Part shown: piece after piece, positions 1 through 64,000 of the stretch
Numbering within the stretch: position 1 is the first letter of the stretch
Layout of the letters: each line of letters starts with the position of its first letter
Notes under the pieces: model-generated
The model's input: the letters and a program-made list of their open reading frames with translations, nothing else
Told to the model about the DNA's origin: nothing
The model's database searches: none
Translations under genes and position numbers: made by a program
Assembly: GCA_028714855.1 (NCBI GenBank)
Contig: JAQTLP010000003.1
Coordinates: forward strand, 1 to 64,000
Source of the DNA: Phycisphaerae bacterium
GTDB taxonomy: Bacteria > Planctomycetota > Phycisphaerae > Sedimentisphaerales > Anaerobacaceae
DNA length: 64,000 nt
Reading direction: 5' to 3'

Positions 1-45
1 CTTGTCGTCTTCAACCATCAGAATTTTGAATCTTGTATTTTCCAT
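1..45 (-). CDS. Response regulator, N-terminal fragment (cut by window edge)
   Basis: Fifteen codons run off the left edge. The start ATG (43-45) is preceded by GGAG about 10 bases upstream. The visible residues MENTRFKILMVEDDK fit the start of a CheY-like receiver domain: a first beta strand followed by the acidic pocket E-D-D. It lies 4 bases beyond the stop of another receiver gene and downstream of a histidine kinase, so it is probably the third member of one signalling operon. The rest of the protein, including any output domain, is outside the window. Confidence 0.7.
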   Translation of the reverse strand, partial: MENTRFKILMVEDDK

Positions 46-49
46 AGTT

Positions 50-469
50 TTATTCTCCGTTCGGCAGTTCGCTTAGGGTCCAGTAAACGTCAATCGTTCT
101 CATTGCCTCAACAAACTTTTTATAATCTGCGGGCTTGACTATGTAACCTGCTGCGCACAACTCAAAAGTCTCAAATTTATCCTTTGTATCCATGGATGTA
201 GTCAAAACCACAACAGGAATCTTTTTTAATACATCATCCGCTTTTACGACTTTCAGGAATTCGACGCCGTTCATTTTCGGCATATTCAAATCAAGAAGAA
301 TAATACACGGTTTCTCATTACCTTCACCTGTTAAATACTCAATTGCTCCCTCTCCATTGGGCGTGTGGACCAACGGATTTTTAACGTTCAGGTCCTTAAG
401 CGCCCGCTTAACCATCATTACGTCCACACTGTCATCTTCAACCAACAACATTGGCTTCAAGCTTCGCAT
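50..469 (-). CDS. Single-domain response regulator, Rcp1/CheY-like
   Basis: A stand-alone receiver domain of 139 residues with no output domain. The acidic pair D12-D13, phosphoacceptor D60 (LLDLNMPKMNG), T90/T91 and K112 (YIVKP) are all in place. The segment PNGEGAIEYL is typical of Rcp1-type regulators that partner phytochrome-like kinases. I chose the ATG at 469 because GGGGG lies 6 bases upstream; a longer reading starting at 568 would run far into the kinase gene. The gene overlaps the end of the kinase by 32 bases, so the two are probably translationally coupled and the kinase is the likely phosphate donor. Confidence 0.88.
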   Translation of the reverse strand: MRSLKPMLLVEDDSVDVMMVKRALKDLNVKNPLVHTPNGEGAIEYLTGEGNEKPCIILLDLNMPKMNGVEFLKVVKADDVLKKIPVVVLTTSMDTKDKFETFELCAAGYIVKPADYKKFVEAMRTIDVYWTLSELPNGE

Positions 470-2876
470 TTTTGACCCCCATTTCTTGCTTAGGCAAAGT
501 GAAGAAGAATGTGCTTCCCTGCCCTGGTTTTGATTCAACCCATATTTTTCCATCGTACAACTCCACAATTTTCTTTGTTACAGTAAGACCAATACCGGTA
601 TTTTCAAACTTATCCCGCGGCGACAACGTCTGGAACAGCTGGAAAACCTTTTCATAATGCTTTTTCTCAATTCCGCGTCCGTTATCGGCGACACTAAACT
701 TCCAGAAACCGTTCTCTTCGACACATCCAACTTTGATTTGGCCTTTCGGTTTATCCATATATTTCACGGCGTTACTCAGGAGGTTCTGGAACACCTGCAT
801 AATGCGGGTATGCTCACACTCAACCGTAGGCAGCTCGTCTTCGATTGTAATGGTGATATTTTCCGGCGGGGCAATTACATCAATAGTTTCTGCGACAAGC
901 TCATTCAGATTCACCGCAACCTTTTCTTCTTCAGCATGTCCGACCTTGGAGTACTGCAAGATGCCGTCAATGAGGTTGTGCATTCGGTCCACGCGACCTG
1001 TAAGCAGTTTCATTTGCTCTTTGCCGGTTTCATCGAGCTTATCTGCATAATCGGCTGATATCCATTCCGCAACGGTCTTGATTCCCCGCAGCGGCGCTTT
1101 CAAATCATGTGATACTATGTACGCAAAATCCTTTAATTCCTTATTAACCTTTGCTACTTCGTGATTAGTGCGTTCCAGCTCCTGTATAAGCTGGGCCTGT
1201 CTTTGCTCTGCCTGCATACGTTCGGAGACATTGCGTGCGATTGCTATTATGAAGTCTTCTTTCCGGCACGAGCCATCCCGGTGATTTTGACTTACGAGTT
1301 TGAGGCTGGTTTCCGCGAAGAAAGTTGTTCCATCACTGCGTTTGTGCCGGCCTTGTATGACTAAATCTCCCCTGAGTTTGAGTTCCTTCATTTGCACCTG
1401 CCAGAAGGCATCATCCGGTATGGACTGCTCGATGTCTTTGAAGGCCATCTTGAGTAATTCTTCCCGCATATACCCCAGACTGTCACAAGCTCTATCATTT
1501 GTATCCAGTAAACGACCCCATTTTGGTTCCATGATAAAGATACAGTCATTCGACCGGTCTATAAGATTTCGAAGTAATTCCAGCTTCTCACTGGTCTGTT
1601 TGCGTGATGCGACTCTTCCCAGCTGCTCCGTCACTGCGTTTAACAAATCATCTTCTTCTTTAAGAAACGGACTTTGACCGTCTTCCTGTTTTTCCTCGAG
1701 GCGGTAAACCTCGACAGCTCCGACCTCGTATCCTTCTACTTTAAGCTTGGCATACTGGCTGTATTCACTTTTTCTGAAATTATCAGTTTTATAATTTATT
1801 CCTTCAAAAGTTATTCTTACACAAGTTTTTTCAGAATGCTGATATGCATAACGAATCAGAGTAACTGTCTGCTTAAATATTTCCTCCAATGAGATTCCCG
1901 GCTGCTCAATAAGTTTTGACAATGCATAAAAACAACTTAGATGCCTAATGTGCTGCTGCAATTTTTCCTGAACCAATAAATGCTCGCCAATTTCATTTTG
2001 AAGTTCTTCGTTGATGGCCGATAATCCCTCTGTGCGCTGCCTGACCTTTTCCTCGAGGATTGTTCGGGCTTCTTTTAATTTACAGGTCATATCATTGAAA
2101 GCCCGCGCGAGGTCTCCTATTTCATCTTTTGAACTGACCTGTATTTGGGTTTCCAATTCGCCCTGGCCTATTTTATCCGCGGCATCCTTGAGTTTTATGA
2201 TGGGATTTGAAATAGTGCTCCAGATAAAATGGCAGACAACGATTACTGCCAAAAGGCCGACGATGGTTGATATAATAATGCTTTCCGTGCTGCTGCCGAC
2301 CGCTTTTCTAATCTCCTCGGCCTTGGTAATCGGCCTTTGCCTTGTGCTTTTTATTAACTTCTCTGCAGTTTTCTGGGTTTCCAGCAACAGCGGTTCCACT
2401 TTACTCTCAAAAAATGACCTCGCCACTTCGGAACCCTGTTCTTCCTGAAGCGCAGCCGTTTTACTCACCAAAGGTATGAAACCATCCACTTTTGTTTTCA
2501 AATCTTCGAATGTTTTTACTTCTTCCGATTGTTTTTCTTCTCTGAAAAGTTCGATTTTCAGTTTTATTGCATCTTCCCAGAGCAACGTGAATTGCTGCAG
2601 TTTAGAAACACTCTCTCCAACTGCGTTTTTTACAATCTTTTTATGCTCCGGAGTCTCATCAATTCTCCCAAGCAAGAGTTTGTTAATATTTGTCTGAATT
2701 CTCTGGATGTGGTAGGCAATCTCTGTCGCTGCTTTTGCCTCGTTAGAATTGCTTAATAATATCTGGTCAACATCGACTGCGATATTGGCGTTGTATTTTA
2801 TGGCGATTACGCCGATGATACCCACCAACGAAGCAATCCCTATAAAAAACAAAATCGATTTTTGGCCTATTCGCAT
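438..2876 (-). CDS. Membrane sensor histidine kinase (HAMP-PAS-HisKA-HATPase)
   Basis: 812 residues. Two membrane spans (about 8-27 and 199-221) enclose a helical, probably four-helix-bundle, sensor region of about 170 residues. A HAMP domain (about 220-270) and a coiled coil follow, then a GAF-like region (about 310-430), a PAS domain (about 435-555) and the kinase core. The phosphorylated histidine is H590 (SHDLKAP); the N box (NLLSNAVKY) is near 698, and the ATP lid motifs DNGRGI and GIGLTV are near 731 and 761. The core is of the phytochrome-like type that usually pairs with Rcp1 regulators, which is what lies immediately downstream. AAGGTG precedes the ATG. No input signal can be deduced. 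Confidence 0.9.
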   Translation of the reverse strand: MRIGQKSILFFIGIASLVGIIGVIAIKYNANIAVDVDQILLSNSNEAKAATEIAYHIQRIQTNINKLLLGRIDETPEHKKIVKNAVGESVSKLQQFTLLWEDAIKLKIELFREEKQSEEVKTFEDLKTKVDGFIPLVSKTAALQEEQGSEVARSFFESKVEPLLLETQKTAEKLIKSTRQRPITKAEEIRKAVGSSTESIIISTIVGLLAVIVVCHFIWSTISNPIIKLKDAADKIGQGELETQIQVSSKDEIGDLARAFNDMTCKLKEARTILEEKVRQRTEGLSAINEELQNEIGEHLLVQEKLQQHIRHLSCFYALSKLIEQPGISLEEIFKQTVTLIRYAYQHSEKTCVRITFEGINYKTDNFRKSEYSQYAKLKVEGYEVGAVEVYRLEEKQEDGQSPFLKEEDDLLNAVTEQLGRVASRKQTSEKLELLRNLIDRSNDCIFIMEPKWGRLLDTNDRACDSLGYMREELLKMAFKDIEQSIPDDAFWQVQMKELKLRGDLVIQGRHKRSDGTTFFAETSLKLVSQNHRDGSCRKEDFIIAIARNVSERMQAEQRQAQLIQELERTNHEVAKVNKELKDFAYIVSHDLKAPLRGIKTVAEWISADYADKLDETGKEQMKLLTGRVDRMHNLIDGILQYSKVGHAEEEKVAVNLNELVAETIDVIAPPENITITIEDELPTVECEHTRIMQVFQNLLSNAVKYMDKPKGQIKVGCVEENGFWKFSVADNGRGIEKKHYEKVFQLFQTLSPRDKFENTGIGLTVTKKIVELYDGKIWVESKPGQGSTFFFTLPKQEMGVKNAKLEANVVG

Positions 2877-3330
2877 TTCACACCTTTTTATTTTTTATTC
2901 AGATACCCGTATAAACCACGTTTAATTTTCTCCTTCGTCCGTAGCCCCGTTTTCGTCAGATGGTTGATCATAAAGAATTGTCGGCATATCAAGGGGGCAA
3001 TTTCATTTAAAAGGCGTTTTTTTGACAATACCCTTGAACTTTTCCGGTATATTCTGGGACGTAGAATATGCTGATTTTTAAGGGTGTTTAGGTTTTCCAA
3101 CCCTTATTGGTGGAGAGAAACAGTATAACTCAAAAGCCGATAAACAAGTCTTAAACCGGCTTCCAGGAGCCGTATTTAATAACGTCCGATTTAGTCGAAA
3201 TTTATCGCTATTAGTGTGGTGCTGATGAAGACTTAGGCCGGATACAACTTCATTTCCTGATTTCTGCAATCCATCTGTCTGATTCGGATTTTGATTCCAA
3301 TCCCACCTACCCCAAGGCAAACAACATAAC
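2877..3330. other. Gene-free stretch between kinase and tRNA-Ser
   Basis: About 450 AT-rich bases. Short open frames exist on the minus strand (2888-3100 and 3078-3401), but the first has no recognisable relatives or ribosome site and the second runs through the tRNA gene. The kinase promoter must lie here, but I cannot place one with confidence. No repeat or hairpin stands out. Confidence 0.5.
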
Positions 3331-3415
3331 GGAGAGGGCGGGATTCGAACCCGCGGTAGGGAAACCCTACATACGCTTTCCAAGCGTACTCCTTCGGCCA
3401 CTCGGACACCTCTCC
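3331..3415 (-). tRNA. tRNA-Ser(GGA)
   Basis: An 85-base class II tRNA. The acceptor ends GGAGAGG/CCTCTCC pair fully, the anticodon stem TACGC/GCGTA encloses TTGGAAA (anticodon GGA), a long variable arm (TAGGG/CCCTA) follows, and the T arm has GGTTCGAATCC. No CCA is encoded. Confidence 0.96.
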
Positions 3416-3637
3416 GACAAAAGATTAAAAATACCGGTTTTAAAGGCGTTTTTCAACTTTAAACTTCGACTGCCATATGTATATTAGTAGCAGGCAGATA
3501 TATTAAAACTTCTCTTGAAATGAACCACTCAAGCCGATTTTAAGACTATAAAGAATAAATGGCAGCTGTCAGCAAAATTTGAAAAGAGTTTAAAGAACTT
3601 TGGCAACAATATCACAAATAAATTTTGGAGGTGTAAA

Positions 3638-3997
3638 ATGCACGACGAACAAATCAAAAAAATGATCGATGATATATACGATGACTCAAGGGAAAACACA
3701 CTTCGTTCGATGATCGGCGACTTTTACAACAGAAAGATGTTTTCTATCGTTGTTCTTGTGTGGATATGGGCGATTATCTTTATTGGCGGCGCCATCTACA
3801 GCGGCATTCAATTCTTCAATACAGACCTGCTCAGGGAACAGATAATGTATGCGGTTATCTTTCTCTGCTGCTTTCAAGGTATTGCAATGATAAAGATTTT
3901 CGCCTGGCAGATAATACATAAGAACAGCCTCAAACGTGAAGTGAAACGGCTGGAGCTTCGCATAGCCGAATTAGCCGAGACCGTGAAAAATAAATAA
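3638..3997 (+). CDS. Small membrane protein, two predicted spans, coiled-coil C-terminus
   Basis: 119 residues. An acidic N-terminus (DDIYDDSRENTL) precedes two hydrophobic spans (about 34-56 and 68-90), then a charged heptad-like helix (LKREVKRLELRIAELAETV). A strong GGAGGT lies 7 bases before the ATG. It vaguely recalls the DUF6768 family of two-span proteins, but that is from memory and unverified. It starts a plus-strand run of four genes with small gaps, ahead of a four-span protein and wrbA. No function can be assigned. Confidence 0.75.
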   Translation: MHDEQIKKMIDDIYDDSRENTLRSMIGDFYNRKMFSIVVLVWIWAIIFIGGAIYSGIQFFNTDLLREQIMYAVIFLCCFQGIAMIKIFAWQIIHKNSLKREVKRLELRIAELAETVKNK

Positions 3998-4029
3998 AAA
4001 AATTTATGGCTCATTGAAAGGAGTCAAAA

Positions 4030-4446
4030 ATGCGTGGACTGAAGATTAGTCTATGGGTAACCGGGATTTTGTGCCTGCTGTGCGTATTTGGGATGTTCCT
4101 GCCTATCTCAACACTGGAATCGTTTACCAAGGTCTTTGGAATTGAGTCGCTTTCCGGGCCGCCGATGGCCACGTATGCAATTCGCGTTATGTCAGCAATG
4201 TGTGTCGGAATCGGGGTATTTTTAATTATTCTCGCGCTGAACCCAATGAAGTACGGAGTAATGGTGCCGTTCTCAGGTATTACCGCCGTACTTTTAGGTG
4301 TGGTCTGCGGGATAATAGGACCGGCGGTGGGAATGCCAGCTAAATGGTTCCTCGGTGATTGCTTGAGCAGTCTTGTACTGGGCGTTCTAATACTTGTATT
4401 CTGGCAGCGGGCCAAGCGATGTTCACAGCCAGGTGCAACCACCTGA
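4030..4446 (+). CDS. Four-span membrane protein of unknown function
   Basis: 138 residues with four hydrophobic segments (about 5-25, 48-72, 79-100, 108-126) and short loops, ending in a basic tail. AAGGAG precedes the ATG by 6 bases. It sits 32 bases after the previous small membrane gene and 23 before wrbA, so it is probably co-transcribed with both. The layout recalls DUF4345-like proteins, but no diagnostic motif was recognised. Confidence 0.7.
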
Positions 4447-4469
4447 TAAAAACGAGAAAGGATAAATTT

Positions 4470-5084
4470 ATGACAAAAATACAGATTGTTTTCTACAGTA
4501 TGTACGGGCACGTGTATCGGCTGGCCGAAGCTGTGGCTGAAGGAGCCCGCCAGGTCCCAAACACAGAAGTAACCCTATACCAAGTCCAAGAACTTGTTCC
4601 TGAAGAAGCGCTGGTAAAAAGCGGCGCCAAAGCGGCACGACAGGCATTTGCGCACATCCCCATCGCACAACCCGACAAGCTGGCCGAGGCCGATGCGATT
4701 ATATTCGGCACGCCGACGCGGTTCGGCAATATGTGTGCTCAAATGCGCAATTTCCTCGACCAGACTGGTTCATTGTGGGGCAAAGGTGCCCTCATCGGAA
4801 AAGTCGGCAGTGTTTTCGCCAGCACCGGGACTCAGCACGGAGGACAGGAAACAACCATTACAAGTTTTCACTCCACGCTGTTACATCACGGAATGATTGT
4901 TGTCGGGGTGCCTTACTCTCAACAGGGCTTGCTCAATATGAAGGAAATTACAGGAGGCACGCCGTATGGCGCGACAACTCTTGCCGGTGCCGATGGGTCC
5001 CGTCAGCCGAGCGAGAACGAGTTAGCTATTGCCAAATTCCAGGGCAAACACGTTGCCGAGATTGCGAGCAAACTCTGTCGGTAA
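4470..5084 (+). CDS. wrbA: NAD(P)H:quinone oxidoreductase, WrbA type
   Basis: 204 residues, normal length for the family. WrbA is a tetrameric FMN enzyme that reduces quinones by two electrons, avoiding semiquinone radicals. The FMN phosphate loop ([13 protein letters not shown]) is at the N-terminus, with [19 protein letters not shown] in the middle and the [10 protein letters not shown] signature near 114-123. The ATG at 4470 is preceded by AAAGGA; an upstream in-frame start at 4359 lies inside the previous gene and was rejected. It is followed 30 bases later by a lipoprotein gene. Confidence 0.95.
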
Positions 5085-5114
5085 ATTCAATCTTATATTA
5101 CTAAGGAGGCGGTA

Positions 5115-5627
5115 ATGAAAATATTCAAAAATTTGCTTTTGCTGCTAACTTCATTATTATTGGCGCAGTGTGATAGCGTAAGAAAGGTTGATGAGATGGC
5201 CAAACCTAGAATAGAGGAACAAAACCCGATGGAAAAGTTCGAGTTCTTTTTAGGCGATTGGAACCTTGAATACAAAATACCTAAAAGCACACTCAGCGAA
5301 GCAATGACCGGGACCGGCAGCGGGACGTTCAAAAGAGCACTAAAGAACAAATACGTGTTTTTCGATTATGAAGGGGCACATGGTATCTTCGCGTGGGATG
5401 ATAAGGAGAAGGTCTATAAATACTGGTGGTTTGAAGACTCGGGGAACTTTACGTGGGCGATATGTAATTTCGTCGATGATGATACTTTGTTTATGGATTG
5501 GCAGAATGAGCCAATGACACAGACTTTTACCAGGGTGGGGCAAGACAAAATCATTCTGAGAATGAGCCAGTCTCTTGGTGAAGATAAATCTGAATTGGTT
5601 CTGGAAGTAATACTAACGAGAAGATAG
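5115..5627 (+). CDS. Lipoprotein with DUF1579-like domain
   Basis: 170 residues. A lipoprotein signal (LLLAQC, lipidated C19) is followed by a small beta-rich domain beginning FEFFLGDWNLEY, a pattern I associate with DUF1579-type lipocalin-like proteins, and ending with repeated short strands. AAGGAGG lies 6 bases before the ATG. It is probably anchored to the outer or cytoplasmic membrane facing the periplasm. The ligand is unknown. It ends 18 bases before the convergent tadA stop. Confidence 0.7.
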   Translation: MKIFKNLLLLLTSLLLAQCDSVRKVDEMAKPRIEEQNPMEKFEFFLGDWNLEYKIPKSTLSEAMTGTGSGTFKRALKNKYVFFDYEGAHGIFAWDDKEKVYKYWWFEDSGNFTWAICNFVDDDTLFMDWQNEPMTQTFTRVGQDKIILRMSQSLGEDKSELVLEVILTRR

Positions 5628-5645
5628 AAATTGCAATTGCTTTTC

Positions 5646-6113
5646 TCAACGCTTGCGGGCAAAAAATTTCTGTAAGATTTTACTGCACTCGTCGGCCATA
5701 ACGCCGCTTGTAACTTCCAGCCGGTGATTTAGCCGTTCATCCGTTACAATATTGTAGAGACTTTTCACCGCGCCGGTCTTCGGATCATCACAGCCGTAAA
5801 CTAATTTATCCATCCTGCTCAAAACAAGCGCGCCTGCACACATAGGACAAGGTTCCAATGTAACATACATAGTGCAGTCGTTGAGGTGCCAGTTCTCCAG
5901 TGCCGCAGCCGCCTGGGTAAGCGCGATTATCTCCGCGTGCGCAGTCGGGTCCTGCAGTTGTTCCCGCTGATTATATGCCTTTGCGATGATTTGATTTTTA
6001 TGAACGATTACCGCCCCAATCGGCACATCGCCGTTTTCCTCAGCAATTTCGGCCTGTTTGATAGCCGCCTGCATATAAAACTCGTCTTTATCTTTGTCAG
6101 TCATTGGACTCAA
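5646..6113 (-). CDS. tadA: tRNA-specific adenosine deaminase TadA
   Basis: 155 residues. TadA converts adenosine 34 to inosine in tRNA-Arg(ACG). The zinc ligands are visible as H59 with catalytic E61 (AHAE) and C89/C92 (PCPMC); VPIGAV sits near 30-35. The C-terminal helix DECSKILQKFFARKR matches bacterial TadA rather than other nucleoside deaminases. Two starts are possible: ATG at 6113 or M4. A decayed copy of its first third lies 1.5 kb away at 7579-7685. Confidence 0.95.
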   Translation of the reverse strand: MSPMTDKDKDEFYMQAAIKQAEIAEENGDVPIGAVIVHKNQIIAKAYNQREQLQDPTAHAEIIALTQAAAALENWHLNDCTMYVTLEPCPMCAGALVLSRMDKLVYGCDDPKTGAVKSLYNIVTDERLNHRLEVTSGVMADECSKILQKFFARKR

Positions 6114-6252
6114 GTATTTAAATACTATGACCTATCTTATATACTCCCATATAGAACAACCGTCAAGTAATTGCCTGCGATTAACAAGGCAGCGAGCTTG
6201 ATGTTTAAACACAATTAGGGTAATGTCAAGATGGTTAAAAGAAAGAGAAAAC

Positions 6253-7578
6253 ATGGACATCTCCAGCTGGGAATATTTAAAAGCAAAACTTATAATGCGC
6301 AAGGCGATTTTAATCGGATTAATCGCGGTAACATCGCTTTTGCCGCTGACGTTTTTAGATTTAAACGAACCAACATCAACGCTGGTTATTTATAAGCTGC
6401 TGGCCAAAGCCGGGTCGCTCTGCGGCACGGTCTTAATATTATGGCAGTTTCTGCTCGGATTTCGTGCGGCCATGGGCAAAATAATGCGAGATTATTTATG
6501 GGTTCTGGAGACACATAAACAAATCGGAAAATATATCCTGCTGCTCATATCACTCCATCCGATATTTATTACACTATACTATCTCGAAAAGAAAAATATT
6601 AATCCGTTTTTGCTGGATGGGACTGAGTCTTTTAAATGGTGGGTGCTGGGGGGTATGCTCGCGTTCGCATTATTTCTTGCAGTAGTATTAACAAGTGTTT
6701 TCCTGCGCGAACGTCTTGGCCGAGCGAAGTGGTACAGCGTGCATATTTTAAGTTACGCTGCTTTTGCGCTGGCGCTGGGGCACGCCTTCGCGTTAGGCAG
6801 TACGATTGGCACAACCGGAGCGTATTACTTCTGGATAGGATTATCAATAATAGCGGCGGTATTTTTACTTTATCGGCTGATTTACCTCACAGAACTTATA
6901 AGTGCGAAACATATAGTTACAAAAGTCGAAAACGTGGGGAACAATGTCACCAAGATAAGCTGTGAGCCTACAGGCAGAAAACTGAAGCCGCGGCTTGGGC
7001 AGTTCATATTCTTCAGAAGAGGATTGAAAGGGCGAATTCGTCCATTCACTGTTTCACATTACCAGCCCCAGACCGGCGAACTGAGCATCACGGTCAAAGC
7101 TCTGGGAGACACGACGCAAAATCTGCAGTCGATTAAGCCGGGCGAAACCGTTTACATTGACGGGCCTTACGGTGTATTTTCACAGGCGGCGATGAAAACA
7201 CAACGGCCGATTGTAATGATTGCCGGCGGAATAGGAATTACGCCCTTCTTGCGTCTCTTTGAGGAACTGGCATACGAACCAGACCGCGAACTGCACCTAT
7301 TTTATGGAAATAAAAAAAAGCATGAAATCCTGTATAAGCAAGAACTTGAAAACGTAGAAACTGTAAATGTAATACACGTTCTCAGCGACCAGCCGGAATA
7401 TCAGGGAGAAACCGGATATATTACAATTGATTTGCTAAGGAAATATCTGCATCGCCCGCTGAATGAATATGAATTTCTTATTTGCGGCCCGCCGGTAATG
7501 ATAACGAAGCTTGAAAGCGCTTTATCCGCACAAGATGTGCCGCAAGAGCAGATACATCACGAACTTTTCGGCTATTAA
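6253..7578 (+). CDS. Ferric-reductase-like flavocytochrome (heme membrane domain + FAD/NAD(P) domain)
   Basis: 441 residues. The N-terminal half has six or so membrane spans with paired histidines suited to heme b (THKQIGKY, SLHPIF, YSVHILSY, GHAFAL). The C-terminal half is a ferredoxin-reductase fold: FAD motif RPFTVSHY, NAD(P) motif IAGGIGITPF and terminal LICGPPVM. There is no 2Fe-2S domain. Electrons should pass from NAD(P)H through FAD and heme across the membrane, to ferric iron or oxygen; the acceptor cannot be told. I chose the ATG at 6253 (AAGAGA upstream); a start at 6223 would add ten residues. Confidence 0.85.
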   Translation: MDISSWEYLKAKLIMRKAILIGLIAVTSLLPLTFLDLNEPTSTLVIYKLLAKAGSLCGTVLILWQFLLGFRAAMGKIMRDYLWVLETHKQIGKYILLLISLHPIFITLYYLEKKNINPFLLDGTESFKWWVLGGMLAFALFLAVVLTSVFLRERLGRAKWYSVHILSYAAFALALGHAFALGSTIGTTGAYYFWIGLSIIAAVFLLYRLIYLTELISAKHIVTKVENVGNNVTKISCEPTGRKLKPRLGQFIFFRRGLKGRIRPFTVSHYQPQTGELSITVKALGDTTQNLQSIKPGETVYIDGPYGVFSQAAMKTQRPIVMIAGGIGITPFLRLFEELAYEPDRELHLFYGNKKKHEILYKQELENVETVNVIHVLSDQPEYQGETGYITIDLLRKYLHRPLNEYEFLICGPPVMITKLESALSAQDVPQEQIHHELFGY

Positions 7579-7685
7579 ATCGCGCACGACCATCAAATTG
7601 ACACATCACCGTTCTCCTCGGCGATTTTGGCTTGGTCGATGGCTATACGCATAAACTGCTCGTCCTGTTTGGTAATCTCTATCAT
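7579..7685 (-). pseudogene. Decayed tadA-like fragment (N-terminal third only)
   Basis: Read from an ATG at 7685, the frame gives 30 codons ending at a TGA (7593-7595). The segment RIAIDQAKIAEENGDVSI matches QAAIKQAEIAEENGDVPI of the intact tadA in this window; I count 16 identities over 25 aligned residues. After the stop, a shifted frame resumes family consensus (MVVRD), implying loss of about four bases where other TadAs have G-A. Homology ends at the stop codon of the flavocytochrome gene. The zinc-site residues are absent, so it cannot work. It lies 13 bases from the 3' end of tRNA-Glu. Confidence 0.8.
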
Positions 7686-7698
7686 AGACTAAAAAAAA

Positions 7699-7771
7699 TA
7701 CCCCCAAGGGGAATCGAACCCCTGTTACCGGGTTGAGAACCCGGTGTCCTGGGCCGCTAGACGATGGGGGC
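7699..7771 (-). tRNA. tRNA-Glu(CTC)
   Basis: 73 bases. The acceptor stem is GCCCCCA/TGGGGGT (a G-T pair at the end), the D arm has GTCTAGCGGCCCAGGAC, the anticodon stem CCGGG/CCCGG encloses TTCTCAA (anticodon CTC), and the T arm is AGGGGTTCGATTCCCCT. No CCA is encoded. Confidence 0.95.
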
Positions 7772-7785
7772 CTTTTCAGTCGTTG

Positions 7786-8198
7786 GTGAATAGGGATTAG
7801 TGAATAGTATTTTCTCGAAGTTTTTTGACCAATCCCATAATCATCTTGCTAATTTGTTCTGCCTCGCCAATTAAGCTTTCGGCATTGTTATTCTTTATAA
7901 AACCAAGCCGTTGGGCAATCGTAAGTTGCGTTATCACTTCCGAACAGCTACCTAAAGCGGTAAATAAAAATTGTGCATATTCTTTATTGTGAAACCTGCC
8001 AAATCCTTCAGCAATATTCGACGGTATTGAAACTGCAGCTCGTCTTAGTTGTCCGGTCAGTCCGTAAACTTCTTCTTTTGGAAAAGTCTTGGTATTTTGG
8101 TAAATATCTTCAACTAACTGGACTCCTCGTTGCCAAATCTTAAGGTCTCTGAAATTCTTTATCTTTGTGCTATTCACTATTCACAAACACCTATTCAC
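7786..8198. mobile_element. S23 gene cassette bounded by inverted GTGAATAG repeats
   Basis: The 8-base word GTGAATAG occurs twice at the left end (7786-7793, 7800-7807) and three times in the opposite orientation at the right end (8170-8177, 8177-8184, 8191-8198). The gene between them uses repeat bases for its start codon and for its last codons and stop. The block sits between tRNA-Glu and tRNA-Met. The repeats and positions are seen directly; that the block moved as a unit is inference, and no transposase or target duplication is visible. Confidence 0.5.
7797..8177 (-). CDS. Four-helix-bundle protein of the S23/23S rRNA intervening-sequence family
   Basis: 126 residues. FRDLKIWQRGVQLVEDIYQ at the N-terminus, the central LRRAAVSIPSNIAEGFGR and the later LTIAQRLGFI are the hallmarks of this small helical family. 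It was first known from insertions in 23S rRNA genes and forms pentameric helical bundles; its cellular role is unclear. The start codon is GTG and lies inside a GTGAATAG repeat, so the true start could differ slightly. The C-terminal residues TIH are also encoded by a repeat. Confidence 0.9.
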   Translation of the reverse strand: MNSTKIKNFRDLKIWQRGVQLVEDIYQNTKTFPKEEVYGLTGQLRRAAVSIPSNIAEGFGRFHNKEYAQFLFTALGSCSEVITQLTIAQRLGFIKNNNAESLIGEAEQISKMIMGLVKKLRENTIH

Positions 8199-8234
8199 TT
8201 ACCTCAACGTCGATTTCCTTCGACGTTGAGGTAA
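8199..8234. repeat. Perfect 14-bp hairpin between S23 gene and tRNA-Met
   Basis: TTACCTCAACGTCG at 8199-8212 is the exact reverse complement of 8221-8234, with an 8-base loop. It lies directly against the outermost GTGAATAG repeat and ends at the discriminator base of tRNA-Met (8235). No T run follows on either strand, so it is more like a processing or protective hairpin than a normal terminator. Confidence 0.75.
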
Positions 8235-8308
8235 TAGCGGCGGTCGGAATCGAACCGACGACCCTGGGCTTATGAATCCCATGCTCTAACCAGCTGAGCT
8301 ACGCCGCC
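8235..8308 (-). tRNA. tRNA with CAT anticodon (Met, or Ile2)
   Basis: 74 bases. Acceptor GGCGGCG/CGCCGCT has a terminal G-T pair, the D arm carries AGCTCAGCTGGTTAGAGC, the anticodon loop is TTCATAA and the T arm GTCGGTTCGATTCCGAC. The anticodon stem has one A-G mismatch next to the loop. The first acceptor pair is G-T rather than the C-A mismatch of initiator tRNA, so this is elongator Met or a lysidine-modified Ile; sequence alone does not settle which. Confidence 0.93.
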
Positions 8309-8412
8309 GACATTTATAAGTCTCCGTAATATAACCGCTTTTCCCCGCCAAAACCAGCATTTTTTCAAATCAGGCCTATTTCAATTCTTTTTTTTTAATC
8401 GGCGTAAAAATC

Positions 8413-9099
8413 TCAATCAAAGGCCGGGGCGAAGTGAATCGTCAGTTTCTTCGGCTCAAGAGTTATTTTATCCACCCGCACTTTTTTATCTTCGACATCA
8501 AAAACAGGCTTAAACGGCTTATCATCCAATAATGACGCAGCAATCTGCGTCTGCACATCCTCCGCACCGATGCCAGCCTCGGCAAATCGCTGCTGACATA
8601 TACTTCTGGCCAGCACCCTGGCAAGGGGCGTAATATCCACGGCCCCAACCTGCACGCTCGCCACGTGCAGATTCAAAAGTCCTTCGGCGTCAAGGGCAGG
8701 CTCAGCCACAACGGTGCCGACAAGTTCGGCCCCATCCATAACCACTGTTGCCATCAATACCACGCTGCCGGTTGAAAAAAACATCATCGGCGCTGAAATC
8801 TTGACGCTGCCTAAATCCTGCGGCCAGTCAAAACGAGCGACAATATCGTTTATCCCGCTTTGTGTAACGACCAAATCAAACGGCTCCTGGAGCTGCGCAC
8901 CGTTATAAAGCTCCGGCAGCAACTCGTTCGTCAGATACAAACTGATCTCTTTGCTGTGAGCGTAATCAAGCGGCTTATAATAAGCGGGTCTGTGCAAAAG
9001 CATAGCAAAAATAACAACTATTATGGCTGCTATTACGGCTAAAACAGCCGAAAGCAAATACACCCATTTTTTGAATCTGGCCTTTTTGAGAGCTTCCAA
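8413..9099 (-). CDS. Single-span membrane-anchored protein of unknown function
   Basis: 228 residues starting at TTG (9097-9099), with AAAGG upstream. A basic N-terminus and one span (about 13-36) are followed by a soluble domain of about 190 residues, presumably outside the cytoplasm. The domain alternates short hydrophobic strands (SVVLMATVVMDG, KLTIHFAP) and has no catalytic motif I recognise. The two-part, strand-rich layout recalls DUF2140/YpmS-like anchored proteins, but this is only a resemblance. It is divergent from pyrF. Confidence 0.7.
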   Translation of the reverse strand: MEALKKARFKKWVYLLSAVLAVIAAIIVVIFAMLLHRPAYYKPLDYAHSKEISLYLTNELLPELYNGAQLQEPFDLVVTQSGINDIVARFDWPQDLGSVKISAPMMFFSTGSVVLMATVVMDGAELVGTVVAEPALDAEGLLNLHVASVQVGAVDITPLARVLARSICQQRFAEAGIGAEDVQTQIAASLLDDKPFKPVFDVEDKKVRVDKITLEPKKLTIHFAPAFD

Positions 9100-9263
9100 A
9101 TCTTCGTTTACCTTTACTTAATAATCAATTTTTATTTTGTCCTGAACTAACGGCCGCGATAATACTTTCTTACTTTCGTAAAATCAATTGCTAAAAACCA
9201 AGCGCGCGGTTATAGTAGTCAGGCTATTTATTGAAACTATTTAAGATGAAAGAAAGGAAACTG

Positions 9264-10214
9264 ATGTCAAACCACTTTGCTGACCGTCTCTGCAAGGCCG
9301 TGAAAAGTAAAAGAACACCTCTGGTCGTAGGACTCGACCCCATTTACAGCCGGCTCCCTGCGGCGATAAAAAACCATCGCAGTATGAACGATGAGTTCGA
9401 TGCAGCTGCCGCAATAGATGCAATTCTCGATTTTTGCACACAAACGCTGCGAATTATCGCCCCGATAACGCCGGCAGTGAAAATAAACATCGCTTTTTTC
9501 GAAAAATACCTTTCGGAAGGCATAGAAAGTTATTATTCGCTGATTTCCGAAGCGGATGATTTAGGCCTGGAAATAATCGGGGACGTTAAACGCGGCGATA
9601 TCGGCCATACCGCAGAACTTTACGCCGAAGCCCATTTGCAGAATCCAGAATTAGCAGGCCTGGAGGACATACTTACTCCCGACGCCATTACCATAAACGG
9701 TTTCGCAGGGGCCGAGGGAATAGAACCCTTTGCGGACATGGCTGATAAACAGGGCAAAGGCGTTTTCGTCTGGGTTAGGGGAAGCAACCCAGGGGCCGCG
9801 GTAATTCAGGATTTCGCCGATGCCAAAGGCCAAAGGATGTATGAAAAAATCGCTGAAGTCGTCAACGAAATCGCAATCAAACCCGAACGAATCGGCGACA
9901 GCGGCTACAGCAATGTAGGAATGATAGTGGGCGGAACATCACCTGAGGTCACAACCGCCTTGCGCCAAAAATATGATAAGGTATGGTTTCTTGTGCCGGG
10001 CTTCGGCTCACAAGGCGCCTCTGCCGCTGACTGCATCAGGTTCTGCAAATCCGATGGCACGGGAGCGTTAATCGCCGCATCGCGTTCGATAATCTACGCA
10101 CACGAAAAGCCGCAATACAAAGAGCAGTTCGGCGATGACTGGAAAAGATGCATCGAGCAGGCCGCCATCGATGCGAAAGTCGAGCTTTCAAACGCGATGC
10201 AAACCAAACTTTGA
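9264..10214 (+). CDS. pyrF: Orotidine 5'-phosphate decarboxylase (type 2)
   Basis: 316 residues. Last step of UMP synthesis: decarboxylation of OMP. The length and motif layout are those of the longer type 2 enzyme: LVVGLDP near 20-26, VKINIAFFE, and the catalytic DVKRGDIG. VWVRGSNPGA and LVPGFGSQGA complete the phosphate-binding end. The start at 9264 is chosen for AAAGGA 7 bases upstream; the frame is open from 9231 but the extra residues are not conserved-looking. murD follows after 56 bases. Confidence 0.95.
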   Translation: MSNHFADRLCKAVKSKRTPLVVGLDPIYSRLPAAIKNHRSMNDEFDAAAAIDAILDFCTQTLRIIAPITPAVKINIAFFEKYLSEGIESYYSLISEADDLGLEIIGDVKRGDIGHTAELYAEAHLQNPELAGLEDILTPDAITINGFAGAEGIEPFADMADKQGKGVFVWVRGSNPGAAVIQDFADAKGQRMYEKIAEVVNEIAIKPERIGDSGYSNVGMIVGGTSPEVTTALRQKYDKVWFLVPGFGSQGASAADCIRFCKSDGTGALIAASRSIIYAHEKPQYKEQFGDDWKRCIEQAAIDAKVELSNAMQTKL

Positions 10215-10270
10215 AACGGCCCCGGCATTCGGCAAATTGCATCTGAATAACAAAACACGAACCACAAACA

Positions 10271-11623
10271 ATGGATAGGCAATTTTTCGCAGGTAAAGAC
10301 GTCCTGGTGATGGGTTTAGGCCGCTTCGGCGGCGGAGTCGATGCCGCCAAGTTCGCCGCAGAGGCCGGCGCAAAGGTAACTGTAACCGACCTGGCTTCGG
10401 AGGAGGAATTGAGCAGCTCAATAAAGCAGCTCGAAGAATTTCCTGATATAGAATATCACCTCGGCTCGCACGACCCCGCCGATTTCAAACAAGCCGACGT
10501 TATCATAGCCAACCCTGCGGTCCCGCCCGACAATAAGTTTTTGGAGTTTGCCCGGGGGCACAATAAATTTATTACATCCCAAATAAACATCTTTTTCGAA
10601 TTGTGTCCCGCACCGATAATCGGCATAACAGGCGCCAACGGCAAAAGCACAACAGCAGCCCTAATTGCGTATCTTCTCAAAAGTGCGAGCAACTACAATG
10701 TCTGGCTTAGCGGCAATATAGGCAATGAGCCGTTATTAACCATAACGGATCAAATCAAACCCGGCGATTTAGTTGTGCTGGAGCTGTCGAGTTTCCAAAT
10801 CGAGCAGCTGGCACAAATTCCAAAAGCCCCGAATGTCGCATTATTAACAAATCTCACGCCAAACCATCTTGACCGCTACGGCACATTTGCAAACTACTGC
10901 GCCGCCAAGGAAAATATCTTCAAATTCCAAAAACTTGACAGCCCCCCTGCCGTCTCTATCTTTAACGCTGAAGATGAAATTGCAGCCAAATGGTTTGAAA
11001 AATACAGGCGAGATGCCGGCAGAATTTGCGTGAAATTTTCAGCTGATGATGTGAGCAAAGAGATTCGGGATAGTTTCCCGCTGCCCGGCCGGGCCAACCT
11101 TTCCAATCTTGCCGCCGCCTTGTGTATAGCCAGGCATTTTGGCGTTGAGGACCGCAAAATAATAAAGGAATTGCCGAAGTTTAAGGGTTTGCCGCACCGG
11201 CTCGAATTTGCCGCGGAGATAAACGGCGTTAAGTGGTACAACGACTCGAAAGCCACTACGCCGGAAAGTGCGATTACCGCAATAGAGGCCTTCGACCAGC
11301 CGGTGATTATCATTGCAGGCGGATATGACAAGCACATACCATTCGACGAATTCGGCCAAAAAATAGCCAAAAAGGCAAAGGCAGCCATTTTACTCGGCCA
11401 AACCGCCCCGAAAATTGCAGATGTAATTACGGCCTGTCCAAAAACCAAAATAAAAATTGAAATTGTCGATTCACTACCCAAGGCGGTTGAGCTTGCCAAA
11501 CAATTAGCGGCAAATGGTGATGTTGTTTTATTGAGTCCGGCCTGTGCGAGCTACGATATGTTCGGAAACTACGAGCAGAGGGGAAATGAATTCTGCAAAC
11601 TTGTCCGAGAAAACCGCGGTTAG
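10271..11623 (+). CDS. murD: UDP-N-acetylmuramoyl-L-alanine--D-glutamate ligase
   Basis: 450 residues, full length. Adds D-glutamate to UDP-MurNAc-L-Ala in the cytoplasm using ATP. A Rossmann-like N-terminus (VLVMGLGRFGGG) is followed by the Mur ligase P-loop GITGANGKST (118-127), LTPNHLDRYG (metal-binding His) and, in the C-terminal domain, WYNDSKATTPES and LSPACASYDMFGNYEQRG. It is separated from murC-murB-ddl-ftsQ by about 3.6 kb of unrelated genes, so the division/wall cluster is split. Confidence 0.97.
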   Translation: MDRQFFAGKDVLVMGLGRFGGGVDAAKFAAEAGAKVTVTDLASEEELSSSIKQLEEFPDIEYHLGSHDPADFKQADVIIANPAVPPDNKFLEFARGHNKFITSQINIFFELCPAPIIGITGANGKSTTAALIAYLLKSASNYNVWLSGNIGNEPLLTITDQIKPGDLVVLELSSFQIEQLAQIPKAPNVALLTNLTPNHLDRYGTFANYCAAKENIFKFQKLDSPPAVSIFNAEDEIAAKWFEKYRRDAGRICVKFSADDVSKEIRDSFPLPGRANLSNLAAALCIARHFGVEDRKIIKELPKFKGLPHRLEFAAEINGVKWYNDSKATTPESAITAIEAFDQPVIIIAGGYDKHIPFDEFGQKIAKKAKAAILLGQTAPKIADVITACPKTKIKIEIVDSLPKAVELAKQLAANGDVVLLSPACASYDMFGNYEQRGNEFCKLVRENRG

Positions 11624-11825
11624 TTATAGGAACATAGCCGTAAAAAAACTGAAACAGCGTAAAAAAATTCAATCCGGTCTCCGCCTATTTCCAAACTAAA
11701 ATTCAGCCATCCGCTTCACTACTCCCTCCCAGGCAAAGAGTACCCCGCAACCATACATAAAGTCATCTGTTAAATCCGCCGATTTGCAAGCAGTAAAAAG
11801 AGGCTATTTTCGAGGAGGATTTATA

Positions 11826-12215
11826 ATGGACGTTAACAGCGAACGAAGAAGAGAACAGAGACTCCGCTATCATTGGCCCGTCTGGTTCGCCGAGAACTTC
11901 AGCGAAACCCTGTCACAAGGCCAGATGGTTGACATTTCCAGCACCGCTGCTGCGTTCACCTGCCGAAAAGACGAGCAATATCCTAATATCGGCCAACATT
12001 TAACCGCCCGCTTTAGCGTTCCCCGTTTACAGCCGGGAGAAGCCTTTGATATGGCAAATTTCACCCGTTCAGGCCGTATCTGCCGGGTTGATGACATAAG
12101 CATGTTTTGCCGGCGTATTGTAGTGCAATTTTTCAAACCGCTGCCGTTTAAGCCCGGCGAACAAATCGACAACGAATTTGAAGCACAGGAACAACTCGTA
12201 GCTGCCATGGTATAA
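11826..12215 (+). CDS. PilZ-domain protein, possibly degenerate
   Basis: 129 residues. RRREQR at 7-12 matches the arginine motif of PilZ cyclic-di-GMP receptors. The second motif (D/N-x-S-x-x-G) is present only as DISSTAAAF, lacking the glycine, so ligand binding may be weak or lost. CGAGGAGG lies just before the ATG at 11826. It stands alone, with about 200 bases before and 110 after. No partner output domain is visible. Confidence 0.75.
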   Translation: MDVNSERRREQRLRYHWPVWFAENFSETLSQGQMVDISSTAAAFTCRKDEQYPNIGQHLTARFSVPRLQPGEAFDMANFTRSGRICRVDDISMFCRRIVVQFFKPLPFKPGEQIDNEFEAQEQLVAAMV

Positions 12216-12324
12216 TCCTGAAACAACGGGACGGGCCATTCAGCACATCTCAGGATTCAATTTACAATCCCAAGATTCCATTTTTAATTTTTACTTTTCA
12301 ATTCCTACCTCTTAATATACTGCT

Positions 12325-12867
12325 ATGTTGGAAAAAGGGCTTGTCCAGATATATACCGGCGACGGCAAGGGCAAAACGACCGCAGCGTTCGGTTTGGCAC
12401 TGCGCGCAGCAGGTCAGGGCAATAAGGTTCTGATTTACCAGTTTTTAAAACCTCCCTCGCTGGATATCGGCGAACGTTTCGCCCTAAAGCTTGGTGCCGT
12501 CAGAATCAGGGTCGAGGCGCTCGATATCGAATGGGATATGGCCAAATCCTTCGACGACAAAGAACAGGTCGCCCAGGCCAAAACTGCTATCAGCAAGGCC
12601 CTCGATAGAATCGCCCAAACCGCAGAGAAGCGATTTTATGATTGTGTCATACTCGATGAGATTGTGTTTTGCCTTTCAAAAGGTCTTGCCAGACTGGAAG
12701 ATATAAAAAATATTATCGATAAAAAAGACCCTGCCGTCGAAATTGTCCTGACCGGCCGAGGGGCAACCGGCGAGCTGACAGCAATGGCGGATTTGGTAAC
12801 AGAAATGAAAAATATCAAGCATCCGTTCGACAATGGGTTATCCGCAAGACGAGGTATTGAGTTTTAG
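12325..12867 (+). CDS. cobO: Cob(I)yrinic acid a,c-diamide adenosyltransferase
   Basis: 180 residues, normal for the CobA/CobO/BtuR family, which attaches the 5'-deoxyadenosyl group to cobalt(I) corrinoids. The P-loop is GDGKGKTT (12-19), with VILDEIVF as the Walker B-like strand and the family's C-terminal H-x-F-D-N-G-L-x-A-R-x-G-I-E-F. No clear ribosome site precedes the ATG. No other cobalamin gene and no B12 riboswitch are nearby, so it probably serves corrinoid salvage. Confidence 0.93.
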   Translation: MLEKGLVQIYTGDGKGKTTAAFGLALRAAGQGNKVLIYQFLKPPSLDIGERFALKLGAVRIRVEALDIEWDMAKSFDDKEQVAQAKTAISKALDRIAQTAEKRFYDCVILDEIVFCLSKGLARLEDIKNIIDKKDPAVEIVLTGRGATGELTAMADLVTEMKNIKHPFDNGLSARRGIEF

Positions 12868-12890
12868 ATAGTATATAGGGGTTACTTGCT

Positions 12891-13631
12891 ATGAGTAAGA
12901 AGGTTGGCGTGATAATCTGTGCCGCAGGGGCGAGCAACCGGTTCGGCGGAAAAAGGAAGAAACCATTTGTCGACGTGGATGGCCGGGCGGCCTTTCTGCG
13001 AAGCGTTGAAATTTTTTCCGGCCGAGACGACGTAAAACAAGTACTATTAGCCATCGCTTCCGAAGACGAGGAGCTTGTAAACATCAAATGGGGACCTAAC
13101 CTGAAGTTTTTCAACGTAAAAACCTATTTCGGCGGCGCTGGGCGTTTCGACACCGTCCAAAAGGGTCTGGAGCTTATCAAAGACGATATTGAGCTTATCG
13201 CTGTTCACGATGCCGTCAGGTGCTGTGTTAAAGAAGAATGGATTGACAAAGTCATTGCAGAAGCCGCCAAAACAGGTGCCGCTATGCTGGCCTGTCCCGT
13301 CGTAGCTACCATTAAAGAAGTCACAGACAGCATAATAATCCGAACCGTTGACAGGACCGGCCTCTATGAGGCGCAAACGCCGCAGGTTTTCGAGGTTTCG
13401 CTGCTGAAAAAGGCTTACGCTAATCTCAAAAACCTGGACAAAAACAAAATCAGCGATGATTCGCAATTGGCCGAAGCAATCGGACAAAAGGTGTCCATCG
13501 TGGAGACAGATTCATCAAATATCAAAATCACACGCCAAAGCGATATTGCGATTGCCGAAGCGATTCTCAAATCCCGTCCGAAACCGATACCGAAAGGCCC
13601 AATCGGGCCGTACATCGAAGCGCAATGGTAA
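12891..13631 (+). CDS. ispD: 2-C-methyl-D-erythritol 4-phosphate cytidylyltransferase
   Basis: 246 residues. Transfers CMP to MEP in the non-mevalonate isoprenoid pathway. The nucleotide-binding loop AAGASNRFGGKRKKPF (11-26), AVHDAVRC, the R-T-V-D-R-T-G-L-Y-E-A-Q-T-P-Q run and NIKITRQSDIAIAE are diagnostic. It lies 23 bases after cobO. The next pathway gene in this window, ispF, is 33 kb away on the other strand. Confidence 0.95.
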   Translation: MSKKVGVIICAAGASNRFGGKRKKPFVDVDGRAAFLRSVEIFSGRDDVKQVLLAIASEDEELVNIKWGPNLKFFNVKTYFGGAGRFDTVQKGLELIKDDIELIAVHDAVRCCVKEEWIDKVIAEAAKTGAAMLACPVVATIKEVTDSIIIRTVDRTGLYEAQTPQVFEVSLLKKAYANLKNLDKNKISDDSQLAEAIGQKVSIVETDSSNIKITRQSDIAIAEAILKSRPKPIPKGPIGPYIEAQW

Positions 13632-13739
13632 AAATTATATAAAGACACGAAGCACTAAACGCTGAGTGGAATGTTCCGGGGCAGCTTTACAGGGCCTTTG
13701 TCGATGGGTTCATCCTGAAATCAGGTGAATATGCCCGCT

Positions 13740-14948
13740 TCATAAATGGCTAACGAGGATTCTGTAAGAGTTACCCGTCCTCTGCTTAAGCTGGATTGTT
13801 ATTTTATTTTTCCCGTCCCGAAAAAAATCCCTTTTACCAATATCGAATGCCGCACCTTCAAGATGTGGAACAGACGTATCAGCATTCATCAGTTTGACCG
13901 GCGCCTTCCCATGACGGCATTCAGCGACGCTGTCATCAGCATACATAATCAAGACGCCGCTTCCGGGGAGATTCTTGTCACACCCAATGGGCTGGCGGTT
14001 CTCAATCAGGTAATAGGTAGTCGCAGAAAGCGGTATCTTGACGGCCAAAACCTCAGATGAACCATCCTCAAGAGGACCTAAGACCAATTCGGTCGCTTTG
14101 CCCGGCCTGACGACCTTTATCTTTGACTGGTCAATCCAGTTCAACCTCATCCTGGTCCAGGAGGATACCCCTGGCGGCGGCACTTCCCTTTTATAGAAGT
14201 GGCAAGACATCGGGTCCCAGAACCCCATGTTGACCATTGCATCGACAGCCACCTCTCGTAGCGGACCGGGTTTGGCCTGCAGGTCATGGTCATAGAGGCA
14301 AGGCACCATTCTTTTGCCTGCCCTCACCCCTCCAATAATATGAGCGATATCGTGAAAGAGAGTTCCAAGATGTGCCTGATAGCAGAAGATTGCGACTCCC
14401 CCTCTGACCCGCTGGCCGCTCCTGGTCTTTAGAACGTCTTTCGAGTTCCAGCCGAGCATACCCGGGTATCCACAGAGGCCGATCATCCCATAATCCGCCA
14501 CCTTCGCACTCATAAAAATGACCGCGAAGGAGTATTTGGAAAAATCAACTTCCTTATCTGCCGCGTTGAGAGCATCTTCGATTAGTTTCTTAACCAGTGA
14601 TTTGTCCACCTCCAGATTTCTTGGTGAGATTTTATACCGGTGGATAGAATCCGGCATCTTGAACCATCTTTTTGTAACATCGATATCCAAAGAAACCTTG
14701 CCGTAGGACATTTCCTTAACATAGTTGTTCAACTGCTGGGAGAATCTTTTTTGAACGAGTTCACGGTCTATGTTATGCGGCACATCCGGAAACTCTACAA
14801 GGATAACGATTCCTTTCTCGACGGTCCCTGCCTGCTGCGTGTCTTTAGCCGGTTCACCAAAAACCGGCCCCCGGACCAGCAAGAAAACAAAAATGGCCGC
14901 TAAAACAAAGATTGGAAAAGGAAACAGCTTAACACTATTCTGCTTCAT
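13740..14948 (-). CDS. Secreted M6-like metalloprotease homologue with altered HExxH
   Basis: 402 residues with a signal peptide (about 1-31). The region after it (IVILVEFPDVPHNIDRE, then SYGKVSLDIDV) resembles the start of M6/immune-inhibitor-A-like peptidases. The zinc-binding motif is HDIAH (199-203) followed by IIGG: the general-base glutamate is aspartate. WDPMSCH near 260-270 is where the family's Met-turn-like segment would be, and GSGVLIMYADD is typical of the C-terminal part. The ATG at 14948 has GGAGAAACC upstream. It could be inactive or a slow variant. Confidence 0.7.
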   Translation of the reverse strand: MKQNSVKLFPFPIFVLAAIFVFLLVRGPVFGEPAKDTQQAGTVEKGIVILVEFPDVPHNIDRELVQKRFSQQLNNYVKEMSYGKVSLDIDVTKRWFKMPDSIHRYKISPRNLEVDKSLVKKLIEDALNAADKEVDFSKYSFAVIFMSAKVADYGMIGLCGYPGMLGWNSKDVLKTRSGQRVRGGVAIFCYQAHLGTLFHDIAHIIGGVRAGKRMVPCLYDHDLQAKPGPLREVAVDAMVNMGFWDPMSCHFYKREVPPPGVSSWTRMRLNWIDQSKIKVVRPGKATELVLGPLEDGSSEVLAVKIPLSATTYYLIENRQPIGCDKNLPGSGVLIMYADDSVAECRHGKAPVKLMNADTSVPHLEGAAFDIGKRDFFRDGKNKITIQLKQRTGNSYRILVSHL

Positions 14949-15186
14949 AATGGTTTCTCCGGCAAACGCGTTACGAACAGATGACGGAAATTTTGACACG
15001 TTTTCCATATCATATCGCTAATTATATTAACCGACAACTGTAAGGTACGCAAAATACTAATTTTTATAAACATTTAACCATGTAAAAATAAGAAAGCCGA
15101 TTATGTCTTTTTTCTTTTTTTCGGCCGACTGGTGTGATACATTATTTGCCTATTTACTATAGGAGAATCGGCGCAGAAAGGAAGCT

Positions 15187-16659
15187 ATGAAACAGCAGGG
15201 TTTAGAAACTCGCCAGAAAAGTATCAAAGCGGTTCATAGATATGAGGTCGTTGGAAGCGGAAAAAAAGTGAGCGTAGCAGGAAAAAGATTTCATTTCATC
15301 GGTGCGGGCGGGACAGGAATGAGCGGATTGGCGCAGCTTTTGATAAAACACAAGGCAATTGTGACCGGCTCGGACCAAACGGCAAGCGATGTGACAGAAA
15401 AGCTTTGCCAAACAGGCGCTGATATAAAAATCGGCCACAAGGAGCATAACTTAAACCCGGCGACTGACGCTGTTGTTATATCCGCTGCAATAAAGGAAGA
15501 TAACCCCGAACTGAAATTGGCCCGCCGGGAGAACATTCGAGTTTATAAATACGCCCAGATGCTCGGCGAATTAATGGACTTCTATGACGGCATAGCCGTA
15601 AGCGGCACTCACGGCAAGAGCACAACAAGCGGCTGGATAGTTTATCTGCTCAAGCAAGCCGGGGCCGACCCGAATTTTATCATCGGGGCCAAAATCAGCC
15701 AGTTAGACAGTTCATCCGGCGCAGCGGACGGTAAACATTTCGTCGCTGAGGCCTGCGAATATGACAGGAGTTTTCTTAATTTAAAACCCAAAATCGGCTG
15801 CATACTGAATATCGAGGCCGACCATCTCGACTACTACAAGAATGAAGCAGAAATAGTCGAGGCGTTTGAGGAGTTCGCGAGCAGGATAAAGCCCGGCGGC
15901 GTGCTGATCGCAAATGGACAGGACGAGAATGCGGCGAAAGTCATTCAACAATTACCAGGTGACAGACGCTGTGAAACATTCGGGCTCGATGAAAGCTGTA
16001 ATTTCTACGCCAAAAATCTCCGGTTGAGCAACGGACTCTATTCCTTTGGCATTTATCACAATGGTGAATTGCTGGGAGCGGCTAAAATTTCCCTGCCGGG
16101 CAAACACAACGTCCTAAATGCCCTGGCAGTAACAGCTATGGCGGTTAACGCTGGATTGCCCCCTCAGCAAATACTCCAATTACTGCCTGGGTTCACCGGT
16201 GTCGAGCGCCGATTGATGCTAAAAGGCCAGGTCGGTCAAATCACGGTTCTTGACGATTACGCCCACCATCCGACTGAAATCAGGGCATCACTTGCGGCTA
16301 TTCGTCAAAAATACCAGCCCAAACGCGTCTGGTGCATTTTCCAGCCGCACCAGTACAGCAGAACAAGATTTTTACTTGATGATTTTGCGGAAAGCTTTAA
16401 GCTTGCCGATATAATTATTGTGCCGGAGATTTATTTCGTCAGGGACTCACAGGAAGAAAAAAAAGAGGTAAATGCACAGATACTCGTCGAGCGGGTGCGG
16501 GCCAATGGAACAGAGGCGATATTTATCGACGGTTTCGGGAATATTTGCGATTATCTGAAAAAAAAGACGGGTCCCGGCGATTTGGTAGTTACTATGGGTG
16601 CAGGTGATATTTGGAAGGTGGCAGATGAATATCTTCAGTGGCTTAGAAAAAATAATTGA
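15187..16659 (+). CDS. murC: UDP-N-acetylmuramate--L-alanine ligase
   Basis: 490 residues. First peptide-adding step of peptidoglycan precursor synthesis. The nucleotide-fold HFIGAGGTGMSGLA (about 36-49), ATP loop GTHGKST (140-146), EADHLDYY, and DDYAHHPTEI in the C-terminal domain are diagnostic. An N-terminal extension of about 30 basic residues precedes the usual start; AAAGGAAG lies before the ATG. It opens the murC-murB-ddl-ftsQ operon and overlaps murB by 35 bases. Confidence 0.97.
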   Translation: MKQQGLETRQKSIKAVHRYEVVGSGKKVSVAGKRFHFIGAGGTGMSGLAQLLIKHKAIVTGSDQTASDVTEKLCQTGADIKIGHKEHNLNPATDAVVISAAIKEDNPELKLARRENIRVYKYAQMLGELMDFYDGIAVSGTHGKSTTSGWIVYLLKQAGADPNFIIGAKISQLDSSSGAADGKHFVAEACEYDRSFLNLKPKIGCILNIEADHLDYYKNEAEIVEAFEEFASRIKPGGVLIANGQDENAAKVIQQLPGDRRCETFGLDESCNFYAKNLRLSNGLYSFGIYHNGELLGAAKISLPGKHNVLNALAVTAMAVNAGLPPQQILQLLPGFTGVERRLMLKGQVGQITVLDDYAHHPTEIRASLAAIRQKYQPKRVWCIFQPHQYSRTRFLLDDFAESFKLADIIIVPEIYFVRDSQEEKKEVNAQILVERVRANGTEAIFIDGFGNICDYLKKKTGPGDLVVTMGAGDIWKVADEYLQWLRKNN

Positions 16660-17506
16660 AACAGATTATCCGCTGGCCAAAGACACATGGTATGGTTTAG
16701 GCGGACCGGCGGACTATCTTATAAGACCGGAAACGGTCGAACAACTCAAAACGATAGCCAAGCGGTGCAATGAAAATGACATCCCGATGTATATGCTGGG
16801 TTTCGGTTCCAACCTGCTCATCGGTGATGACGGCCTGCGGGCAGCGGTGATAAAGCTCGAAACAGAAAAGTTCGCACAGACCCAATTCAATGGCGAACAG
16901 ATCGTCGCCGGGGCAGGCGCAAAACTGAGCGAACTGGTTTTAACGTGCGTTAAAAAAGGGCTGTCAGGCCTTGAAGCCCTGACGGGTATACCAGGCTCAA
17001 TCGGCGGAGCGGTAAAAATGAATGCAGGCGGCAACTTCGGAGATATCGGCGCGGCCATAGAAACCGTCACGCTTATGGACAGCCAAGGCGATACCTTTGA
17101 AAAGAGCAAGCCCGAGCTGATGTTCGACTACCGCAGCACAAATATCACCGCCCAATTCATTCTAAATGCTACTCTGAAGCTGGCTAGCGCCGACCCTGAG
17201 CAAATTATGCGGACGGTAAAGGAAATCTGGATTTACAAAAAGAACAGTCAGCCGTTAAATACGCGAAATTGCGGCTGTGTATTCAAAAACCCAAGAGGCG
17301 TTTCCGCCGGAGCTTTGATTGACAGGTCCGGCTTAAAAGGGCTGCGAATCGGCGGGGCCGTCGTCAGCGAAAAACACGCGAATTTCATCCTCGCGGAGGA
17401 CGGATGTAAAAGCCGCGACGTCGTGAGACTTATAGACGCCATAAAAGAAAGAGTTAATGAACAGTTCGGCATCGAGCTGGAACTTGAAATAGAAATCTGG
17501 GATTAA
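16625..17506 (+). CDS. murB: UDP-N-acetylenolpyruvoylglucosamine reductase
   Basis: 293 residues. FAD enzyme reducing UDP-GlcNAc-enolpyruvate to UDP-MurNAc. GFGSNLLIGDDG (60-70), LTGIPGSIGGAVKMNAG (119-135) and R170 are as expected. The proton-donor position, usually Ser in GSxFKNP, is C218 (CGCVFKNP); E258 in HANFILAE completes the site. Length and the lack of the extra C-terminal loop indicate type II. I chose the ATG at 16625 for AAGGTGG upstream; it overlaps murC. Confidence 0.95.
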   Translation: MNIFSGLEKIIETDYPLAKDTWYGLGGPADYLIRPETVEQLKTIAKRCNENDIPMYMLGFGSNLLIGDDGLRAAVIKLETEKFAQTQFNGEQIVAGAGAKLSELVLTCVKKGLSGLEALTGIPGSIGGAVKMNAGGNFGDIGAAIETVTLMDSQGDTFEKSKPELMFDYRSTNITAQFILNATLKLASADPEQIMRTVKEIWIYKKNSQPLNTRNCGCVFKNPRGVSAGALIDRSGLKGLRIGGAVVSEKHANFILAEDGCKSRDVVRLIDAIKERVNEQFGIELELEIEIWD

Positions 17507-17508
17507 CA

Positions 17509-18492
17509 ATGACCGCTGAACCTTCGGCAGGCCCCCAATCACCTTTAAAGGTAAAAGCAGCCGTCCTTATGGGCGGTATCGGCGAAGAGCGCGACATCAG
17601 CATCCAAAGCGGCGGCTGTGTAGCCCAGGCATTAAAACAGGCCCGCCTGAATGTGGTAACTTACGATGTAAGACCTGACAATCTGGAAATACTTGAAGAC
17701 GGCAGTATCGATGTGTTCTTTCTTGCGCTGCACGGCAGGTTCGGCGAAGACGGCCAATTGCAGCAAATACTCGAAGACAAAGGACTTTGCTATACCGGCA
17801 GCGGGCCCCAGGCGTGCAGACTGGCCCTTGACAAAATGGCAAGCAAAAAAGCTTTTGCCAAAGCCGGCGTACCCACTCCTGCGGTGGTTGAGTTCAAACC
17901 CGATGCCGACCCCTCCAAACTTGAAAAGCATATCAAACAGGTTGCAGATAAATTCGTGGTCAAACCTGTATCACAGGGAAGCAGCGTCGGCGTCACCATA
18001 GTTGATAACCCGAAGTCGGCCCTGGCAGAAGCGCAAAAGTGCTCAGCCAGTTTCGGCGACTGTATGATTGAAGAATACATCGCCGGACGCGAGATAACCG
18101 TCGGCGTGCTGCTGGACCGGGCGCTGCCCATTATCGAAATTAAAAGTAAAACTGACTTTTACGATTATCACGCAAAATACGTCGATGACAGAACACAGTT
18201 TCTTTTCGACACAATTGGCGACCCTTCGCTGACAAAAAAAATCGAAGCTGCAGCGATTGATTGTTTCAACGCGCTCGGGCTGAGGCACTTTGCGAGACTC
18301 GATTTTATTTTAAGCGATGACGAAAATTTTTATGCCCTCGAAGCCAACTCTATTCCGGGACTGACAAGCCATTCGCTTCTGCCAAAGGCCGCGGCCAGGA
18401 TAGGGTTGTCAATGAGCGATTTGTGTACGAAAATAATCGATGCGGCTTTGGAAAACAAAAAAGCTGCGTGCCGTTCGAGGAAATCCAAATAA
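17509..18492 (+). CDS. ddl: D-alanine--D-alanine ligase
   Basis: 327 residues, ATP-grasp fold. Motifs are VLMGGIGEERDISIQSG, FLALHGRFGEDGQLQ, VVKPVSQGSSVGV, DDRTQFL and EANSIPGLTSHSLLPKAA. It makes the D-Ala-D-Ala dipeptide used by MurF. The stop of murB is 2 bases before its ATG, so it depends on read-through translation. The first 15 or so residues are extra compared with the core fold. Confidence 0.96.
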   Translation: MTAEPSAGPQSPLKVKAAVLMGGIGEERDISIQSGGCVAQALKQARLNVVTYDVRPDNLEILEDGSIDVFFLALHGRFGEDGQLQQILEDKGLCYTGSGPQACRLALDKMASKKAFAKAGVPTPAVVEFKPDADPSKLEKHIKQVADKFVVKPVSQGSSVGVTIVDNPKSALAEAQKCSASFGDCMIEEYIAGREITVGVLLDRALPIIEIKSKTDFYDYHAKYVDDRTQFLFDTIGDPSLTKKIEAAAIDCFNALGLRHFARLDFILSDDENFYALEANSIPGLTSHSLLPKAAARIGLSMSDLCTKIIDAALENKKAACRSRKSK

Positions 18493-18511
18493 ATACCAAT
18501 GACTGAAAGCA

Positions 18512-19417
18512 ATGGCCGGCGATAAAAAAACAAAAGACAAAAGAATATCGTTTAAGCTCGGTACATCCAAAAGAAAAAAGTACCGAACATACAGGCCGAA
18601 CTTAACGGGTGTTCTGAAAATATTCGGTGTGCTCTGCGTCTTCGCCGCGGCGGGAGTTTCTGTTTATTTTGCAGATAAATACATAAAATCAGCCAGGCCT
18701 GCCGGGACCGGCACTCTGGAACTGGTGAATGTGCCGCAGTGGGCAAGCAGTGAACTAAAGGTAAAAATTCGCGATGCCGCCGGCGGCAAAATTTTCAGGC
18801 TGGACGAAGAGGCCGCTGAGATAGTAGCGGAAAATCTGGCGTCAATCGCCTGGCTGGACGACATAAAAATACAAACTACGCACAAGCAAGTGCTCGTCAA
18901 AGCCAGGTGGCGAAAGCCAATGGCTGTAGTCAAATCAGGCTCACAAAATTTTTATGTGGATGATGAACTGGTCGTGCTCGATTTCGTGCCAATGCCTGGC
19001 CTGCCCCTCGTGAAGATAGAAGGGCTGTCGTCAAGGGTACCATCGCTGGGCGAAATCTGGCAAAGCGACGACCTCGATGCTGCTGTAACTATATTAACCA
19101 AACTCGACCAGATGGATAAATCCGTCACGCCCGGAAAACCGCTGCTTTATGAAATTGACCGTATCGACGTAAGCAATTTTAACGGCCGCAAAAACAGTCG
19201 GCTTCCGCATATTGTCCTTTACGCAAAGGACAACACCGAAATCATCTGGGGCGCCGAGTTCGGCACGTGGCAGCGATATCTGGAGACAACGGACGAGGAG
19301 AAACTGGCTAAGCTTTACACATATTTCAAAGAATACGGCTCTCTGTCAGGCGGGGTAAAATACATCAATCTGCGCGACCCGCAGGATAATATCCCCCAGC
19401 CGGCTGACAAATATTAA
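18512..19417 (+). CDS. ftsQ: Cell division protein FtsQ/DivIB-like
   Basis: 301 residues: basic cytoplasmic tail (1-31), one span (about 32-53), then an extracytoplasmic part with a POTRA-like domain (ASSELKVKIRDAAGGKIFRLD..., about 75-140) and a beta domain. Position after murC-murB-ddl is the classic ftsQ slot. Sequence similarity to model FtsQ is low, so the call leans on architecture and synteny. ftsA and ftsZ, which normally follow, are absent; its stop overlaps that of a convergent YkgJ gene. Confidence 0.75.
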   Translation: MAGDKKTKDKRISFKLGTSKRKKYRTYRPNLTGVLKIFGVLCVFAAAGVSVYFADKYIKSARPAGTGTLELVNVPQWASSELKVKIRDAAGGKIFRLDEEAAEIVAENLASIAWLDDIKIQTTHKQVLVKARWRKPMAVVKSGSQNFYVDDELVVLDFVPMPGLPLVKIEGLSSRVPSLGEIWQSDDLDAAVTILTKLDQMDKSVTPGKPLLYEIDRIDVSNFNGRKNSRLPHIVLYAKDNTEIIWGAEFGTWQRYLETTDEEKLAKLYTYFKEYGSLSGGVKYINLRDPQDNIPQPADKY

Positions 19418-19854
19418 GCAGTCTCGAAACTATTCAGCGCAGTTGCCAGATCGGCATAGCGGTAGGGAATTTGAAATTGTTCGCAGATTGCTTTGAATTT
19501 CTTCAAGGTCCTCTCGCTCAATCCGCTTTGAAAATCAGTATCGCCCTTACAGGAGAAAATTCTGCAGCCGGCGAAACGAAATTTATATATTGTGCATTTA
19601 TTGTCAATTTGGTAGGGACATCTCCCGGTTTTCATCGGCTTTAGATTTTCACCGTGCAAGTTCGCCGCAAGGAAAATCAATTCGGGCGGGGTAACAAAAA
19701 GTTTATGATCGAAACTTTCAAAATCGCAGCACTTTCCGCAGGCAATACATACTCCTGCCGACTCCCTGTGATTGTTTATTTGCGCATCAATTTCTTTGTA
19801 AATTTCAGCCACTTTCTGTATCAGGAGACTATCTTTTTTGCATTTTGCCACCAT
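19414..19854 (-). CDS. YkgJ-family cysteine-cluster protein (second of a tandem pair)
   Basis: 146 residues. CIACGKCCDF near 36-45 and later CPYQIDNKCTIY and CRIFSC form the family's cysteine set (a CxxCxxCC-type cluster plus further Cys), thought to bind zinc or an Fe-S cluster. Function is unknown for the family. It overlaps the end of the upstream YkgJ gene by 34 bases and its stop overlaps the convergent ftsQ stop. Confidence 0.85.
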   Translation of the reverse strand: MVAKCKKDSLLIQKVAEIYKEIDAQINNHRESAGVCIACGKCCDFESFDHKLFVTPPELIFLAANLHGENLKPMKTGRCPYQIDNKCTIYKFRFAGCRIFSCKGDTDFQSGLSERTLKKFKAICEQFQIPYRYADLATALNSFETA

Positions 19855-20288
19855 TTTTTACTATTTTTTACCTCTTTTATTTCCTCAAAACTGTACAACC
19901 TGCCCCGGTTTATACCTCTGCATCGCTGAACCGCCCTGTTCCACTCATCCGCGTTAACAAGATTTTCCGGCCAAAAAGGCCACGTTCTGCACTGGCTCGG
20001 TCGAACAGGGTAAATCATACATCTTCTCTGGCCGTCTATTCTTCGCAAAAATATGCAATCTTTGGTAGCTGACTGTTCGATAATTGTCGTCCGCAGACCC
20101 ACACGCCGCAGATACTTCTGCCGTAACTGCTTAGGCTCGACTTTTAAGAAATCAGCGATGAGTTTAATCTCCGGCCGCGTCACCCAGATATAACCCTGGT
20201 TCGGCCCGGAACAGCACGCCCCGCACTGCTGACACTCAAAATGCAAACCAGCAACGTACCAAGAGGCTTTCTTTTCCATATCAGGCAT
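19821..20288 (-). CDS. YkgJ-family cysteine-cluster protein (first of a tandem pair)
   Basis: 155 residues. FECQQCGACCSGPNQGYIWV at 18-37 is the typical family start, followed by CIFLRR, CMIYPVRPSQCRTWPFWP, which holds the remaining conserved cysteines. It and the following gene are diverged paralogues of different subfamilies, presumably co-translated. It begins about 12 bases after a small membrane gene. Confidence 0.9.
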   Translation of the reverse strand: MPDMEKKASWYVAGLHFECQQCGACCSGPNQGYIWVTRPEIKLIADFLKVEPKQLRQKYLRRVGLRTTIIEQSATKDCIFLRRIDGQRRCMIYPVRPSQCRTWPFWPENLVNADEWNRAVQRCRGINRGRLYSFEEIKEVKNSKKWWQNAKKIVS

Positions 20289-20300
20289 GAGTTATCTTAA

Positions 20301-20642
20301 CTACTTAAACCTAAAAAACCGAAAAGCACAAAGAGTCAGACCAACTAAAATAACAGATAAAATAATAGCTGATAAAATGACTAATAACGCTATAGCTCTT
20401 TTGCCAATAGATTTGCCTTTAACTTTTTGATAGCGAACAACAAGCACCCAAAGGCAAATCAACCAAGCAATGTCACCAATGAATACAAAGATAGTCTCCC
20501 TTGGACTGTCAGCCTTAAATGGTGTGAATAAAAACGCACATACAAAAGTGAAAAAATAACAAATAACAATTGGCCAAAAATATATCTTGAAACCATCGCT
20601 TTTAATTATGCGCTTTATCAACAATTGTTTAACCTGATTCAT
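20301..20642 (-). CDS. Small three-span membrane protein, unknown
   Basis: 113 residues from the ATG at 20642; a GTG at 20663 overlapping the ilvD stop would add seven residues. Three hydrophobic segments (about 22-42, 52-72, 87-107). No motif recognised. It lies between ilvD and the YkgJ pair, all on the minus strand, so it may belong to the ilvD transcript. Base composition is more AT-rich than its neighbours. Confidence 0.6.
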   Translation of the reverse strand: MNQVKQLLIKRIIKSDGFKIYFWPIVICYFFTFVCAFLFTPFKADSPRETIFVFIGDIAWLICLWVLVVRYQKVKGKSIGKRAIALLVILSAIILSVILVGLTLCAFRFFRFK

Positions 20643-20656
20643 AACTTTTAAACAGC

Positions 20657-22324
20657 TTACCACTTCAAAATAGCGCCGGTATCAGCGGAGGTTGCCATCG
20701 AGGCGTATTTTGCGAGATAGCCCTTTGTTATACGCGGCTTAGGCGGCTTCCAGCTCTTTTTTCGTTCGGCAAGCTGCTTATCGGTCAATTTGACATTTAT
20801 AGTATTGTTCGGAATGTCGATTTCGATAATGTCGCCATTCTTTAACAAGCCAATCGGGCCGCCCACCGCTGCCTCCGGGCTGATATGTCCGATGCATGCG
20901 CCTTTTGTTCCGCCGCTGAACCTGCCGTCCGTAATCAAGGCGACCGACTCGCCTAACCCAGCGCCTATGACGTAGCTTGTGGGGCTTAACATTTCGACCA
21001 TACCCGGTCCGCCCCTCGGGCCTTCATTGCGAATTACAATGACATCCCCTGCTTTTGCCTTGCCGGCCAAAATGCCTTCGCAGGCATCTTCCTGGCTCTC
21101 GAAAACGACCGCTGGGCCGGTGTGCGTCAGCATCTTTTCGGCGACTCCCGCTGTTTTTACCACGCCGCCATTCGGGGCGATATTGCCTTTAAGGATGGCC
21201 AAGCCGCCTGTCTTCGAATAGGGATTATCCAGTGTGTGAATACAATCCGTGTTTTTGATTTCGGCGCCCGCGATATTTTCACCGAGCGTTTTTCCTGTAA
21301 CGGTGGGACAATTCAGATTAAGCAGCCCTTCGATTTTGCTTATTTCCTTAAGTATCGCGCTTACGCCGCCGGCTTTGTCAACGTCTTCGACGTGCCAACT
21401 GCTCGAAGGAGACACCTTGCAGATATTCGGGCACTTTTTGGAAACGGCATTAATACGTTCAAGGTCATATTTGATGCCGGCCTCGTTAGCAACAGCTAAG
21501 CCATGCAGGACGGTATTTGTCGAGCCGCCCATCGCCATATCCAGAGCGTAGGCGTTGTCCAGAGATTTGTCTGTGATTATATCGAGCGGCTTAATATCTT
21601 TTTCGATGAGCGTCAGAATTTGTTTACCCGCCTGTTTATAAAGCTCCTGACGTTTCGGATTAACCGCCAGGACAGTTCCGTTGCCCGGCAGGGCCATTCC
21701 GACAGCTTCGCAGAGACAATTCATCGAATTGGCGGTGAACATTCCAGAACAGCTCCCCTGCGAAGGACAAGCTGCGCATTCAAGCTCTGTTAACTGTTCC
21801 TCGGTAATTTTTCCAGCATTGAATCCGGCAACACCTTCAAATATGCTGATAAGGTCGATGGGTTTTCCATCTTTTGTTTTGCCGGCTGCCATAGGCCCGC
21901 CGGAGACAAAAATCGTCGGGATATTCAGCCTGACCGCAGCCATAAGCATACCCGGAACAATTTTGTCGCAGTTGGGAATACAAACCAGGCCATCAAGGCA
22001 ATGGGCCTGCACCATAGTCTCGACTGAATCGGCGATAATCTCGCGGGAGGCCAGCGAATATCTCATACCCGTATGTGCCATAGCGATACCATCGCAGACC
22101 GCTATGGTGTTAAATTCGAAAGGTGTTCCACCTGCCTGGCGAACCGCATCCTTGACAATCTGAGCCACCTTATTAAGGTGAACGTGGCCCGGCACTATCT
22201 CACAAAAGCTGTTGGCAATACCGATGAAGGGCTTATTTATATCGGCATCAGTCAATCCGCAGGCATGAAGCAAGCCCCTGTGAGGCGCCCGCTGGAAACC
22301 TTTTTTAACCGTGTCACTTCTCAT
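20657..22324 (-). CDS. ilvD: Dihydroxy-acid dehydratase
   Basis: 555 residues, full length. Dehydrates dihydroxy-isovalerate and -methylvalerate in branched-chain amino acid synthesis using an Fe-S cluster. Cysteines in [12 protein letters not shown] and [19 protein letters not shown] are the cluster ligands; [19 protein letters not shown] is the C-terminal signature. AGGAGAAGC lies before the ATG. No other ilv or leu gene is present in this window. It is divergent from the lipoprotein gene at 22517. Confidence 0.97.
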
Positions 22325-22516
22325 AATCCAGCTTCTCCTAAAAAATCCATAAATTACCCGAAAGCCCGAAAATGCAATTTTAACCGCTAACCGCAGACAT
22401 ATAAAGAAAAATCAGTTGCCTTTGGCATGGCAAAACGTATAATTGCAACTTGAACAGGTCCCAAGTTTACAGGACCCCGATTCGGCATAAAAACAAAATT
22501 TCTAAGGAGACCAACA

Positions 22517-23518
22517 ATGAGACAAGTCAAAATCTCCAGATGGCTGGCAAGTATAACAGTTTGTTCACTTCTTCTGGCAGCAGGATGTGCCCCTGCCGGT
22601 AAAGAAGCCGCTAAACCCAAGGTCAAATCCGGAAAGGTCGCCACTATTGCGCTGAAGTTCAGCCCCGGAGATTTAACAACTTATAAGGTAATAAACGAGG
22701 TAGAACGTAGCATTAAATGGGAAGGAAGCGTACCAGATGAATCCATCTTCAAGGGCGGCCGCAACTACGATAAACAGGAAATGATCTTCGCACAGGAAAT
22801 ACAAAGCATCGACGATAAAGGCAATGCTATCGCAAAAATTACAATCAAAGAGATAAAATATTCTTCTATAGTTAAAGACAGTTCCGTTTTCGAGTTTGAC
22901 ACCGCCAATCCAACAGACCCACAACACCCGCTGGCACTGTTAATCGGGCAGAGCTATACCATAAAAATCGCTCCTTCTGGTGAAGTTATAGAAGTTATTG
23001 ACATAAAAGAGGCAAACGCTGCGTCCAGGAAAGGTTCCGTACCCCCGAGGATAGCTTCGAGAATGCTTAGCAAGGAAGCAATTAAGGAACGGCATGGAAA
23101 CCTGGTTCTGCCGAATACCGACAAAAACCAATTACAGACAGGTGACAATTGGAGCATCACGAAGGCTTTTTCCTTCGGTATGATGGGGGCGGAATCATAT
23201 GAAAAAATTTATACACTAAATCAAATCAAAAGCCAGGATAAGCGGCAGGTTGCCGTCATAAAGATGAATGCTATTCCCGCCTCAGAAACGTCAAAAGGAC
23301 ATGAAGCCAAGTTTTTAGAAAGGTCCGACAATACCAAAACGTATGCCGGTGAGCTGGAATTGGATTTAACTGCCGGCAAAGTCAAGAAATACTATGAAAA
23401 ACTACAGCAGGAATGGACTACTGACTTTCCTTCCGGACAAGCAACAGAAACAGACCAAGAGCCTGTTATCTTGACAATGAGCGCAACTCGTTTCTACAGC
23501 CTCGAAAAAATTGATTAG
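22517..23518 (+). CDS. Lipoprotein of unknown function, paralogue of the next gene
   Basis: 333 residues. Lipobox LLAAGC with C24, then a lysine-rich linker and a strand-rich domain starting KFSPGDLTTYKV. GDNWSITKAF and GELELDLTAGK recall features of planctomycetal lipoproteins (DUF6263-like, from memory). AAGGAG precedes the ATG by 7 bases. It shares layout with the 23580 gene: lipobox, opening F-x-x-G-x-x-L/T-x-Y-K segment, a central G-x-x-W/N-x-x segment and a late strand before the C-terminus, so the two are probably an old duplication. Confidence 0.7.
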   Translation: MRQVKISRWLASITVCSLLLAAGCAPAGKEAAKPKVKSGKVATIALKFSPGDLTTYKVINEVERSIKWEGSVPDESIFKGGRNYDKQEMIFAQEIQSIDDKGNAIAKITIKEIKYSSIVKDSSVFEFDTANPTDPQHPLALLIGQSYTIKIAPSGEVIEVIDIKEANAASRKGSVPPRIASRMLSKEAIKERHGNLVLPNTDKNQLQTGDNWSITKAFSFGMMGAESYEKIYTLNQIKSQDKRQVAVIKMNAIPASETSKGHEAKFLERSDNTKTYAGELELDLTAGKVKKYYEKLQQEWTTDFPSGQATETDQEPVILTMSATRFYSLEKID

Positions 23519-23579
23519 AAACGGTTCATAGTTCGAAGCCGCTGCTGCCTGCTATGAACTCAATTAGTAAGGAGCAAAA

Positions 23580-24584
23580 TTGAAAACCGTATTAAATCTT
23601 TTCACTATTATCTTCCTGATTGCCCTTGCGGGATGCGAGCCGGGAGCCGAGGGTAAAAAACCGTTAACCGGAAAACGAAACCTGATAACTGTAAATTTCC
23701 AAGAGGGCCAGACTCTGCAGTACAAGTTCTCCTCCAGCAGAGATATTGAGGTTGACTGGGGACAGATAAAAAGCGGCTCTAAATCTAAACCAGGCAAGCA
23801 CAAGGTCGATAAATCCTCCGAGTCAATGGATATGGTCGTTGCTTATACGCCAGTTAAAATAGACCCTCACGGCCCTACAACCATAAATGCAACATGCAAT
23901 TCGGTAAGCGTCAAGCGAACTTCACCAGGACGGCAAGGCACAGGCAGAGACGCCGTCGAAACTCTTCGAGGGGCAAGTTTCACGTTCACCGTCGAGCCTA
24001 CGGGCAGAATTGAGGACTATTCACAATTAGAGAAGTTAATTAAAGAGACCGGCGAGAGAGCCTTCCGGCCGAAAGATACAGACGGCAGGGTTAAAGAGCC
24101 CGATATGATAGCAGATTTCATCGCCACACAATGGTTCCTGTGGGATTCGATTTCCAGTATAAAAAAACCGTCAAAGGGAGTCTACGCAGGTCAGAGCTGG
24201 AACTCTAAATTGTCTGTTCCAACCCCGATGGTAACACGAAAAGCAAGGGACGTTATCTATACTCTCGATGAAATTCGCCAAACTGAAAAAGGGCAACTCG
24301 CCGTGATACGGAGTTCCTATTCGCCTGCCGATTCGGCCCCGGAGAACTGGCCAAAACCTTACTCCGGCAGATTCCAAATGAGCGGCAGATTCGGTTTCCT
24401 AAGGGGTTACAGGCTCCTGGATTTGCAGGGTCAAGGCGAGGAGCTGTTCAATATAGATACAGGCCAAACAGAACGATACAATCAACAGTATCAGGCAAAA
24501 GTAGAGGCTTCTTTACCAATAGATATCGGCCCAAAGCCACTGATAACTATCAAGCAAAATTTAATAATGGAGCTTCTTAAATGA
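23580..24584 (+). CDS. Lipoprotein of unknown function, paralogue of the previous gene
   Basis: 334 residues from a TTG start with AAGGAG 6 bases upstream. Lipobox LIALAGC with C19. VNFQEGQTLQYKF near 36-48 parallels the opening of the previous protein, and FTVEPTGRIEDYS parallels its KIAPSGEVIEVID; YAGQSWNSKL parallels TGDNWSITK. These matches support a tandem duplication with strong divergence. Probably membrane-anchored and periplasmic; no function known. Confidence 0.7.
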   Translation: MKTVLNLFTIIFLIALAGCEPGAEGKKPLTGKRNLITVNFQEGQTLQYKFSSSRDIEVDWGQIKSGSKSKPGKHKVDKSSESMDMVVAYTPVKIDPHGPTTINATCNSVSVKRTSPGRQGTGRDAVETLRGASFTFTVEPTGRIEDYSQLEKLIKETGERAFRPKDTDGRVKEPDMIADFIATQWFLWDSISSIKKPSKGVYAGQSWNSKLSVPTPMVTRKARDVIYTLDEIRQTEKGQLAVIRSSYSPADSAPENWPKPYSGRFQMSGRFGFLRGYRLLDLQGQGEELFNIDTGQTERYNQQYQAKVEASLPIDIGPKPLITIKQNLIMELLK

Positions 24585-24589
24585 TTGGC

Positions 24590-24649
24590 GATTGGTAAAT
24601 GGTTATGGGCAAATAAATTCACCGCTTGCCGATTACCATTTAACCAATC
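24590..24649. repeat. Imperfect inverted repeat ahead of the HIT gene
   Basis: GATTGGTAAATGGT (24590-24603) pairs with ACCATTTAACCAATC (24635-24649) with one extra base. It lies in the 89-base gap after the lipoprotein stop. No T run follows, so it is more likely a repeat or a weak attenuator than a terminator. Similar TGGTAAAT/AATTAG words recur at 56116. Confidence 0.5.
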
Positions 24650-24673
24650 ACCACCATTGGAGGTAATCGCAGA

Positions 24674-25183
24674 TTGGAACACGAAAATCTCTGGGCGCCA
24701 TGGCGGGTCGAATACATCCAGGGCCTTAGCAAAAGCAGTGACTGTTTTATCTGTCATGATTTGGGCAAGCCGCAGGATGATGATAAAAACCTGGTGTTAT
24801 GGCGCTCAGACAAAAGTATCGTAGTGCTGAATCGCTTTCCCTATAATAACGGCCATTTACTGATAGCCCCAGCCCGGCATATCCCCGACATCGAGCAGGC
24901 AAGCGACGAAGAGCTGCTGGAATTGACCAGATTAATCAGGGAATCGAAAAAGGCCCTTTCACTGGCGATAAAACCACACGGCTTCAATGTCGGAATGAAT
25001 TTTGGCAGGTGTGCCGGAGCGGGATTGCCCGAGCATTTTCATATCCACATCGTCCCGCGATGGGATGGGGACACTAATTTTATGAGCGTCTGCACAAACA
25101 CCAATGTTATCAGCCAAAGCCTGACCGAACTTCTGGAGCAATTAAAGCAGATAAGTAAAGAGCATAACCTTCCAGCTTTATAA
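24674..25183 (+). CDS. HIT-family nucleotide hydrolase/phosphorylase
   Basis: 169 residues from a TTG start with GGAGG upstream. HFHIHIVPR (about 121-129) is the catalytic histidine triad; LNRFPYNNGHLLIAP is the family's other conserved strand and loop. CFICHD near 24-29 suggests the zinc-containing subgroup related to Ap4A phosphorylase and GalT-like proteins. It acts on nucleotide phosphoesters in the cytoplasm; the precise substrate is not clear. Followed 5 bases later by dgt. Confidence 0.88.
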   Translation: MEHENLWAPWRVEYIQGLSKSSDCFICHDLGKPQDDDKNLVLWRSDKSIVVLNRFPYNNGHLLIAPARHIPDIEQASDEELLELTRLIRESKKALSLAIKPHGFNVGMNFGRCAGAGLPEHFHIHIVPRWDGDTNFMSVCTNTNVISQSLTELLEQLKQISKEHNLPAL

Positions 25184-25188
25184 AAAAT

Positions 25189-26304
25189 ATGCCTGAAGAA
25201 TTAGTCTGCTACGCCGTCTCTGAAACCCGCAGCCGCGGCCGGAAGTTCCCGGAAAAGCCGCATCCCTACCGCACAGACTTTGAACGTGACCGCGACCGTA
25301 TAATCCACTGCTCGGCATTTCGCCGGCTGGAAGGCAAAACTCAGGTGTTCACCCCGGGCCTTGACGACTATTATCGCACACGCCTTACACACAGCATCGA
25401 AGTGGCGCAAATAGGAAGGACCATAGCAAAGGAGCTTCGGTTAAATATTAATTTGACCGAGGCAATATGCCTGGCACACGATTTGGGACACTCGCCCTTC
25501 GGACACGCCGGCGAAAAAACCCTCAACCGTTTAATGGCTGATTTCGGAGGATTCGAGCATAATCTGCAGGCGCTGCGCATTGTCGATTTGCTCGAACATC
25601 TGTATCCGGATTTCCCCGGCCTGAACCTGATGTACGAAACCAGACTGGGACTGGCCAAACATCGAAGCCCTTATGACAACCCCAAGGACGATACCTTTGC
25701 CGAGCCTAACTGTTCTCTTGAAGGACAGGTCGCAGACATCGCCGACCGAATCGCGGTAAACTCTCACGACCTCGAAGACGGCATGCGGGCAGGCCTGATT
25801 CACCGCGAGCAGTTAAAAAACGTTGAAATATTCACAGAAGCACAAAACCGAATAAACGCCGAAGAGATGGAAGACCCGGTAGTCCAAAAAACAAGGACCG
25901 CAAAAGCAATTATCGATATTCTTGTCGGCGACTGCATCGATGTGAGTAAAAAAACTATCGCTGGCGTAAATCCGAAAACCGTTGACGAGGTTGCTCACCG
26001 CAGCGAAAATTTAATCACGCTTTCAGATGAAAGTAACGCCAGGCTTGCCGTGCTGGAAAAATTTTTACTGCAGAACTTTTATCAACATAAGACCGTAACA
26101 CAAACAGCAAAGCAAATTGAAGACTGGCTCCAGCAGCTTTTTGAGGAGTTTTGCCGCAGGGGAGAGCTGATGCCGGGCTACTTCCAAAAATTGATACCGA
26201 GGGAAAGTTTGCAGCGGACGGTATGCGATTACATTGCGGGTATGACCGATAGATTCTGCCTTAAATGTCTGGAAAATCCGGCTGAAACTGTCGATAATCT
26301 TTGA
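25189..26304 (+). CDS. dgt: dGTP triphosphohydrolase-like protein (HD superfamily)
   Basis: 371 residues. R-L-T-H-S (H68) and HDLGHSPFGHAGE (H97-D98 and following) are the metal-binding HD motifs; DRDRIIHCSAFRRLEGKTQVF near 33-53 is the typical dGTPase start. ADIADRIAVNSHDLED supplies the last metal ligand. It converts dNTPs to nucleosides and triphosphate, thereby trimming dNTP pools. Substrate range may be wider than dGTP. Lies directly after the HIT gene. Confidence 0.92.
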   Translation: MPEELVCYAVSETRSRGRKFPEKPHPYRTDFERDRDRIIHCSAFRRLEGKTQVFTPGLDDYYRTRLTHSIEVAQIGRTIAKELRLNINLTEAICLAHDLGHSPFGHAGEKTLNRLMADFGGFEHNLQALRIVDLLEHLYPDFPGLNLMYETRLGLAKHRSPYDNPKDDTFAEPNCSLEGQVADIADRIAVNSHDLEDGMRAGLIHREQLKNVEIFTEAQNRINAEEMEDPVVQKTRTAKAIIDILVGDCIDVSKKTIAGVNPKTVDEVAHRSENLITLSDESNARLAVLEKFLLQNFYQHKTVTQTAKQIEDWLQQLFEEFCRRGELMPGYFQKLIPRESLQRTVCDYIAGMTDRFCLKCLENPAETVDNL

Positions 26305-26332
26305 CTTAACTTAAACCTTCGGCTAACTTTCT

Positions 26333-26836
26333 ATGATTATGAAAAGATTGCTTACATCATGTTTTGGTCTTGGCCGGCTGCCCGTTGCTCCGGGAACATG
26401 GGGCTCACTTCCGTCGGTGATGCTCTTTGTCCTTATGTCTTACTTTGAGTTTTCGTCCCTCGAAATATCAATCATAATGGCGGTTTTGGCCCTGATTGGT
26501 TCCATTATCTGTATCAAATTTGCTCCCGCCATAATCGCAGCAACAAATAAAACCGACCCTTCGGAAATAGTCGCCGATGAATTTTCCGGCCAGGCTGTTA
26601 CGTTTTTATTCATCGCAGCGGCCCCAATCAAAAACATTTGGGTCGCCGGATTGCTCGGCTTTTTTCTCTTCAGGTTTTTTGACATTCTTAAACCCTGGCC
26701 AATCCGAAAACTTGAGAAACTTCCCAAAGGATGGGGAATCCTCGCAGACGATTTATTAGCAGGGGTATTTGCAGGAATTGTCTCGCTTGTTTGTCTTGTT
26801 TTATGGAGTAATTGGAACTTGCCAGGAGAGCACTGA
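26333..26836 (+). CDS. pgpA: Phosphatidylglycerophosphatase A
   Basis: 167 residues. GLGRLPVAPGTWGSLPS at the N-terminus and EIVADEFSG, FRFFDILKPWPI and GWGILADDLLAG are the PgpA signature blocks; four membrane spans. It makes phosphatidylglycerol from its phosphate in the inner membrane. The first codon may be ATG at 26333 or 26339. Its stop TGA overlaps the start of the next gene (TGATG). Confidence 0.93.
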   Translation: MIMKRLLTSCFGLGRLPVAPGTWGSLPSVMLFVLMSYFEFSSLEISIIMAVLALIGSIICIKFAPAIIAATNKTDPSEIVADEFSGQAVTFLFIAAAPIKNIWVAGLLGFFLFRFFDILKPWPIRKLEKLPKGWGILADDLLAGVFAGIVSLVCLVLWSNWNLPGEH

Positions 26837-29316
26837 TGTCGGCAGAATATTCCGTAAAAACTTGTATAGACCTGGATAGACAATGCCGTCTCGCGGGCTT
26901 GCATCGTCCGATTCGGGTTGCTCGTTACGAAAGCGGCACCGAATTGGTCTATGACGTTACAGAAATTACAAAAGCAAACTCGGCGAAAGTGCGTCTGGTC
27001 GTGGATGACTTTGTAGGCGGAGGATTCGCAGGACAGGTTTATAAGATAAAAATATTAAATATTGAAGGCGGACCGATAGAAGGCCTTAAGGTTGCCGGCG
27101 TTTACGCTATGAAGATTCTTGTTCCGCCTTCGGGATTTTCATGCCTGTTTCGTAATGTGCTTTACTGGATCGGTTTCCAAGGACCGTTCCAGCTTCAGGT
27201 AAACCCGGCGGCAACCAGAGCCGGCTCCATTTGGCAGAAATTTATACGGCGCGGCGCACAAATCAAATTCGGCAATGAAACAACCGTGGCGGACATTTAC
27301 GCAACACTTGTCGACAACACGCTCGGCAGCTGCGGTGAATTGAGAGAATGGGTCGATGGGCGCACCTGGCGGCTGGAGGTCGATGACCGGTTGGACCTGT
27401 TGAAGCAATGGCGCAGGGGTAAGGCAACCGACCAGCAGCAACTCGGTTCGCCCGAATATCGTGCAAAGAAACTGTTTATGAAGGAATTCGTCGCCCTGCT
27501 GCACGAAATGGGAGCGTATGAGTTTGCCAGGCAATACGAGTGGTCAACCTGTAAAAGCCAGCCGAATTGTCTAAAACGCAAAGATACTGAAGATAATCCA
27601 TCTGCCGGACTGGTGGCTGTCGATTTCAGAGCAGGACTTGCCCTGCTTCCATTTTTACCGATGAGCCCGGGAGATTTTAAGCTGATAGCCAAAGGTGCCA
27701 TGCGCGGCTCCCTCGTGCAATTTGACCGCGGCGATATAGACAAACTCGAGACTTTCGTCAAAACACACAGCGATGAGTTCGCAGATATGCGTGATATGCT
27801 CGATACCTTGAGGGCAGATGAACAGGTATATCGGGATTCGCTCCCGGATATTACACATAATCACATTCGGCTGTTCTACAGCCGAAAATTATGGTCGACG
27901 ATTTTTGATAGTGCAGTAACCGGCTGGAAAGTGCGGAATTTAGTCGATGAAGAACACGAGCAAAAGCTGCGCAACAGCAAAATACTGACGCTGCTGTTTT
28001 TTGTGATTGGGATAATACCGTTTTTTGGCCGGCTCATTCGGCGGCTCTGGGCACAGCCGAATTGGCGCAAACACTATAAAGCAATATTAACAAGCTGGGG
28101 ATACCTGCTAAGGGCGTTCCGAACAAAAATTACCGAGAAAGCTATTGTATGGCACAGGGCGGGACGGATTAGCTCAAAGCAGGCGCTCAAGCTGGCAGAG
28201 CAGCCCTGGCGATATTTTTGTCACCTGCCTTTTTTGATTTTGATTTTCCCGGGCTTGCACAGATTTTTAACTGACTGGGCGTTCTTTAAGGATAAGCTTC
28301 ACTTTCTCTTCGTCCGGCCTATAAAGCTTTATTTTAGCGCCGAACTTCGTGAAAAATGGCTGCTGGATATGGTCAAGGAGGGCAAAAAAAAGCATATTCT
28401 GACCGACCAGGATGCGAACACTATACTTTCCCAGCTGCATGAGCCATACATCCAGCGATACCTTGTTAGTTTAGTCGTACACCTTATGACATTACCCCTC
28501 ACCCAGATTGTCTCGGGGATTTTAGCGTGGATATATTGGCGAAAAACCGGTGATGAGCTCGGAGCAGGCGGAATACTTGTGCTATTCCAGGTAATCCCGA
28601 TTTCGCCCGGCTCTCTTGCCAGAGGCCTTTACGCGGTAGGAATCGCGATTTACGACCGCAGCTTTAAAGACTATAACATCGCTGTATTTCTAAGCTTCCT
28701 CAAATACGTTGGCTATTTAGCATTTCCTATTCAGATGACATATCGCTATCCTGCTCTCGCGCGGTTTATGGCGGCCCATTGGGCAACGGATGCCGTTCAT
28801 ATTGTACCAGTCTTCGGCGAGGCAGGTGCACTGCTGGAGCACTGGGTATTTTGCCTGTTTTACAATTGGCCTTTGACAATACGGCGCAGAATGCGCAGGC
28901 GGGCACAGGTTCAGGCGTCGATGAAGCCGAGATATTGGCATGTTGGTTTGTATGCACTCGCAGCAGCATTGATATTTGGAATTGCCGACTTTACTTATCT
29001 TAGAAGCACGGGAGAATTGCCAAACTTGAAAGATATCTGGTGGCTTGCTGTAACAGTGCCTTTGCTTTGCGGGATAGGTACAACCCTCGGCTGCCGGGGG
29101 GCGGCTTTGTGGAAGCGAATTATCGCTGCCGTTTTCTGCGGCATAGCGGTTGGCATACTATACACGATATTTTCCGCAATATTGAGCCGTACCAGCGGAA
29201 TTGCCGCTGATAACCATATAATAATTTGTATGTGGCGGATGTTTGCTTTTGCGGTTTTTTCAACCATTGGAGCATTGATTACTGAGCTCAGCCTGCCCGA
29301 GCCGGATTTAAAATAA
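26836..29316 (+). CDS. Large protein: kinase-like N-terminal domain joined to a polytopic membrane domain
   Basis: 826 residues. The N-terminal third resembles a protein-kinase/ABC1-type fold: glycine loop GGGFAGQVYK (61-70), candidate ATP-binding K93 (YAMKIL) and a DFG-like V-D263-F-R (LVAVDFRAG). No clear HRD-type catalytic loop is present; N244 lies in the right region without its usual Asp, so it may be a pseudokinase. The remainder has about nine membrane spans with basic loops. AGGAGAG lies before the ATG, and the start overlaps the pgpA stop. I do not know a described family of this layout; function unknown. Confidence 0.7.
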   Translation: MSAEYSVKTCIDLDRQCRLAGLHRPIRVARYESGTELVYDVTEITKANSAKVRLVVDDFVGGGFAGQVYKIKILNIEGGPIEGLKVAGVYAMKILVPPSGFSCLFRNVLYWIGFQGPFQLQVNPAATRAGSIWQKFIRRGAQIKFGNETTVADIYATLVDNTLGSCGELREWVDGRTWRLEVDDRLDLLKQWRRGKATDQQQLGSPEYRAKKLFMKEFVALLHEMGAYEFARQYEWSTCKSQPNCLKRKDTEDNPSAGLVAVDFRAGLALLPFLPMSPGDFKLIAKGAMRGSLVQFDRGDIDKLETFVKTHSDEFADMRDMLDTLRADEQVYRDSLPDITHNHIRLFYSRKLWSTIFDSAVTGWKVRNLVDEEHEQKLRNSKILTLLFFVIGIIPFFGRLIRRLWAQPNWRKHYKAILTSWGYLLRAFRTKITEKAIVWHRAGRISSKQALKLAEQPWRYFCHLPFLILIFPGLHRFLTDWAFFKDKLHFLFVRPIKLYFSAELREKWLLDMVKEGKKKHILTDQDANTILSQLHEPYIQRYLVSLVVHLMTLPLTQIVSGILAWIYWRKTGDELGAGGILVLFQVIPISPGSLARGLYAVGIAIYDRSFKDYNIAVFLSFLKYVGYLAFPIQMTYRYPALARFMAAHWATDAVHIVPVFGEAGALLEHWVFCLFYNWPLTIRRRMRRRAQVQASMKPRYWHVGLYALAAALIFGIADFTYLRSTGELPNLKDIWWLAVTVPLLCGIGTTLGCRGAALWKRIIAAVFCGIAVGILYTIFSAILSRTSGIAADNHIIICMWRMFAFAVFSTIGALITELSLPEPDLK

Positions 29317-29426
29317 TTCCGGCCTGTCTCGTGTTTTTTCTCTTGAGATAAGCTTAAATTTATGCAACAATTGTTAGACGATCTGAGTTTTTTGAATATG
29401 TCATCTTGTTAAGGATTTTTCCAATT

Positions 29427-30182
29427 ATGTCGAACAGTTACAGTTCTCTCTGCGACGATTTTTATCTCGATATGCATCTCAACACCAAGCTGCCCCTGCC
29501 GAGGCAGCGCGATACCATCTTGGCCTTTTTCGAACGGATACAAAAGCAATTCCCATCTATGGGCCGTTTCTTCCGAAACAAAAACCAATACTGCCTGGAA
29601 GAAGATTGCGCCGCCGGCCAATACCGCTGGATTACTCTCGAAACAGACCGTATCAGCTCTGGGGTGGCCAATCCTTCAAGTTTTGAAGATGCTTACAACC
29701 AGGACAAATTAGTAATCGAACTGGCGCCGTATATGCTCAGCGTAAATCATCTCGATATCGATTCGCTGGACGTTACTTTCGCTATGGATTTTGATTATGC
29801 GGGCAGCCACGATGAGGTTATTGCCGAAGCGCTGTTAGGCTCAACCGCCTTCAACTGCCTTCTGGACTTACCGGCAGCCAAGCCTATTGTGTTTTCCCCC
29901 ACGGTGGTGGTAGCCCTGTCCGATGACTGCCTTACACAATGTAGAATCAACATAGAATCAAAAACAAGTATTTATGAACCAGGGGAAAAAAGGCAGGTTG
30001 AAGATGAGGCTATAAATTTGTCCTTTACAATCCGTCAATACCCGTCGAGCACGGAAAAATTTGATGCGCTAAAATCCTTTGAAAATCAATGTCGGCTGGC
30101 TGAAGAACTAATGGCTGAAAAAATAGTCTCGAACTTTGTTCAGCCGCTGATTAACGTAATCGCTCAAAAACGGTCAACTTAG
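29427..30182 (+). CDS. Conserved-looking protein of unknown function
   Basis: 251 residues from ATG 29427, with AAGGA 12 bases upstream (a TTG at 29406 is an alternative). Soluble, acidic, no signal peptide or span. The N-terminal part (LPLPRQRDTILAFFERIQKQFP, then MGRFFRNKNQYCLEED) and the late FTIRQYPSSTEKFDALKSFENQC look like conserved folded blocks, but I recognise no family. Codon use matches its neighbours. It is followed 20 bases later by a small membrane gene. Confidence 0.65.
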   Translation: MSNSYSSLCDDFYLDMHLNTKLPLPRQRDTILAFFERIQKQFPSMGRFFRNKNQYCLEEDCAAGQYRWITLETDRISSGVANPSSFEDAYNQDKLVIELAPYMLSVNHLDIDSLDVTFAMDFDYAGSHDEVIAEALLGSTAFNCLLDLPAAKPIVFSPTVVVALSDDCLTQCRINIESKTSIYEPGEKRQVEDEAINLSFTIRQYPSSTEKFDALKSFENQCRLAEELMAEKIVSNFVQPLINVIAQKRST

Positions 30183-30202
30183 ACCGAAGAAAGGATATTA
30201 GA

Positions 30203-30682
30203 ATGGCTATCGAAGCGCCCGTAAGCAAATACAGAAAGAACAACCTCAAAATCTACACCGCCGCCTGCATTGTCTTCGCGGTTATTTTCGCCTATGACGG
30301 CTATTTCAGTAAATACGAATGGTCGCATCGCCGCAGTTTCTATGAAAAGCACACCAAAGACGGCCGGCCCGACGATACAATGAAATTCAACCATGGAGCC
30401 CCTATCTTTCTTGCTGCTCTCGCCGCTGCCCTGATGGGGCGGTTAGGAACGCTCAAAAACAAAAAGCTCTTGGCTGATGAAACCGAGCTTATCATCAGTA
30501 ACAAAGAGAAAATTTCCTATGATTCCATACAAAAAATAGATAAAACCAGCTTTGACTCGAAAGGCTTCTTTCTTATCACATATAAAAATAAAGACGGTAG
30601 CGAAGTTAATCACAAAATAAGTGATAAAGCCTATGATAACCTGGCAGCCGTCCTGGATAAACTCGTAGCAAAAATTAGTTGA
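30203..30682 (+). CDS. Small membrane protein with cytoplasmic beta domain
   Basis: 159 residues. Two hydrophobic segments (about 16-34 and 68-82) are followed by a domain with alternating strands (TELIISNKEKISYDSIQKID, GFFLITYKNKDGSEV) reminiscent of a bacterial PH-like fold, then a helix. GAAAGGA lies before the ATG. A terminator-like hairpin follows at 30717. No function known. Confidence 0.65.
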   Translation: MAIEAPVSKYRKNNLKIYTAACIVFAVIFAYDGYFSKYEWSHRRSFYEKHTKDGRPDDTMKFNHGAPIFLAALAAALMGRLGTLKNKKLLADETELIISNKEKISYDSIQKIDKTSFDSKGFFLITYKNKDGSEVNHKISDKAYDNLAAVLDKLVAKIS

Positions 30683-30716
30683 AATTGCCGAGAAAAAATC
30701 TAAAATGTAATCGGTT

Positions 30717-30759
30717 AACCGCAATAGACTATATTATTGAACTGTTGCGGTTTATTTTT
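30717..30759 (+). terminator. Possible terminator after 30682
   Basis: AACCGCAA (30717-30724) pairs perfectly with TTGCGGTT (30745-30752), followed by ATTTTT. The 20-base loop is long for a standard terminator, so efficiency is doubtful. It separates the small membrane gene from purA. Confidence 0.55.
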
Positions 30760-30797
30760 GGGGGCCACAGGAAACAAATTTTGAAAAGTGGATGCGA

Positions 30798-32072
30798 ATG
30801 AACTCTTGTATTGTCGGATTGCAATGGGGCGACGAGGGCAAAGGCAAGGTTATTGATATACTTGCCGAACAAAGCGACATCGTTGTCAGATATAACGGAG
30901 GCGCCAATGCCGGCCACACCGTTGTCATAGATGGCAACAAATTCGCCCTGCACCTGCTGCCCAGCGGGTCGATTCGGCCGAATATTGTCTGCGTAATCAC
31001 AAATGCCGTCGTGGTTGACCCGGACACGCTTTTGCAGGAAATCGAGACGCTGGCCCAAAAAGGTATTACGTTAAAGGGCCGCCTCTTTATAAGTGAAAAT
31101 GCCCACGTCGTTTTGGATTATCATAAAAAAGAAGACAAGCTGCGCGAAGAGTCCCTCGGCAAAGACAAAATCGGCACAACAATCAGGGGTATTGGCCCTT
31201 GTTATGCAGATAAAGTCGGCAGAAGCTACGCCGTGCGAATGGGCGACTTAAGAGACCTCAAAAAACTCAAAGCCCATCTGCAAACCATCATCGAATACAA
31301 AAACAAAGTCTTTACGGCCCTTTACAACGCTGAGCCGATAAGCGCCGATGAAATTTTCGAAAAATGCAAAGCTCACGCTGATAAACTCACCCCTTTTATA
31401 ACTGATACGACCGAATTTCTGCACAAATCAATTGCCGATGGCAAATCCATCCTTTTTGAAGGCGCTCAGGGGTCGATGTTAGACCTCGATCACGGCACTT
31501 TTCCGTATGTAACCAGCTCAAATTCAAGTGCGCTCGGCATGTCAGTCTGCAGCGGCGTGCCGGCCAAGATGGTTGATAAATTCATCGGCGTAGTCAAGGC
31601 CTACACAACAAGGGTCGGCGCCGGGCCTTTTCCTACGGAATTGGATAACGAAGTCGGTCAATATATCCGCGACAAAGGACACGAATATGGCACCACCACA
31701 GGCCGGCCCCGCAGATGCGGCTGGTTCGATGCCGTGGTAGTATCCTACGCCGCAACCATAGGCGCTATCGATTCCATAGCATTGATGCATCTCGACACCC
31801 TCACCGGCTTAAAAGAAATAAATATCTGCAGGGCTTATAAAATTAACGGCAAAGAAACCACCTTCTTCCCTGCAAATATAGACAGACTCTCACAGGCAAC
31901 TCCTATTTATGAAACTGTCCCCGGCTGGGACATAGCCCTTGGCGAGGTAACCGATTTCGATAATCTTCCCGCTAACGCCAAAAACTTTATTCGCCTTATC
32001 GAGGAAATAGTAAAAGTGCCCATCACAATGATTGGAATTGGACCGGAACGAAAACAAACAATATTCAGATAA
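30798..32072 (+). CDS. purA: Adenylosuccinate synthetase
   Basis: 424 residues. Joins IMP and aspartate with GTP on the way to AMP. The GTP loop QWGDEGKGK is at the N-terminus, GTTIRGIGPCYADK, GAQGSMLDLDHGTFPYVTSS and TTGRPRRCGWFDA follow in order, all intact. The ATG at 30798 gives the family-standard start; an ATG two codons earlier is possible. First gene of a seven-gene plus-strand run to recO. Confidence 0.97.
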   Translation: MNSCIVGLQWGDEGKGKVIDILAEQSDIVVRYNGGANAGHTVVIDGNKFALHLLPSGSIRPNIVCVITNAVVVDPDTLLQEIETLAQKGITLKGRLFISENAHVVLDYHKKEDKLREESLGKDKIGTTIRGIGPCYADKVGRSYAVRMGDLRDLKKLKAHLQTIIEYKNKVFTALYNAEPISADEIFEKCKAHADKLTPFITDTTEFLHKSIADGKSILFEGAQGSMLDLDHGTFPYVTSSNSSALGMSVCSGVPAKMVDKFIGVVKAYTTRVGAGPFPTELDNEVGQYIRDKGHEYGTTTGRPRRCGWFDAVVVSYAATIGAIDSIALMHLDTLTGLKEINICRAYKINGKETTFFPANIDRLSQATPIYETVPGWDIALGEVTDFDNLPANAKNFIRLIEEIVKVPITMIGIGPERKQTIFR

Positions 32073-32110
32073 TTTCAGCAGATAGCGGGCAGGCTAAACG
32101 CCGCGCATTT

Positions 32111-32887
32111 ATGAAAGACTCCGAAGAAAAACTTGAAAAAACCGCTAAACGCCTTGGACTGACAACTGAACAGATGCCCCGTAATATCGCCATAATCATG
32201 GACGGCAATGGCCGATGGGCGGAGAAAAAAAATCTGCCTCGGGCCGAAGGGCATCGCCAGGGCGCCAAAACTGTCGAAAAAGTGGCCCAGTACTGCGTCG
32301 ACTTCGGCATTGAATCTTTGACCCTGTATTCTTTCAGCATAGAAAACTGGAAAAGACCCAAAACAGAAGTCAATTCCCTCATGCACCTCTACTCTCAATA
32401 CCTCGCAGGGATTCGTCCCACGCTTATGAAAAACAACGTCAAACTGGTTCATCTCGGCAGAGTAGCTCAACTGCCCTTTGAGGTAAAAAAAGAACTTGCG
32501 GAAACTATAGAATTGACCGGCGCCAACACCGGTATGATACTTGCCCTGGCGCTAAACTACGGCGGCAGAATCGAGATAATAGATGCAGCAAAAAAAATCG
32601 CCCAGGAATACAAAGACGGGCAGCTCGGCCTCGAAAACATTGATGAACAGTGTATAACCCGGCACCTATACACCGCCGGCCTGGCAGAGCCGGATCTTTT
32701 AATACGCACCGCAAACGAAATGAGAATCAGCAATTTCCTGCTCTGGCAAATCTCGTACAGCGAATTCTATGTAACAAAAACTCTCTGGCCGGATTTCAAA
32801 AAGTCAGATTTGGAAAAGGCAATACTCGCTTACGCAAAACGGAACCGGCGTTTCGGCGATATCAAACTGCAGCCCCAAAGCATTTAA
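32111..32887 (+). CDS. uppS: Undecaprenyl diphosphate synthase (cis-prenyltransferase)
   Basis: 258 residues. Builds the C55 lipid carrier for cell-wall synthesis. IIMDGNGRWAEKK with catalytic D31, RAEGHRQGAK, LTLYSFSIENWKRP and DLLIRTANEMRISNFLLWQ are the five conserved blocks in order; the usual G-x-x-R-x-S-N-F is here N-E-M-R-I-S-N-F. An N-terminal extension of about 22 residues is charged. It is followed by cdsA, the common uppS-cdsA pairing. Confidence 0.96.
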   Translation: MKDSEEKLEKTAKRLGLTTEQMPRNIAIIMDGNGRWAEKKNLPRAEGHRQGAKTVEKVAQYCVDFGIESLTLYSFSIENWKRPKTEVNSLMHLYSQYLAGIRPTLMKNNVKLVHLGRVAQLPFEVKKELAETIELTGANTGMILALALNYGGRIEIIDAAKKIAQEYKDGQLGLENIDEQCITRHLYTAGLAEPDLLIRTANEMRISNFLLWQISYSEFYVTKTLWPDFKKSDLEKAILAYAKRNRRFGDIKLQPQSI

Positions 32888-32920
32888 TAGTATTAGGCGG
32901 TTTAACCAGCCGTTACAGCT

Positions 32921-33781
32921 ATGCTAAAATATAGATTGGTTTTCGGTACTCTAATGACGGCGTTTTTTGCCGCCCTAGTCATTTTCGACAGCTGGATGGA
33001 CGGCACCATGACAGCCTCAGCTGCCGATGACAAACAGGTGCAGGGAACACTTGTTTGCATCCTCCTTGCCTTGTTGCTAATCCCCACTCAGATGGAGCTG
33101 TCAAAACTCGCCGCGACAAAAAATTTAAAGATTTTCACACCCCTCGCAATCATCGCATCGATTTTATTCGTAACCACCTGGTACTGGCCGCGGCTCTTCG
33201 AAATTTCACCGGGGATTTACCTGTCTTTCGTGTCGGCATTTTCGCTGTTAGGATTGTTCTTATATCAATATTTCCGCTACGGCACTTCGGAAGTACTGGC
33301 CAATTGCGGAGTAAGCTATTTTTCCATTATTTATCTCGGGCTTTTAGGCTCTTTCGCGCTCGGCGTGCGGATTGACTTCGGCCCCTGGGCATTGCTGATG
33401 TATATCTTTGTTGTAAAGTCCGCTGACATAGGAGCTTACTCAATCGGAAGCATTTTTGGCAGGCACAAATTCTCGCCTGTAATTAGCCCGGGCAAAAGCT
33501 GGGAAGGCATGGCCGGCGCCGTAGCAGCCGCAATTATAGTCGCTATTCTCTTTGCCGTGATTTGTGATATAATGGCCTGGTGGTTAGCCGTAATTTTCGG
33601 CTTCTGTTTTGCTTTTATCGGCCAAATGGGCGATTTGGCCGAGTCTATGATAAAGCGGGACGCCAAACAAAAAGATTCTGCAAGTATGGTGCCAGGCTTC
33701 GGCGGATTACTGGACATCCTCGACTCACTGCTGCCGGCGGCGCCGTTTGCGTATTTGTTTTTTATGTTCAGCTCACGATAG
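32921..33781 (+). CDS. cdsA: Phosphatidate cytidylyltransferase
   Basis: 286 residues with about eight membrane spans. Makes CDP-diacylglycerol for phospholipid synthesis. SPGKSWEGMAGAV, GDLAESMIKRDAKQKD and PGFGGLLDILDSLL are the family signature near the C-terminus. The protein continues the uppS-cdsA order found in many bacteria. No clear ribosome site is seen; translation may be coupled to uppS 33 bases upstream. Confidence 0.94.
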   Translation: MLKYRLVFGTLMTAFFAALVIFDSWMDGTMTASAADDKQVQGTLVCILLALLLIPTQMELSKLAATKNLKIFTPLAIIASILFVTTWYWPRLFEISPGIYLSFVSAFSLLGLFLYQYFRYGTSEVLANCGVSYFSIIYLGLLGSFALGVRIDFGPWALLMYIFVVKSADIGAYSIGSIFGRHKFSPVISPGKSWEGMAGAVAAAIIVAILFAVICDIMAWWLAVIFGFCFAFIGQMGDLAESMIKRDAKQKDSASMVPGFGGLLDILDSLLPAAPFAYLFFMFSSR

Positions 33782-33790
33782 AGGAAAATT

Positions 33791-34750
33791 TTGGAAGTTA
33801 CCATACAATTAGAGCAAACCGGCAAGCAGCTTGAGCTGTTCGGTCCTGCCGACAGTCATCTTCGTCTTTTGCGCCAGTCCCTCGGCGTCCAGATTACCGC
33901 CCGCCAGTCAAATTTAATAATCACAGGTAAATCCGAAAACGTGAACAGGGCCGCCGAAATTATAGACAAAATGGAAAAACATTTAATCAAACGCGGCTCA
34001 CTCACCAACGCCGATATAAACACCCTGCTCGCCGCTAAGGACGATTTGACCATAACTGCCGAGACCAGCGAGGCCATTACGGTGTATTCCCGCAAAAAAA
34101 TTATTGAGCCTTCTACGAAAGGACAGCTAAAATACGTCGAAACAATGCTGGCCAACGACCTTACATTTTGCATAGGACCCGCCGGAACAGGTAAAACATA
34201 TCTGGCCGTCGCAATTGCCGTCTCGATGCTTAGAAAAAAGCAAATCAGGAAAATAATCCTCGCCCGCCCCGCTGTGGAAGCCGGTGAAAAACTCGGCTTC
34301 CTGCCAGGCGACCTGCAGGCAAAGGTAAATCCGTATCTTCGCCCGCTCTTCGACGCGCTTGAAGATATGATGGATTTCGACCAGATGAAGAAATTTATGG
34401 AGATGGACATCATCGAAATCATTCCGCTTGCCTTTATGCGGGGCAGAACTCTGAACGAAGCCGTCATAATCTGCGATGAAGCACAAAACACTTCACCCCT
34501 GCAGATGCTGATGGTCCTGACCAGATTAGGCCACGGCTCCAAAATGATAATAACAGGCGACATAACCCAAATCGACCTGAACATCGGCCAGGAAAGCGGG
34601 ATGATTGAAGCCTTCGAAACGCTGCGGCGAATCAAAGGTATAGGGTTTGCAGAGCTGACACAGAAAGATATTGTGCGGCACCGCCTGGTTCAAAATATCG
34701 TGCAGGCCTACGAAAAAAAAGCAAAAGCCATGAGACAAAGCGAAAAATAG
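33791..34750 (+). CDS. PhoH-like ATPase
   Basis: 319 residues from a TTG start (GAGGAAAATT upstream). A KH-like N-terminal domain (about 15-65, LLRQSLGVQITARQSNLIIT) precedes the ATPase with Walker A GPAGTGKT (129-136) and Walker B VIICDEAQN. It is a member of the PhoH/YbeZ group, a likely RNA-associated ATPase; its usual partner YbeY is two genes downstream, supporting a ribosome or RNA quality role. Confidence 0.93.
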   Translation: MEVTIQLEQTGKQLELFGPADSHLRLLRQSLGVQITARQSNLIITGKSENVNRAAEIIDKMEKHLIKRGSLTNADINTLLAAKDDLTITAETSEAITVYSRKKIIEPSTKGQLKYVETMLANDLTFCIGPAGTGKTYLAVAIAVSMLRKKQIRKIILARPAVEAGEKLGFLPGDLQAKVNPYLRPLFDALEDMMDFDQMKKFMEMDIIEIIPLAFMRGRTLNEAVIICDEAQNTSPLQMLMVLTRLGHGSKMIITGDITQIDLNIGQESGMIEAFETLRRIKGIGFAELTQKDIVRHRLVQNIVQAYEKKAKAMRQSEK

Positions 34751-34795
34751 CCCAACTTTTTTCACAATCTTATATAAGGAAAGTAAAATAAACTA

Positions 34796-36496
34796 ATGTG
34801 GTTTTTGAAAAAAACAAGTCCGCGGCGAAGTCAGGTACGCGAAAAGAAAACTATCGAGCGGCTTTCGCAAATAAATCAGCTCGCCAGCACCGACCATCTG
34901 ATTTCAGCATTGTTAGTGCTTCTTTTTGCCGTCTTTTTCACCATTATTATCTCGCTCGAACTAATCCTGCAGACCAGCTACCTCGATATGATACCCAGGG
35001 CCGTCATAGCAATGCTGCTTTCTCTCGGCGCGGCTTTCTATATCCATCACTACCAAAAACGGCTAATAAAAAACCATACCAGGGCCGTGGTTCTGGCAGG
35101 TCTGTTTATCATATTGTCAGCCACAACCAAACTCGGCCTGTTTATATCACATCAACCCTCGTGGGCCACCGGAACCGCCATCACGGCTGCCATCATTTTG
35201 GCAATTGCTTATGACCAGCGATTTGCAATAGGAATGAGTATATTCTATTGTTTCCTTGCCTATTTCGCCGCAAGACCTACGTCAAATATCAATCTCTTTC
35301 TGACAATGACTGCCGGCGCTTTCACCTGCTGTTTATTCTTAAAAGAAATCCGCACAAGGATGAGGCTGCTTGAGGTCACTGTTTTGGCGGCGGCAATAGT
35401 GTTCGTAACATCGGCTTCGCTGGACGCTTTTGCCGAAAACCCTCAGGTTGGTATTATTCTAGGCAGCGCAGGCCGACACGCTGGCATTACGCTCGTGGTC
35501 GGCGTGCTCATACAGGGTTTGCTGCCGATCATAGAAAAAATCTTTCGTATAGCGACAAGTATGACGCTGCTGGACTACAGCGATGCGAACCAGCTGCTGC
35601 TGAAAAGACTCGCCATGGAAGCGCCAGGCACGTTCAGCCATAGTTTGTTAGTAGGTTCCATCGCTGAAGCTGCCGCAGAGGCGGTAGGCCGCAACGGCCT
35701 TTTGTGCAGGGTCGGAGCCTACTACCACGATATCGGAAAAATCAACAAGCCCGCCTACTTCGCCGAAAACGAGACGGCTTCTATGAGCCGCCACAAAGAG
35801 CTCTCACCCGCAATGAGCCAGTTAATTATCGTGGGCCACGTAAAAGACGGAATAGAAATGGCAAGGGAATACAACCTGCCTGCGGTGCTGCGGCAATTTA
35901 TCGAAACGCACCATGGCACAACACTGATTGAATATTTCTACAACGAAGCCAGAAAGAAACACGATGAAAATGACTCTGATGGGTCTCCCGGTCCTTCTGA
36001 AAGCGAATTTAGATACGCCGGCCCAAAGCCGCGAACAAAAGAAGCCGCCATCGTAATGTTGGCCGATGCCGTCGAAGGCGCCGTCAGGGCACTGCCCGAA
36101 GTAATCCCGACAAGAATTGAAGCCACCATACACAATATGGCTATGAAACGCCTGCAGGACGGCCAATTCGATGAATGCGAGCTGTCCCTGCGCGAGCTTA
36201 GCCTGATAGAGGCAAGTATGGCTAAAACTCTCGCCGCGCATTATCACGGCCGAGTCGCATATCCAAAGCTGACACCCATCCCCAAACAGCAGGCAAATCG
36301 TTCCGCGAAATCGCCGGAATCGCAAAACGCAAAGCCGCAGAATAATCACAAAACCGAAAACCCTGAAGAAACACGCGAGGAATTACAACTCGAACCAGAT
36401 GAGCAAATACCGCAGCAGCCCGAGCCTGATTTGCCCCTCGAGCAGGACCAGAGCGAGCCGGATAAGAGCGAGCAAACCGAGCAGGAAACCGATTGA
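34796..36496 (+). CDS. 7TM-HD phosphohydrolase, PgpH-like (lacks extracellular domain)
   Basis: 566 residues. About seven membrane spans (39-60 to about 245) lead into an HD domain with H282 (FSHSLLVGSIAE), H311-D312 (YYHDIGK) and a later HHGTTLIEYFYNEA. This matches the c-di-AMP phosphodiesterase PgpH, but the large extracellular domain between the first two spans is missing, so it is a short form. A tail of about 80 residues is rich in Pro, Glu and Gln and probably disordered. It overlaps ybeY by 4 bases. The substrate is inferred from family only. Confidence 0.88.
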   Translation: MWFLKKTSPRRSQVREKKTIERLSQINQLASTDHLISALLVLLFAVFFTIIISLELILQTSYLDMIPRAVIAMLLSLGAAFYIHHYQKRLIKNHTRAVVLAGLFIILSATTKLGLFISHQPSWATGTAITAAIILAIAYDQRFAIGMSIFYCFLAYFAARPTSNINLFLTMTAGAFTCCLFLKEIRTRMRLLEVTVLAAAIVFVTSASLDAFAENPQVGIILGSAGRHAGITLVVGVLIQGLLPIIEKIFRIATSMTLLDYSDANQLLLKRLAMEAPGTFSHSLLVGSIAEAAAEAVGRNGLLCRVGAYYHDIGKINKPAYFAENETASMSRHKELSPAMSQLIIVGHVKDGIEMAREYNLPAVLRQFIETHHGTTLIEYFYNEARKKHDENDSDGSPGPSESEFRYAGPKPRTKEAAIVMLADAVEGAVRALPEVIPTRIEATIHNMAMKRLQDGQFDECELSLRELSLIEASMAKTLAAHYHGRVAYPKLTPIPKQQANRSAKSPESQNAKPQNNHKTENPEETREELQLEPDEQIPQQPEPDLPLEQDQSEPDKSEQTEQETD

Positions 36497-36981
36497 AAAT
36501 TATGGCCTCTGCCAAAAAACGCCGGAATATAGTCGTTCTAATCGCTAAAAACTTCAAAAAAATCAACATCTCTTTGCCCAAACTGAAAAAATTGGTCAAA
36601 TTCATCTGCAATCGTTTTAAACTTTCAAAAGCAACTGTTAGCATCGCGATAGTTGACGACGCCCAAATCCGAAAAGTTAACAAACAGTTTCTAAATAAAA
36701 ACCGCCCTACCGACTGTATAAGTTTCGACCTGTCCGAGAATAAAAAAAATGCTGTTAAATCCTTCGAGCTTGTCGTCAACGGCGAAATGGCTGTCAGATA
36801 CGCAAAACTGCAAGGCCATTCAGCCGAGGCCGAGCTTGCCCTTTACATAACCCACGGCCTGCTCCACAACCTCGGATTTGATGACTCCACAAAAAAACAG
36901 GCTGAAAAAATGCACAATGCCGAAGACCAAATCCTCCGGCTGACCGGCTTCGGCCCCGTATATAATTCAGCGAAAAAATAA
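36493..36981 (+). CDS. ybeY: Endoribonuclease YbeY
   Basis: 162 residues from a TTG overlapping the previous stop (AGGA 6 bases upstream); an ATG at 36502 is an alternative. YbeY is a zinc-dependent RNase for 16S rRNA maturation and ribosome quality control. NRPTDCISF and ITHGLLHNLGFDD are the core. The third zinc ligand, normally His in GYDH, is Asp here (GFDD); Asp could still bind zinc. The gene order phoH-HD-ybeY is widespread. Confidence 0.9.
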   Translation: MKIMASAKKRRNIVVLIAKNFKKINISLPKLKKLVKFICNRFKLSKATVSIAIVDDAQIRKVNKQFLNKNRPTDCISFDLSENKKNAVKSFELVVNGEMAVRYAKLQGHSAEAELALYITHGLLHNLGFDDSTKKQAEKMHNAEDQILRLTGFGPVYNSAKK

Positions 36982-36987
36982 CCCTCT

Positions 36988-37731
36988 ATGCTGACCAAAG
37001 ACACTGCTATCTGCATACGAACAACGGATTACTCTGAAACATCTCAGATAGTGACCCTTTTCACCAGGGCAGCAGGCAAAATCAGCGCAATCGCCAAAGG
37101 CTCTAAAAGGCCAAAATCCGCCTTCGACGGCCCGCTTGAAATCCTCTCTTGTGGCCAAATCGTCTTTTCCGATTCGAGCGGAGGAAAACTTGCCACCCTT
37201 ACCGAATTTCAGCAAACCCCGTCCTTTTCCTGCACAAAAGATAATCTCTTTGCGTTAAATTGCTGCCTTTTCGGCGCCGAACTTGTAAACAGTTTGACGC
37301 ACGACTATGACCCGCACCCCGAACTCTTCGATAGCTTTCTTCAGTTTCTACAAAACGCCAATAAGCATCAAGAGCATCGACAGGTATTAGCTCTGCTCAT
37401 ACTGTTTCAATTGACCTTGCTTCGGGAAATCGGCCTGATGCCCATACTGAACGCCTGCGCAAATTGCAAAACGAGTCACGGGTCACGAGCGACGAGTCAC
37501 GAATTCTATTTCAGCAGCTTGGCCAACGGCCTGATTTGCGGCGACTGCGAGGCAAATTTCCCCGACAAAATCAAACTGTCCAAAAACGCGTTTGATTGTC
37601 TGACGAATGTGAAATTAATCGCAAAGGCTGAAGAAAAAGCACTCAATGAAATCGAAAAAATCTTAATTCACAACTTCACCGAAATCCTCCACCACCCGCC
37701 AAAAATGGCCAAATATGTACTGAAAAGCTGA
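36988..37731 (+). CDS. recO: DNA repair protein RecO
   Basis: 247 residues. RecO helps load RecA in gap repair. An OB-fold N-terminus (TKDTAICIRTTDYSETSQIVTL, GKISAIAKGSKRPKS) and a helical part with a four-cysteine zinc site: CANC about 152-155 and CGDC about 179-182. The loop between them holds a repeat-derived stretch (direct repeat ACGAGTCACG at 37471-37480 and 37492-37501), in frame. It ends the purA-recO run. Confidence 0.93.
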   Translation: MLTKDTAICIRTTDYSETSQIVTLFTRAAGKISAIAKGSKRPKSAFDGPLEILSCGQIVFSDSSGGKLATLTEFQQTPSFSCTKDNLFALNCCLFGAELVNSLTHDYDPHPELFDSFLQFLQNANKHQEHRQVLALLILFQLTLLREIGLMPILNACANCKTSHGSRATSHEFYFSSLANGLICGDCEANFPDKIKLSKNAFDCLTNVKLIAKAEEKALNEIEKILIHNFTEILHHPPKMAKYVLKS

Positions 37732-37776
37732 GTTCGATAAAGTCGTTGCTCCACACCGAAATCCCACCTGCCTTTT

Positions 37777-38202
37777 AAAATTGGCTTCGTTTGGGTTCGT
37801 TTTGACCAAGTGTCCAATTTGCATTTTTCGTTATAATCCATTGTCGAATTTGGGGTTATAGAAATTTGACTTTTTGAAAAATTGGGTTCGTTTCGCATAA
37901 TTTAATTCAATTTGATTGAAATTTCCGCTGTAAATAGACAATCTCCGTTGCCGAAATTTCAGCCACAGAGAAAAAAAGAGAAGTAAATTGCAACCAGTAT
38001 TATTTGGTCATTGGTAACCGCTCATTAGTAATTCCTTTCAAGAGAGACTGCCTCTCTATAATTGGATGGGCTAGCGCGATTGATGCGAAAATTGTGTCTG
38101 TTTAGAGGGTGCGGTTTTGGCTAAGTCGTTATAGCAAAAGAGATAAAAAAAATTTCGATTTTGTCGTTTCTGGTGTTTAGATACCTGCGCGTTTGATTGA
38201 TT
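37777..38202 (+). repeat. Dispersed intergenic repeat, copy A
   Basis: Most of the 623 bases between recO and the next gene are taken up by an element that recurs at 60752-61232 in the same orientation. Shared blocks here are TTGGCTTCGTTTGGGTTCGT (37781-37800), ATTGGGTTCGTTTCGCATAA (37881-37900), CAGCCACAGAG then a run of A and GAGAAGTAA (37960-37986), CAGTATTATTTGGTCATTGG on to ATTCCTTTCA (37995-38040), TATAATTGG to TGATGCGAAAA (38057-38091) and ACCTGCGC..TTTGATTGATTT (38183-38202). A hairpin AGAGAG-ACTGC-CTCTCT (38041-38057) sits where copy B also has a hairpin. Not coding in any convincing frame. Confidence 0.75.
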
Positions 38203-38354
38203 TAGCACGTGACTCGTGGATGAAAAGGCAAGTAAGAAGTTAAAAGGTAAAAATAGCAGCTGTGCTTAGTTTTCCTTTGCTCAAGCACCGAGGAGGCCTT
38301 CAAATTTAAAATTTATGGGTTGTGTTCGGTTAGAATTAGTGAGATAGTATAAGA

Positions 38355-38963
38355 ATGGATAGAGCAGATAAAAAATCAGAACTTTCGGGTACGTCAAAAG
38401 TGGAAAGACCCGCAAACGTGGTGCATCACCATAAGGGGAAATCGTCGGAAGGGGTGTTAAGCAAAGAAGCAATACTGAAAGAGTTAAAAATATTTCACGG
38501 ACAGACGATTATCGATGCCGGCTGTGGAAACGGCTATATGGCAAAAGAATTTTCAAAACTTGTGAAAGAGACCGGGAAAGTCTACGCCCTGGACATCGAC
38601 GACGAGTCAATAGAAACACTCAAAAAAGAGACAGAGAAAACCAATATAGAACCAATAGCAGCCGATATAACCAAAGCGGTGCCAATAAGAGACTATTCAG
38701 CGGATTTAATCTATTTATCAAATGTATTCCACGGATTTTCCGAAGGGCAGATAGAAGGCTTCCAAAAAGAGGTAAAACGCCTATTAAAACCAAATGCCAA
38801 GCTGGCGATTGTAGAGATAAAAAAAGAGGACACACCATTTGGTCCTCCATTAAACATAAGATTTTCTCCAGAAGAGCTGAGGCAAAAAATAACTTTAGCT
38901 GCTAAAGCTTTAGTTGAGGCAGGACAGTATTCTTATATGCAAATCTTCGAAAACACAGAGTGA
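38355..38963 (+). CDS. Class I SAM-dependent methyltransferase
   Basis: 202 residues. Motif I IIDAGCGNGYMAKEF (about 51-65), motif II acidic end YALDIDDES and motif IV-like ADLIYLSNVFHGF mark a UbiE/Methyltransf_11-type Rossmann fold. The N-terminal 40 residues are basic and His-rich (HHHKGKS). The substrate cannot be told; small-molecule or metal/metalloid methylation are both possible. It stands alone after repeat copy A and before a shared terminator. Confidence 0.82.
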   Translation: MDRADKKSELSGTSKVERPANVVHHHKGKSSEGVLSKEAILKELKIFHGQTIIDAGCGNGYMAKEFSKLVKETGKVYALDIDDESIETLKKETEKTNIEPIAADITKAVPIRDYSADLIYLSNVFHGFSEGQIEGFQKEVKRLLKPNAKLAIVEIKKEDTPFGPPLNIRFSPEELRQKITLAAKALVEAGQYSYMQIFENTE

Positions 38964-38996
38964 GGACAAGTGAACCCCTGGCTAAATACGCCGCGT

Positions 38997-39038
38997 TAAA
39001 AAGAGCCCCCCAACCACAAAAGATAGGCCGTTGGGGCT
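38997..39038 (-). terminator. Terminator of the 42252-39092 operon
   Basis: On the minus strand AGCCCCAAC (39038-39030) pairs with GTTGGGGGGCT (39014-39004; two extra G), followed at once by TTTTT. It lies 54 bases past the dockerin-like gene. On the plus strand the same hairpin has only a weak ACTTTTG tail, so it may also slow transcription leaving the methyltransferase gene. Confidence 0.7.
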
Positions 39039-39091
39039 GAACACTTTTGAGATTGCGGCGATGTATTTTTCAGGAATTGCGGAGCAGCGAT

Positions 39092-39862
39092 TTATTTTAG
39101 CCAGTTGGAGGCCAACATCACAAAATCCAGAAAGTTGACTATACCGTCTTTGTTTGCATCGGCCCTTTCGTAATAGTCATTCGACCTGTCACCATTATTT
39201 TCCAGCCAATAGTAACATAATTCAGCGAGGTCATTTGCGTCAACGGCACCATCAAGCAGTAACTCGCCGGCAAGGGGGTCTTTGACAAATACGAGACCGA
39301 ATGGCTCGGACGATTCATAGTTTCCGAAGTTGTCGTAAATGACATACATAATCCACTGCAGATTTGTCGCTCCTGAAGGAGCCGGCGCCCGATACTCCAG
39401 ATGGATGTGGGGATCTGAAAGGGCACTATGGTTAATCCAGTCACCGGCTTCGTTTAACTCAATTCCTAAAGTGGAATTTTTGGCTATAAAGCCCGGCGTG
39501 ATGGAAATACATTCGATAATGATTTGGTAATCCACGTTAGCTGTTCCCTGAAGCTGCCGGTTGGGGTCATCGGCTTTTATCGTATCGAAGCCCGGCTCGC
39601 CAATCTGATACCGGTCATATCTCGGGTTATAATATAGCGGGTAATGCCAGTTCAGCCACGTCTGGTCTCCGCTATGGTTGGGGTCACTGTGGCGATACTT
39701 CTGAGTGCAATCAACGAATAATTTATTATCATCTTCAGTGCCAACTATACCATCGGCATTGCAGCCGATGAGAAAATGGTCCAACGGGCAATCGGCGCAA
39801 CAAAAGCTGTACAGCGATGCATAGATTAGTAACGCAACGGTTAATTTTTTTTTGGTTCGCAT
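39092..39862 (-). CDS. Secreted protein with dockerin-like C-terminus
   Basis: 256 residues. Signal peptide (about 1-23), then IGCNADGIVGTEDDNKLF (32-49), a motif shared with the PEP-CTERM protein at 40705. A middle domain contains HIHLEYRAPAPSG and ends in strands. The C-terminus has two calcium-loop-like repeats, D-G-A-V-D-A-N-D-L-A-E and D-A-N-K-D-G-I-V-N-F-L-D-F with W-L at each end, the planctomycetal dockerin type-I-like pattern. Last gene of a five-gene minus-strand cluster. Exported; partner cohesin not visible. Confidence 0.75.
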   Translation of the reverse strand: MRTKKKLTVALLIYASLYSFCCADCPLDHFLIGCNADGIVGTEDDNKLFVDCTQKYRHSDPNHSGDQTWLNWHYPLYYNPRYDRYQIGEPGFDTIKADDPNRQLQGTANVDYQIIIECISITPGFIAKNSTLGIELNEAGDWINHSALSDPHIHLEYRAPAPSGATNLQWIMYVIYDNFGNYESSEPFGLVFVKDPLAGELLLDGAVDANDLAELCYYWLENNGDRSNDYYERADANKDGIVNFLDFVMLASNWLK

Positions 39863-39894
39863 AATAATACACTCCTATCTATCTGTTAAAGAAT

Positions 39895-40671
39895 TTACTC
39901 ATCAGGCGGCCATTTGGGTGCGGATTCGGGGAACCAGAAGCAATCTCCCGGCCAGCTATAGGTTTGCTCTATTGTCAAGGTTTCAGCGTGTCCATCGGCA
40001 AAGAGATAGTTCGATTTTTTCGAGTGCCGGTCCCAGGCAACCTGTCCTTTTGCCAGGTCGATATTGTAGAACCAATTTTCCGGATGAACGTGGTCCGCGG
40101 AAGTCCAGGAAGAGGGACTTTCGGAGACGTAAATACAGTACTGAGGTTTATGAATAGTTGTGACTACATTGTATCTTCCGTAATATCTGGGGCACCTGGA
40201 GTCGAGCAGGGCGTTGAGAGCAAAGCTCGACCAGCGTAAATCTGCCAGCTGTTCGTCGAGGGGTTTGTTCCAGTCAACGAAGTTCTGAGCCCCATCACTC
40301 GGACAACGGAAGAGCAGTTGTTCGCCGAGGTATTCGGACAGAATCGAAATCCAGTATTCATCCTGGTTAGAAACGTGGCAGGAGCTGTCCGGCAGGCGAT
40401 AGTTGCTTTCTATCAGGTAGCTATTCAAGGCGATGCCCATCTGGCGCATATTGGCAGAGCAGACCGTGCTTCTCGCCATTCGTCTCGCCTTGCTGAGCAC
40501 AGGCAAAAGTATGCCCATTAAAAGTGCAATAATAAATATCACAACCAGCAGTTCAACCAGCGTAAAAGCCCTATATCGAAGACATGAGTGGAATATATAG
40601 CAGGGACAGTTTGTCCTGTCCCTGCTATTTCCATCAGTTAAATTACCGGATGTCGGTTTTGCCTGATTCAT
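39895..40671 (-). CDS. Prepilin-like protein with H-X9-DG tail motif
   Basis: 258 residues. The [20 protein letters not shown] segment (about 36-55) is the type IV prepilin-like N-helix; cleavage would be after A35, where Gly is usual. [12 protein letters not shown] near 228-239 is the H-X9-DG motif of planctomycetal pilin-like proteins. The leader before the cleavage site is unusually long (35 residues) and is encoded by a perfect 11-bp hairpin (40598-40608 with 40617-40627). No other start is available between. It lies between the PEP-CTERM and dockerin-like genes. Confidence 0.82.
40598..40627. repeat. 11-bp inverted repeat inside the prepilin leader
   Basis: TAGCAGGGACA (40598-40608) pairs exactly with TGTCCCTGCTA (40617-40627), loop of 8 bases. 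In the minus-strand message it lies about 45 bases after the start codon and just ahead of the codons for the conserved pilin helix. Confidence 0.8.
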
Positions 40672-40704
40672 TTCTGATTCAAGACTCGAAAGAATTTTTT
40701 GTAA

Positions 40705-41394
40705 TCAACGAGCATCTTTTTTTGACCTGATAAACGGAAGTAATCCCATTCCGAGCAGAGCAATCGACGCGGGTTCCGGAACAGTTACAAAATCCAGGGT
40801 GTATTGTGCCGATTCGGCAAAGCCGGTTAAGCCGGTATCAAATACGGTGAAAGTCGCGGAGAATATTTGTCCGGGACCGTCGGCCAGGGCGAGGAATTCC
40901 GTGTGGTTGTGGAAATGCCATGCACCGAGTCCGCCGGCGCCGTTTGGCAGCTCGGCATCCCAGTCAGGCTCCTCGAATGCGAATGTCGCGCCGTCATACG
41001 TCAATATCTCGAGCGTTGTTGCCTCGTCTTCCATCCAGAAATTGACCGGGTCGGAAAAACCTATTCGCTTTAACTCTATCCTCCAGTCAGGTTGGGTGAA
41101 CTCATTGTTGAAATCGAGCTGGAACAGGCCGGTTTCCGGGTGAGCCGAGTGCCAGCAATCGAGCTCAGCTGCATAAATTTCTTTGCCTGCAAGAAATTCT
41201 CCTGTGGGGACCATTTGAATCGTGTCCCACTGGGGCTGCTCCGGTGTTGCGAAAATCCAGAGCTGGTTATCATCACCGTTACCCCATATACCATCGGCAT
41301 TACGGCCAATGTGCGTATGGGCGTGGTCGCAGTAAGCCTGAGACGATAATATGGTCAAGGCAGCGACAGCTATACAGAAACTTCTTCGTAACAT
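40705..41394 (-). CDS. PEP-CTERM protein, resembling the all3515 Zur-repressed type
   Basis: 229 residues. Signal peptide (1-22) and a His-rich mature start (DHAHTHIG, H24, H26, H28), then GRNADGIWGNGDDNQLWIF. EIYAAELDCWHSAHPETG and AWHFHNHTEF are further His-rich blocks that could bind zinc. The C-terminus is a complete PEP-CTERM sorting tail: VPEPAS, a span (about 209-223), then basic SKKDAR. The pattern recalls the all3515-type PEP-CTERM proteins named as Zur-repressed in cyanobacteria; this is from memory. A Fur-family gene lies 433 bases upstream on the same strand. Confidence 0.8.
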   Translation of the reverse strand: MLRRSFCIAVAALTILSSQAYCDHAHTHIGRNADGIWGNGDDNQLWIFATPEQPQWDTIQMVPTGEFLAGKEIYAAELDCWHSAHPETGLFQLDFNNEFTQPDWRIELKRIGFSDPVNFWMEDEATTLEILTYDGATFAFEEPDWDAELPNGAGGLGAWHFHNHTEFLALADGPGQIFSATFTVFDTGLTGFAESAQYTLDFVTVPEPASIALLGMGLLPFIRSKKDAR

Positions 41395-41507
41395 AAAAAC
41401 CTCCAGTTTATTTTCATATTATTTTTTGACCGAACCGCGTCGCAGAGACAAACATTCTGCGCGCGATTCAGCTATTCTTTAGAAAACATTTTTATTCGAT
41501 TTGAAAC

Positions 41508-41810
41508 TTATGATACGGCCGGAGGCGCACGCGTATGAGGAGTGAGGAATTTGAAATCTTTTACAAGGGATTGAATTACACAAACAACCGTAGCCGCAGC
41601 TCGCGGTGGTTCTTTAATAACCGGAGCATCCGGCAAAATGGCTTTAACTGTATTTACAATCGCCTGCTGACAGATTGGACAATGCTCAGAGTCGTGATGC
41701 TCATCTTTGTGGTGTTCAGCCAAATGCAGGACAAGCACCACGTTTGTGGCGGTCAGGATGAAACAGGCCATTACAAGAGCAAGCAATATTCTTCTGAAGC
41801 TATTTTTCAT
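41508..41810 (-). CDS. Small membrane protein with His-rich CxxC loop
   Basis: 100 residues. One N-terminal span or signal anchor (about 8-29), then LHLAEHHKDEHHDSEHCPIC with seven histidines and a CxxC, a probable metal-binding segment on the outer face; the C-terminal half is hydrophobic then basic. It lies 16 bases after the Fur-family gene, so it probably answers to the same operator. The pattern is loosely like DUF2946 metal-associated proteins. Confidence 0.7.
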   Translation of the reverse strand: MKNSFRRILLALVMACFILTATNVVLVLHLAEHHKDEHHDSEHCPICQQAIVNTVKAILPDAPVIKEPPRAAATVVCVIQSLVKDFKFLTPHTRAPPAVS

Positions 41811-41826
41811 TTTAAAATCTCAAGCT

Positions 41827-42252
41827 TTATGAACAGGATGAGCACAATCCATCAACCCTGACCTGCTGTCTGATAAATACAAATCCCTTCTTCAGCCCCT
41901 TTATTAACGGCAAAGAAAGGCCTGTAAGGCAAAACGTTTGGCCGCAGCTAACGCAGGTGAAATGAGGATGGCACTGTTTTTCGGAACAATTACGAGCCAA
42001 CTCGTATTTCCAAGTTCTGCCCCTGATAAAGGCCTTATGAACCAAATCTTTAGCACAAAGTTTTTCCATTATTCTGTAAACAGTTACCTTGTCCGGGCAG
42101 TTTCTGCCAAGTTCCTGCACAAGCTCTTTTCTGGAGAGTGGCCTTTTGGCTTTAAGCAGTTCCTGTATTATAAAGAGTTGTGCCTTTGTAATGTTAAAGC
42201 CGGCGGTTTTTAATACTTCTTTTGCCTTAGTTCTTACATTCTTGTCGGCCAT
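41827..42252 (-). CDS. Fur-family metal-responsive repressor, Zur-like
   Basis: 141 residues from ATG 42252 (AAAGG 7 bases upstream). The winged-helix part contains ITKAQLFIIQELLKAKRPLS and NCPDKVTVYRIMEKL (recognition helix about 54-66). The structural zinc site is C100-V-S-C103 with C137-S-S-C140; CHPHF (94-98) supplies sensory-site histidines. Which metal it senses is not fixed by sequence; the Zur reading rests on the neighbouring all3515-like and His-rich genes. A palindrome lies over its own promoter. Confidence 0.85.
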   Translation of the reverse strand: MADKNVRTKAKEVLKTAGFNITKAQLFIIQELLKAKRPLSRKELVQELGRNCPDKVTVYRIMEKLCAKDLVHKAFIRGRTWKYELARNCSEKQCHPHFTCVSCGQTFCLTGLSLPLIKGLKKGFVFIRQQVRVDGLCSSCS

Positions 42253-42266
42253 ATAAAGCCTTTCGT

Positions 42267-42314
42267 AAAACTGCAATATAGTTGCAATTTTATATTATTT
42301 ACTTTTAATGTCAA
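42267..42314 (-). promoter_or_regulatory. Promoter and palindromic operator of the Fur-family gene
   Basis: On the minus strand, TTGACA (42314-42309), a 16-base gap and TAAAAT (42292-42287) form a good sigma-70-type promoter. Immediately downstream and touching the -10 is a 15-base palindrome TGCAA-CTATA-TTGCA (42286-42272) with outer AAAA/TTTT arms (42267-42291). Size and position fit a Fur-type operator for autoregulation. The same palindrome was not found before the PEP-CTERM gene. Confidence 0.7.
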
Positions 42315-42427
42315 GTAATATCAAGAGAAATTTTCTACACTCAATTACCCCTTTTTTGAACAAGTAGGCAAATATTGCCACGGTGATGGCAGGTGAAATA
42401 GAATATGCCCCGTCGCAAGCAACGGGA

Positions 42428-43480
42428 CTAATCAGCGGAAGGTTGTTGTTTTTCGAAGAGGTCGGGGGAATCCTTCTTCTCGTGATATTTCAGGCCGAGA
42501 TGTTTGCAGGCCTTTGCGGTAATTTCACGGCCGCGTTTGGTGCGACGGAGAAAGCCAATCTGCAAAAGATAAGGCTCAACGACGTCTTCAAGGGTGTCCC
42601 TCTCTTCGCCGAGTGTGGCGGCGATGGCATCGATTCCAGCCGGGCCGCCGTCGTATGTAACCGACAGCGCACGCATAAAGGCCCTGTCCAGTTCATCCAG
42701 GCCGAGCGGGTCAATTTGCTCCATCTTCAATGCGCTTTCGACGATTTTGGCGGTGAGTGCGCCTTGCCCTTTTACCTGCGCGTAATCGCGGACGCGTTTC
42801 AAGAGCCGATTTGCTGTTCTCGGCGCGCCGCGGGAACGGGCGGCAATCAATTTCAAAGTGTCATCATCGCAGTGCAAATCCAGCAATTTGGCGGAGCGTT
42901 CGAGAATAGAAGTCAATTCTTCGGCACTGTAAAATTCGAGATGATACAGCATTCCGAATCTGCCGCGAAGAGGCGCGCTGAGCAGGCCGGCACGGGTCGT
43001 TGCGCCGATGAGCGTGAAACGCTTGAGCGGAAAATTGATGGTCTTAGCGTGCAGGCCGCTATCGACGGTGAAATCAACCCTGAATTCCTCCATCGCTGGA
43101 TAGATAAATTCCTCGACCGGCGTGCTTAGCCGGTGAATCTCATCTATAAAGAGGACGTCGCCTGTATTAATATTACTCAAAAGGCCCATCACGTCGCCCT
43201 GCTTTGTCAAAGCAGGCCCAGACGAGCAGCGGATTCTTGCGCCCATTTCGTTCGCGACGACGTTGGCCAGCGTAGTTTTGCCCAACCCGGGCGGGCCGTA
43301 AAAAAGAATGTGCTCCAGAGGTTCGCCCCTTTGCTTGGCGGCGGCGATAGCAATGGCGAGCTTATCTTTGACATTGCCCTGACCGATACACTCGTTCAGG
43401 AGCTTGGGACGCAGAGAAACGTTAAAATTCTCCTCTGCGTCGTTCAGCGATTGAGCACTTATGACTCTGTTTATTGCCAT
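42428..43480 (-). CDS. ruvB: Holliday junction branch migration helicase RuvB
   Basis: 350 residues. Walker A GPPGLGKTT (62-70), Walker B LFIDEIHRL, sensor ATTRAGLLSAPLRGRFG and C-terminal winged helix with GGPAGIDAIAATLGEE. Motor subunit that works with RuvA on Holliday junctions. It is the last gene of the long minus-strand run from 52471, separated from ruvA by an 80-base A-rich spacer. Confidence 0.97.
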   Translation of the reverse strand: MAINRVISAQSLNDAEENFNVSLRPKLLNECIGQGNVKDKLAIAIAAAKQRGEPLEHILFYGPPGLGKTTLANVVANEMGARIRCSSGPALTKQGDVMGLLSNINTGDVLFIDEIHRLSTPVEEFIYPAMEEFRVDFTVDSGLHAKTINFPLKRFTLIGATTRAGLLSAPLRGRFGMLYHLEFYSAEELTSILERSAKLLDLHCDDDTLKLIAARSRGAPRTANRLLKRVRDYAQVKGQGALTAKIVESALKMEQIDPLGLDELDRAFMRALSVTYDGGPAGIDAIAATLGEERDTLEDVVEPYLLQIGFLRRTKRGREITAKACKHLGLKYHEKKDSPDLFEKQQPSAD

Positions 43481-43560
43481 AACTTAAAATCAAATATCAA
43501 AAATCAAATAGCAAAAATACAAATAAAAATCCAAATTTTCAAATGCTCAAAACGTTCGAT

Positions 43561-44187
43561 TTATACCTCAATCCCTTGTTTGAGCCGATAAACCAGCGGC
43601 ACTAACTCCTCCGCGGATTTTATATCCGGGTGCTTTTTACAGGCCAATTCGACAAGCTCGATGGCCTCATTTCTTCTTTCGCCCCAGGCGATAAGGATTT
43701 CCAGGGCCTCGGCCTGGAACGGTTTAAATGCCGACCTTGCCGCCGCCTGCTCGACACCTATTGCGAAGCTGCCCAATTTGCCTTTTAGCTCAGCGATAAT
43801 CTGCTGGGCGGTTCTTTTGCCGATGCCGTCCATAGCTATCAACAACTTCTCGTCGCCAGCCTCGATGGCAGAAGCTATATTGGCGATTGGCATACTCAGG
43901 CAGCGCAGCCCTTTGCGGATACCGATGCCCTTTACGCTGGTGAACTTCTCAAAGAAGTCCCGCTCGGTATCGCTGAGGAAGCCGATGATTCTCGGTATTA
44001 GATTTCCGCCGCCCAAAGAGCCTTCGTAGTATTCCATCGTGCAAAACGTAACGTCCGAGCCGATACTGCCGGCCAGTGCGCTTACGCAGTAGCTGGGCAG
44101 CATTACTTCGTAGGCGACTGCGCCAACCTGCACCAGCGCGCTGTCGGTATCGAGCTTAACGAGTTTTCCTTCAATTCGAGCTATCAT
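43561..44187 (-). CDS. ruvA: Holliday junction DNA-binding protein RuvA
   Basis: 208 residues. OB-fold N-terminus (MIARIEGKLVKLD), two helix-hairpin-helix motifs (FTSVKGIGIRKGL and LIAMDGIGKRTAQQIIAELKGKLG) and a C-terminal RuvB-binding helix bundle (EALEILIAWGERRNEAIELV). It overlaps the C-GCAxxG-C-C gene by 17 bases. Confidence 0.96.
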   Translation of the reverse strand: MIARIEGKLVKLDTDSALVQVGAVAYEVMLPSYCVSALAGSIGSDVTFCTMEYYEGSLGGGNLIPRIIGFLSDTERDFFEKFTSVKGIGIRKGLRCLSMPIANIASAIEAGDEKLLIAMDGIGKRTAQQIIAELKGKLGSFAIGVEQAAARSAFKPFQAEALEILIAWGERRNEAIELVELACKKHPDIKSAEELVPLVYRLKQGIEV

Positions 44188-44599
44188 CTGCGAGCATTTC
44201 TTCCAGGATTTCGGCAGAATCTTTGACTAATTGCGAACAAATACTTCTGAAAAGCCCTTCTTTGGTGGCTTTATCCATTCCTTCTTTGGTGCGTATATCA
44301 CAGCCAATCAGGGCCTGGCAATTCGTCGATTTATTCTTCTGGCGAAAAGCTTCGTCGAACTTAATAATTTTATCGTAGGGTCTGTCTTTCCCCTTTGCGA
44401 ATTTTAGGCCGAGGACCATAAAGGCGCCTGTAACTGCGCCGCAGGTGCCGTCGATGCGCATTCCGCCGCCGAAGCCGGAAGCAATTTTGAGGGCCTGTTC
44501 AAATGAAACGCCGAGGTCTTGACCGTATGTTGAAAATATGGCCTGTGAACAGTTGTAGCCGTCCTCAAAACATTTCACCGCTTTTTTTGCTTTACTCAT
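44171..44599 (-). CDS. C-GCAxxG-C-C family protein
   Basis: 142 residues. Conserved cysteines are spaced as the family name says: NCSQAIF (C17), GTCGAVTGA (C53), then a cysteine in NCQALIGC and one in SICSQL. The set is thought to bind metal or act in redox chemistry. It is wedged between ruvC and ruvA with overlaps of 8 and 17 bases, so it is translated with them. A functional tie to recombination is not known. Confidence 0.88.
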   Translation of the reverse strand: MSKAKKAVKCFEDGYNCSQAIFSTYGQDLGVSFEQALKIASGFGGGMRIDGTCGAVTGAFMVLGLKFAKGKDRPYDKIIKFDEAFRQKNKSTNCQALIGCDIRTKEGMDKATKEGLFRSICSQLVKDSAEILEEMLADDSSN

Positions 44600-45074
44600 T
44601 TGAAACCTCTACTAACTGCTTCGAGTTCGCACAACACATAGCCGCGGCAATTGCATCAGCGACGTCGGGCGGCTCCGGGAGACGCGGCAGGCGTAAGAAT
44701 GTTTGAATCGTCCGCTGCACCTGCTCTTTCGACGCCCGGCCATTGCCGGTGAGCGATTTTTTTATGCGCGTCGCACTGAAACTTCTGACTTCGACGCCGG
44801 CCGCTGCACAGCTTTGCAGTATAACACCCCTTGCGTGTCCCATCAATATCGCCGTTCTTGGATGAGCGTAGTGAGAATAAAGCTGTTCGACGGCAACCAT
44901 TTCCGGCCTGAATTTCTTCAGCAAAGATTCAATGTCTTCAGCTATCTGGTTTAATTTTGTCTCAATGGGTGATTTTGGATTAGTCCGTATGGCGCCCGCC
45001 TCGAGCAGGCTGTCACCATCCACCACCGCATAGCCGCACACCTGCAAACCAGGGTCTATGCCGAGAATTTTCAT
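44592..45074 (-). CDS. ruvC: Holliday junction resolvase RuvC
   Basis: 160 residues. RNase-H-like nuclease that cuts Holliday junctions. ILGIDPGLQVCGYAVV supplies the first Asp, VAVEQLYSHYAHPRTAILMGHARG the Glu, and DVADAIAAAMC the last acidic residues. It overlaps cysS by 4 bases at its start. Confidence 0.96.
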   Translation of the reverse strand: MKILGIDPGLQVCGYAVVDGDSLLEAGAIRTNPKSPIETKLNQIAEDIESLLKKFRPEMVAVEQLYSHYAHPRTAILMGHARGVILQSCAAAGVEVRSFSATRIKKSLTGNGRASKEQVQRTIQTFLRLPRLPEPPDVADAIAAAMCCANSKQLVEVSNE

Positions 45075-46546
45075 TTGAATCTCCAGACGGTTTCGCCGGG
45101 CGTATCCTCAAGAATTACGCCGGCCTCTTCGAGCTGCTTTCTCAAAGCATCTGCTGCCGCAAAATCCTTCTTTTTCCTCGCCGCGTTTCGCTGTTCGATA
45201 AGCATTTTTACGAGCTTATCCAATGTTTCCGTATTCGCTCCGCCCTGTTCGGTATATTTTTCTCTGATAATTCCCAGCACATCGCCGCCAAGAACCGCAA
45301 ACATCTTATCAATCGCGGTAAGCGTTTCGCTCGCGGCGTTTTTGGCAATCTGCTCGTTGGCCAAAGCAGCGAGGTCAAACATTACCGACAATGCTATGGC
45401 GGTATTAAGGTCATCATTCATCGCCGTTTCGAACTTTTCTTTTAATTCCTTCAACTTGCTCTCGACGTTTTTGTCGATTGGGCCTTTAGACGCGATTTTG
45501 ATTCGCTTTCTCACTGCGATAACGGCGTTCGTCATTTTTTCGTAACCGCTCTGGGCTGCAAAGAGAGCGGTATCGGAAAAATCAAGCGGGCTTCGGTAGT
45601 GGCTGTTCAAGACCAGCTGCCTGATAGCCAATGGGTCATAGTTTCGCTTCAATTTTTCATGAGAGCCGGAGAAGGCCTGTTTGAGGGTAATAAAATTATT
45701 TAAGCTCTTGCCCATTTTCTGGTTATCGACGGTGACCATATTGTTGTGCACCCAGTATTTAGCGAACTGCTGCCCGCTGGCAGCTTCAGACTGGGCGATT
45801 TCGCACTCGTGGTGAGGGAACTGGTTTTCTATTCCTCCGCCGTGAATATCGAAGGGCTGGCCGAGATACTTGGTGCTCATCACGGAACATTCGAGATGCC
45901 AGCCGGGGAAACCCATCCCCCACGGGCTCGGCCATTGCATAATATGGTTGGGTTCCGCTTTTTTCCAAAGCGCGAAATCGGCGGGGTGTTTTTTGTCAGG
46001 CGAGACCTCGACACGTGCGCCTGCCTGCATTTCTTCGATATTTCTGCCGGAGAGTTTGCCGTAGTCTTCGAATTTGGAGATGTCGAAATATACCGAGCCG
46101 TTAACTTCGTAGGCACAGCCTTTTTCCAAAAGAGTTTTTACCATTTCAATCTGCTCGACGATATGGCCGCTGGCCCGTGGACTAATATCGGGGCGAACGC
46201 AGTTCAAAGCGTCCATATCTTCAAAGTAGCTGCGGGTATAACTTTCGGCCAGCGCCATTGGATGAATCTTTTCTTTTTTTGCCGCCTTTGCGATTTTATC
46301 TTCGCCCTGATCGGCATCGTCGGTCAGGTGGCCGACATCCGTGATATTTTGGACGTAAGTAACATTGTAGTCGAGATAACGCAGGTATCGCACGAGGATA
46401 TCAAAGCTGACGTAGCTTTTTGCGTGTCCGAGATGGGCGTGGCCATAGACGGTCGGGCCGCAGACGTAGATTCCGACTTTATCTTTTTTCAGCGGCTTAA
46501 ATTCTTCTTTTTTTCTGGTCAAGCTGTTATAGAGCTTCAGTCCCAT
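45071..46546 (-). CDS. cysS: Cysteinyl-tRNA synthetase
   Basis: 491 residues. [18 protein letters not shown] holds the zinc Cys and the HIGH-type motif (HLGH); [10 protein letters not shown] and [11 protein letters not shown] hold the other zinc ligands; KMGKSLNN is the KMSKS motif. Full length with the DALR-type helical domain. The ATG is 17 bases after the ispF stop. Confidence 0.97.
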
Positions 46547-46563
46547 CTGCTAACCCCTGTTAT

Positions 46564-47076
46564 TTAAAGTGTTCTTCTGAATTTCTTTTTCAAAAGGACT
46601 ATTGCTGTCGCTGCGATTGCGTCACCTGCACCGACATCGCCGAATCCGTTATCAGTCTTTGCTTTGACGTTCACGGTGTTAAAATCAATTCCCAAAATCT
46701 CGGCGATGCATCTTTTCATATGTCCCTTGAATGGCTCCAGCCGGGGCTGGTCAGCGTGTATTATCAGGTCAACATTGGCTATTTCCCAGTCTTTTTCTTC
46801 GAGCCGCTCTTTGACAATAGCCAAAAGGTCTTTACTATCGGCGTCTTCCCACCTCGGCTCATCATCGGGAAACAATGTCCCTATGTCGCCCATTGCTGCT
46901 GCGCCTAACAAGGCATCAATAACGGCATGCAAACCCACATCGCCGTCACTGTGACCTGCCAATCCGGATGGGTGAGGCACGTGAACGCCGCAGAGCATAA
47001 GCTTTCTGCCTACAGCTAATTCGTGGATATCGGTTCCGATTCCACTTCGATACTCGGGCTTAGGCCGCTCAATCAC
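46564..47076 (-). CDS. ispF: 2-C-methyl-D-erythritol 2,4-cyclodiphosphate synthase
   Basis: 170 residues. GIGTDIHELAVGRKLMLCGV has the metal-binding D-x-H; SGLAGHSDGDVGLHAVIDALLGAA and DIGTLFPD follow, then IIHADQPRLEPF and KAKTDNGFGDVGAGDAIAA. Forms a trimer with zinc in the MEP isoprenoid pathway. It overlaps hisB by 4 bases. Confidence 0.96.
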   Translation of the reverse strand: MIERPKPEYRSGIGTDIHELAVGRKLMLCGVHVPHPSGLAGHSDGDVGLHAVIDALLGAAAMGDIGTLFPDDEPRWEDADSKDLLAIVKERLEEKDWEIANVDLIIHADQPRLEPFKGHMKRCIAEILGIDFNTVNVKAKTDNGFGDVGAGDAIAATAIVLLKKKFRRTL

Positions 47077-47657
47077 AATGTCCCCTTTGTGCTTGGCACG
47101 TCTGTACCGATAATTTTTACCGCTTCGGCAAGGGCCTGACCCAACCCCTTGAAAATTGCCTCAGCAATGTGATGGCTGTTTGTGCCGTAGGGCACGTTTA
47201 TATGCAGGTTGAATTTGCCGTTATTTGAAAAGCTCCGCAGCATTTCTTCCAAACACTCGACATCGAAGTCACCGATTTTATCTGTTCGATATTCCACGTT
47301 ATACACGCAGCTGCTCCTGCCTGACAAATCTACGGAAACATTGGCCATCGCCTCTTCCATCGGGACGGAACTATGGCCGTATCTGGCAATACCTTTTTTG
47401 TCGCCGAGGGCTTTGGTGAGACTCTCGCCCAGGCATATCGCTATATCTTCGATTGTGTGGTGTGCATCGACATCCAAATCACCTTTGGCGCGGAGCACCA
47501 GGTCGATTTTGCCGTGCTTGGCGAGGTGACTAAGCATATGGTCCAAAAAGCCAACGCCTGTATCTATCTGGTATTTACCGACGCCGTCCAGATTAAGCTC
47601 CAGGGTCACATCGGTTTCTTTGGTCTTTCTGTGAATTTTAGCTGTTCTCTTTGCCAT
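47073..47657 (-). CDS. hisB: Imidazoleglycerol-phosphate dehydratase
   Basis: 194 residues, the stand-alone dehydratase. DTGVGFLDHMLSHLAKHG, DAHHTIEDIAICLGE and THNSHHIAE-like NSHHIAEAIFKGLGQAL are the manganese-binding histidine blocks. It follows hisC by 10 bases; no other his gene is present. Confidence 0.96.
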   Translation of the reverse strand: MAKRTAKIHRKTKETDVTLELNLDGVGKYQIDTGVGFLDHMLSHLAKHGKIDLVLRAKGDLDVDAHHTIEDIAICLGESLTKALGDKKGIARYGHSSVPMEEAMANVSVDLSGRSSCVYNVEYRTDKIGDFDVECLEEMLRSFSNNGKFNLHINVPYGTNSHHIAEAIFKGLGQALAEAVKIIGTDVPSTKGTL

Positions 47658-47667
47658 AAGAATATCC

Positions 47668-48714
47668 CTATTCCTGCAAAATATCTTTCAAAGCCGAAAG
47701 TAGTTTATCATTTTGTTCTGGTGTGCCAATAGTGATTCTCAATTTATCTTTAAGCTCAGGGTAATCGAAATACCGAACAAAAATATTTCGCTGAGCCAAT
47801 TTTTCATAGATTTCAGCCGCCCTGCCGTTTTTGCATTCCGCCAAGACAAAGTTGGAACTGCTGTCGGGGACATTTAAGCCGAGATTTCTTAACTGCCCGG
47901 TTAATCTTGTGCGTTCGGCTACTATCTTTGCAACCATCTTTCGGAAATAATCCTGGTCGCGGATTGCGGCAGAGGCTACTGCGATAGCGACCGCATCGAC
48001 ATTGTAGGAATCCTTGAGCTTAATAAGGCCCGTTATCAAATCCGGTCTGGCAATTGCATATCCGAACCGCAATCCCGCGAGCGAATACCCCTTGCTCATC
48101 GAGCGAAGTATAATCACATTATCAAAATCTTTGACAAGAGCCGTGCAATTTTTCTCCGCAAAATCCACATAGGCCTCGTCAATCAATAATACACCGCTGG
48201 TCTCATCAGCCAGCGAAGCCAGCTCATCGACATTTATAAAACTGCCGCTGGGCGCGTTCGGATTGCAGACAATCGTCAAGGCGGCACCGGTCCCGATCAG
48301 CTTGGCCGGCAGGTTAAATTCTTTGTCAAACGGAATTTCTATTGCTTTGCAGTTCTGCAACCCGGCCAATACCGGATAAAGCGAATAAGTCGGAACCGGA
48401 TAGGCGACAGGTCTATTCTCATCACAAAACGCCTCGATGGCCATCTTTAGCAGCTCGTCTCCGCCGTTGCAGCACATAATATAATCCGGCTGGACACCGT
48501 TAACTTCCGCAGCGGCCTGCCTAAAGGCGCTTCCAATCGGGTCGGGATATCGGCGAAGCTGTTCCGGGCTTATTTCAGACAAGATCTTTAACGCCATCGG
48601 CGAAGGCGGATAGGGATTCTCATTGGTATTGAGCTTTACTACGTCGCTGTCCTTCGGCTGAAAGCCCGGCTCATACCCTTTTGCCTTTTCGATGTTTTCC
48701 CTGAAATAACCCAT
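47668..48714 (-). CDS. hisC: Histidinol-phosphate aminotransferase
   Basis: 348 residues, fold-type I PLP enzyme. KLNTNENPYPPSP near the start, CNPNAPSG, LLIDEAYVDF and the PLP lysine in RSMSKGYSLAGLRFGYAIA are the markers. No ribosome site is obvious before the ATG. A 145-base gap with AT-rich sequence separates it from accD. Confidence 0.95.
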   Translation of the reverse strand: MGYFRENIEKAKGYEPGFQPKDSDVVKLNTNENPYPPSPMALKILSEISPEQLRRYPDPIGSAFRQAAAEVNGVQPDYIMCCNGGDELLKMAIEAFCDENRPVAYPVPTYSLYPVLAGLQNCKAIEIPFDKEFNLPAKLIGTGAALTIVCNPNAPSGSFINVDELASLADETSGVLLIDEAYVDFAEKNCTALVKDFDNVIILRSMSKGYSLAGLRFGYAIARPDLITGLIKLKDSYNVDAVAIAVASAAIRDQDYFRKMVAKIVAERTRLTGQLRNLGLNVPDSSSNFVLAECKNGRAAEIYEKLAQRNIFVRYFDYPELKDKLRITIGTPEQNDKLLSALKDILQE

Positions 48715-48859
48715 AGCAGTTGATTATCGATTCCCGCCTGCGGCGGGTAAAATTAATAATTGATTATTATTCGCAGATTATACGGATATTCTGTCGGAAG
48801 TGAAAGGGAAGTTTTTGGGATTATTGGCAAACAATCCAGATGCCAAGATGCGAAAATGC

Positions 48860-49711
48860 TTATTTTTTGCAGTAGTCGATAAGGCGGGCGATTTCGCTGC
48901 GGAGGTCTTTTCGGTGGACAATCATATCGACAAAGCCGTGCTCAAGCATAAATTCGGCCGTCTGAAACCCCTCCGGCAGCTCCACCTTTATAGTCTCGGC
49001 AATGGTACGAGGCCCGGCAAAGCCGATAAGCGCCCCGGGTTCAGCTATTATACAATCGCCCAACATAGCGAAGCTGGCCGTTACCCCGCCGGTGGTCGGG
49101 TCCGTCAGAACTGAGATGAAAAGCCCCCCTGCTTCATCATATTTAGCTAACGCCGCAGAAGTTTTGGCCATCTGGCCGAGCGAAACCACACCTTCGTGCA
49201 TCCTAGCTCCGCCGGAACAGCTAACCACAACCAAAGGCAAATTCTCTTCCATTGCTTTGTCGACAGCTGCGCAAAATTTTTCGCCGACGACAAAGCCCAT
49301 AGAGCCCATCATAAAATTCGGCTCCATCACACCGAGAATAACGCCTCTTCCCTTGATAAAGGCCTTGCCGATTCGTATAGCCTCTTTGACGCCGCTTTTT
49401 TCTTCATCGGTTTTGAGACGCTGTTTATAAGTGGTTCCTCTGAACCTGAAGGCAAGCGGGTCATCGGTCGTCATGTCGCTTAAAACTTCCTGAAAAGAAC
49501 CTTCGTCAACGAGATACTTAATTCGAGTTTCGGCTCCGATGCGAAAATGATGATTGCACTCCGGGCAAATGTTAAGATTCTGCTCGACCGCGCTTTTATA
49601 GAGCATATGCTCGCAGCCAGGACAGCGTATCCAAAGCCCTTCGGGCATCTCCTTACGCGGCTTCAACGAAAAGCCGTTCCAGTGTTTTTTAGTTTTTTTG
49701 GTCATAGTCAT
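48860..49711 (-). CDS. accD: Acetyl-CoA carboxylase carboxyltransferase subunit beta
   Basis: 283 residues. N-terminal four-cysteine zinc ribbon (CPGC about 29-32, CPEC about 48-51) and the carboxyltransferase crotonase-like domain with SCSGGARMHEGVVSLGQMAKTSA and GDCIIAEPGALIGFAGPRTI. Works with AccA, which is not in this window, to make malonyl-CoA. The start may be the ATG at 49711 or two codons later. Confidence 0.96.
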   Translation of the reverse strand: MTMTKKTKKHWNGFSLKPRKEMPEGLWIRCPGCEHMLYKSAVEQNLNICPECNHHFRIGAETRIKYLVDEGSFQEVLSDMTTDDPLAFRFRGTTYKQRLKTDEEKSGVKEAIRIGKAFIKGRGVILGVMEPNFMMGSMGFVVGEKFCAAVDKAMEENLPLVVVSCSGGARMHEGVVSLGQMAKTSAALAKYDEAGGLFISVLTDPTTGGVTASFAMLGDCIIAEPGALIGFAGPRTIAETIKVELPEGFQTAEFMLEHGFVDMIVHRKDLRSEIARLIDYCKK

Positions 49712-49769
49712 ACTATTTTTGCCAAGTGTTGTATTTTACCAAAAATTCGCCTGTGTTCAAACACAAAAA

Positions 49770-50441
49770 TTACTTACAGGCATCACGAATGGCGTTTATT
49801 GCGGCAATACGGTCGGTTTTTGAGAATATTGCGTTGCCGGCCACAATAGTATCGGCACCGTAGGAAACTGCAAGCGGCGCGGTTTGAGGGTTCATTCCGC
49901 CATCGACTTCCACGCGTATATCGGGGCCTACGATTTCTCTGATTTTAATAATTTTCTTCGCAGCTTCCGGTATAAACTTCTGCGCCCCGAAACCCGGATG
50001 GACGGTCAGCACCAGAATCATATCACAAAGATGAGCGACTTTTTCTATCGCTTTTAAGGGCGTTTCGGGGTTAAGGCACAGACCTGCTGTGGCACCCATA
50101 TCGTGAAGGGCCTTTATCAGCTCGACAGGGTTCTGCCCAGTCTCGATGTGAAATGTCAAATGGTTGGCGCCGGCCTTAACGAATATAGGGGCGAATTTCC
50201 GCGGGTCGGTAACCATCAGGTGGCAATCGAAGAAGAGTTCGCTGTGCTTTCGCAGCTTTTCGACCACCGGCGGGCCGATGGTAATGTTAGGAACGAAATG
50301 ACCATCCATAATATCCAGATGCACCATTTTCGCACCTGCTTTTTCGATAACGGCAAGCTCATCGGCCAATTTCGCAAAATCGGCGCTCAATATTGACGGC
50401 GCAATCTCGATTGTCCCTGCTTTTGGTAGGCGCATTTTCAT
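49770..50441 (-). CDS. rpe: Ribulose-phosphate 3-epimerase
   Basis: 223 residues, TIM barrel. IAPSILSADFAKLADEL, VHLDIMDGHFVPNITIGPPV, FDCHLMV, VLTVHPGFGAQKFIP and VEVDGGMNPQTA cover the metal ligands and phosphate site. Belongs to the pentose phosphate pathway. It is 16 bases past the pgk stop, in the same run. Confidence 0.97.
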   Translation of the reverse strand: MKMRLPKAGTIEIAPSILSADFAKLADELAVIEKAGAKMVHLDIMDGHFVPNITIGPPVVEKLRKHSELFFDCHLMVTDPRKFAPIFVKAGANHLTFHIETGQNPVELIKALHDMGATAGLCLNPETPLKAIEKVAHLCDMILVLTVHPGFGAQKFIPEAAKKIIKIREIVGPDIRVEVDGGMNPQTAPLAVSYGADTIVAGNAIFSKTDRIAAINAIRDACK

Positions 50442-50457
50442 TGATTATTTCCAGACA

Positions 50458-51696
50458 TTATTTTTCATCGAGGACTTCGAGGCAGACGAATTTTTTGCCT
50501 TCGAGAAATTCCAGCGAAGCTCCGCCGCCCGTTGAAACATGGCTGACGCGTTTTGAAAGGCCGAGCTTCTTTATCGCACTTGCGCTGTCACCACCGCCGA
50601 TAACACTTGTCGCTCCATCATCGGTAGCTTTCGCTACCGCCTGGGCAACGGCTTTTGTGCCTTCATCGAAGGGCGGCATTTCAAAAACACCCATAGGTCC
50701 GTTCCAGACAACGGTTTTTGAGCCTTCGAGATTCTTGACGAATAGTTTAACCGCCTCAGGGCCGATATCGACTCCTATCCACCCGTCAGGAATACTGCCG
50801 ACTGCGGTTTTATTAGAAGCATTGGCCTCGATTTTCTGAACGATGATTGAATCGGTCGGGATGACCAATTCACATTTGCCTTTTTTGGAGCTGGCTATCA
50901 GCTCTTTGGCTTTATCGACAAAGTCATTTTCGCAGAGACTCTTTCCTATTGTCAGCCCCGCTGCCTTAAAGAAGGTAAATGCCATAGCGCCGCCGATGAG
51001 GATGCGGTCGACCTTTTTCATAAGATTTTCGATGACTTTCAGTTTATCGGAGACCTTCGCACCGCCGAGGATGGCGACAAACGGCCTTTTGGGGTTGTTC
51101 ACAGAATCGCCCAGGAATTTAAGCTCTTTTTCAAGGAGAAAGCCGATGACCCGGTCCTTGCCTTCCATCATAACGGGAACGGTGTACATCGAAGCGTTAT
51201 CGCGATGGGCTGTGCCGAACGCATCATCGACGTAGACATCGCCGAGTTCCGCCATTTGTTTTGCGAAGTCGTCTTTGGCTTTTCTCAGGGCAGGATTGTC
51301 CTTTGCGTTTTTATCCTTTATTTCCTCTTCCTTATGGAACCTGACATTTTCAAGCAGCATACAATCGCCGGGCTTGAGATCAGCCGCTTTTTTCTTCACC
51401 TCAGGCCCGATGCAGTCATTCGCGAAGATAACATCCTTTTTCAGCAGCTCACCTAATTTTTTTGCTACAGGAGCAAGCGAGTATTTAGCGACTTTTTCCC
51501 CGTCGGGCCTGCCGAGATGGCTCATCAGAATAACAGAGCCGCCTTTATCAAAGATTGTTTTTATTGTCGGAAGCGCCGCGACTATTCGCGTATCGCTTGT
51601 AATATTGCAATTTTCATCCAACGGAACGTTGAAATCGACCCGCATCAATACTTTTTTCCCTTTTACGTTTATATCGGTGACTGTTTTCTTAGCCAT
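50458..51696 (-). CDS. pgk: Phosphoglycerate kinase
   Basis: 412 residues from ATG 51696 (AGGAG upstream); a longer frame to 51771 was rejected. [51 protein letters not shown] and [12 protein letters not shown] are the conserved blocks. Glycolysis, making ATP from 1,3-bisphosphoglycerate. Preceded by an ndk-like gene and followed by rpe. Confidence 0.97.
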
Positions 51697-51739
51697 AATA
51701 AGCTCCTGTGTTTTCTTCTTCAAATGTGACTTTGTTGGT

Positions 51740-52471
51740 CTAACTTTTGTTGATAAGATATTTTGCCACAACGGTGTTTAACCTGTCTCTTCCGGGTTCG
51801 CCCCTGGCATAGGCATGGAGAATCTCCAGGTCGCTTTTCCAAACCACATCTCCGGGAGCGAGTAAAAACGAACTGCCCGGCTCATAAACATCATAAAGCC
51901 GGCCGTCCTTGTAATAATAATAAGTAGAGCATACCTCCGTAGGATATGCACGCATCAGCGGGGGAATGTCATGCGGTAAAAACCAGAGCTTGATTTCCCG
52001 TTCGGCGTCAGCGAACGTGGCTGACGTATGAATCAAATTGTCCATTCGACTGCCGATAACGTTGCCGTCTGCATCCCTTATTGGCACCATTGTTCCGAGC
52101 GCCCTGATACAGCCGGGTCTTTTTTCTCTTGCCTCGTGCGGGTCAGTCGGCCCTGCTATCGACCTTATTTTTTCCAGGACACCGCGGCCTTGAAAGACAA
52201 TTGCAATTACCCTGCGTTTCCATTTTTCCTGCTCAGGATAATGACTCGCCCCGGTAATATATTCAAGCAGCGGCTCATAAAACACTTTCCCCTTGTGTTC
52301 GGCGTAGTGCTCTTCCGCAAGGAACCTGTTGACATTGACGACCTTTGTGGCGGCAAAACGCGCTCCTGTATGAAATTCCGAAAACTGTGAGAAGATAAAT
52401 CCTGTGATGGAATTCTTAAGGGCGTCCGGCTTGATGAGAACCAGTGTCTGTTCAAGCTGTTCTTTGCCCAT
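51740..52471 (-). CDS. Atypical nucleoside diphosphate kinase-like protein, extended
   Basis: 243 residues, about 100 longer than normal Ndk. The Ndk core is recognisable: TLVLIKPDAL (9-18), EHYAEHKGKVFYEPLLEYITG (54-74), GPTDPHEA (107-114) and NLIH with H148 in the catalytic position. The usual GSD after the His is TSA, and an insertion (QEKWKRRVIAIV and IRALGTMVPIRDADG) separates the blocks; a C-terminal domain of about 75 residues follows. It may be a true phosphotransfer enzyme of an unusual subfamily or a repurposed one. Confidence 0.75.
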   Translation of the reverse strand: MGKEQLEQTLVLIKPDALKNSITGFIFSQFSEFHTGARFAATKVVNVNRFLAEEHYAEHKGKVFYEPLLEYITGASHYPEQEKWKRRVIAIVFQGRGVLEKIRSIAGPTDPHEAREKRPGCIRALGTMVPIRDADGNVIGSRMDNLIHTSATFADAEREIKLWFLPHDIPPLMRAYPTEVCSTYYYYKDGRLYDVYEPGSSFLLAPGDVVWKSDLEILHAYARGEPGRDRLNTVVAKYLINKS

Positions 52472-52520
52472 AATATAGTCCTGTCTTTAAAAAATCCCGC
52501 TATTGATGCGCCATGATATT

Positions 52521-52553
52521 AAAAAGGACCTGTCTTCACAGACAGATCCTTTT
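52521..52553 (-). terminator. Rho-independent terminator of gap
   Basis: On the minus strand, AAAAGGA and CTGTC pair across a 6-base loop with GACAG and TCCTTTT, followed by TTTTTAAT. It lies 9 bases past the gap stop and before the ndk-like gene, making gap a separate transcript from the ndk-pgk-rpe run. Confidence 0.85.
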
Positions 52554-52561
52554 CGTTAATT

Positions 52562-53575
52562 TTACATCTTTGCCATTTTTTCCATAATATCGACGGTGCG
52601 GTTCGAGTAGCCCCACTCATTGTCATACCAGCTTATGGCTTTTATCGTTTTGCCCTTTACCATTGTCAAAAGCGAATCGAAGATGCTCGAAGCCGGGTTA
52701 TTGACGATATCGGAGCTTACGATTGGCTCATCGCAATAGACGAGGATGCCCTTCATCGGGCCATCCGCCGCCTTTTTCATCGCGGCGTTCACAGCAGTCA
52801 CGGTAACATCCTTCTTTACATTAACCACCAGGTCAACAATGCTTCCGACCGGAATTGGAACGCGAATCGCAAAGCCGTCCAGCTTGCCGTCAAGCTCAGG
52901 AACAACCTTGCCGATTGCCTTGGCCGCGCCTGTGCTGGTGGGAATTATATTGGCTGCCGCGGCTCTGGCCCGGCGCAGGTCTTTGTGAATCTGGTCAGCC
53001 ACTTTCTGGTCGTTGGTATATGCGTGAATGGTCGTCATAACACCGTTCTCGATGCCGAACGTATCGTTGAGGACCTTCGCAATCGGAGCAAGGCAGTTTG
53101 TCGTGCAGCTTGCGTTTGAAACGCACTTGATATCCTTGGTGAGCTTGTTGTCGTTAACGCCCATCACGATTGTCGCCTCGATATCATCCTTGGCCGGGAC
53201 GGTCAGGACAACCTTTTTGGCGCCGGCTTTGATATGGTCGCCGTACCCGCCCTTTTCGGATTCTGCCTTTGTGAATATGCCCGTTGATTCGACGACGATA
53301 TCAACGCCCATACTCTTCCAGGGCAGTTCCGCCGGGTTCTTCACGGCCAGTACCTTGATGGTTTTACCGTTTATTACAAGGTCTGTGCCCTTTGCTTCCA
53401 CTGTGCCCTGCCATTTGCCTTCGACCGTATCATACTTGAACAGATGCGCTAAACTCTTTGCGTCTGACAGGTCATTGATGGCGACCAGTTCGAGGTTCGT
53501 CTTGCGGCTCATCAGAATTCTTGTTACGGCTCTGCCGATTCGGCCGAAACCGTTTATTGCAACCTTTGTTGCCAT
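52562..53575 (-). CDS. gap: Glyceraldehyde-3-phosphate dehydrogenase
   Basis: 337 residues from ATG 53575 (AAGGAG upstream); the frame is open to 53626 but those residues are not part of the family start. NAD loop INGFGRIGR (8-16), catalytic C157 in [12 protein letters not shown], and [11 protein letters not shown] near the end. Glycolytic enzyme preceding Pgk. Own terminator downstream. Confidence 0.97.
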
Positions 53576-53730
53576 TCGTAAATCTCCTTTTCTTAATATG
53601 CCCTCAGGCATGGCTTTACGCCACACTTTAAATGCGGTTTTTAGCCTGTTTATAATGTTCTAATACAAACGAAACGGCTACTTTATTGATAACACCCCGC
53701 CTTGTCAAGAATTTATTGCCGACAATTGAC

Positions 53731-55176
53731 CTAATCCGCTATTTTAGCGTCAGCAACTTGTAATTGAAGGATTTTCCGGGTACCGCTTGTGACTTTGGCC
53801 TGCTCACATATTCTAACCGGCCAAACCCAGATTATCCTCTCGGCATCAGCAATAATAATCGCTTTTTCGCGTATCTCCTGCGGCGTCTTCGCGGCTGTCA
53901 GGAATTTGCCTACTTTTTTCTCTTCTCGCAAACCCAAAGGAACAAATCTATCCCCCTGCTCACGGCAGCGAACAACTAACGGCAGCTTTACATTATCCAA
54001 ATCAAACCACTCAATCAAATTCGACTTCTCACGTTTAAATTTCTCGAACCGTTTTTTATCGGTTTCCAAAACAGTCACTTCTACCGAGAAGCTGTCGAAT
54101 TGTGTCAACCCAGGAATTTGTAACTCAACTGCTTTGTCGATACGCTTCTCGGCGGAATCGTTTTCCTGGCGACGAGCAAAAATCAACTTCCCGTATTCGC
54201 GCCAAACCAGGAATCCGTCCGGCAATTCGACTTGTTTACCGCTTGTTTTTTGCTGTGATAATTGTAATACTCTTTCATAGTGCTGCTGTGTCAAATCCCC
54301 CTCGCCGCTTCCCAAATAAACCAAGCTTCTCCGGGCCATTTCAACTCTTACTGCCGGATGCTGAGCCAAAAAACTTTTCAAATCCAGCGTAACCTTATCC
54401 GCAGCACAATCTGCCGACTGCGGCCAGATTTTCTCTGCACTGCTGCAAACCAAACTATAAAACCTTTGTGCTGATTGGGATAGTTCTGTCAATTGCTCTA
54501 CGATAGAACCTTTGCACTGCTGCTGCAACACCGGAAGCAGCCGATGACGAATGAAGTTGCGCCTGTATTTACAATCATCATTCGTCCTGTCCTCCCGCCA
54601 TTTTAAGCTCCGTTTGCTTAGATACTCTACAATCTCATCCCGCCTGACACAAAGCAGCGGCCTTACAAAACCGATTGCCTCGGCAAATGTCCTCACCGGC
54701 CAGATACCACCAAGGCCGCGAAAGCCTGTCCCGCGAACCAGTCGTTGTATAATCGTTTCAGCATTGTCGTCTTTTTGATGAGCAGTCGCCACCCACCTGC
54801 AATTATTGGTTTTCGCAATATCAAGCAACCTCTCAATCCGCAATCTGCGCGCGGCCGTTTCAATTGATAGTTTGTTTTTATGGGCAAACCCTCGCACATC
54901 CAGCCGCTTCGTTATTACAGCCAGGTTCAGTTTATCTGCCTGCGCAATAACAAAAGCCTCATCACCGTCGCTTTCTGAGCCTCTTAACTGATGATTTATA
55001 TGAGCGCAAAGAATATCACCCCTTAAGATTTTCTCAGCCTTTGTCGCGCACATGGCATATAAAAGAGCGGTCGAATCAGCTCCGCCGGATACAGCTAACA
55101 AAATTTTATCCGCCGGGTCAAAAAGACCGTTCGCTTCTATAAAGCCTGCCACTTTTTTTTCAAATTCCAGCAGCAT
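53731..55176 (-). CDS. tilS: tRNA(Ile)-lysidine synthase
   Basis: 481 residues. The PP-loop ATP motif SGGADST (about 30-36) is followed by the catalytic domain (ATAHQKDDNAETI, LVRGTGFRGLGG, RPLL) and a C-terminal TilS domain with REQGDRFVPLG. It modifies C34 of tRNA-Ile(CAT) to lysidine so that it reads AUA. The tRNA with CAT at 8235 could be its substrate, but that is not shown. It starts just after the terminator at 55186. Confidence 0.95.
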   Translation of the reverse strand: MLLEFEKKVAGFIEANGLFDPADKILLAVSGGADSTALLYAMCATKAEKILRGDILCAHINHQLRGSESDGDEAFVIAQADKLNLAVITKRLDVRGFAHKNKLSIETAARRLRIERLLDIAKTNNCRWVATAHQKDDNAETIIQRLVRGTGFRGLGGIWPVRTFAEAIGFVRPLLCVRRDEIVEYLSKRSLKWREDRTNDDCKYRRNFIRHRLLPVLQQQCKGSIVEQLTELSQSAQRFYSLVCSSAEKIWPQSADCAADKVTLDLKSFLAQHPAVRVEMARRSLVYLGSGEGDLTQQHYERVLQLSQQKTSGKQVELPDGFLVWREYGKLIFARRQENDSAEKRIDKAVELQIPGLTQFDSFSVEVTVLETDKKRFEKFKREKSNLIEWFDLDNVKLPLVVRCREQGDRFVPLGLREEKKVGKFLTAAKTPQEIREKAIIIADAERIIWVWPVRICEQAKVTSGTRKILQLQVADAKIAD

Positions 55177-55185
55177 TTTTATTCA

Positions 55186-55219
55186 TAAAAAAAACGGGCC
55201 TGATATTCAACCAGGCCCG
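55186..55219 (-). terminator. Rho-independent terminator after the TPR-like lipoprotein
   Basis: Minus-strand CGGGCCTG (55219-55212) pairs perfectly with CAGGCCCG (55202-55195), loop 9 bases, then a run of eight T. It lies 64 bases past the lipoprotein stop and 9 bases before the tilS start codon. Confidence 0.9.
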
Positions 55220-55282
55220 AGATTCCACCGCAAACTTGTCCGCCCCCCTTGGGCGGAAAGCTGATACAGCTTTCTACAAACG

Positions 55283-56068
55283 TCATTTATTCTCTTCGAG
55301 AGTTTCGTCGCTCTTGGTCAGCTCGTCTATCCGTTTTTGCACAAATTCCTGCTCATCCTTACTGAGCTTTTCATTTCCGAGGGCCTGCTGATAAAGAGGC
55401 AGAGCTTCCGCCCTCCTGTGGAGGTGCTGGTCCAAAATATACGCCGCCTTATACCTCACGGGGTTGGCCGTAGCATTGTCCCACTGATACGCCCTTTGGT
55501 AATACAAAAGAGCTATGGTGTAGTCCTTGAAATATTCATAAATTCCGCCGGCCCTGTATGCCGCCTCATCAATCTTGTCACATGTGGAGTACTGCTTTAT
55601 CACCTGATTGTATTTATCCAGAGCCACCCGCAATAAATTTTCGTCTATAAAAGGTTTAACAAGCAGCCTCTTGGCCGCCTTTTCAAGACGGTAGGCCTCG
55701 TCATACAAATAGTTCGCCTCATTAATCGAATCTTTCGCTTTCAAATTGGGCCCGGCCACACTCGCCTCAATGATATAGCTATACTGCGGCATTTTATTCA
55801 GTCTATCGAGCTCATCTTCAGCCCACTTCAATTTCATATTATCGCCCGCCTTCTTATAGTGCGCTACCAGCGACTCAAGATATTGCCGGTAAGCCAGGCG
55901 GCTGGTTGCCATATGCTCGATAATATCGGCCTCGCCCGCATCAACCACCGAAACTGTCTTCATTGTGGTCGGCAGAAACTGGCTCCTGCCGCTGTCCGGT
56001 CCGTAGCAACCCACCAATACGTTCAATGAGACTATTAACAATACAGCCAGAATCATCTTTTTTGCCAT
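55283..56068 (-). CDS. Lipoprotein with TPR-like repeats
   Basis: 261 residues. Lipobox LVGC (C21). The mature protein is nearly all helical, with TPR-like units such as ALDKYNQVIKQYSTCDKIDEAAYRAGGIYEY and IALLYYQRAYQWDN and AEALPLYQQALGN. This suggests a periplasmic scaffold, as in BamD-like proteins, but no specific family was recognised. GGAGG precedes the ATG. It has its own terminator. Confidence 0.72.
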   Translation of the reverse strand: MAKKMILAVLLIVSLNVLVGCYGPDSGRSQFLPTTMKTVSVVDAGEADIIEHMATSRLAYRQYLESLVAHYKKAGDNMKLKWAEDELDRLNKMPQYSYIIEASVAGPNLKAKDSINEANYLYDEAYRLEKAAKRLLVKPFIDENLLRVALDKYNQVIKQYSTCDKIDEAAYRAGGIYEYFKDYTIALLYYQRAYQWDNATANPVRYKAAYILDQHLHRRAEALPLYQQALGNEKLSKDEQEFVQKRIDELTKSDETLEENK

Positions 56069-56115
56069 AATGGCCTCCTTTCAACTATATCTGGTAACTG
56101 GTGAATGATAATCGA

Positions 56116-56150
56116 TAAATGGTAATTAGTAAATGGCAATTAGTAAATAA
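56116..56150. repeat. 14-base tandem repeat, 2.5 units
   Basis: TAAATGGTAATTAG (56116-56129), TAAATGGCAATTAG (56130-56143), then TAAATAAC. It lies in the 215-base gap between divergent lipoprotein genes, with AT-rich flanks. Similar words occur at 24590. Confidence 0.7.
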
Positions 56151-56283
56151 CAAACCGAAAAAACTGCTTAAAAAAAAGACAAAAAAAGGATGATATCGTA
56201 ATAAAACAGTAACATTTATAATAAAGAATAACACTTGTTGGCTTATCAGCTTTATTGAAAGCGTTATTAAAAAGGAGAAAAAA

Positions 56284-57180
56284 ATGAAAAACGATAATTT
56301 CAAAAAGGTGTTCTTGGTTCTCCTGTCGTGTTTTGCTGTCGCTGCTATGGGCTGCGGCACAGATGGTTGTGAGCCGAAGGCAAAATACGAAAGGATAGTT
56401 ACCCTTTCTGCCCCTATGTCGCCAGACACCACCTTCGAAACTCAAACCCATAATGGCTATATCGACATCACCGGCACCGATGTTACCCAGTGCAGCCTCA
56501 CGGCAACTGTTACCGGCTGGGCGGATACCGAAGAAAACGCTAAACTGCTCGCCGAGGCTGTGGAAATAAAACTCGTCCCTTCCGGCGGCAAGCTCACTGC
56601 TAAAATCGAAAAGCCCGAATTGACCCCCTACCAAAGAATCGGTGTCAGTTTCGATGTAACCGTCCCCGCCGAAACAGGCGCCGACGTCACTACACACAAC
56701 GGGGCTTTGATAATTAAAAACTTAACCGGCCAAATCAAAGGTGCAACACACAACGGCAGGGTTACCGCGGAAAAAATATCCGGCACAACAGAACTTAAAA
56801 CGCATAACGGAGAAATAATTTGCAAAGAAGTTGCTGGAAATACACAGCTCGAAACACATAACGGCTCGATAACTTGCGAAGACGCCTCGGGCGATACATA
56901 CCTTCGCACTCACAACGGAAGCGCAAAGGCGTTTTACACTGCAACCGCCCCGCCGGTATGCAATGTGTCGATGGTCAGCCACAACGGCAGCGTCAGCCTG
57001 ACCGCCCCGCTGAATTTGTCGGCTAAAGTCGAAGCTTCGACGCACAACGGCTCGATAAATACCGATTTGCCGATAACTGTAAGCGGACAAGTTACTAAGA
57101 ATAAACTTACCGGAACAATAGGTAAAGGCGAAGGCAAGCTCTATCTCGAAACATACAACGGCTCGATAAATATAAAATAA
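56284..57180 (+). CDS. Lipoprotein with nine THNG-type repeats (DUF4097-like beta solenoid)
   Basis: 298 residues; lipobox AAMGC (C24). T/S-H/Y-N-G occurs nine times, at first at about 45 then mostly every 17-25 residues to the C-terminus (THNGYID, THNGALI, THNGRVT, THNGEII, THNGSIT, THNGSAK, SHNGSVS, THNGSIN, TYNGSIN). This is the ladder pattern of DUF4097-type putative adhesins, here with unusually regular His-Asn-Gly turns. AAAGGAG precedes the ATG. The last 31 bases of the coding region recur at 58096-58126. Confidence 0.82.
   Translation: MKNDNFKKVFLVLLSCFAVAAMGCGTDGCEPKAKYERIVTLSAPMSPDTTFETQTHNGYIDITGTDVTQCSLTATVTGWADTEENAKLLAEAVEIKLVPSGGKLTAKIEKPELTPYQRIGVSFDVTVPAETGADVTTHNGALIIKNLTGQIKGATHNGRVTAEKISGTTELKTHNGEIICKEVAGNTQLETHNGSITCEDASGDTYLRTHNGSAKAFYTATAPPVCNVSMVSHNGSVSLTAPLNLSAKVEASTHNGSINTDLPITVSGQVTKNKLTGTIGKGEGKLYLETYNGSINIK
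57140..57170 (+). repeat. 31-base direct repeat, upstream copy (end of the THNG gene)
   Basis: This copy begins TCTATCTCGAAACAT and encodes LETYNGSIN at the end of the THNG lipoprotein. It matches 58096-58126 at 30 of 31 bases and is 956 bases from it. The two copies enclose the alpha/beta hydrolase gene. Confidence 0.85.
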
Positions 57181-57204
57181 AATTGGAGAAGAACAGTCAA
57201 AAAA

Positions 57205-58125
57205 ATGAAACCTCAAATAATGTTTTTACTCTTGGCCTTCTGCGTCGTGCTCGGCGCCATGTCGCCGTCTCCCGCCATCGCAGAGGTAGCTGTTCAGAAA
57301 AAACCTGTAAATGAAAACGGCATAGTGGGAGACTTTTTCTTCTGTAAAGATGCCGAGAACCAGCGACCGCTGATTCTGCTCGGAGGCGCCGAGGGCGGAA
57401 AGGCCCTGAGTGAACAGACGGATAAAATCAACGAGCTCATCCAGCGAGGATACGCTGTCCTTGTCCTGGCATACTTCGGCATGGACGCCCTTCCGCCTAC
57501 ACTACAGAGTATCCCGCTGGAGTATTTTGACAATGCGATCGAGTGGGTGCGCAAACAGCCGATGGTGGACCCGAACGGCGTGGGAATAATAGCAGGTTCG
57601 AAGGGAACCGAGGCCGCCCTGCTGCTGGCGACAACGAATCATAATATCAAAGCTGTTGTGGCAATTGCACCGAGCTCGCATGTATTCTGGGGAATACGCG
57701 GTCCCGGCGGCAAGGAACAATCCACATCTTCATGGTCACGCGGCGGAAAAGATATTCCTTTTGCACCGATGGTAAGCGGCAAAGAAACGGTAATCAGGGC
57801 GATGCGAACAGGCAAGTTCCTGCCGATTTACAGCCAGGCCATAGCAGGCCCACAGGCAGCCAAAGGTGAGATTAAAATAGAGCAGGCAAAGACGCCGATT
57901 CTTTTTGTTTCCGGGAAAAGGGACGAACTTTGGCCTTCTTATAAGATGGCCGAGTCCATGATGCAAAGACTCAAAGAAAAGGGGTATGCATACTATTACG
58001 AGCACCTAAGCTACAACACCGGGCACAATGTCATTCAAGAGGCACCTGAAAGCTGGGAGAAAATATTCAGCTTTCTCGAAACCTATTACCCGAGTTCTAT
58101 CTCGAAACACACAACGGCTCGATAA
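57205..58125 (+). CDS. Secreted alpha/beta hydrolase, BAAT C-terminal / dienelactone-hydrolase-like
   Basis: 306 residues with a signal peptide (about 1-26). Catalytic triad candidates are S in IIAGSKGTEAALL (about 132), D in SGKRDELWP and H in NTGHNV. LILLGGAEGGK supplies the oxyanion strand. The G-S-K-G-x-E nucleophile pattern is that of acyl-CoA thioester hydrolase/BAAT C-terminal domains. The last residues SISKHTTAR are translated from a copy of the THNG-gene 3' end in another frame, so the native C-terminus probably ended a few residues earlier. Confidence 0.8.
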   Translation: MKPQIMFLLLAFCVVLGAMSPSPAIAEVAVQKKPVNENGIVGDFFFCKDAENQRPLILLGGAEGGKALSEQTDKINELIQRGYAVLVLAYFGMDALPPTLQSIPLEYFDNAIEWVRKQPMVDPNGVGIIAGSKGTEAALLLATTNHNIKAVVAIAPSSHVFWGIRGPGGKEQSTSSWSRGGKDIPFAPMVSGKETVIRAMRTGKFLPIYSQAIAGPQAAKGEIKIEQAKTPILFVSGKRDELWPSYKMAESMMQRLKEKGYAYYYEHLSYNTGHNVIQEAPESWEKIFSFLETYYPSSISKHTTAR

Positions 58126-58126
58126 A
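58096..58126 (+). repeat. 31-base direct repeat, downstream copy (remnant of a THNG gene 3' end)
   Basis: It differs from 57140-57170 by one base. Read in the frame of the THNG gene it gives LETHNGSIKNKMTSQQ and a stop at 58147-58149, a plausible C-terminus of a THNG protein. Read in the hydrolase frame it forms the end of that protein. Confidence 0.85.
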
Positions 58127-58195
58127 AAACAAAATGACTTCCCAACAATAATTTACAATTGAAGAAAAATATGTTATTAAGTTCGGTGATTTCAA

Positions 58196-59107
58196 ATGAT
58201 TAAAGCCTGCAATCTAAAAAAGCGATACAGTAAAACTGTTGCCCTGGACGATGTGAGCTTCGAGGTCAAAAGGGGCGAAACCTTCGGCCTGCTCGGACCC
58301 AACGGAGCTGGAAAGACAACCACCATTCGGCTGCTTTGTGGACTCCTGAAACCAGACAGCGGGGTAGTTACAGTAAATGGCAAAACCAACCCGACTCTCG
58401 TCGAGGTGCGTTTGTCTTTGGGGATGGTGCCGCAAACCCTGGCGATATACGAGGAACTCTCTGCTGAAGATAATCTGCGCTTCTTCGGCAGGATATACGG
58501 ATTAAGCGGACGGCGGTTAAAAGAGCGAGTCAGCAATTGCCTCGAAATAGCAGGCCTTACGCAGCGAAGGAAAGATAAGGTCTCCAAATACAGCGGCGGA
58601 ATGAAACGCCGGCTTAATATGGTCTGCTCCCTTTTGCACGAGCCGCCCCTTCTGCTGCTCGATGAGCCTACCGTCGGAGTCGACCCGCAGTCCCGCAATT
58701 CGATTTTCGATACTATCGAAGCTATGAAAAAGCAGGGCAGAACGATTATCTATACCACGCACTATATGGAGGAAGCAGAGCGTATTTGCGATAGGGTGGC
58801 AATTCTTGACTACGGCAAAATTCTGGATATGGATAGTGTCCGTAATCTTATCGCCAAACACGGAGGCCTGTCTCATATTGAGGCTGAATTTGAAAAACCC
58901 CCGTCAGACCTCGACAAAATAAGGCAGTTAGTTGGTAACAGCAATATTCAGTTTGAAGAAACAAAAATCAGGTTCGAGACTCCCCGGCCGATGGAATCTC
59001 TGGCAATGCTCAACCGCAGCGGAATACATCTTCAATCGCTGAAAATCCAAACCGCGAATCTTGAAGATGTCTTTCTTAACCTAACCGGGCGGAGGCTTCG
59101 AGATTGA
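58196..59107 (+). CDS. ABC transporter ATP-binding subunit
   Basis: 303 residues. Walker A GPNGAGKTT (34-42), signature YSGGMKRR, Walker B LLLLDEPTVGVD, and a switch His in TTHYMEEA. The C-terminal extension (about 225-303, DLDKIRQLVG...) is like that of the drug/lantibiotic-type exporters with separate ATPase. It partners the permease that starts at its stop codon (TGATG). Confidence 0.95.
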   Translation: MIKACNLKKRYSKTVALDDVSFEVKRGETFGLLGPNGAGKTTTIRLLCGLLKPDSGVVTVNGKTNPTLVEVRLSLGMVPQTLAIYEELSAEDNLRFFGRIYGLSGRRLKERVSNCLEIAGLTQRRKDKVSKYSGGMKRRLNMVCSLLHEPPLLLLDEPTVGVDPQSRNSIFDTIEAMKKQGRTIIYTTHYMEEAERICDRVAILDYGKILDMDSVRNLIAKHGGLSHIEAEFEKPPSDLDKIRQLVGNSNIQFEETKIRFETPRPMESLAMLNRSGIHLQSLKIQTANLEDVFLNLTGRRLRD

Positions 59108-60369
59108 TGAAGAAAGTGTTTTTCCTTGCCATCAAAGACCTGAAAGTACTGATAAGCAATAAAAGCAACATCTTCTGGGTATTTGCTTTTCCTACCCTGT
59201 TCGCACTGTTTTTCGGCGCTGTATATTCCGGCGCCGGCAAAGAACCATCGGGGATGAAAATCGCCGTAGTTAACGAGGACAACTCCGAGTTTTCCAACTC
59301 TTACATATCAAAACTGCAGTCTTACGAGGCATTGGAAATAAGTCTCTCCGGCCGTGACCAGGCCGTCGAGCAGGTCAGAAAAGGTAAAGTAGCCGCAGCT
59401 GTTGTTGTCAAAAAAGGTTTCGGAGACGGCCTCGAAGCACTCCTTGATAGTGATGAACCGAAAATAGAGATAGCGTCGGACCCGTCGCGTAAGATGGAAA
59501 GCAGCTATCTTCAGGGGCTTCTCGCCAAGGCGCAATTTGAGGCCCTCGGCGAGAAATCCACCGACCGAAATTGGATGAGAAGTCAGATTGGCCTCTGGCG
59601 TGATGATGTTAAAGATGTAAATGATGCGAAACAAGCTACACTATACTCCAATTTCTTTGACTCATTTGACACCCTGCTGAAAGATGTGAACGAGAAAGAC
59701 TACAAGTCAGGATTTGGCGGCGAAATGCTTAACTTCGCTAAACTGGATGTAAACAGAGAACATGAAGGCCCAACTGCATCATTCCAGATTACGTTTCCAC
59801 AATGCCTGCTCTGGGGAATTCTTATGTGCACATCAACATTCGCGATTTCGATTGTAAAGGAACGCACCAATGGAACCTTTGAGCGTTTGCGCGTCGGCCC
59901 GATTGGACTTGCTCATATTCTCGCAGGTAAAGGCCTCGCGTGCTTTATAACTTGTGCCCTGATGACCTGCGCCCTCTATGCCCTTGCAAGGGCAATTTTC
60001 AAAATGCCGATAGGCAGCCTGCCGCTTTTTATCCTCGCGGTAACCTGCACACTGTTATGCTTTGTCGGCCTTATGATGTTTATATGCACATTGGGACGCA
60101 CCGAGCAAAGCGTCGGCGCAGCGGGATGGTCCATACTTATGATTATGGGTATGCTCGGCGGTGCTATGTTGCCGCTTATTTTTATGCCGTCATGGCTGCG
60201 ACCGTTCAGCCACATCAGTCCCGTTAAATGGAGTATCTTCGCCATCGAAGGCGCCATCTGGCGCAACTTCGCACTCGTGGAAATGGTAACCCCCTGCCTG
60301 ATTTTACTGTCAATCGGAACCGCCGCCTTCCTGCTCGGCGTAGTTTCCCTCCGAAGACAGGATAAATAA
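59107..60369 (+). CDS. ABC-2 type permease
   Basis: 420 residues. One N-terminal span (about 18-40), a large extracytoplasmic domain (about 45-225), then five spans with the ABC-2 signature at the end (GMLGGAMLPLIFMPSWLRPFSHISPVKWSIFAIEGAIW). YhgE/Pip-like loop (KIAVVNEDNSEFSN) in the extracytoplasmic part. Exports an unknown substrate. ATG 59107 chosen (a TTG at 59104 is one codon earlier). Confidence 0.9.
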   Translation: MKKVFFLAIKDLKVLISNKSNIFWVFAFPTLFALFFGAVYSGAGKEPSGMKIAVVNEDNSEFSNSYISKLQSYEALEISLSGRDQAVEQVRKGKVAAAVVVKKGFGDGLEALLDSDEPKIEIASDPSRKMESSYLQGLLAKAQFEALGEKSTDRNWMRSQIGLWRDDVKDVNDAKQATLYSNFFDSFDTLLKDVNEKDYKSGFGGEMLNFAKLDVNREHEGPTASFQITFPQCLLWGILMCTSTFAISIVKERTNGTFERLRVGPIGLAHILAGKGLACFITCALMTCALYALARAIFKMPIGSLPLFILAVTCTLLCFVGLMMFICTLGRTEQSVGAAGWSILMIMGMLGGAMLPLIFMPSWLRPFSHISPVKWSIFAIEGAIWRNFALVEMVTPCLILLSIGTAAFLLGVVSLRRQDK

Positions 60370-60390
60370 ATCTGAAAAAGGAGATGCACA

Positions 60391-60753
60391 ATGGTAAAGA
60401 ATCTGGTTTCAATCTTAGTAATCCTGATGATTTTATTGCTCGCATGGGTGTTATATAGTTCAACAACTGATGTGTCTATCGTTATAAACGGAGAGCCCAT
60501 CACCGGCCCTCTCGCACCGGCAATTGGAATTTGGAAATTGATGTTGGCAATAGTCATCCTCTTTTCTGTCGCGATACTCCTCGCTTTTGTCTTCGCCGGC
60601 GTCGGCCTTGTCGTTTTGGGCGTTCTGGCGATGGTGGGGCTTATACTTGTGGCTGTTGCTCTTCCTTTCCTCCTGCCGCTGCTAATCCCATTGTTCATCG
60701 TCTGGGCATTTTGCGCACTTTTATTCGGACATAAAAAGACTCCAACCGGATAA
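60391..60753 (+). CDS. Small hydrophobic membrane protein
   Basis: 120 residues: one span at 5-22, a short exposed loop (TDVSIVINGEPITGPL), then two or three spans (about 47-105) and a basic tail. AAAGGAG lies 5 bases before the ATG. It is 21 bases past the permease stop and may belong to the same transporter operon. Family unknown. Confidence 0.7.
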   Translation: MVKNLVSILVILMILLLAWVLYSSTTDVSIVINGEPITGPLAPAIGIWKLMLAIVILFSVAILLAFVFAGVGLVVLGVLAMVGLILVAVALPFLLPLLIPLFIVWAFCALLFGHKKTPTG

Positions 60754-61232
60754 AAATTTGGCTTCGTTTGGGTTCGTTTTTGTGAGTTCATTGTTCGTGG
60801 TTCGTAGTTGTTAGTTGTTGTCGAGCAAAGAGTTAAGCTCGTTTTTGGCATTTTGGAAATTGGGTTCGTTTCGCATAATTAACTTCATTTTGATTGATTT
60901 TTCCGGTCAGCGCAGAAAATCTCTGTGCAGCCACAGAGGGCACAGAGAAAAAAAAGAGAAGTAACTTATAAACAGTATTAATTTGGTTATTGGTAACCAC
61001 TCATTAGGAATTCCTTTCAAAACTATCCCCCCGCTACTTCGCAAAGGCGAAGTAAAACGACGGGGGTAGGCGAAGTATCGCCTTATATAATTGGAGGGAC
61101 TTGCGCGAATGATGCGAAAAATGTAATCGTCGCTCGTCGTTAGTCGCTAGTAACTCGATATAGGAAAAGGAGTAAGAATTTTTTTAAAAAAATGGATTTT
61201 AGGAAAAGAGTACCTGCGCATTTGATTGATTC
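60752..61232 (+). repeat. Dispersed intergenic repeat, copy B
   Basis: Second copy of the element at 37777-38202, same orientation, filling most of the 675-base gap. Shared blocks: TTGGCTTCGTTTGGGTTCGT (60758-60777), ATTGGGTTCGTTTCGCATAA (60859-60878), CAGCCACAGAG...AAAAGAGAAGTAA (60929-60964), CAGTATTAATTTGGTTATTGG to ATTCCTTTCA (60973-61019), TATAATTGGAGGGAC to TGATGCGAAAA (61085-61120) and ACCTGCGCATTTGATTGATT (61212-61231). Between the fourth and fifth blocks it has its own hairpins: CCCCCG/CGGGGG (61028-61033, 61061-61066) around TACTTCGC/GCGAAGTA (61035-61042, 61047-61054), then GGCGA-AGTA-TCGCC (61069-61082). Confidence 0.75.
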
Positions 61233-61428
61233 TTTAGTTGCGATTATAAACTGCTTAAATTATCTCAATAAAACTCAACTGCTCGCTAGAAAGCTCTTGA
61301 AATAATTGGGATTATCGAGTATAATACCATCCCCAAACAGGGGACATATGATAAACAGCATAAAAGTAAGTGAATAACAAAGTCGTTCTTGCCTTGATAA
61401 TATAAGTTTAGGGCATAAGAATTCAACT

Positions 61429-62571
61429 ATGACAGACCTTTTTGCAACAGAGACCTTATATCTGAATTATCAGCCAAAGCAGGCTCCTAATTTTAATCCT
61501 GACTCAATAGTGCTGACAAAAGGCAGTCGTCAAACCCCACAACAGCGCGATTTCATACAGGCAATTTGCAGTCTATATCCTAAAGCACCGGTTATTGAGA
61601 GATTTGACATACCCCACAATCGCTTTGATATTGGCGGCTGCGATCCCATGGAGGCGCATTACAAAGGTAAAAAGACGTTAGTATTCGGAGTACATAAAAG
61701 CGCTCTTAGATTCAGCGATGAAGATAGCAATGCCTGTCCAAATTACTGGCATTTTTCGCCATACGGTTTCTGCCCTTACGATTGCCAGTATTGCTATCTC
61801 GCAGGCACACCAGGCGTAAAATTCTCACCAACAGTAAAAATATTCGTAAATATCGGCGAAATTCTTAGCCAGATTGCCGGTGTTGCTTCCAAGTTATCTG
61901 AACCCACAGCTTTCTATTTAGGCAAACTTCAAGACGGGCTGGCACTTGACCCGCTCACTGGATATTCGCGTATGATGGTTTCTTTTTTCGCTCAGCAGAA
62001 GTATGCGAAACTTATTCTGCTAACTAAAAGCGCCAATGTAGACAACCTTCTTGACATTGACCATCAAGGCCAGACCATCCTTTCGTGGAGTTTAAATCCC
62101 TCTGAAATTTCCGCCGTTTTTGAGTCGAATGTACCATCTCCCAGCGAAAGAATTGCTGCAATGCGAAGATGTGCAGATGCAGGCTATCCTTTGCGGGCCG
62201 TGATAATGCCAATAATTCCTATTGATGGGTGGCAAAATATATACACCCGCTTTTTAGAGAATCTTTTGGAGTCGGTACCACTTACTCGTATAACCCTGGG
62301 GCAAATCTGCAGCTATTCAGGGGCTTTACAACTTACCGAACGTAAATTGGGCAGGAATAATCCTATCTCAAGTATGCTCGAAAAAAACAAATCCAAAGAT
62401 GGCCGAATTCGCTTCCCAATAGAATTAAGGATTGAAGTCTACAGATACCTGGTTGATACGACAAGAAAACTGCAGCCCCATTTGCAGATCGGTTTATGCA
62501 TGGAAGAGGCTGACACCTTCAAGGCGTTGGATATGCAGAACTCTATCGGCTGCTGCAACTGCGTGCTCTGA
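61429..62571 (+). CDS. SPL-family radical SAM protein
   Basis: 380 residues. The SAM-binding Fe-S motif is C115-P-Y-D-C119-Q-Y-C122 (CxxxCxxC), preceded by HFSPYGF, a layout known from the spore photoproduct lyase (SplB) group. RAVIMPIIPIDGW and ITLGQICSY are further family blocks; the C-terminus CCNCVL is unusual in having three cysteines. True SplB repairs spore photoproduct in endospores; this organism is not a known spore former, so another radical reaction on DNA or small molecule is possible. Its ATG is 197 bases past repeat copy B, and it precedes a DNA methylase. Confidence 0.85.
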   Translation: MTDLFATETLYLNYQPKQAPNFNPDSIVLTKGSRQTPQQRDFIQAICSLYPKAPVIERFDIPHNRFDIGGCDPMEAHYKGKKTLVFGVHKSALRFSDEDSNACPNYWHFSPYGFCPYDCQYCYLAGTPGVKFSPTVKIFVNIGEILSQIAGVASKLSEPTAFYLGKLQDGLALDPLTGYSRMMVSFFAQQKYAKLILLTKSANVDNLLDIDHQGQTILSWSLNPSEISAVFESNVPSPSERIAAMRRCADAGYPLRAVIMPIIPIDGWQNIYTRFLENLLESVPLTRITLGQICSYSGALQLTERKLGRNNPISSMLEKNKSKDGRIRFPIELRIEVYRYLVDTTRKLQPHLQIGLCMEEADTFKALDMQNSIGCCNCVL

Positions 62572-62660
62572 TGTTAAATAATCATCTGCATGAACACATC
62601 TAAAATTAGCTAAGAACATAAGGTCAATTCATTTTTGAACCAGTTTAGAAAGGGAGAAAA

Positions 62661-64000
62661 GTGGCTAACTCTTTATTGGAATTTGGGGCTATTCTACCGC
62701 CTTTACTTGAACAACAGATTTCTCCACCATATAGAATTGTTGCACGCCACCTTGCTTATCTTCAAAAGTGGCGAGAGTATTTGTTGTGGATGTGGACAGG
62801 TGATACAGATAAGAACACAGATAAGACAAATGTCCAACGGTCGGTCGACGAGTTTCTCTCCACAATTCTGCTCATAGACTTTGTTGGGCGTTCATATCCT
62901 ACGATGATTCCAACTGTTGAGGAAGTTCTAAAAATTATTAAAAAACCCACCGCTTTTGACCTCTGTGAGGCGGTTTACAATCAAGTATCTTGCAAACTAC
63001 TCAAAGCAGTATTTAGTCCCAATAGTTTGATAGGCCCGATGATAGAGCCTCTAAAAAATGTGGAATTATCATCTTTAAATAATATCTCAGAAGTTGTCGA
63101 AACCTTATATGGTTCTCGAATACTAATTACTCTCTTGGGCGACTTTCACCAATTATGCTTAGAGTATCCAGTTGCAGACAAAACGGTTTGCAAAAAAAGC
63201 TCAGGCCGCCATGGAAAAGGCATATATTACACTCCGGCTGCCCTAGTAGATTACATTGCGTTCCATACCCTTAGGAAGGTTTTTCATAAATTAGCACCAG
63301 AGCAGATTAAATACTTGCGAATTTTTGACCCTTCCTGTGGTTATGGAGTTTTTTTAATAGCATCTTTTCGCTTTATACTTGAGTGGTTCAGAACATCATC
63401 TCGCCTTTCATTACAGGAAAGCCTTGAACTTCTTGAATCTATGATTCATGGCATAGACATAGATGAATGCGCAGTTCACTGGACACATAAATTACTTCTA
63501 CTAACGGTTTTGGATTTTTATATCCACAAAGGTATAAGCAATGATGATATTCGAAACCTAAAGATACCAAACCTCGTGGAGAATATCATTTGCAGGGACT
63601 TCCTTGAGGAGCAGCCTTTAAAAAACGAGGCCTACCACATAATCATCGGCGGCCCTCCCTTTGTCCGGGTGCAGGAACTTTATAAATCGGACGCTGTAAA
63701 GGTAAACAGTTATAAGCGGAGTTATGAAACGGCAAAAGAGGGACAGTTTGACCTGTATATGCTTTTTATCGAAAGAGCGATTAAACTATTAGTCGATCAG
63801 GGCCATTTAAGCATGAGTGTGTCTAACACATTTTTGCGATCTGGAAGTGGTCGCGCACTTCGCAAATTAATCACAGACAAATGTGCTATCCGTGAAATTA
63901 TCGAATTCGAGGACAATAAATTATATCCCAATGCCTCAGCTCAGATTGCTGCAATTATGCTCCAGAAAACCACCAAGAGGAATACTACAAGGCACGTTTT
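62661..64000 (+). CDS. Eco57I/N-6-type DNA adenine methylase, truncated at window edge
   Basis: Open from GTG 62661 (AGGGAG upstream) through the right edge, 446 codons and still going. The N-terminal part is helical and has no recognised domain. GRHGKGIYYTPAALVDYI (about 182-199) is the Eco57I-like lead-in. Motif I is DPSCGYG (223-229) where DPACGSG is usual. Motif IV is GPPF (331-334, IIIGGPPFVRVQEL) where N-P-P-[YF] is the catalytic motif. Then DLYMLFIERAIKLL and VSNTFLRSGSGRALRKL as in the family. The Asn-to-Gly change should affect methyl transfer. C-terminal parts (target recognition, nuclease) are outside. Confidence 0.85.
   Translation, partial: MANSLLEFGAILPPLLEQQISPPYRIVARHLAYLQKWREYLLWMWTGDTDKNTDKTNVQRSVDEFLSTILLIDFVGRSYPTMIPTVEEVLKIIKKPTAFDLCEAVYNQVSCKLLKAVFSPNSLIGPMIEPLKNVELSSLNNISEVVETLYGSRILITLLGDFHQLCLEYPVADKTVCKKSSGRHGKGIYYTPAALVDYIAFHTLRKVFHKLAPEQIKYLRIFDPSCGYGVFLIASFRFILEWFRTSSRLSLQESLELLESMIHGIDIDECAVHWTHKLLLLTVLDFYIHKGISNDDIRNLKIPNLVENIICRDFLEEQPLKNEAYHIIIGGPPFVRVQELYKSDAVKVNSYKRSYETAKEGQFDLYMLFIERAIKLLVDQGHLSMSVSNTFLRSGSGRALRKLITDKCAIREIIEFEDNKLYPNASAQIAAIMLQKTTKRNTTRHV

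Follow-up and report, generated by a model that had tools for sequence, protein, structure and literature searches.

An S23 gene enclosed by inverted arrays between two tRNA genes

Proteins of the S23/IVP family have long been known from interrupted ribosomal RNA genes, and the genes that encode them are common and, to our knowledge, of no known function. What, then, is such a gene doing between two tRNA genes, with short inverted repeats at both of its ends? The gene in question encodes 126 amino acids on the minus strand (7797–8177) of the window, the 64,000-nucleotide stretch of a Phycisphaerae genome analysed here, and is defined by its open reading frame, profile matches and a structure model. 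As the initial annotation had placed it, it lies between tRNA-Met (CAT; 8235–8308, minus strand) on its upstream side and tRNA-Glu (CTC; 7699–7771, minus strand) on its downstream side, both identified by tRNA and Rfam searches; tRNAs are the only Rfam matches in the window, and the insertion is not within an rRNA gene here. The four-helix-bundle S23 identity proposed from the letters is borne out by PF05635 (E = 9.7e-40, 135.5 bits, cut-off 33.8), NF008911 (153.6 bits, cut-off 137) and TIGR02436 (134, cut-off 24). The solved S23 protein XCC0516 is a pentamer ring, and our monomer model of the window protein (pLDDT 94.5) matches solved S23 proteins best, namely 2gsc (TM 0.86/0.94) and 2rld, followed by Avd (4dwl, E = 9.4e-3, TM 0.78/0.88, 8% identity) and by Avd in the reverse-transcriptase complexes of diversity-generating retroelements (DGRs). 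This structural match agrees with the relation between PF05635 and Avd noted in the available text of PMC10053308.

The repeats first described as 8-base units, two at the left end and three inverted at the right, are present as copies of GTGAATAG at 7786–7793 and 7800–7807 (plus strand) and at 8170–8177, 8177–8184 and 8191–8198 (minus strand), with a sixth, solitary copy at 24017. Six copies exceed what is found in 100 shuffles of the window (mean 1.56, maximum 5), and 7786–7808 matches the inverse of 8176–8198 at 20 of 23 positions, compared to a maximum of 18 in 100 dinucleotide shuffles of 7786–8198. The unit itself is 7 nt long, however, and the arms are period-7 arrays rather than 8-bp terminal inverted repeats. 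In gene orientation, the 5′ arm (8170–8198, minus strand), its period read from the sequence, consists of the heptamers GTGAATA GGTGTTT GTGAATA GTGAATA, and the 3′ arm (7772–7808, minus strand), recognised from sequence and from its match to the other arm, is an inverted copy that runs ACTATTC ACTAATC CCTATTC ACCAACG ACTGAAA (+AG), with the final two heptamers weak. The gene does take both of its termini from the repeats, as had been claimed: the GTG start lies inside the GTGAATAG copy at 8170–8177, the last codons ACT ATT CAC are supplied by the copy at 7800–7807, and the stop codon TAA (7799–7797) follows directly, within the next heptamer. Since the array can be read as far as 7772, the edge of tRNA-Glu, the element is perhaps slightly longer than 7786–8198. 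Two heptamer arrays without S23 lie elsewhere in the window, at 37485–37502 (minus strand, TCGTGACTCGTCGCTCGT) and at about 60791–60820 (plus strand, TTGTTCGTGGTTCGTAGTTGTTAGTTGTTG).

A perfect hairpin does abut the right end, with a stem of 15 bp rather than the 14 bp reported initially, between the 5′ arm and tRNA-Met (8199–8234, minus strand; stems 8199–8213 and 8220–8234), and it is a candidate part of the cassette only. We rejected it as a repeated element, as its eight matches in the genome at up to two mismatches, two of which are the hairpin itself, are not clearly above the six found for a control. In the predicted RNA, the arms pair around the whole open reading frame and adjoin this hairpin (z = −4.55 when the entire spacer, hairpin included, is folded), and terminal repeats closing the RNA in a stem, as in intervening sequences (IVSs), are found in the predicted fold.

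Matched inverted heptamer arrays accompany S23 genes

The same genome contains eight PF05635 matches, two of them truncated at contig ends, and each of the other five complete S23 loci has its own periodic array on one side or both, with the words GCGTATA, TAAGAGCG, TAGTTCG, GATGAGTA and ACAAATA. The initial annotation suggested searching for further S23 copies bounded by GTGAATAG; there are none in this genome, and a fixed terminal inverted repeat was rejected as a candidate, each S23 locus having its own word. We also discarded the pattern GTGAATAG-N6-GTGAATA, which has three exact occurrences, two at this locus and one in an S23-less array (C6:197992), with looser matches at control level. 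The two truncated genes (L006 and L007, at the start of G000:C7 and the end of G000:C10) were left out of the counts below; part of the protein sequence is common to both S23 fragments, as would be expected if the assembly had broken at a single gene whose flanks are of the ATCTCAAATTTGAGA type.

Of 61 related genomes, 52 contain PF05635 matches, compared to none of 14 control genomes; the genomes are mostly drafts. The loci of related genomes include 40 further ones taken in list order from among the matches listed, with some near contig ends skipped. Scoring a flank as periodic at 16 of 21 matches at lag 7, a threshold that misses weak arrays, we find that the upstream flank is periodic at 43% and the downstream flank at 60% of 75 such loci, compared to 0% and 3% for control flanks taken 300 bp farther out; at lag 8 the values are 11% upstream and 7% downstream, and at lags 4–6 and 9–13 they do not exceed 4%. 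Loci with period 8 in one arm often show it in the second arm as well. A perfect inverted 10-mer is common to both flanks at 61.3% of these 75 loci, against 4.1% for flanks of different loci and 1.4% for control flanks (72 loci), and a direct 10-mer is common to both flanks at 9.3%.

These proportions recur outside the related genomes. Among 78 of 80 loci from many phyla, assigned by record titles to Omnitrophota, Planctomycetota, Bacteroidota, Acidobacteria, Nitrospirae, Clostridia, cyanobacteria, Patescibacteria and others, 66.7% share an inverted 10-mer, compared to 4.2% for different loci and 5.6% for controls, and among 25 of 30 loci on phage contigs the values are 64%, 2.5% and 6.9%; the loci dropped here (two of 80, five of 30, and one of four in a further set) had flanks that were too short or an identical upstream 60 nt, and the viral loci include near-identical contigs (L136/L138, L140–L142), while L176 matches L103 and has the same words. 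From these sequence comparisons, S23 loci in general carry matched inverted heptamer arrays, with words that differ between loci; in the literature covered, we did not find heptamer arms reported as a general property of such loci. At 140 of 179 S23 loci, a same-strand open reading frame of at least 80 codons begins no more than 150 nt from the S23 stop codon, at a median distance of 42 nt, from which cassettes tend toward gene junctions. On phage contigs L136, L158 and L162, arrays have entered the reading frames of neighbouring genes, whose products gain new N- or C-terminal tails from them (MPNSQYPISNSQ..., ...KVESEEWRVESEFT).

The pattern does not extend to every S23-like gene. Divergent PF05635 genes of two genomes, G138 (13 copies counted, 12 regions fetched) and G073 (three loci), are periodic upstream in three cases and downstream in none, with one inverted pair (n = 16); as they proved to be divergent members mostly without arrays, we dropped these copies as a candidate case of recent amplification, and they limit the rule to the main S23 clade. 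These multi-copy genes (L466–L477 in G138, L478–L480 in G073) are preceded by a conserved stretch with hairpins of its own, which may be a separate family of repeats associated with S23-like genes.

The repeat word follows the S23 protein

Words could be called at 145 of 189 loci, of which 106 remain after near-identical genes are collapsed; the window's own arms fall under the threshold used for calling. Among pairs of loci that share no neighbouring gene, the proportion with the same word, defined as at most one difference in any rotation, rises from 1.6% below 45% S23 identity to 31% at 70–85%, and the reverse-complement word across the same pairs falls to 0%, so that the word tracks the protein in gene orientation only. 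Over the 106 loci, the mean word distance is 2.75 at S23 identities of at least 60% and 3.45 below 50%, a difference reached in none of 5000 permutations within collections.

In the tree, the window gene belongs to a nine-member clade (SH-aLRT 92), in which one locus is from Omnitrophota and another from Phycisphaerales, and words made up of a T[AG]GT core and a variable triplet are found at all nine loci of this clade and at 15 of 99 others (7 of 7 and 5 of 46 when restricted to relatives), just as CGT[AG] is found at 11 of 15 loci of a neighbouring clade and at 13 of 91 elsewhere, in tests of both cores that were framed after the words had been looked at. Because noncoding flanks are unlikely to be alike by descent alone at 60% protein identity, we take this match between word and protein as a sign of recognition. 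The two arms of a locus also change together: in 133 pairs of loci that share a neighbouring gene and have S23 identities below 90%, some of which share only the neighbour's family and may not occupy the same site, a locus's own arms match in 63.5% of cases and swapped arms in 21.4%, and neither swap matches in 35 of the 54 pairs in which both own arms do.

Arrays without S23

Heptamer arrays are not confined to the flanks of S23 genes. In 300 kb of one S23-rich genome (G005), we find 40 lag-7 arrays, nine beside S23 and 31 without it, a density of about 130 per Mb for both kinds together, which indicates that arrays are able to exist apart from S23; 222 kb of the window's own genome contain nine such arrays, and 120 kb of a genome with no S23 match (G058) contain none. 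The number of matches to two fixed array patterns correlates with S23 copy number across 61 genomes (Spearman 0.60; 0.45 within the window's family and 0.55 outside it), compared to 0.33 for a reversed-pattern control, and the median number of matches is 0 in the nine S23-free genomes and 29.5 in the 52 with S23. The TAGT pattern taken alone shows no enrichment over its reversed control (941 versus 1067). A phylum-wide replicate is weaker and points in the same direction, with TCGT arrays in 32 of 58 S23-positive and 16 of 61 S23-free genomes; one genome outside the S23-positive set (G116) has 46 TCGT array matches.

A GTAACCC/GCAACCC array of more than 200 bp has no S23 adjoining it (L457 1–240, G005:C21). 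Two hairpins in genome G006 (L461 1–801 and L462 1–901) lack S23 and consist of inverted TAGTNNN/ACTANNN arrays around a GCCGCC-TTCGGCGGC palindrome, a core common to both; they look like miniature versions of the cassette.

Gain, loss and copying of cassettes

The tRNA-Met/tRNA-Glu pair recurs among relatives, and we recovered 20 spacers from 19 genomes, 19 of which (15–139 bp) lack S23, including those of both other genomes of the genus (36 and 100 bp). The initial annotation had named a gene and repeats present in all relatives, with no empty site, as the outcome that would speak against a mobile cassette; the 19 S23-free spacers are the reverse of that outcome. It had also hoped for precise edges from this comparison, and these are not obtained at the window site: the spacers of the two genus mates, read by eye, show no resemblance to that of the window, and the cassette's edges here stay imprecise because the spacers are too diverged for alignment. 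Four S23-less spacers (L048, L056, L059 and L062) contain short heptamer hairpins instead. The twentieth spacer, from G012, holds an S23 gene of the same clade (L049) with the word TAGTATT; the clade of the window and G012 genes lacks resolution in the tree, and the two may stem from one ancestral insertion followed by losses or from two insertions.

Among phage contigs, an S23 gene lies between two genes in L251 and is absent from L252–L254, which are 85–87% identical on both sides, 542 bp in the former replacing 66 bp in the latter; in L251, the final codons of one gene come from the array, as does the sequence that leads to the next gene's start codon. A second filled site (L363) differs likewise from six S23-less relatives, and in every one of these comparisons the position of one edge is identical or shifted by a single base. 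No target-site duplication was seen in these phage comparisons of filled and empty sites, in which 50–66 bp are replaced. Two S23 copies of G071, which occupy unrelated sites, align over 452 bp with 88% identity, and this alignment begins and ends in the arrays; in L484 and L153, tandem S23 copies are linked via an array. Recent copies within a genome are rare (one of 85 pairs at 70% identity or more), which argues that the cassettes are not bursting transposons, and we saw no insertion enzyme for them. On this comparative evidence, relatives differ in whether they carry a cassette, and in one genome a cassette was copied such that the common sequence extends only from array through S23 to array. 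The small mobile cassette first proposed thus survives in its gain and loss and, in the phages and G071, in edges that lie in arrays, but not in its fixed 8-bp ends.

A proposed mechanism and its alternatives

We think it probable that the window gene exemplifies a kind of miniature cassette that occurs widely and in which an S23 gene lies between inverted arrays of a 7-nt, sometimes 8-nt, word; the mechanism that goes with this reading is a proposal. We infer an IVS-like mobile cassette whose protein would recognise its own heptamers. Once transcribed, the cassette would form an RNA closed by a stem, in the manner of 23S intervening sequences. As Avd is part of a nucleoprotein machine and the word matches the protein, an S23 oligomer may bind its own clade's heptamer ladder, whether in RNA or in DNA, and such binding could help the cassette, and in trans similar S23-less arrays, to spread and to stay uniform. 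An insertion enzyme would have to be supplied by the host.

The arms might instead act at the level of RNA only, as complementary stems for RNase III excision from tRNA or mRNA precursors, with spread by ordinary horizontal transfer and recombination and no recognition of the word. The predicted closing of the RNA around the reading frame and the joint change of the arms are what this would produce, and the S23-containing IVS of Coxiella, as described in the available text of PMC4990558, has an RNase III-cut stem of 28 bp as well as 5′ heptamers; the 7-nt period, the S23-less arrays that track S23 copy number, and the recurrence of one word core at unrelated sites among distantly related S23 genes are left unexplained, and we regard this account as unlikely, if a serious competitor. 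It is improbable that the arrays are independent tandem repeats born of slippage, in or beside which S23 genes land or stay. S23-less arrays are indeed common (31 of the 40 in G005), and heptamer arrays have been published with no mention of S23 in the part of PMC4679880 available; slippage, however, yields direct arrays and not matched inverted ones flanking a gene, the word would not track the S23 protein at unrelated sites, and in G071 the arrays accompany both copies.

A classical transposon or MITE, with fixed terminal repeats and a transposase acting in trans, could account for the inverted ends and for S23-less hairpins of similar build such as those of G006, and yet fixed terminal repeats common to the copies of a genome were not found. 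A transposase of fixed specificity would need fixed ends, the ends vary from locus to locus within one genome, and no target duplication was seen at the empty phage sites; we regard this reading as very improbable. We give even less credence to an Avd-like retroelement, in which S23 and a resident reverse transcriptase would copy the cassette RNA, despite the structural similarity of S23 to Avd and to reverse-transcriptase complexes of DGRs and the PF05635–Avd relation in the available text of PMC10053308. The window's genome has a single RVT_1 match, on contig C14 and not on the window's contig C3, and 33 of 61 genomes have none, although drafts may miss some; as these include the S23-rich G001 (13 S23 matches), G005 (nine), G033 (eight) and G024 (five), a resident reverse transcriptase is probably unneeded.

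Returning to a cassette whose protein recognises its own word, we offer a broader generalisation tentatively, judging its chances to be somewhat short of even. S23 proteins would be word-specific array binders that, with their arrays, constitute a new class of protein–repeat mobile system in many phyla and phages, in which the unit of array, S23 and inverted array is autonomous and S23-less arrays are its dependents; 23S IVSs with S23 would then be a particular instance, inserted into rRNA, and at least some of the bacterial heptamer arrays that lack an explanation would be products of the system. Intervening sequences, heptamer arrays and Avd-like bundles have so far been treated as separate matters. 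If S23 binds its own heptamer, a family present in 52 of 61 related genomes acquires a function and S23-less arrays a source close at hand, and the rule that links word to protein clade makes such binding directly testable.

Comparison with known systems

REP and REPIN repeats are small palindromes thought to be propagated in trans by the RAYT protein, whose gene they flank. REPs are palindromes of 20–40 bp with a four-base tag, whereas S23 cassettes are bounded by heptamer ladders, and the RAYT fold is unrelated to that of S23. Avd of DGRs has the same four-helix-bundle fold, but its partners are a reverse transcriptase and a template repeat, neither of which adjoins the window S23 gene, and the two proteins are 8% identical. 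The TAACTGA heptamer arrays of Beggiatoaceae, cyanobacteria and Bacteroidetes described in the available part of PMC4679880 are likewise intergenic 7-nt words, often directly 5′ of start codons; they are, however, direct repeats of one word, and the terms "S23" and "four helix" are absent from the main text of that paper.

The 23S IVS of Coxiella is, among the publications and parts of publications available to us, the sole precedent found for S23 with heptamers. According to the accessible portion of PMC4990558, its 28-bp terminal stem is cut by RNase III, and tandem GACAGAT heptamers, in a number that varies between strains, precede the S23 start; that portion does not report the heptamers as general or as linked to the protein. 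The Coxiella element lies within 23S rRNA and carries one word in one species, in contrast to the window cassette between its tRNA genes, yet the two have in common the protein family, an inverted-repeat stem that closes the element, and heptamers 5′ of S23.

Follow-up and report, generated by a model that had tools for sequence, protein, structure and literature searches.

A spore photoproduct lyase-like radical SAM protein and its methylase-fold neighbors with an altered motif IV as a candidate module for DNA base modification

At the end of the window analyzed here, a stretch of 64,000 nucleotides (C3:1-64000) from a genome of 2.3 Mb in 19 contigs, a gene for a spore photoproduct lyase (SPL)-like radical SAM (rSAM) protein is followed by a gene for a protein with a methylase fold, and we asked whether the two could act together and, if so, on what. 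The rSAM gene (61429..62571; all window coordinates given here are on the plus strand) encodes 380 aa that match Pfam SPL with E=1.8e-37. The second gene begins with a GTG codon at 62661, preceded by an AAGGGAG site, fills the rest of the window (62661..64000) and runs past it to 64973, encoding a 770-aa protein with a gamma-class MTase fold of the Eco57I type. The two genes are on the same strand, and no terminator-like site was found in the 89 bases between them; both genes are real, as the initial annotation had proposed. A putative promoter-like site, TTGAAA-17-TATAAT (61297..61325; 11/12 matches in a consensus scan), lies 5' of the pair. On the 5' side lie two ABC transporter genes and a small unassigned ORF, and the 3' neighbor of the methylase gene is murG, on the opposite strand and named by eye from the sequence. 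With such surroundings, the rSAM-methylase pair stands alone.

The methylase-like protein contains Eco57I (E=9e-27) and N6_Mtase domains followed by a C-terminal TaqI_C DNA specificity domain at residues 601-716 (E=8.7e-8), and its predicted fold is nearest to those of CamA and BseCI. The sequence past 64000 thus provided a specificity domain, but no nuclease: none matched within the 770 aa, whose N-terminus is simply helical, and none was recognized among the ORFs, judged by eye, in the 9 kb past the methylase stop. With no nuclease either inside the methylase or next to it, we found no evidence for the defense module that the initial annotation had suggested. The lack of a fused or adjacent nuclease also sets the protein apart from type IIG restriction-modification enzymes. 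The BREX PglX and PADLOC restriction-modification models showed distant homology to the methylase domain, but the PglX score was 87 against 400 bits, no BREX or nuclease genes were present in the flanks examined, and the rSAM protein of the window had no PADLOC match.

Compared with gamma adenine methylases (Eco57I, CamA, BseCI and type IIG), the window protein shares the fold, motif I, motif X, the PPF of motif IV and the TaqI_C domain. The motif X region, GIYYTP (63219..63236), is kept, with G187, Y190, T191 and P192 invariant in the alignment. Two motifs had been described as altered. Motif I, the SAM-binding DPSCGYG (63327..63347), proved to be an ordinary variant, because the orthologues read DPSCGCG; CamA, an adenine methylase of solved structure, has DISCGCG. 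The change in motif IV, however, held: GPPF (63651..63662; codons GGC CCT CCC TTT), within the context GGPPF, replaces NPP[FYW] and is fixed in the orthologues. M.TaqI and T4Dam use the D/N of motif IV to hydrogen-bond the target N6 and as a proton acceptor (PMC3814359), and the aromatic residue of the motif steadies the flipped base (PMC11842806). The window protein keeps this stacking aromatic and has lost the amine ligand alone.

We examined motif IV across the gamma-class relatives. Two other genera have methylase orthologues, 68% and 57% identical, that preserve the SPL-methylase gene order and carry an identical GGPPFVRVQELYKS, so that a sequencing error as the origin of GPPF was ruled out and the change is genuine. 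Among nine intact gamma methylases linked to an rSAM gene, seven have GPPF, one APPF and one SPPF; the lone SPPF copy would satisfy a loose [N/D/S]PP[F/Y/W] pattern, whereas the GPPF of the window does not. Thus, intact linked copies differ from ordinary gamma adenine methylases by a Gly, Ala or Ser in place of the catalytic Asn; the window protein also lacks a nuclease domain. Two further broken linked copies still show GGPP and GGP, and the surroundings of the motif were near-identical in the nine intact copies across 29-68% identity. The closest gamma relatives without an adjacent SPL-like gene have Asn in every case (14/14, plus three more), and background Eco57I-family proteins from 119 Planctomycetota genomes have NPP[FYW] at all 28 loci with a readable motif. 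In a tree, a single clade comprised the linked methylases (G/A/S), and its separation from the unlinked methylases (N) had 100/100 support. Comparison of the window methylase with that of the relative G023 gave a dN of 0.20 and an unsaturated dS of 1.21 (dN/dS ~0.16); for the rSAM genes of the same two genomes, dN was 0.12 and dS 2.7, which is near saturation and shows only that dN is far lower. At the level of sequence, these values show purifying selection on the gene pair.

The same neighborhood was found with a second type of methylase. In other phyla, ParB-fused beta-class methylases (ParB-N6_N4_Mtase), in which the motif order differs and which are not ordinary relatives of the gamma class, adjoin the same rSAM family or a companion rSAM. 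Among the carriers of this version is Desulfatibacillum alkenivorans DSM 16219, a named strain from a culture collection. The beta partner resembles the phage ParB-fused DNA methylases (phrog_498), which are likewise ParB-N6_N4_Mtase fusions. Ordinary ParB-fused methylases, however, have no SPL-like neighbor in the stretch examined and carry DPPY (32/32 unlinked copies), whereas in the nine rSAM-linked ones with a readable motif Gly replaces the catalytic Asp, giving GPPY (eight) or GPPC (one), and the linked copies form one clade in the tree. Both classes keep the SAM-binding motifs and the stacking aromatic, except for the one beta copy with Cys instead. As read from the alignments, then, the same position of motif IV has been lost in two unrelated methylase classes that share an rSAM neighbor. 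Since each Gly clade may stem from one event, the independent losses number two, not eighteen. We favor the proposal of the initial annotation, a methylase that binds without methylating adenine in the normal way, given that motif IV is lost in all intact linked copies and in a second class.

We also analyzed the rSAM protein. SPL is a thymine-dimer repair enzyme that reverses 5-thyminyl-5,6-dihydrothymine. The window protein shares with SPL (SplB, TIGR04070 / PF20903) the fold, the CX3CX2C motif and the flanking tyrosines. Its structure, predicted with a mean pLDDT of 89.6, matches that of spore photoproduct lyase 4fhg with TM scores of 0.76/0.85. The rSAM motif, CPYDCQYC (61771..61794), is followed by Tyr, and family alignments and comparison with SplB showed that the YCY tyrosines of SPL are retained; in one of 37 aligned family members, the third Cys of CX3CX2C is Tyr. 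The protein nevertheless scored below the NCBIfam cut-offs of both TIGR04070 (144 against 400 bits) and TIGR03886 (65 against 437.55), and no spore context was seen at its locus. Moreover, the position of the essential SPL cysteine (C140/C141) is occupied by Lys166 (codon 61924..61926), which is invariant in 37/37 aligned family members, whereas Cys is present at this position in SplB and in a cyanobacterial protein of the SPL family. A C-terminal CCNCVL (62551..62568) provides a further difference, the CNC being missing from SplB and the cyanobacterial protein. Besides the rSAM motif, cysteines 103, 294, 357, 376 and 378 are invariant in the family alignment, and Cys294, Cys357, Cys376 and Cys378 could form a possible four-Cys site for an auxiliary Fe-S cluster. 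The SPL Cys serves as hydrogen donor for the thymine methyl radical; with C141A, this radical is trapped as TpTSO2-, and activity in vivo is abolished (PMC3742179). Because an invariant Lys replaces the hydrogen-donating Cys, the rSAM protein should not complete an SPL-type repair. The trapping seen with C141A leads us to expect that an SPL barrel lacking the Cys would leave a radical able to couple to something else.

To see how widely the pair occurs, GTDB genomes were scanned, and 79 loci of the rSAM family were found in Planctomycetota, Chloroflexota, Deltaproteobacteria, Hydrogenedentota, Armatimonadetes and others; the near relatives of the window genome are Phycisphaerae and other Planctomycetota. 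By tblastn, a gamma methylase, broken or fragmentary in some cases, was present at 12 of these 79 loci, and a ParB-fused beta methylase, full or remnant, at about 15; the beta query matched 18 loci, some of them weakly or at a distance from the rSAM gene. The other neighbors were a second rSAM, DUF523, a PP-loop PAPS-reductase-like gene, DUF488 and a 134-aa protein, and 32 of the 79 loci, some on short contigs, had none of the surveyed partner genes in the flank examined. The SPL tree labelled by partner was patchy. When the search was started from the methylases, 8/8 gamma carriers in 397 class-level genomes adjoined the rSAM gene; these mostly coincide with loci already found through the rSAM, so that the value of the result lies in the failure to find an unlinked copy and not in additional cases. 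Likewise, 3/3 beta copies in 392 phylum-level genomes adjoined the rSAM gene or its companion. The pairing is therefore conserved from the side of the methylase, but not from the side of the rSAM gene, since at about half of the rSAM loci no methylase lies within 6 kb. The refuting condition named in the initial annotation, an rSAM gene usually located elsewhere in relatives, is thus borne out by half. No gamma-type methylase match was found genome-wide in G031 and G014 (97% and 88% complete), and therefore the rSAM can exist alone. In other genomes, the linked methylase is frameshifted or truncated (L085, L090 and L125) or a fragment (L100), and therefore loss of the methylase is possible. 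At L070, an apparent methylase fusion of 1946 aa was an artefact of an N-masked stretch.

Several related loci differed in content. One related rSAM locus adjoins a terminase gene; carriage of the rSAM family by phages was considered, and no relative was found in IMG/VR, while GenBank phages and plasmids gave only distant matches. An operon-like run at L082:605-7191 contains a small MTase-like gene, two ParB-type genes, a PP-loop PAPS-reductase-like gene, DUF523, a second rSAM, an SPL-like rSAM and a phage terminase large subunit, a composition suggestive of a phage-type cluster for modification that involves sulfur chemistry. L042-L047 carry a separate SPL-like paralogue (e.g. L044:7660-8751) that is 33-36% identical and, in three aligned copies, has Glu at the catalytic Cys position and a C-terminal CNC. 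In five Phycisphaerae relatives this paralogue ends a conserved gene cluster, and a phage head protein match (phrog_240) was obtained in two of the clusters tested; the cluster resembles a gene transfer agent or a phage that has been domesticated. At L047 the paralogue is present, and the flank examined has an adjacent second rSAM, not that cluster.

SPL-like rSAM domains were also found joined or close to other proteins. In two related Planctomycetes (L049:670-2862 and L050:4395-6263), TcmP, a family different from the Eco57I methylases, is fused to an SPL-like rSAM domain in which the SPL Cys is lost, with Glu at its position, and which ends in CNC whenever its C-terminus is available; the fusion at L050 adjoins a gene judged by eye to be DUF5131-like. 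TcmP (TIGR04474)/three-Cys-motif rSAM is thus a similar case of an SPL-like rSAM joined to another protein. Neither window protein matched TIGR04474 at E 0.1, and TcmP cannot explain the rSAM-methylase pair because it lacks an assigned function itself. The 134-aa protein (L083:7175-7579), which had no match in Pfam, NCBIfam or PHROG, lies next to or near an SPL-like rSAM, often together with a ParB-fused methylase, and has relatives at L073, L075, L087, L093, L095, L096, L097, L110, L119 and L120. In a Sedimentisphaerales MAG (L060:5541-8069), DUF488, an SPL-like rSAM and a second rSAM form a tight run in which the latter two overlap; DUF488 is near an rSAM at L092 as well.

What could the pair do? 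The evidence is all comparative and comes mostly from MAGs, and a conserved neighborhood does not prove co-action; we give about even weight to the idea that the rSAM and the methylase-fold protein work as a single functional module in the modification (or editing) of a DNA base. We infer from the sequences that the two would act jointly, on DNA and on a flipped base, and the proposed identity of the base has the same footing. The methylase-like protein would recognize a DNA sequence through its TaqI_C-type domain, bind SAM and flip out a base. Because the amino-binding Asn is replaced by Gly, the usual methylation of an exocyclic amine would be impossible, and the SPL-like rSAM would act on the flipped base either after or before the methylase-like protein. 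The flipped base would bear a carbonyl at position 4 or 6. An oxo-base such as thymine would be the most natural target, since thymine is the substrate of SPL and the Gly of motif IV removes the acceptor that would clash with a position-4 carbonyl. A more specific version, which we offer tentatively, is that two unrelated methylase folds independently became sequence-specific flippers for an rSAM that functionalizes an oxo-base, yielding a new radical-made DNA base; the oxo-base would probably be thymine, perhaps with sulfur added at the DUF523/PP-loop loci.

Other explanations were weighed against this module. The methylase-fold protein could be an active methyltransferase with another acceptor, methylating, for example, a sulfur, oxygen or carbon atom of the rSAM product instead of acting as a base flipper alone. 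Both classes have kept the SAM-binding motifs and the stacking aromatic, and sulfur is a plausible acceptor because genes of the DUF523 family (TudS-type desulfidases) occur at nine rSAM loci and the PP-loop gene is near it at two; DUF523/TudS enzymes are thio-base desulfidases (PMC10611767). The window pair, however, has none of these sulfur genes beside it, most methylase-bearing loci lack them, and we consider the explanation rather unlikely. It is improbable that the pair serves DNA repair, with the rSAM reversing a UV or oxidative lesion that the methylase-like protein finds and flips, and with no modification made. The SPL fold and homology agree with this, SPL being a repair enzyme for a thymine dimer, and base flipping is what a methylase fold does. 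But the catalytic Cys of SPL is an invariant Lys here, C141A inactivates SPL in vivo (PMC3742179), and a sequence-specificity domain such as TaqI_C is unexpected in a lesion finder. An ordinary N6-adenine methylase that tolerates Gly in motif IV and adjoins the rSAM by chance would agree with the overall fold and domain order, which are those of normal adenine methylases; since no unlinked relative or background enzyme departs from Asn, the corresponding position is altered in a second class with the same neighbor, and methylase-first searches always reach the rSAM or its companion, we regard this as quite improbable. Finally, a decaying methylase with GPPF as an early lesion of a dying gene, as the three frameshifted or truncated linked copies and the fragment elsewhere might suggest, is contradicted by the conservation of nine intact copies with near-identical motif context and a dN/dS of ~0.16, and is very improbable.

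No earlier description of an SPL-like rSAM paired with a methylase was found in the open-access literature, including papers on SPL with methylases, ParB, DUF488, TcmP or hypermodification. To our knowledge, no rSAM enzyme is known to install a DNA base modification together with a methylase-fold partner. Taken together, the recurrence of the pairing and the loss in a second methylase type across several phyla point to an undescribed DNA modification. The parallel loss of the amine ligand in two classes predicts methylase folds that do something other than amino methylation.
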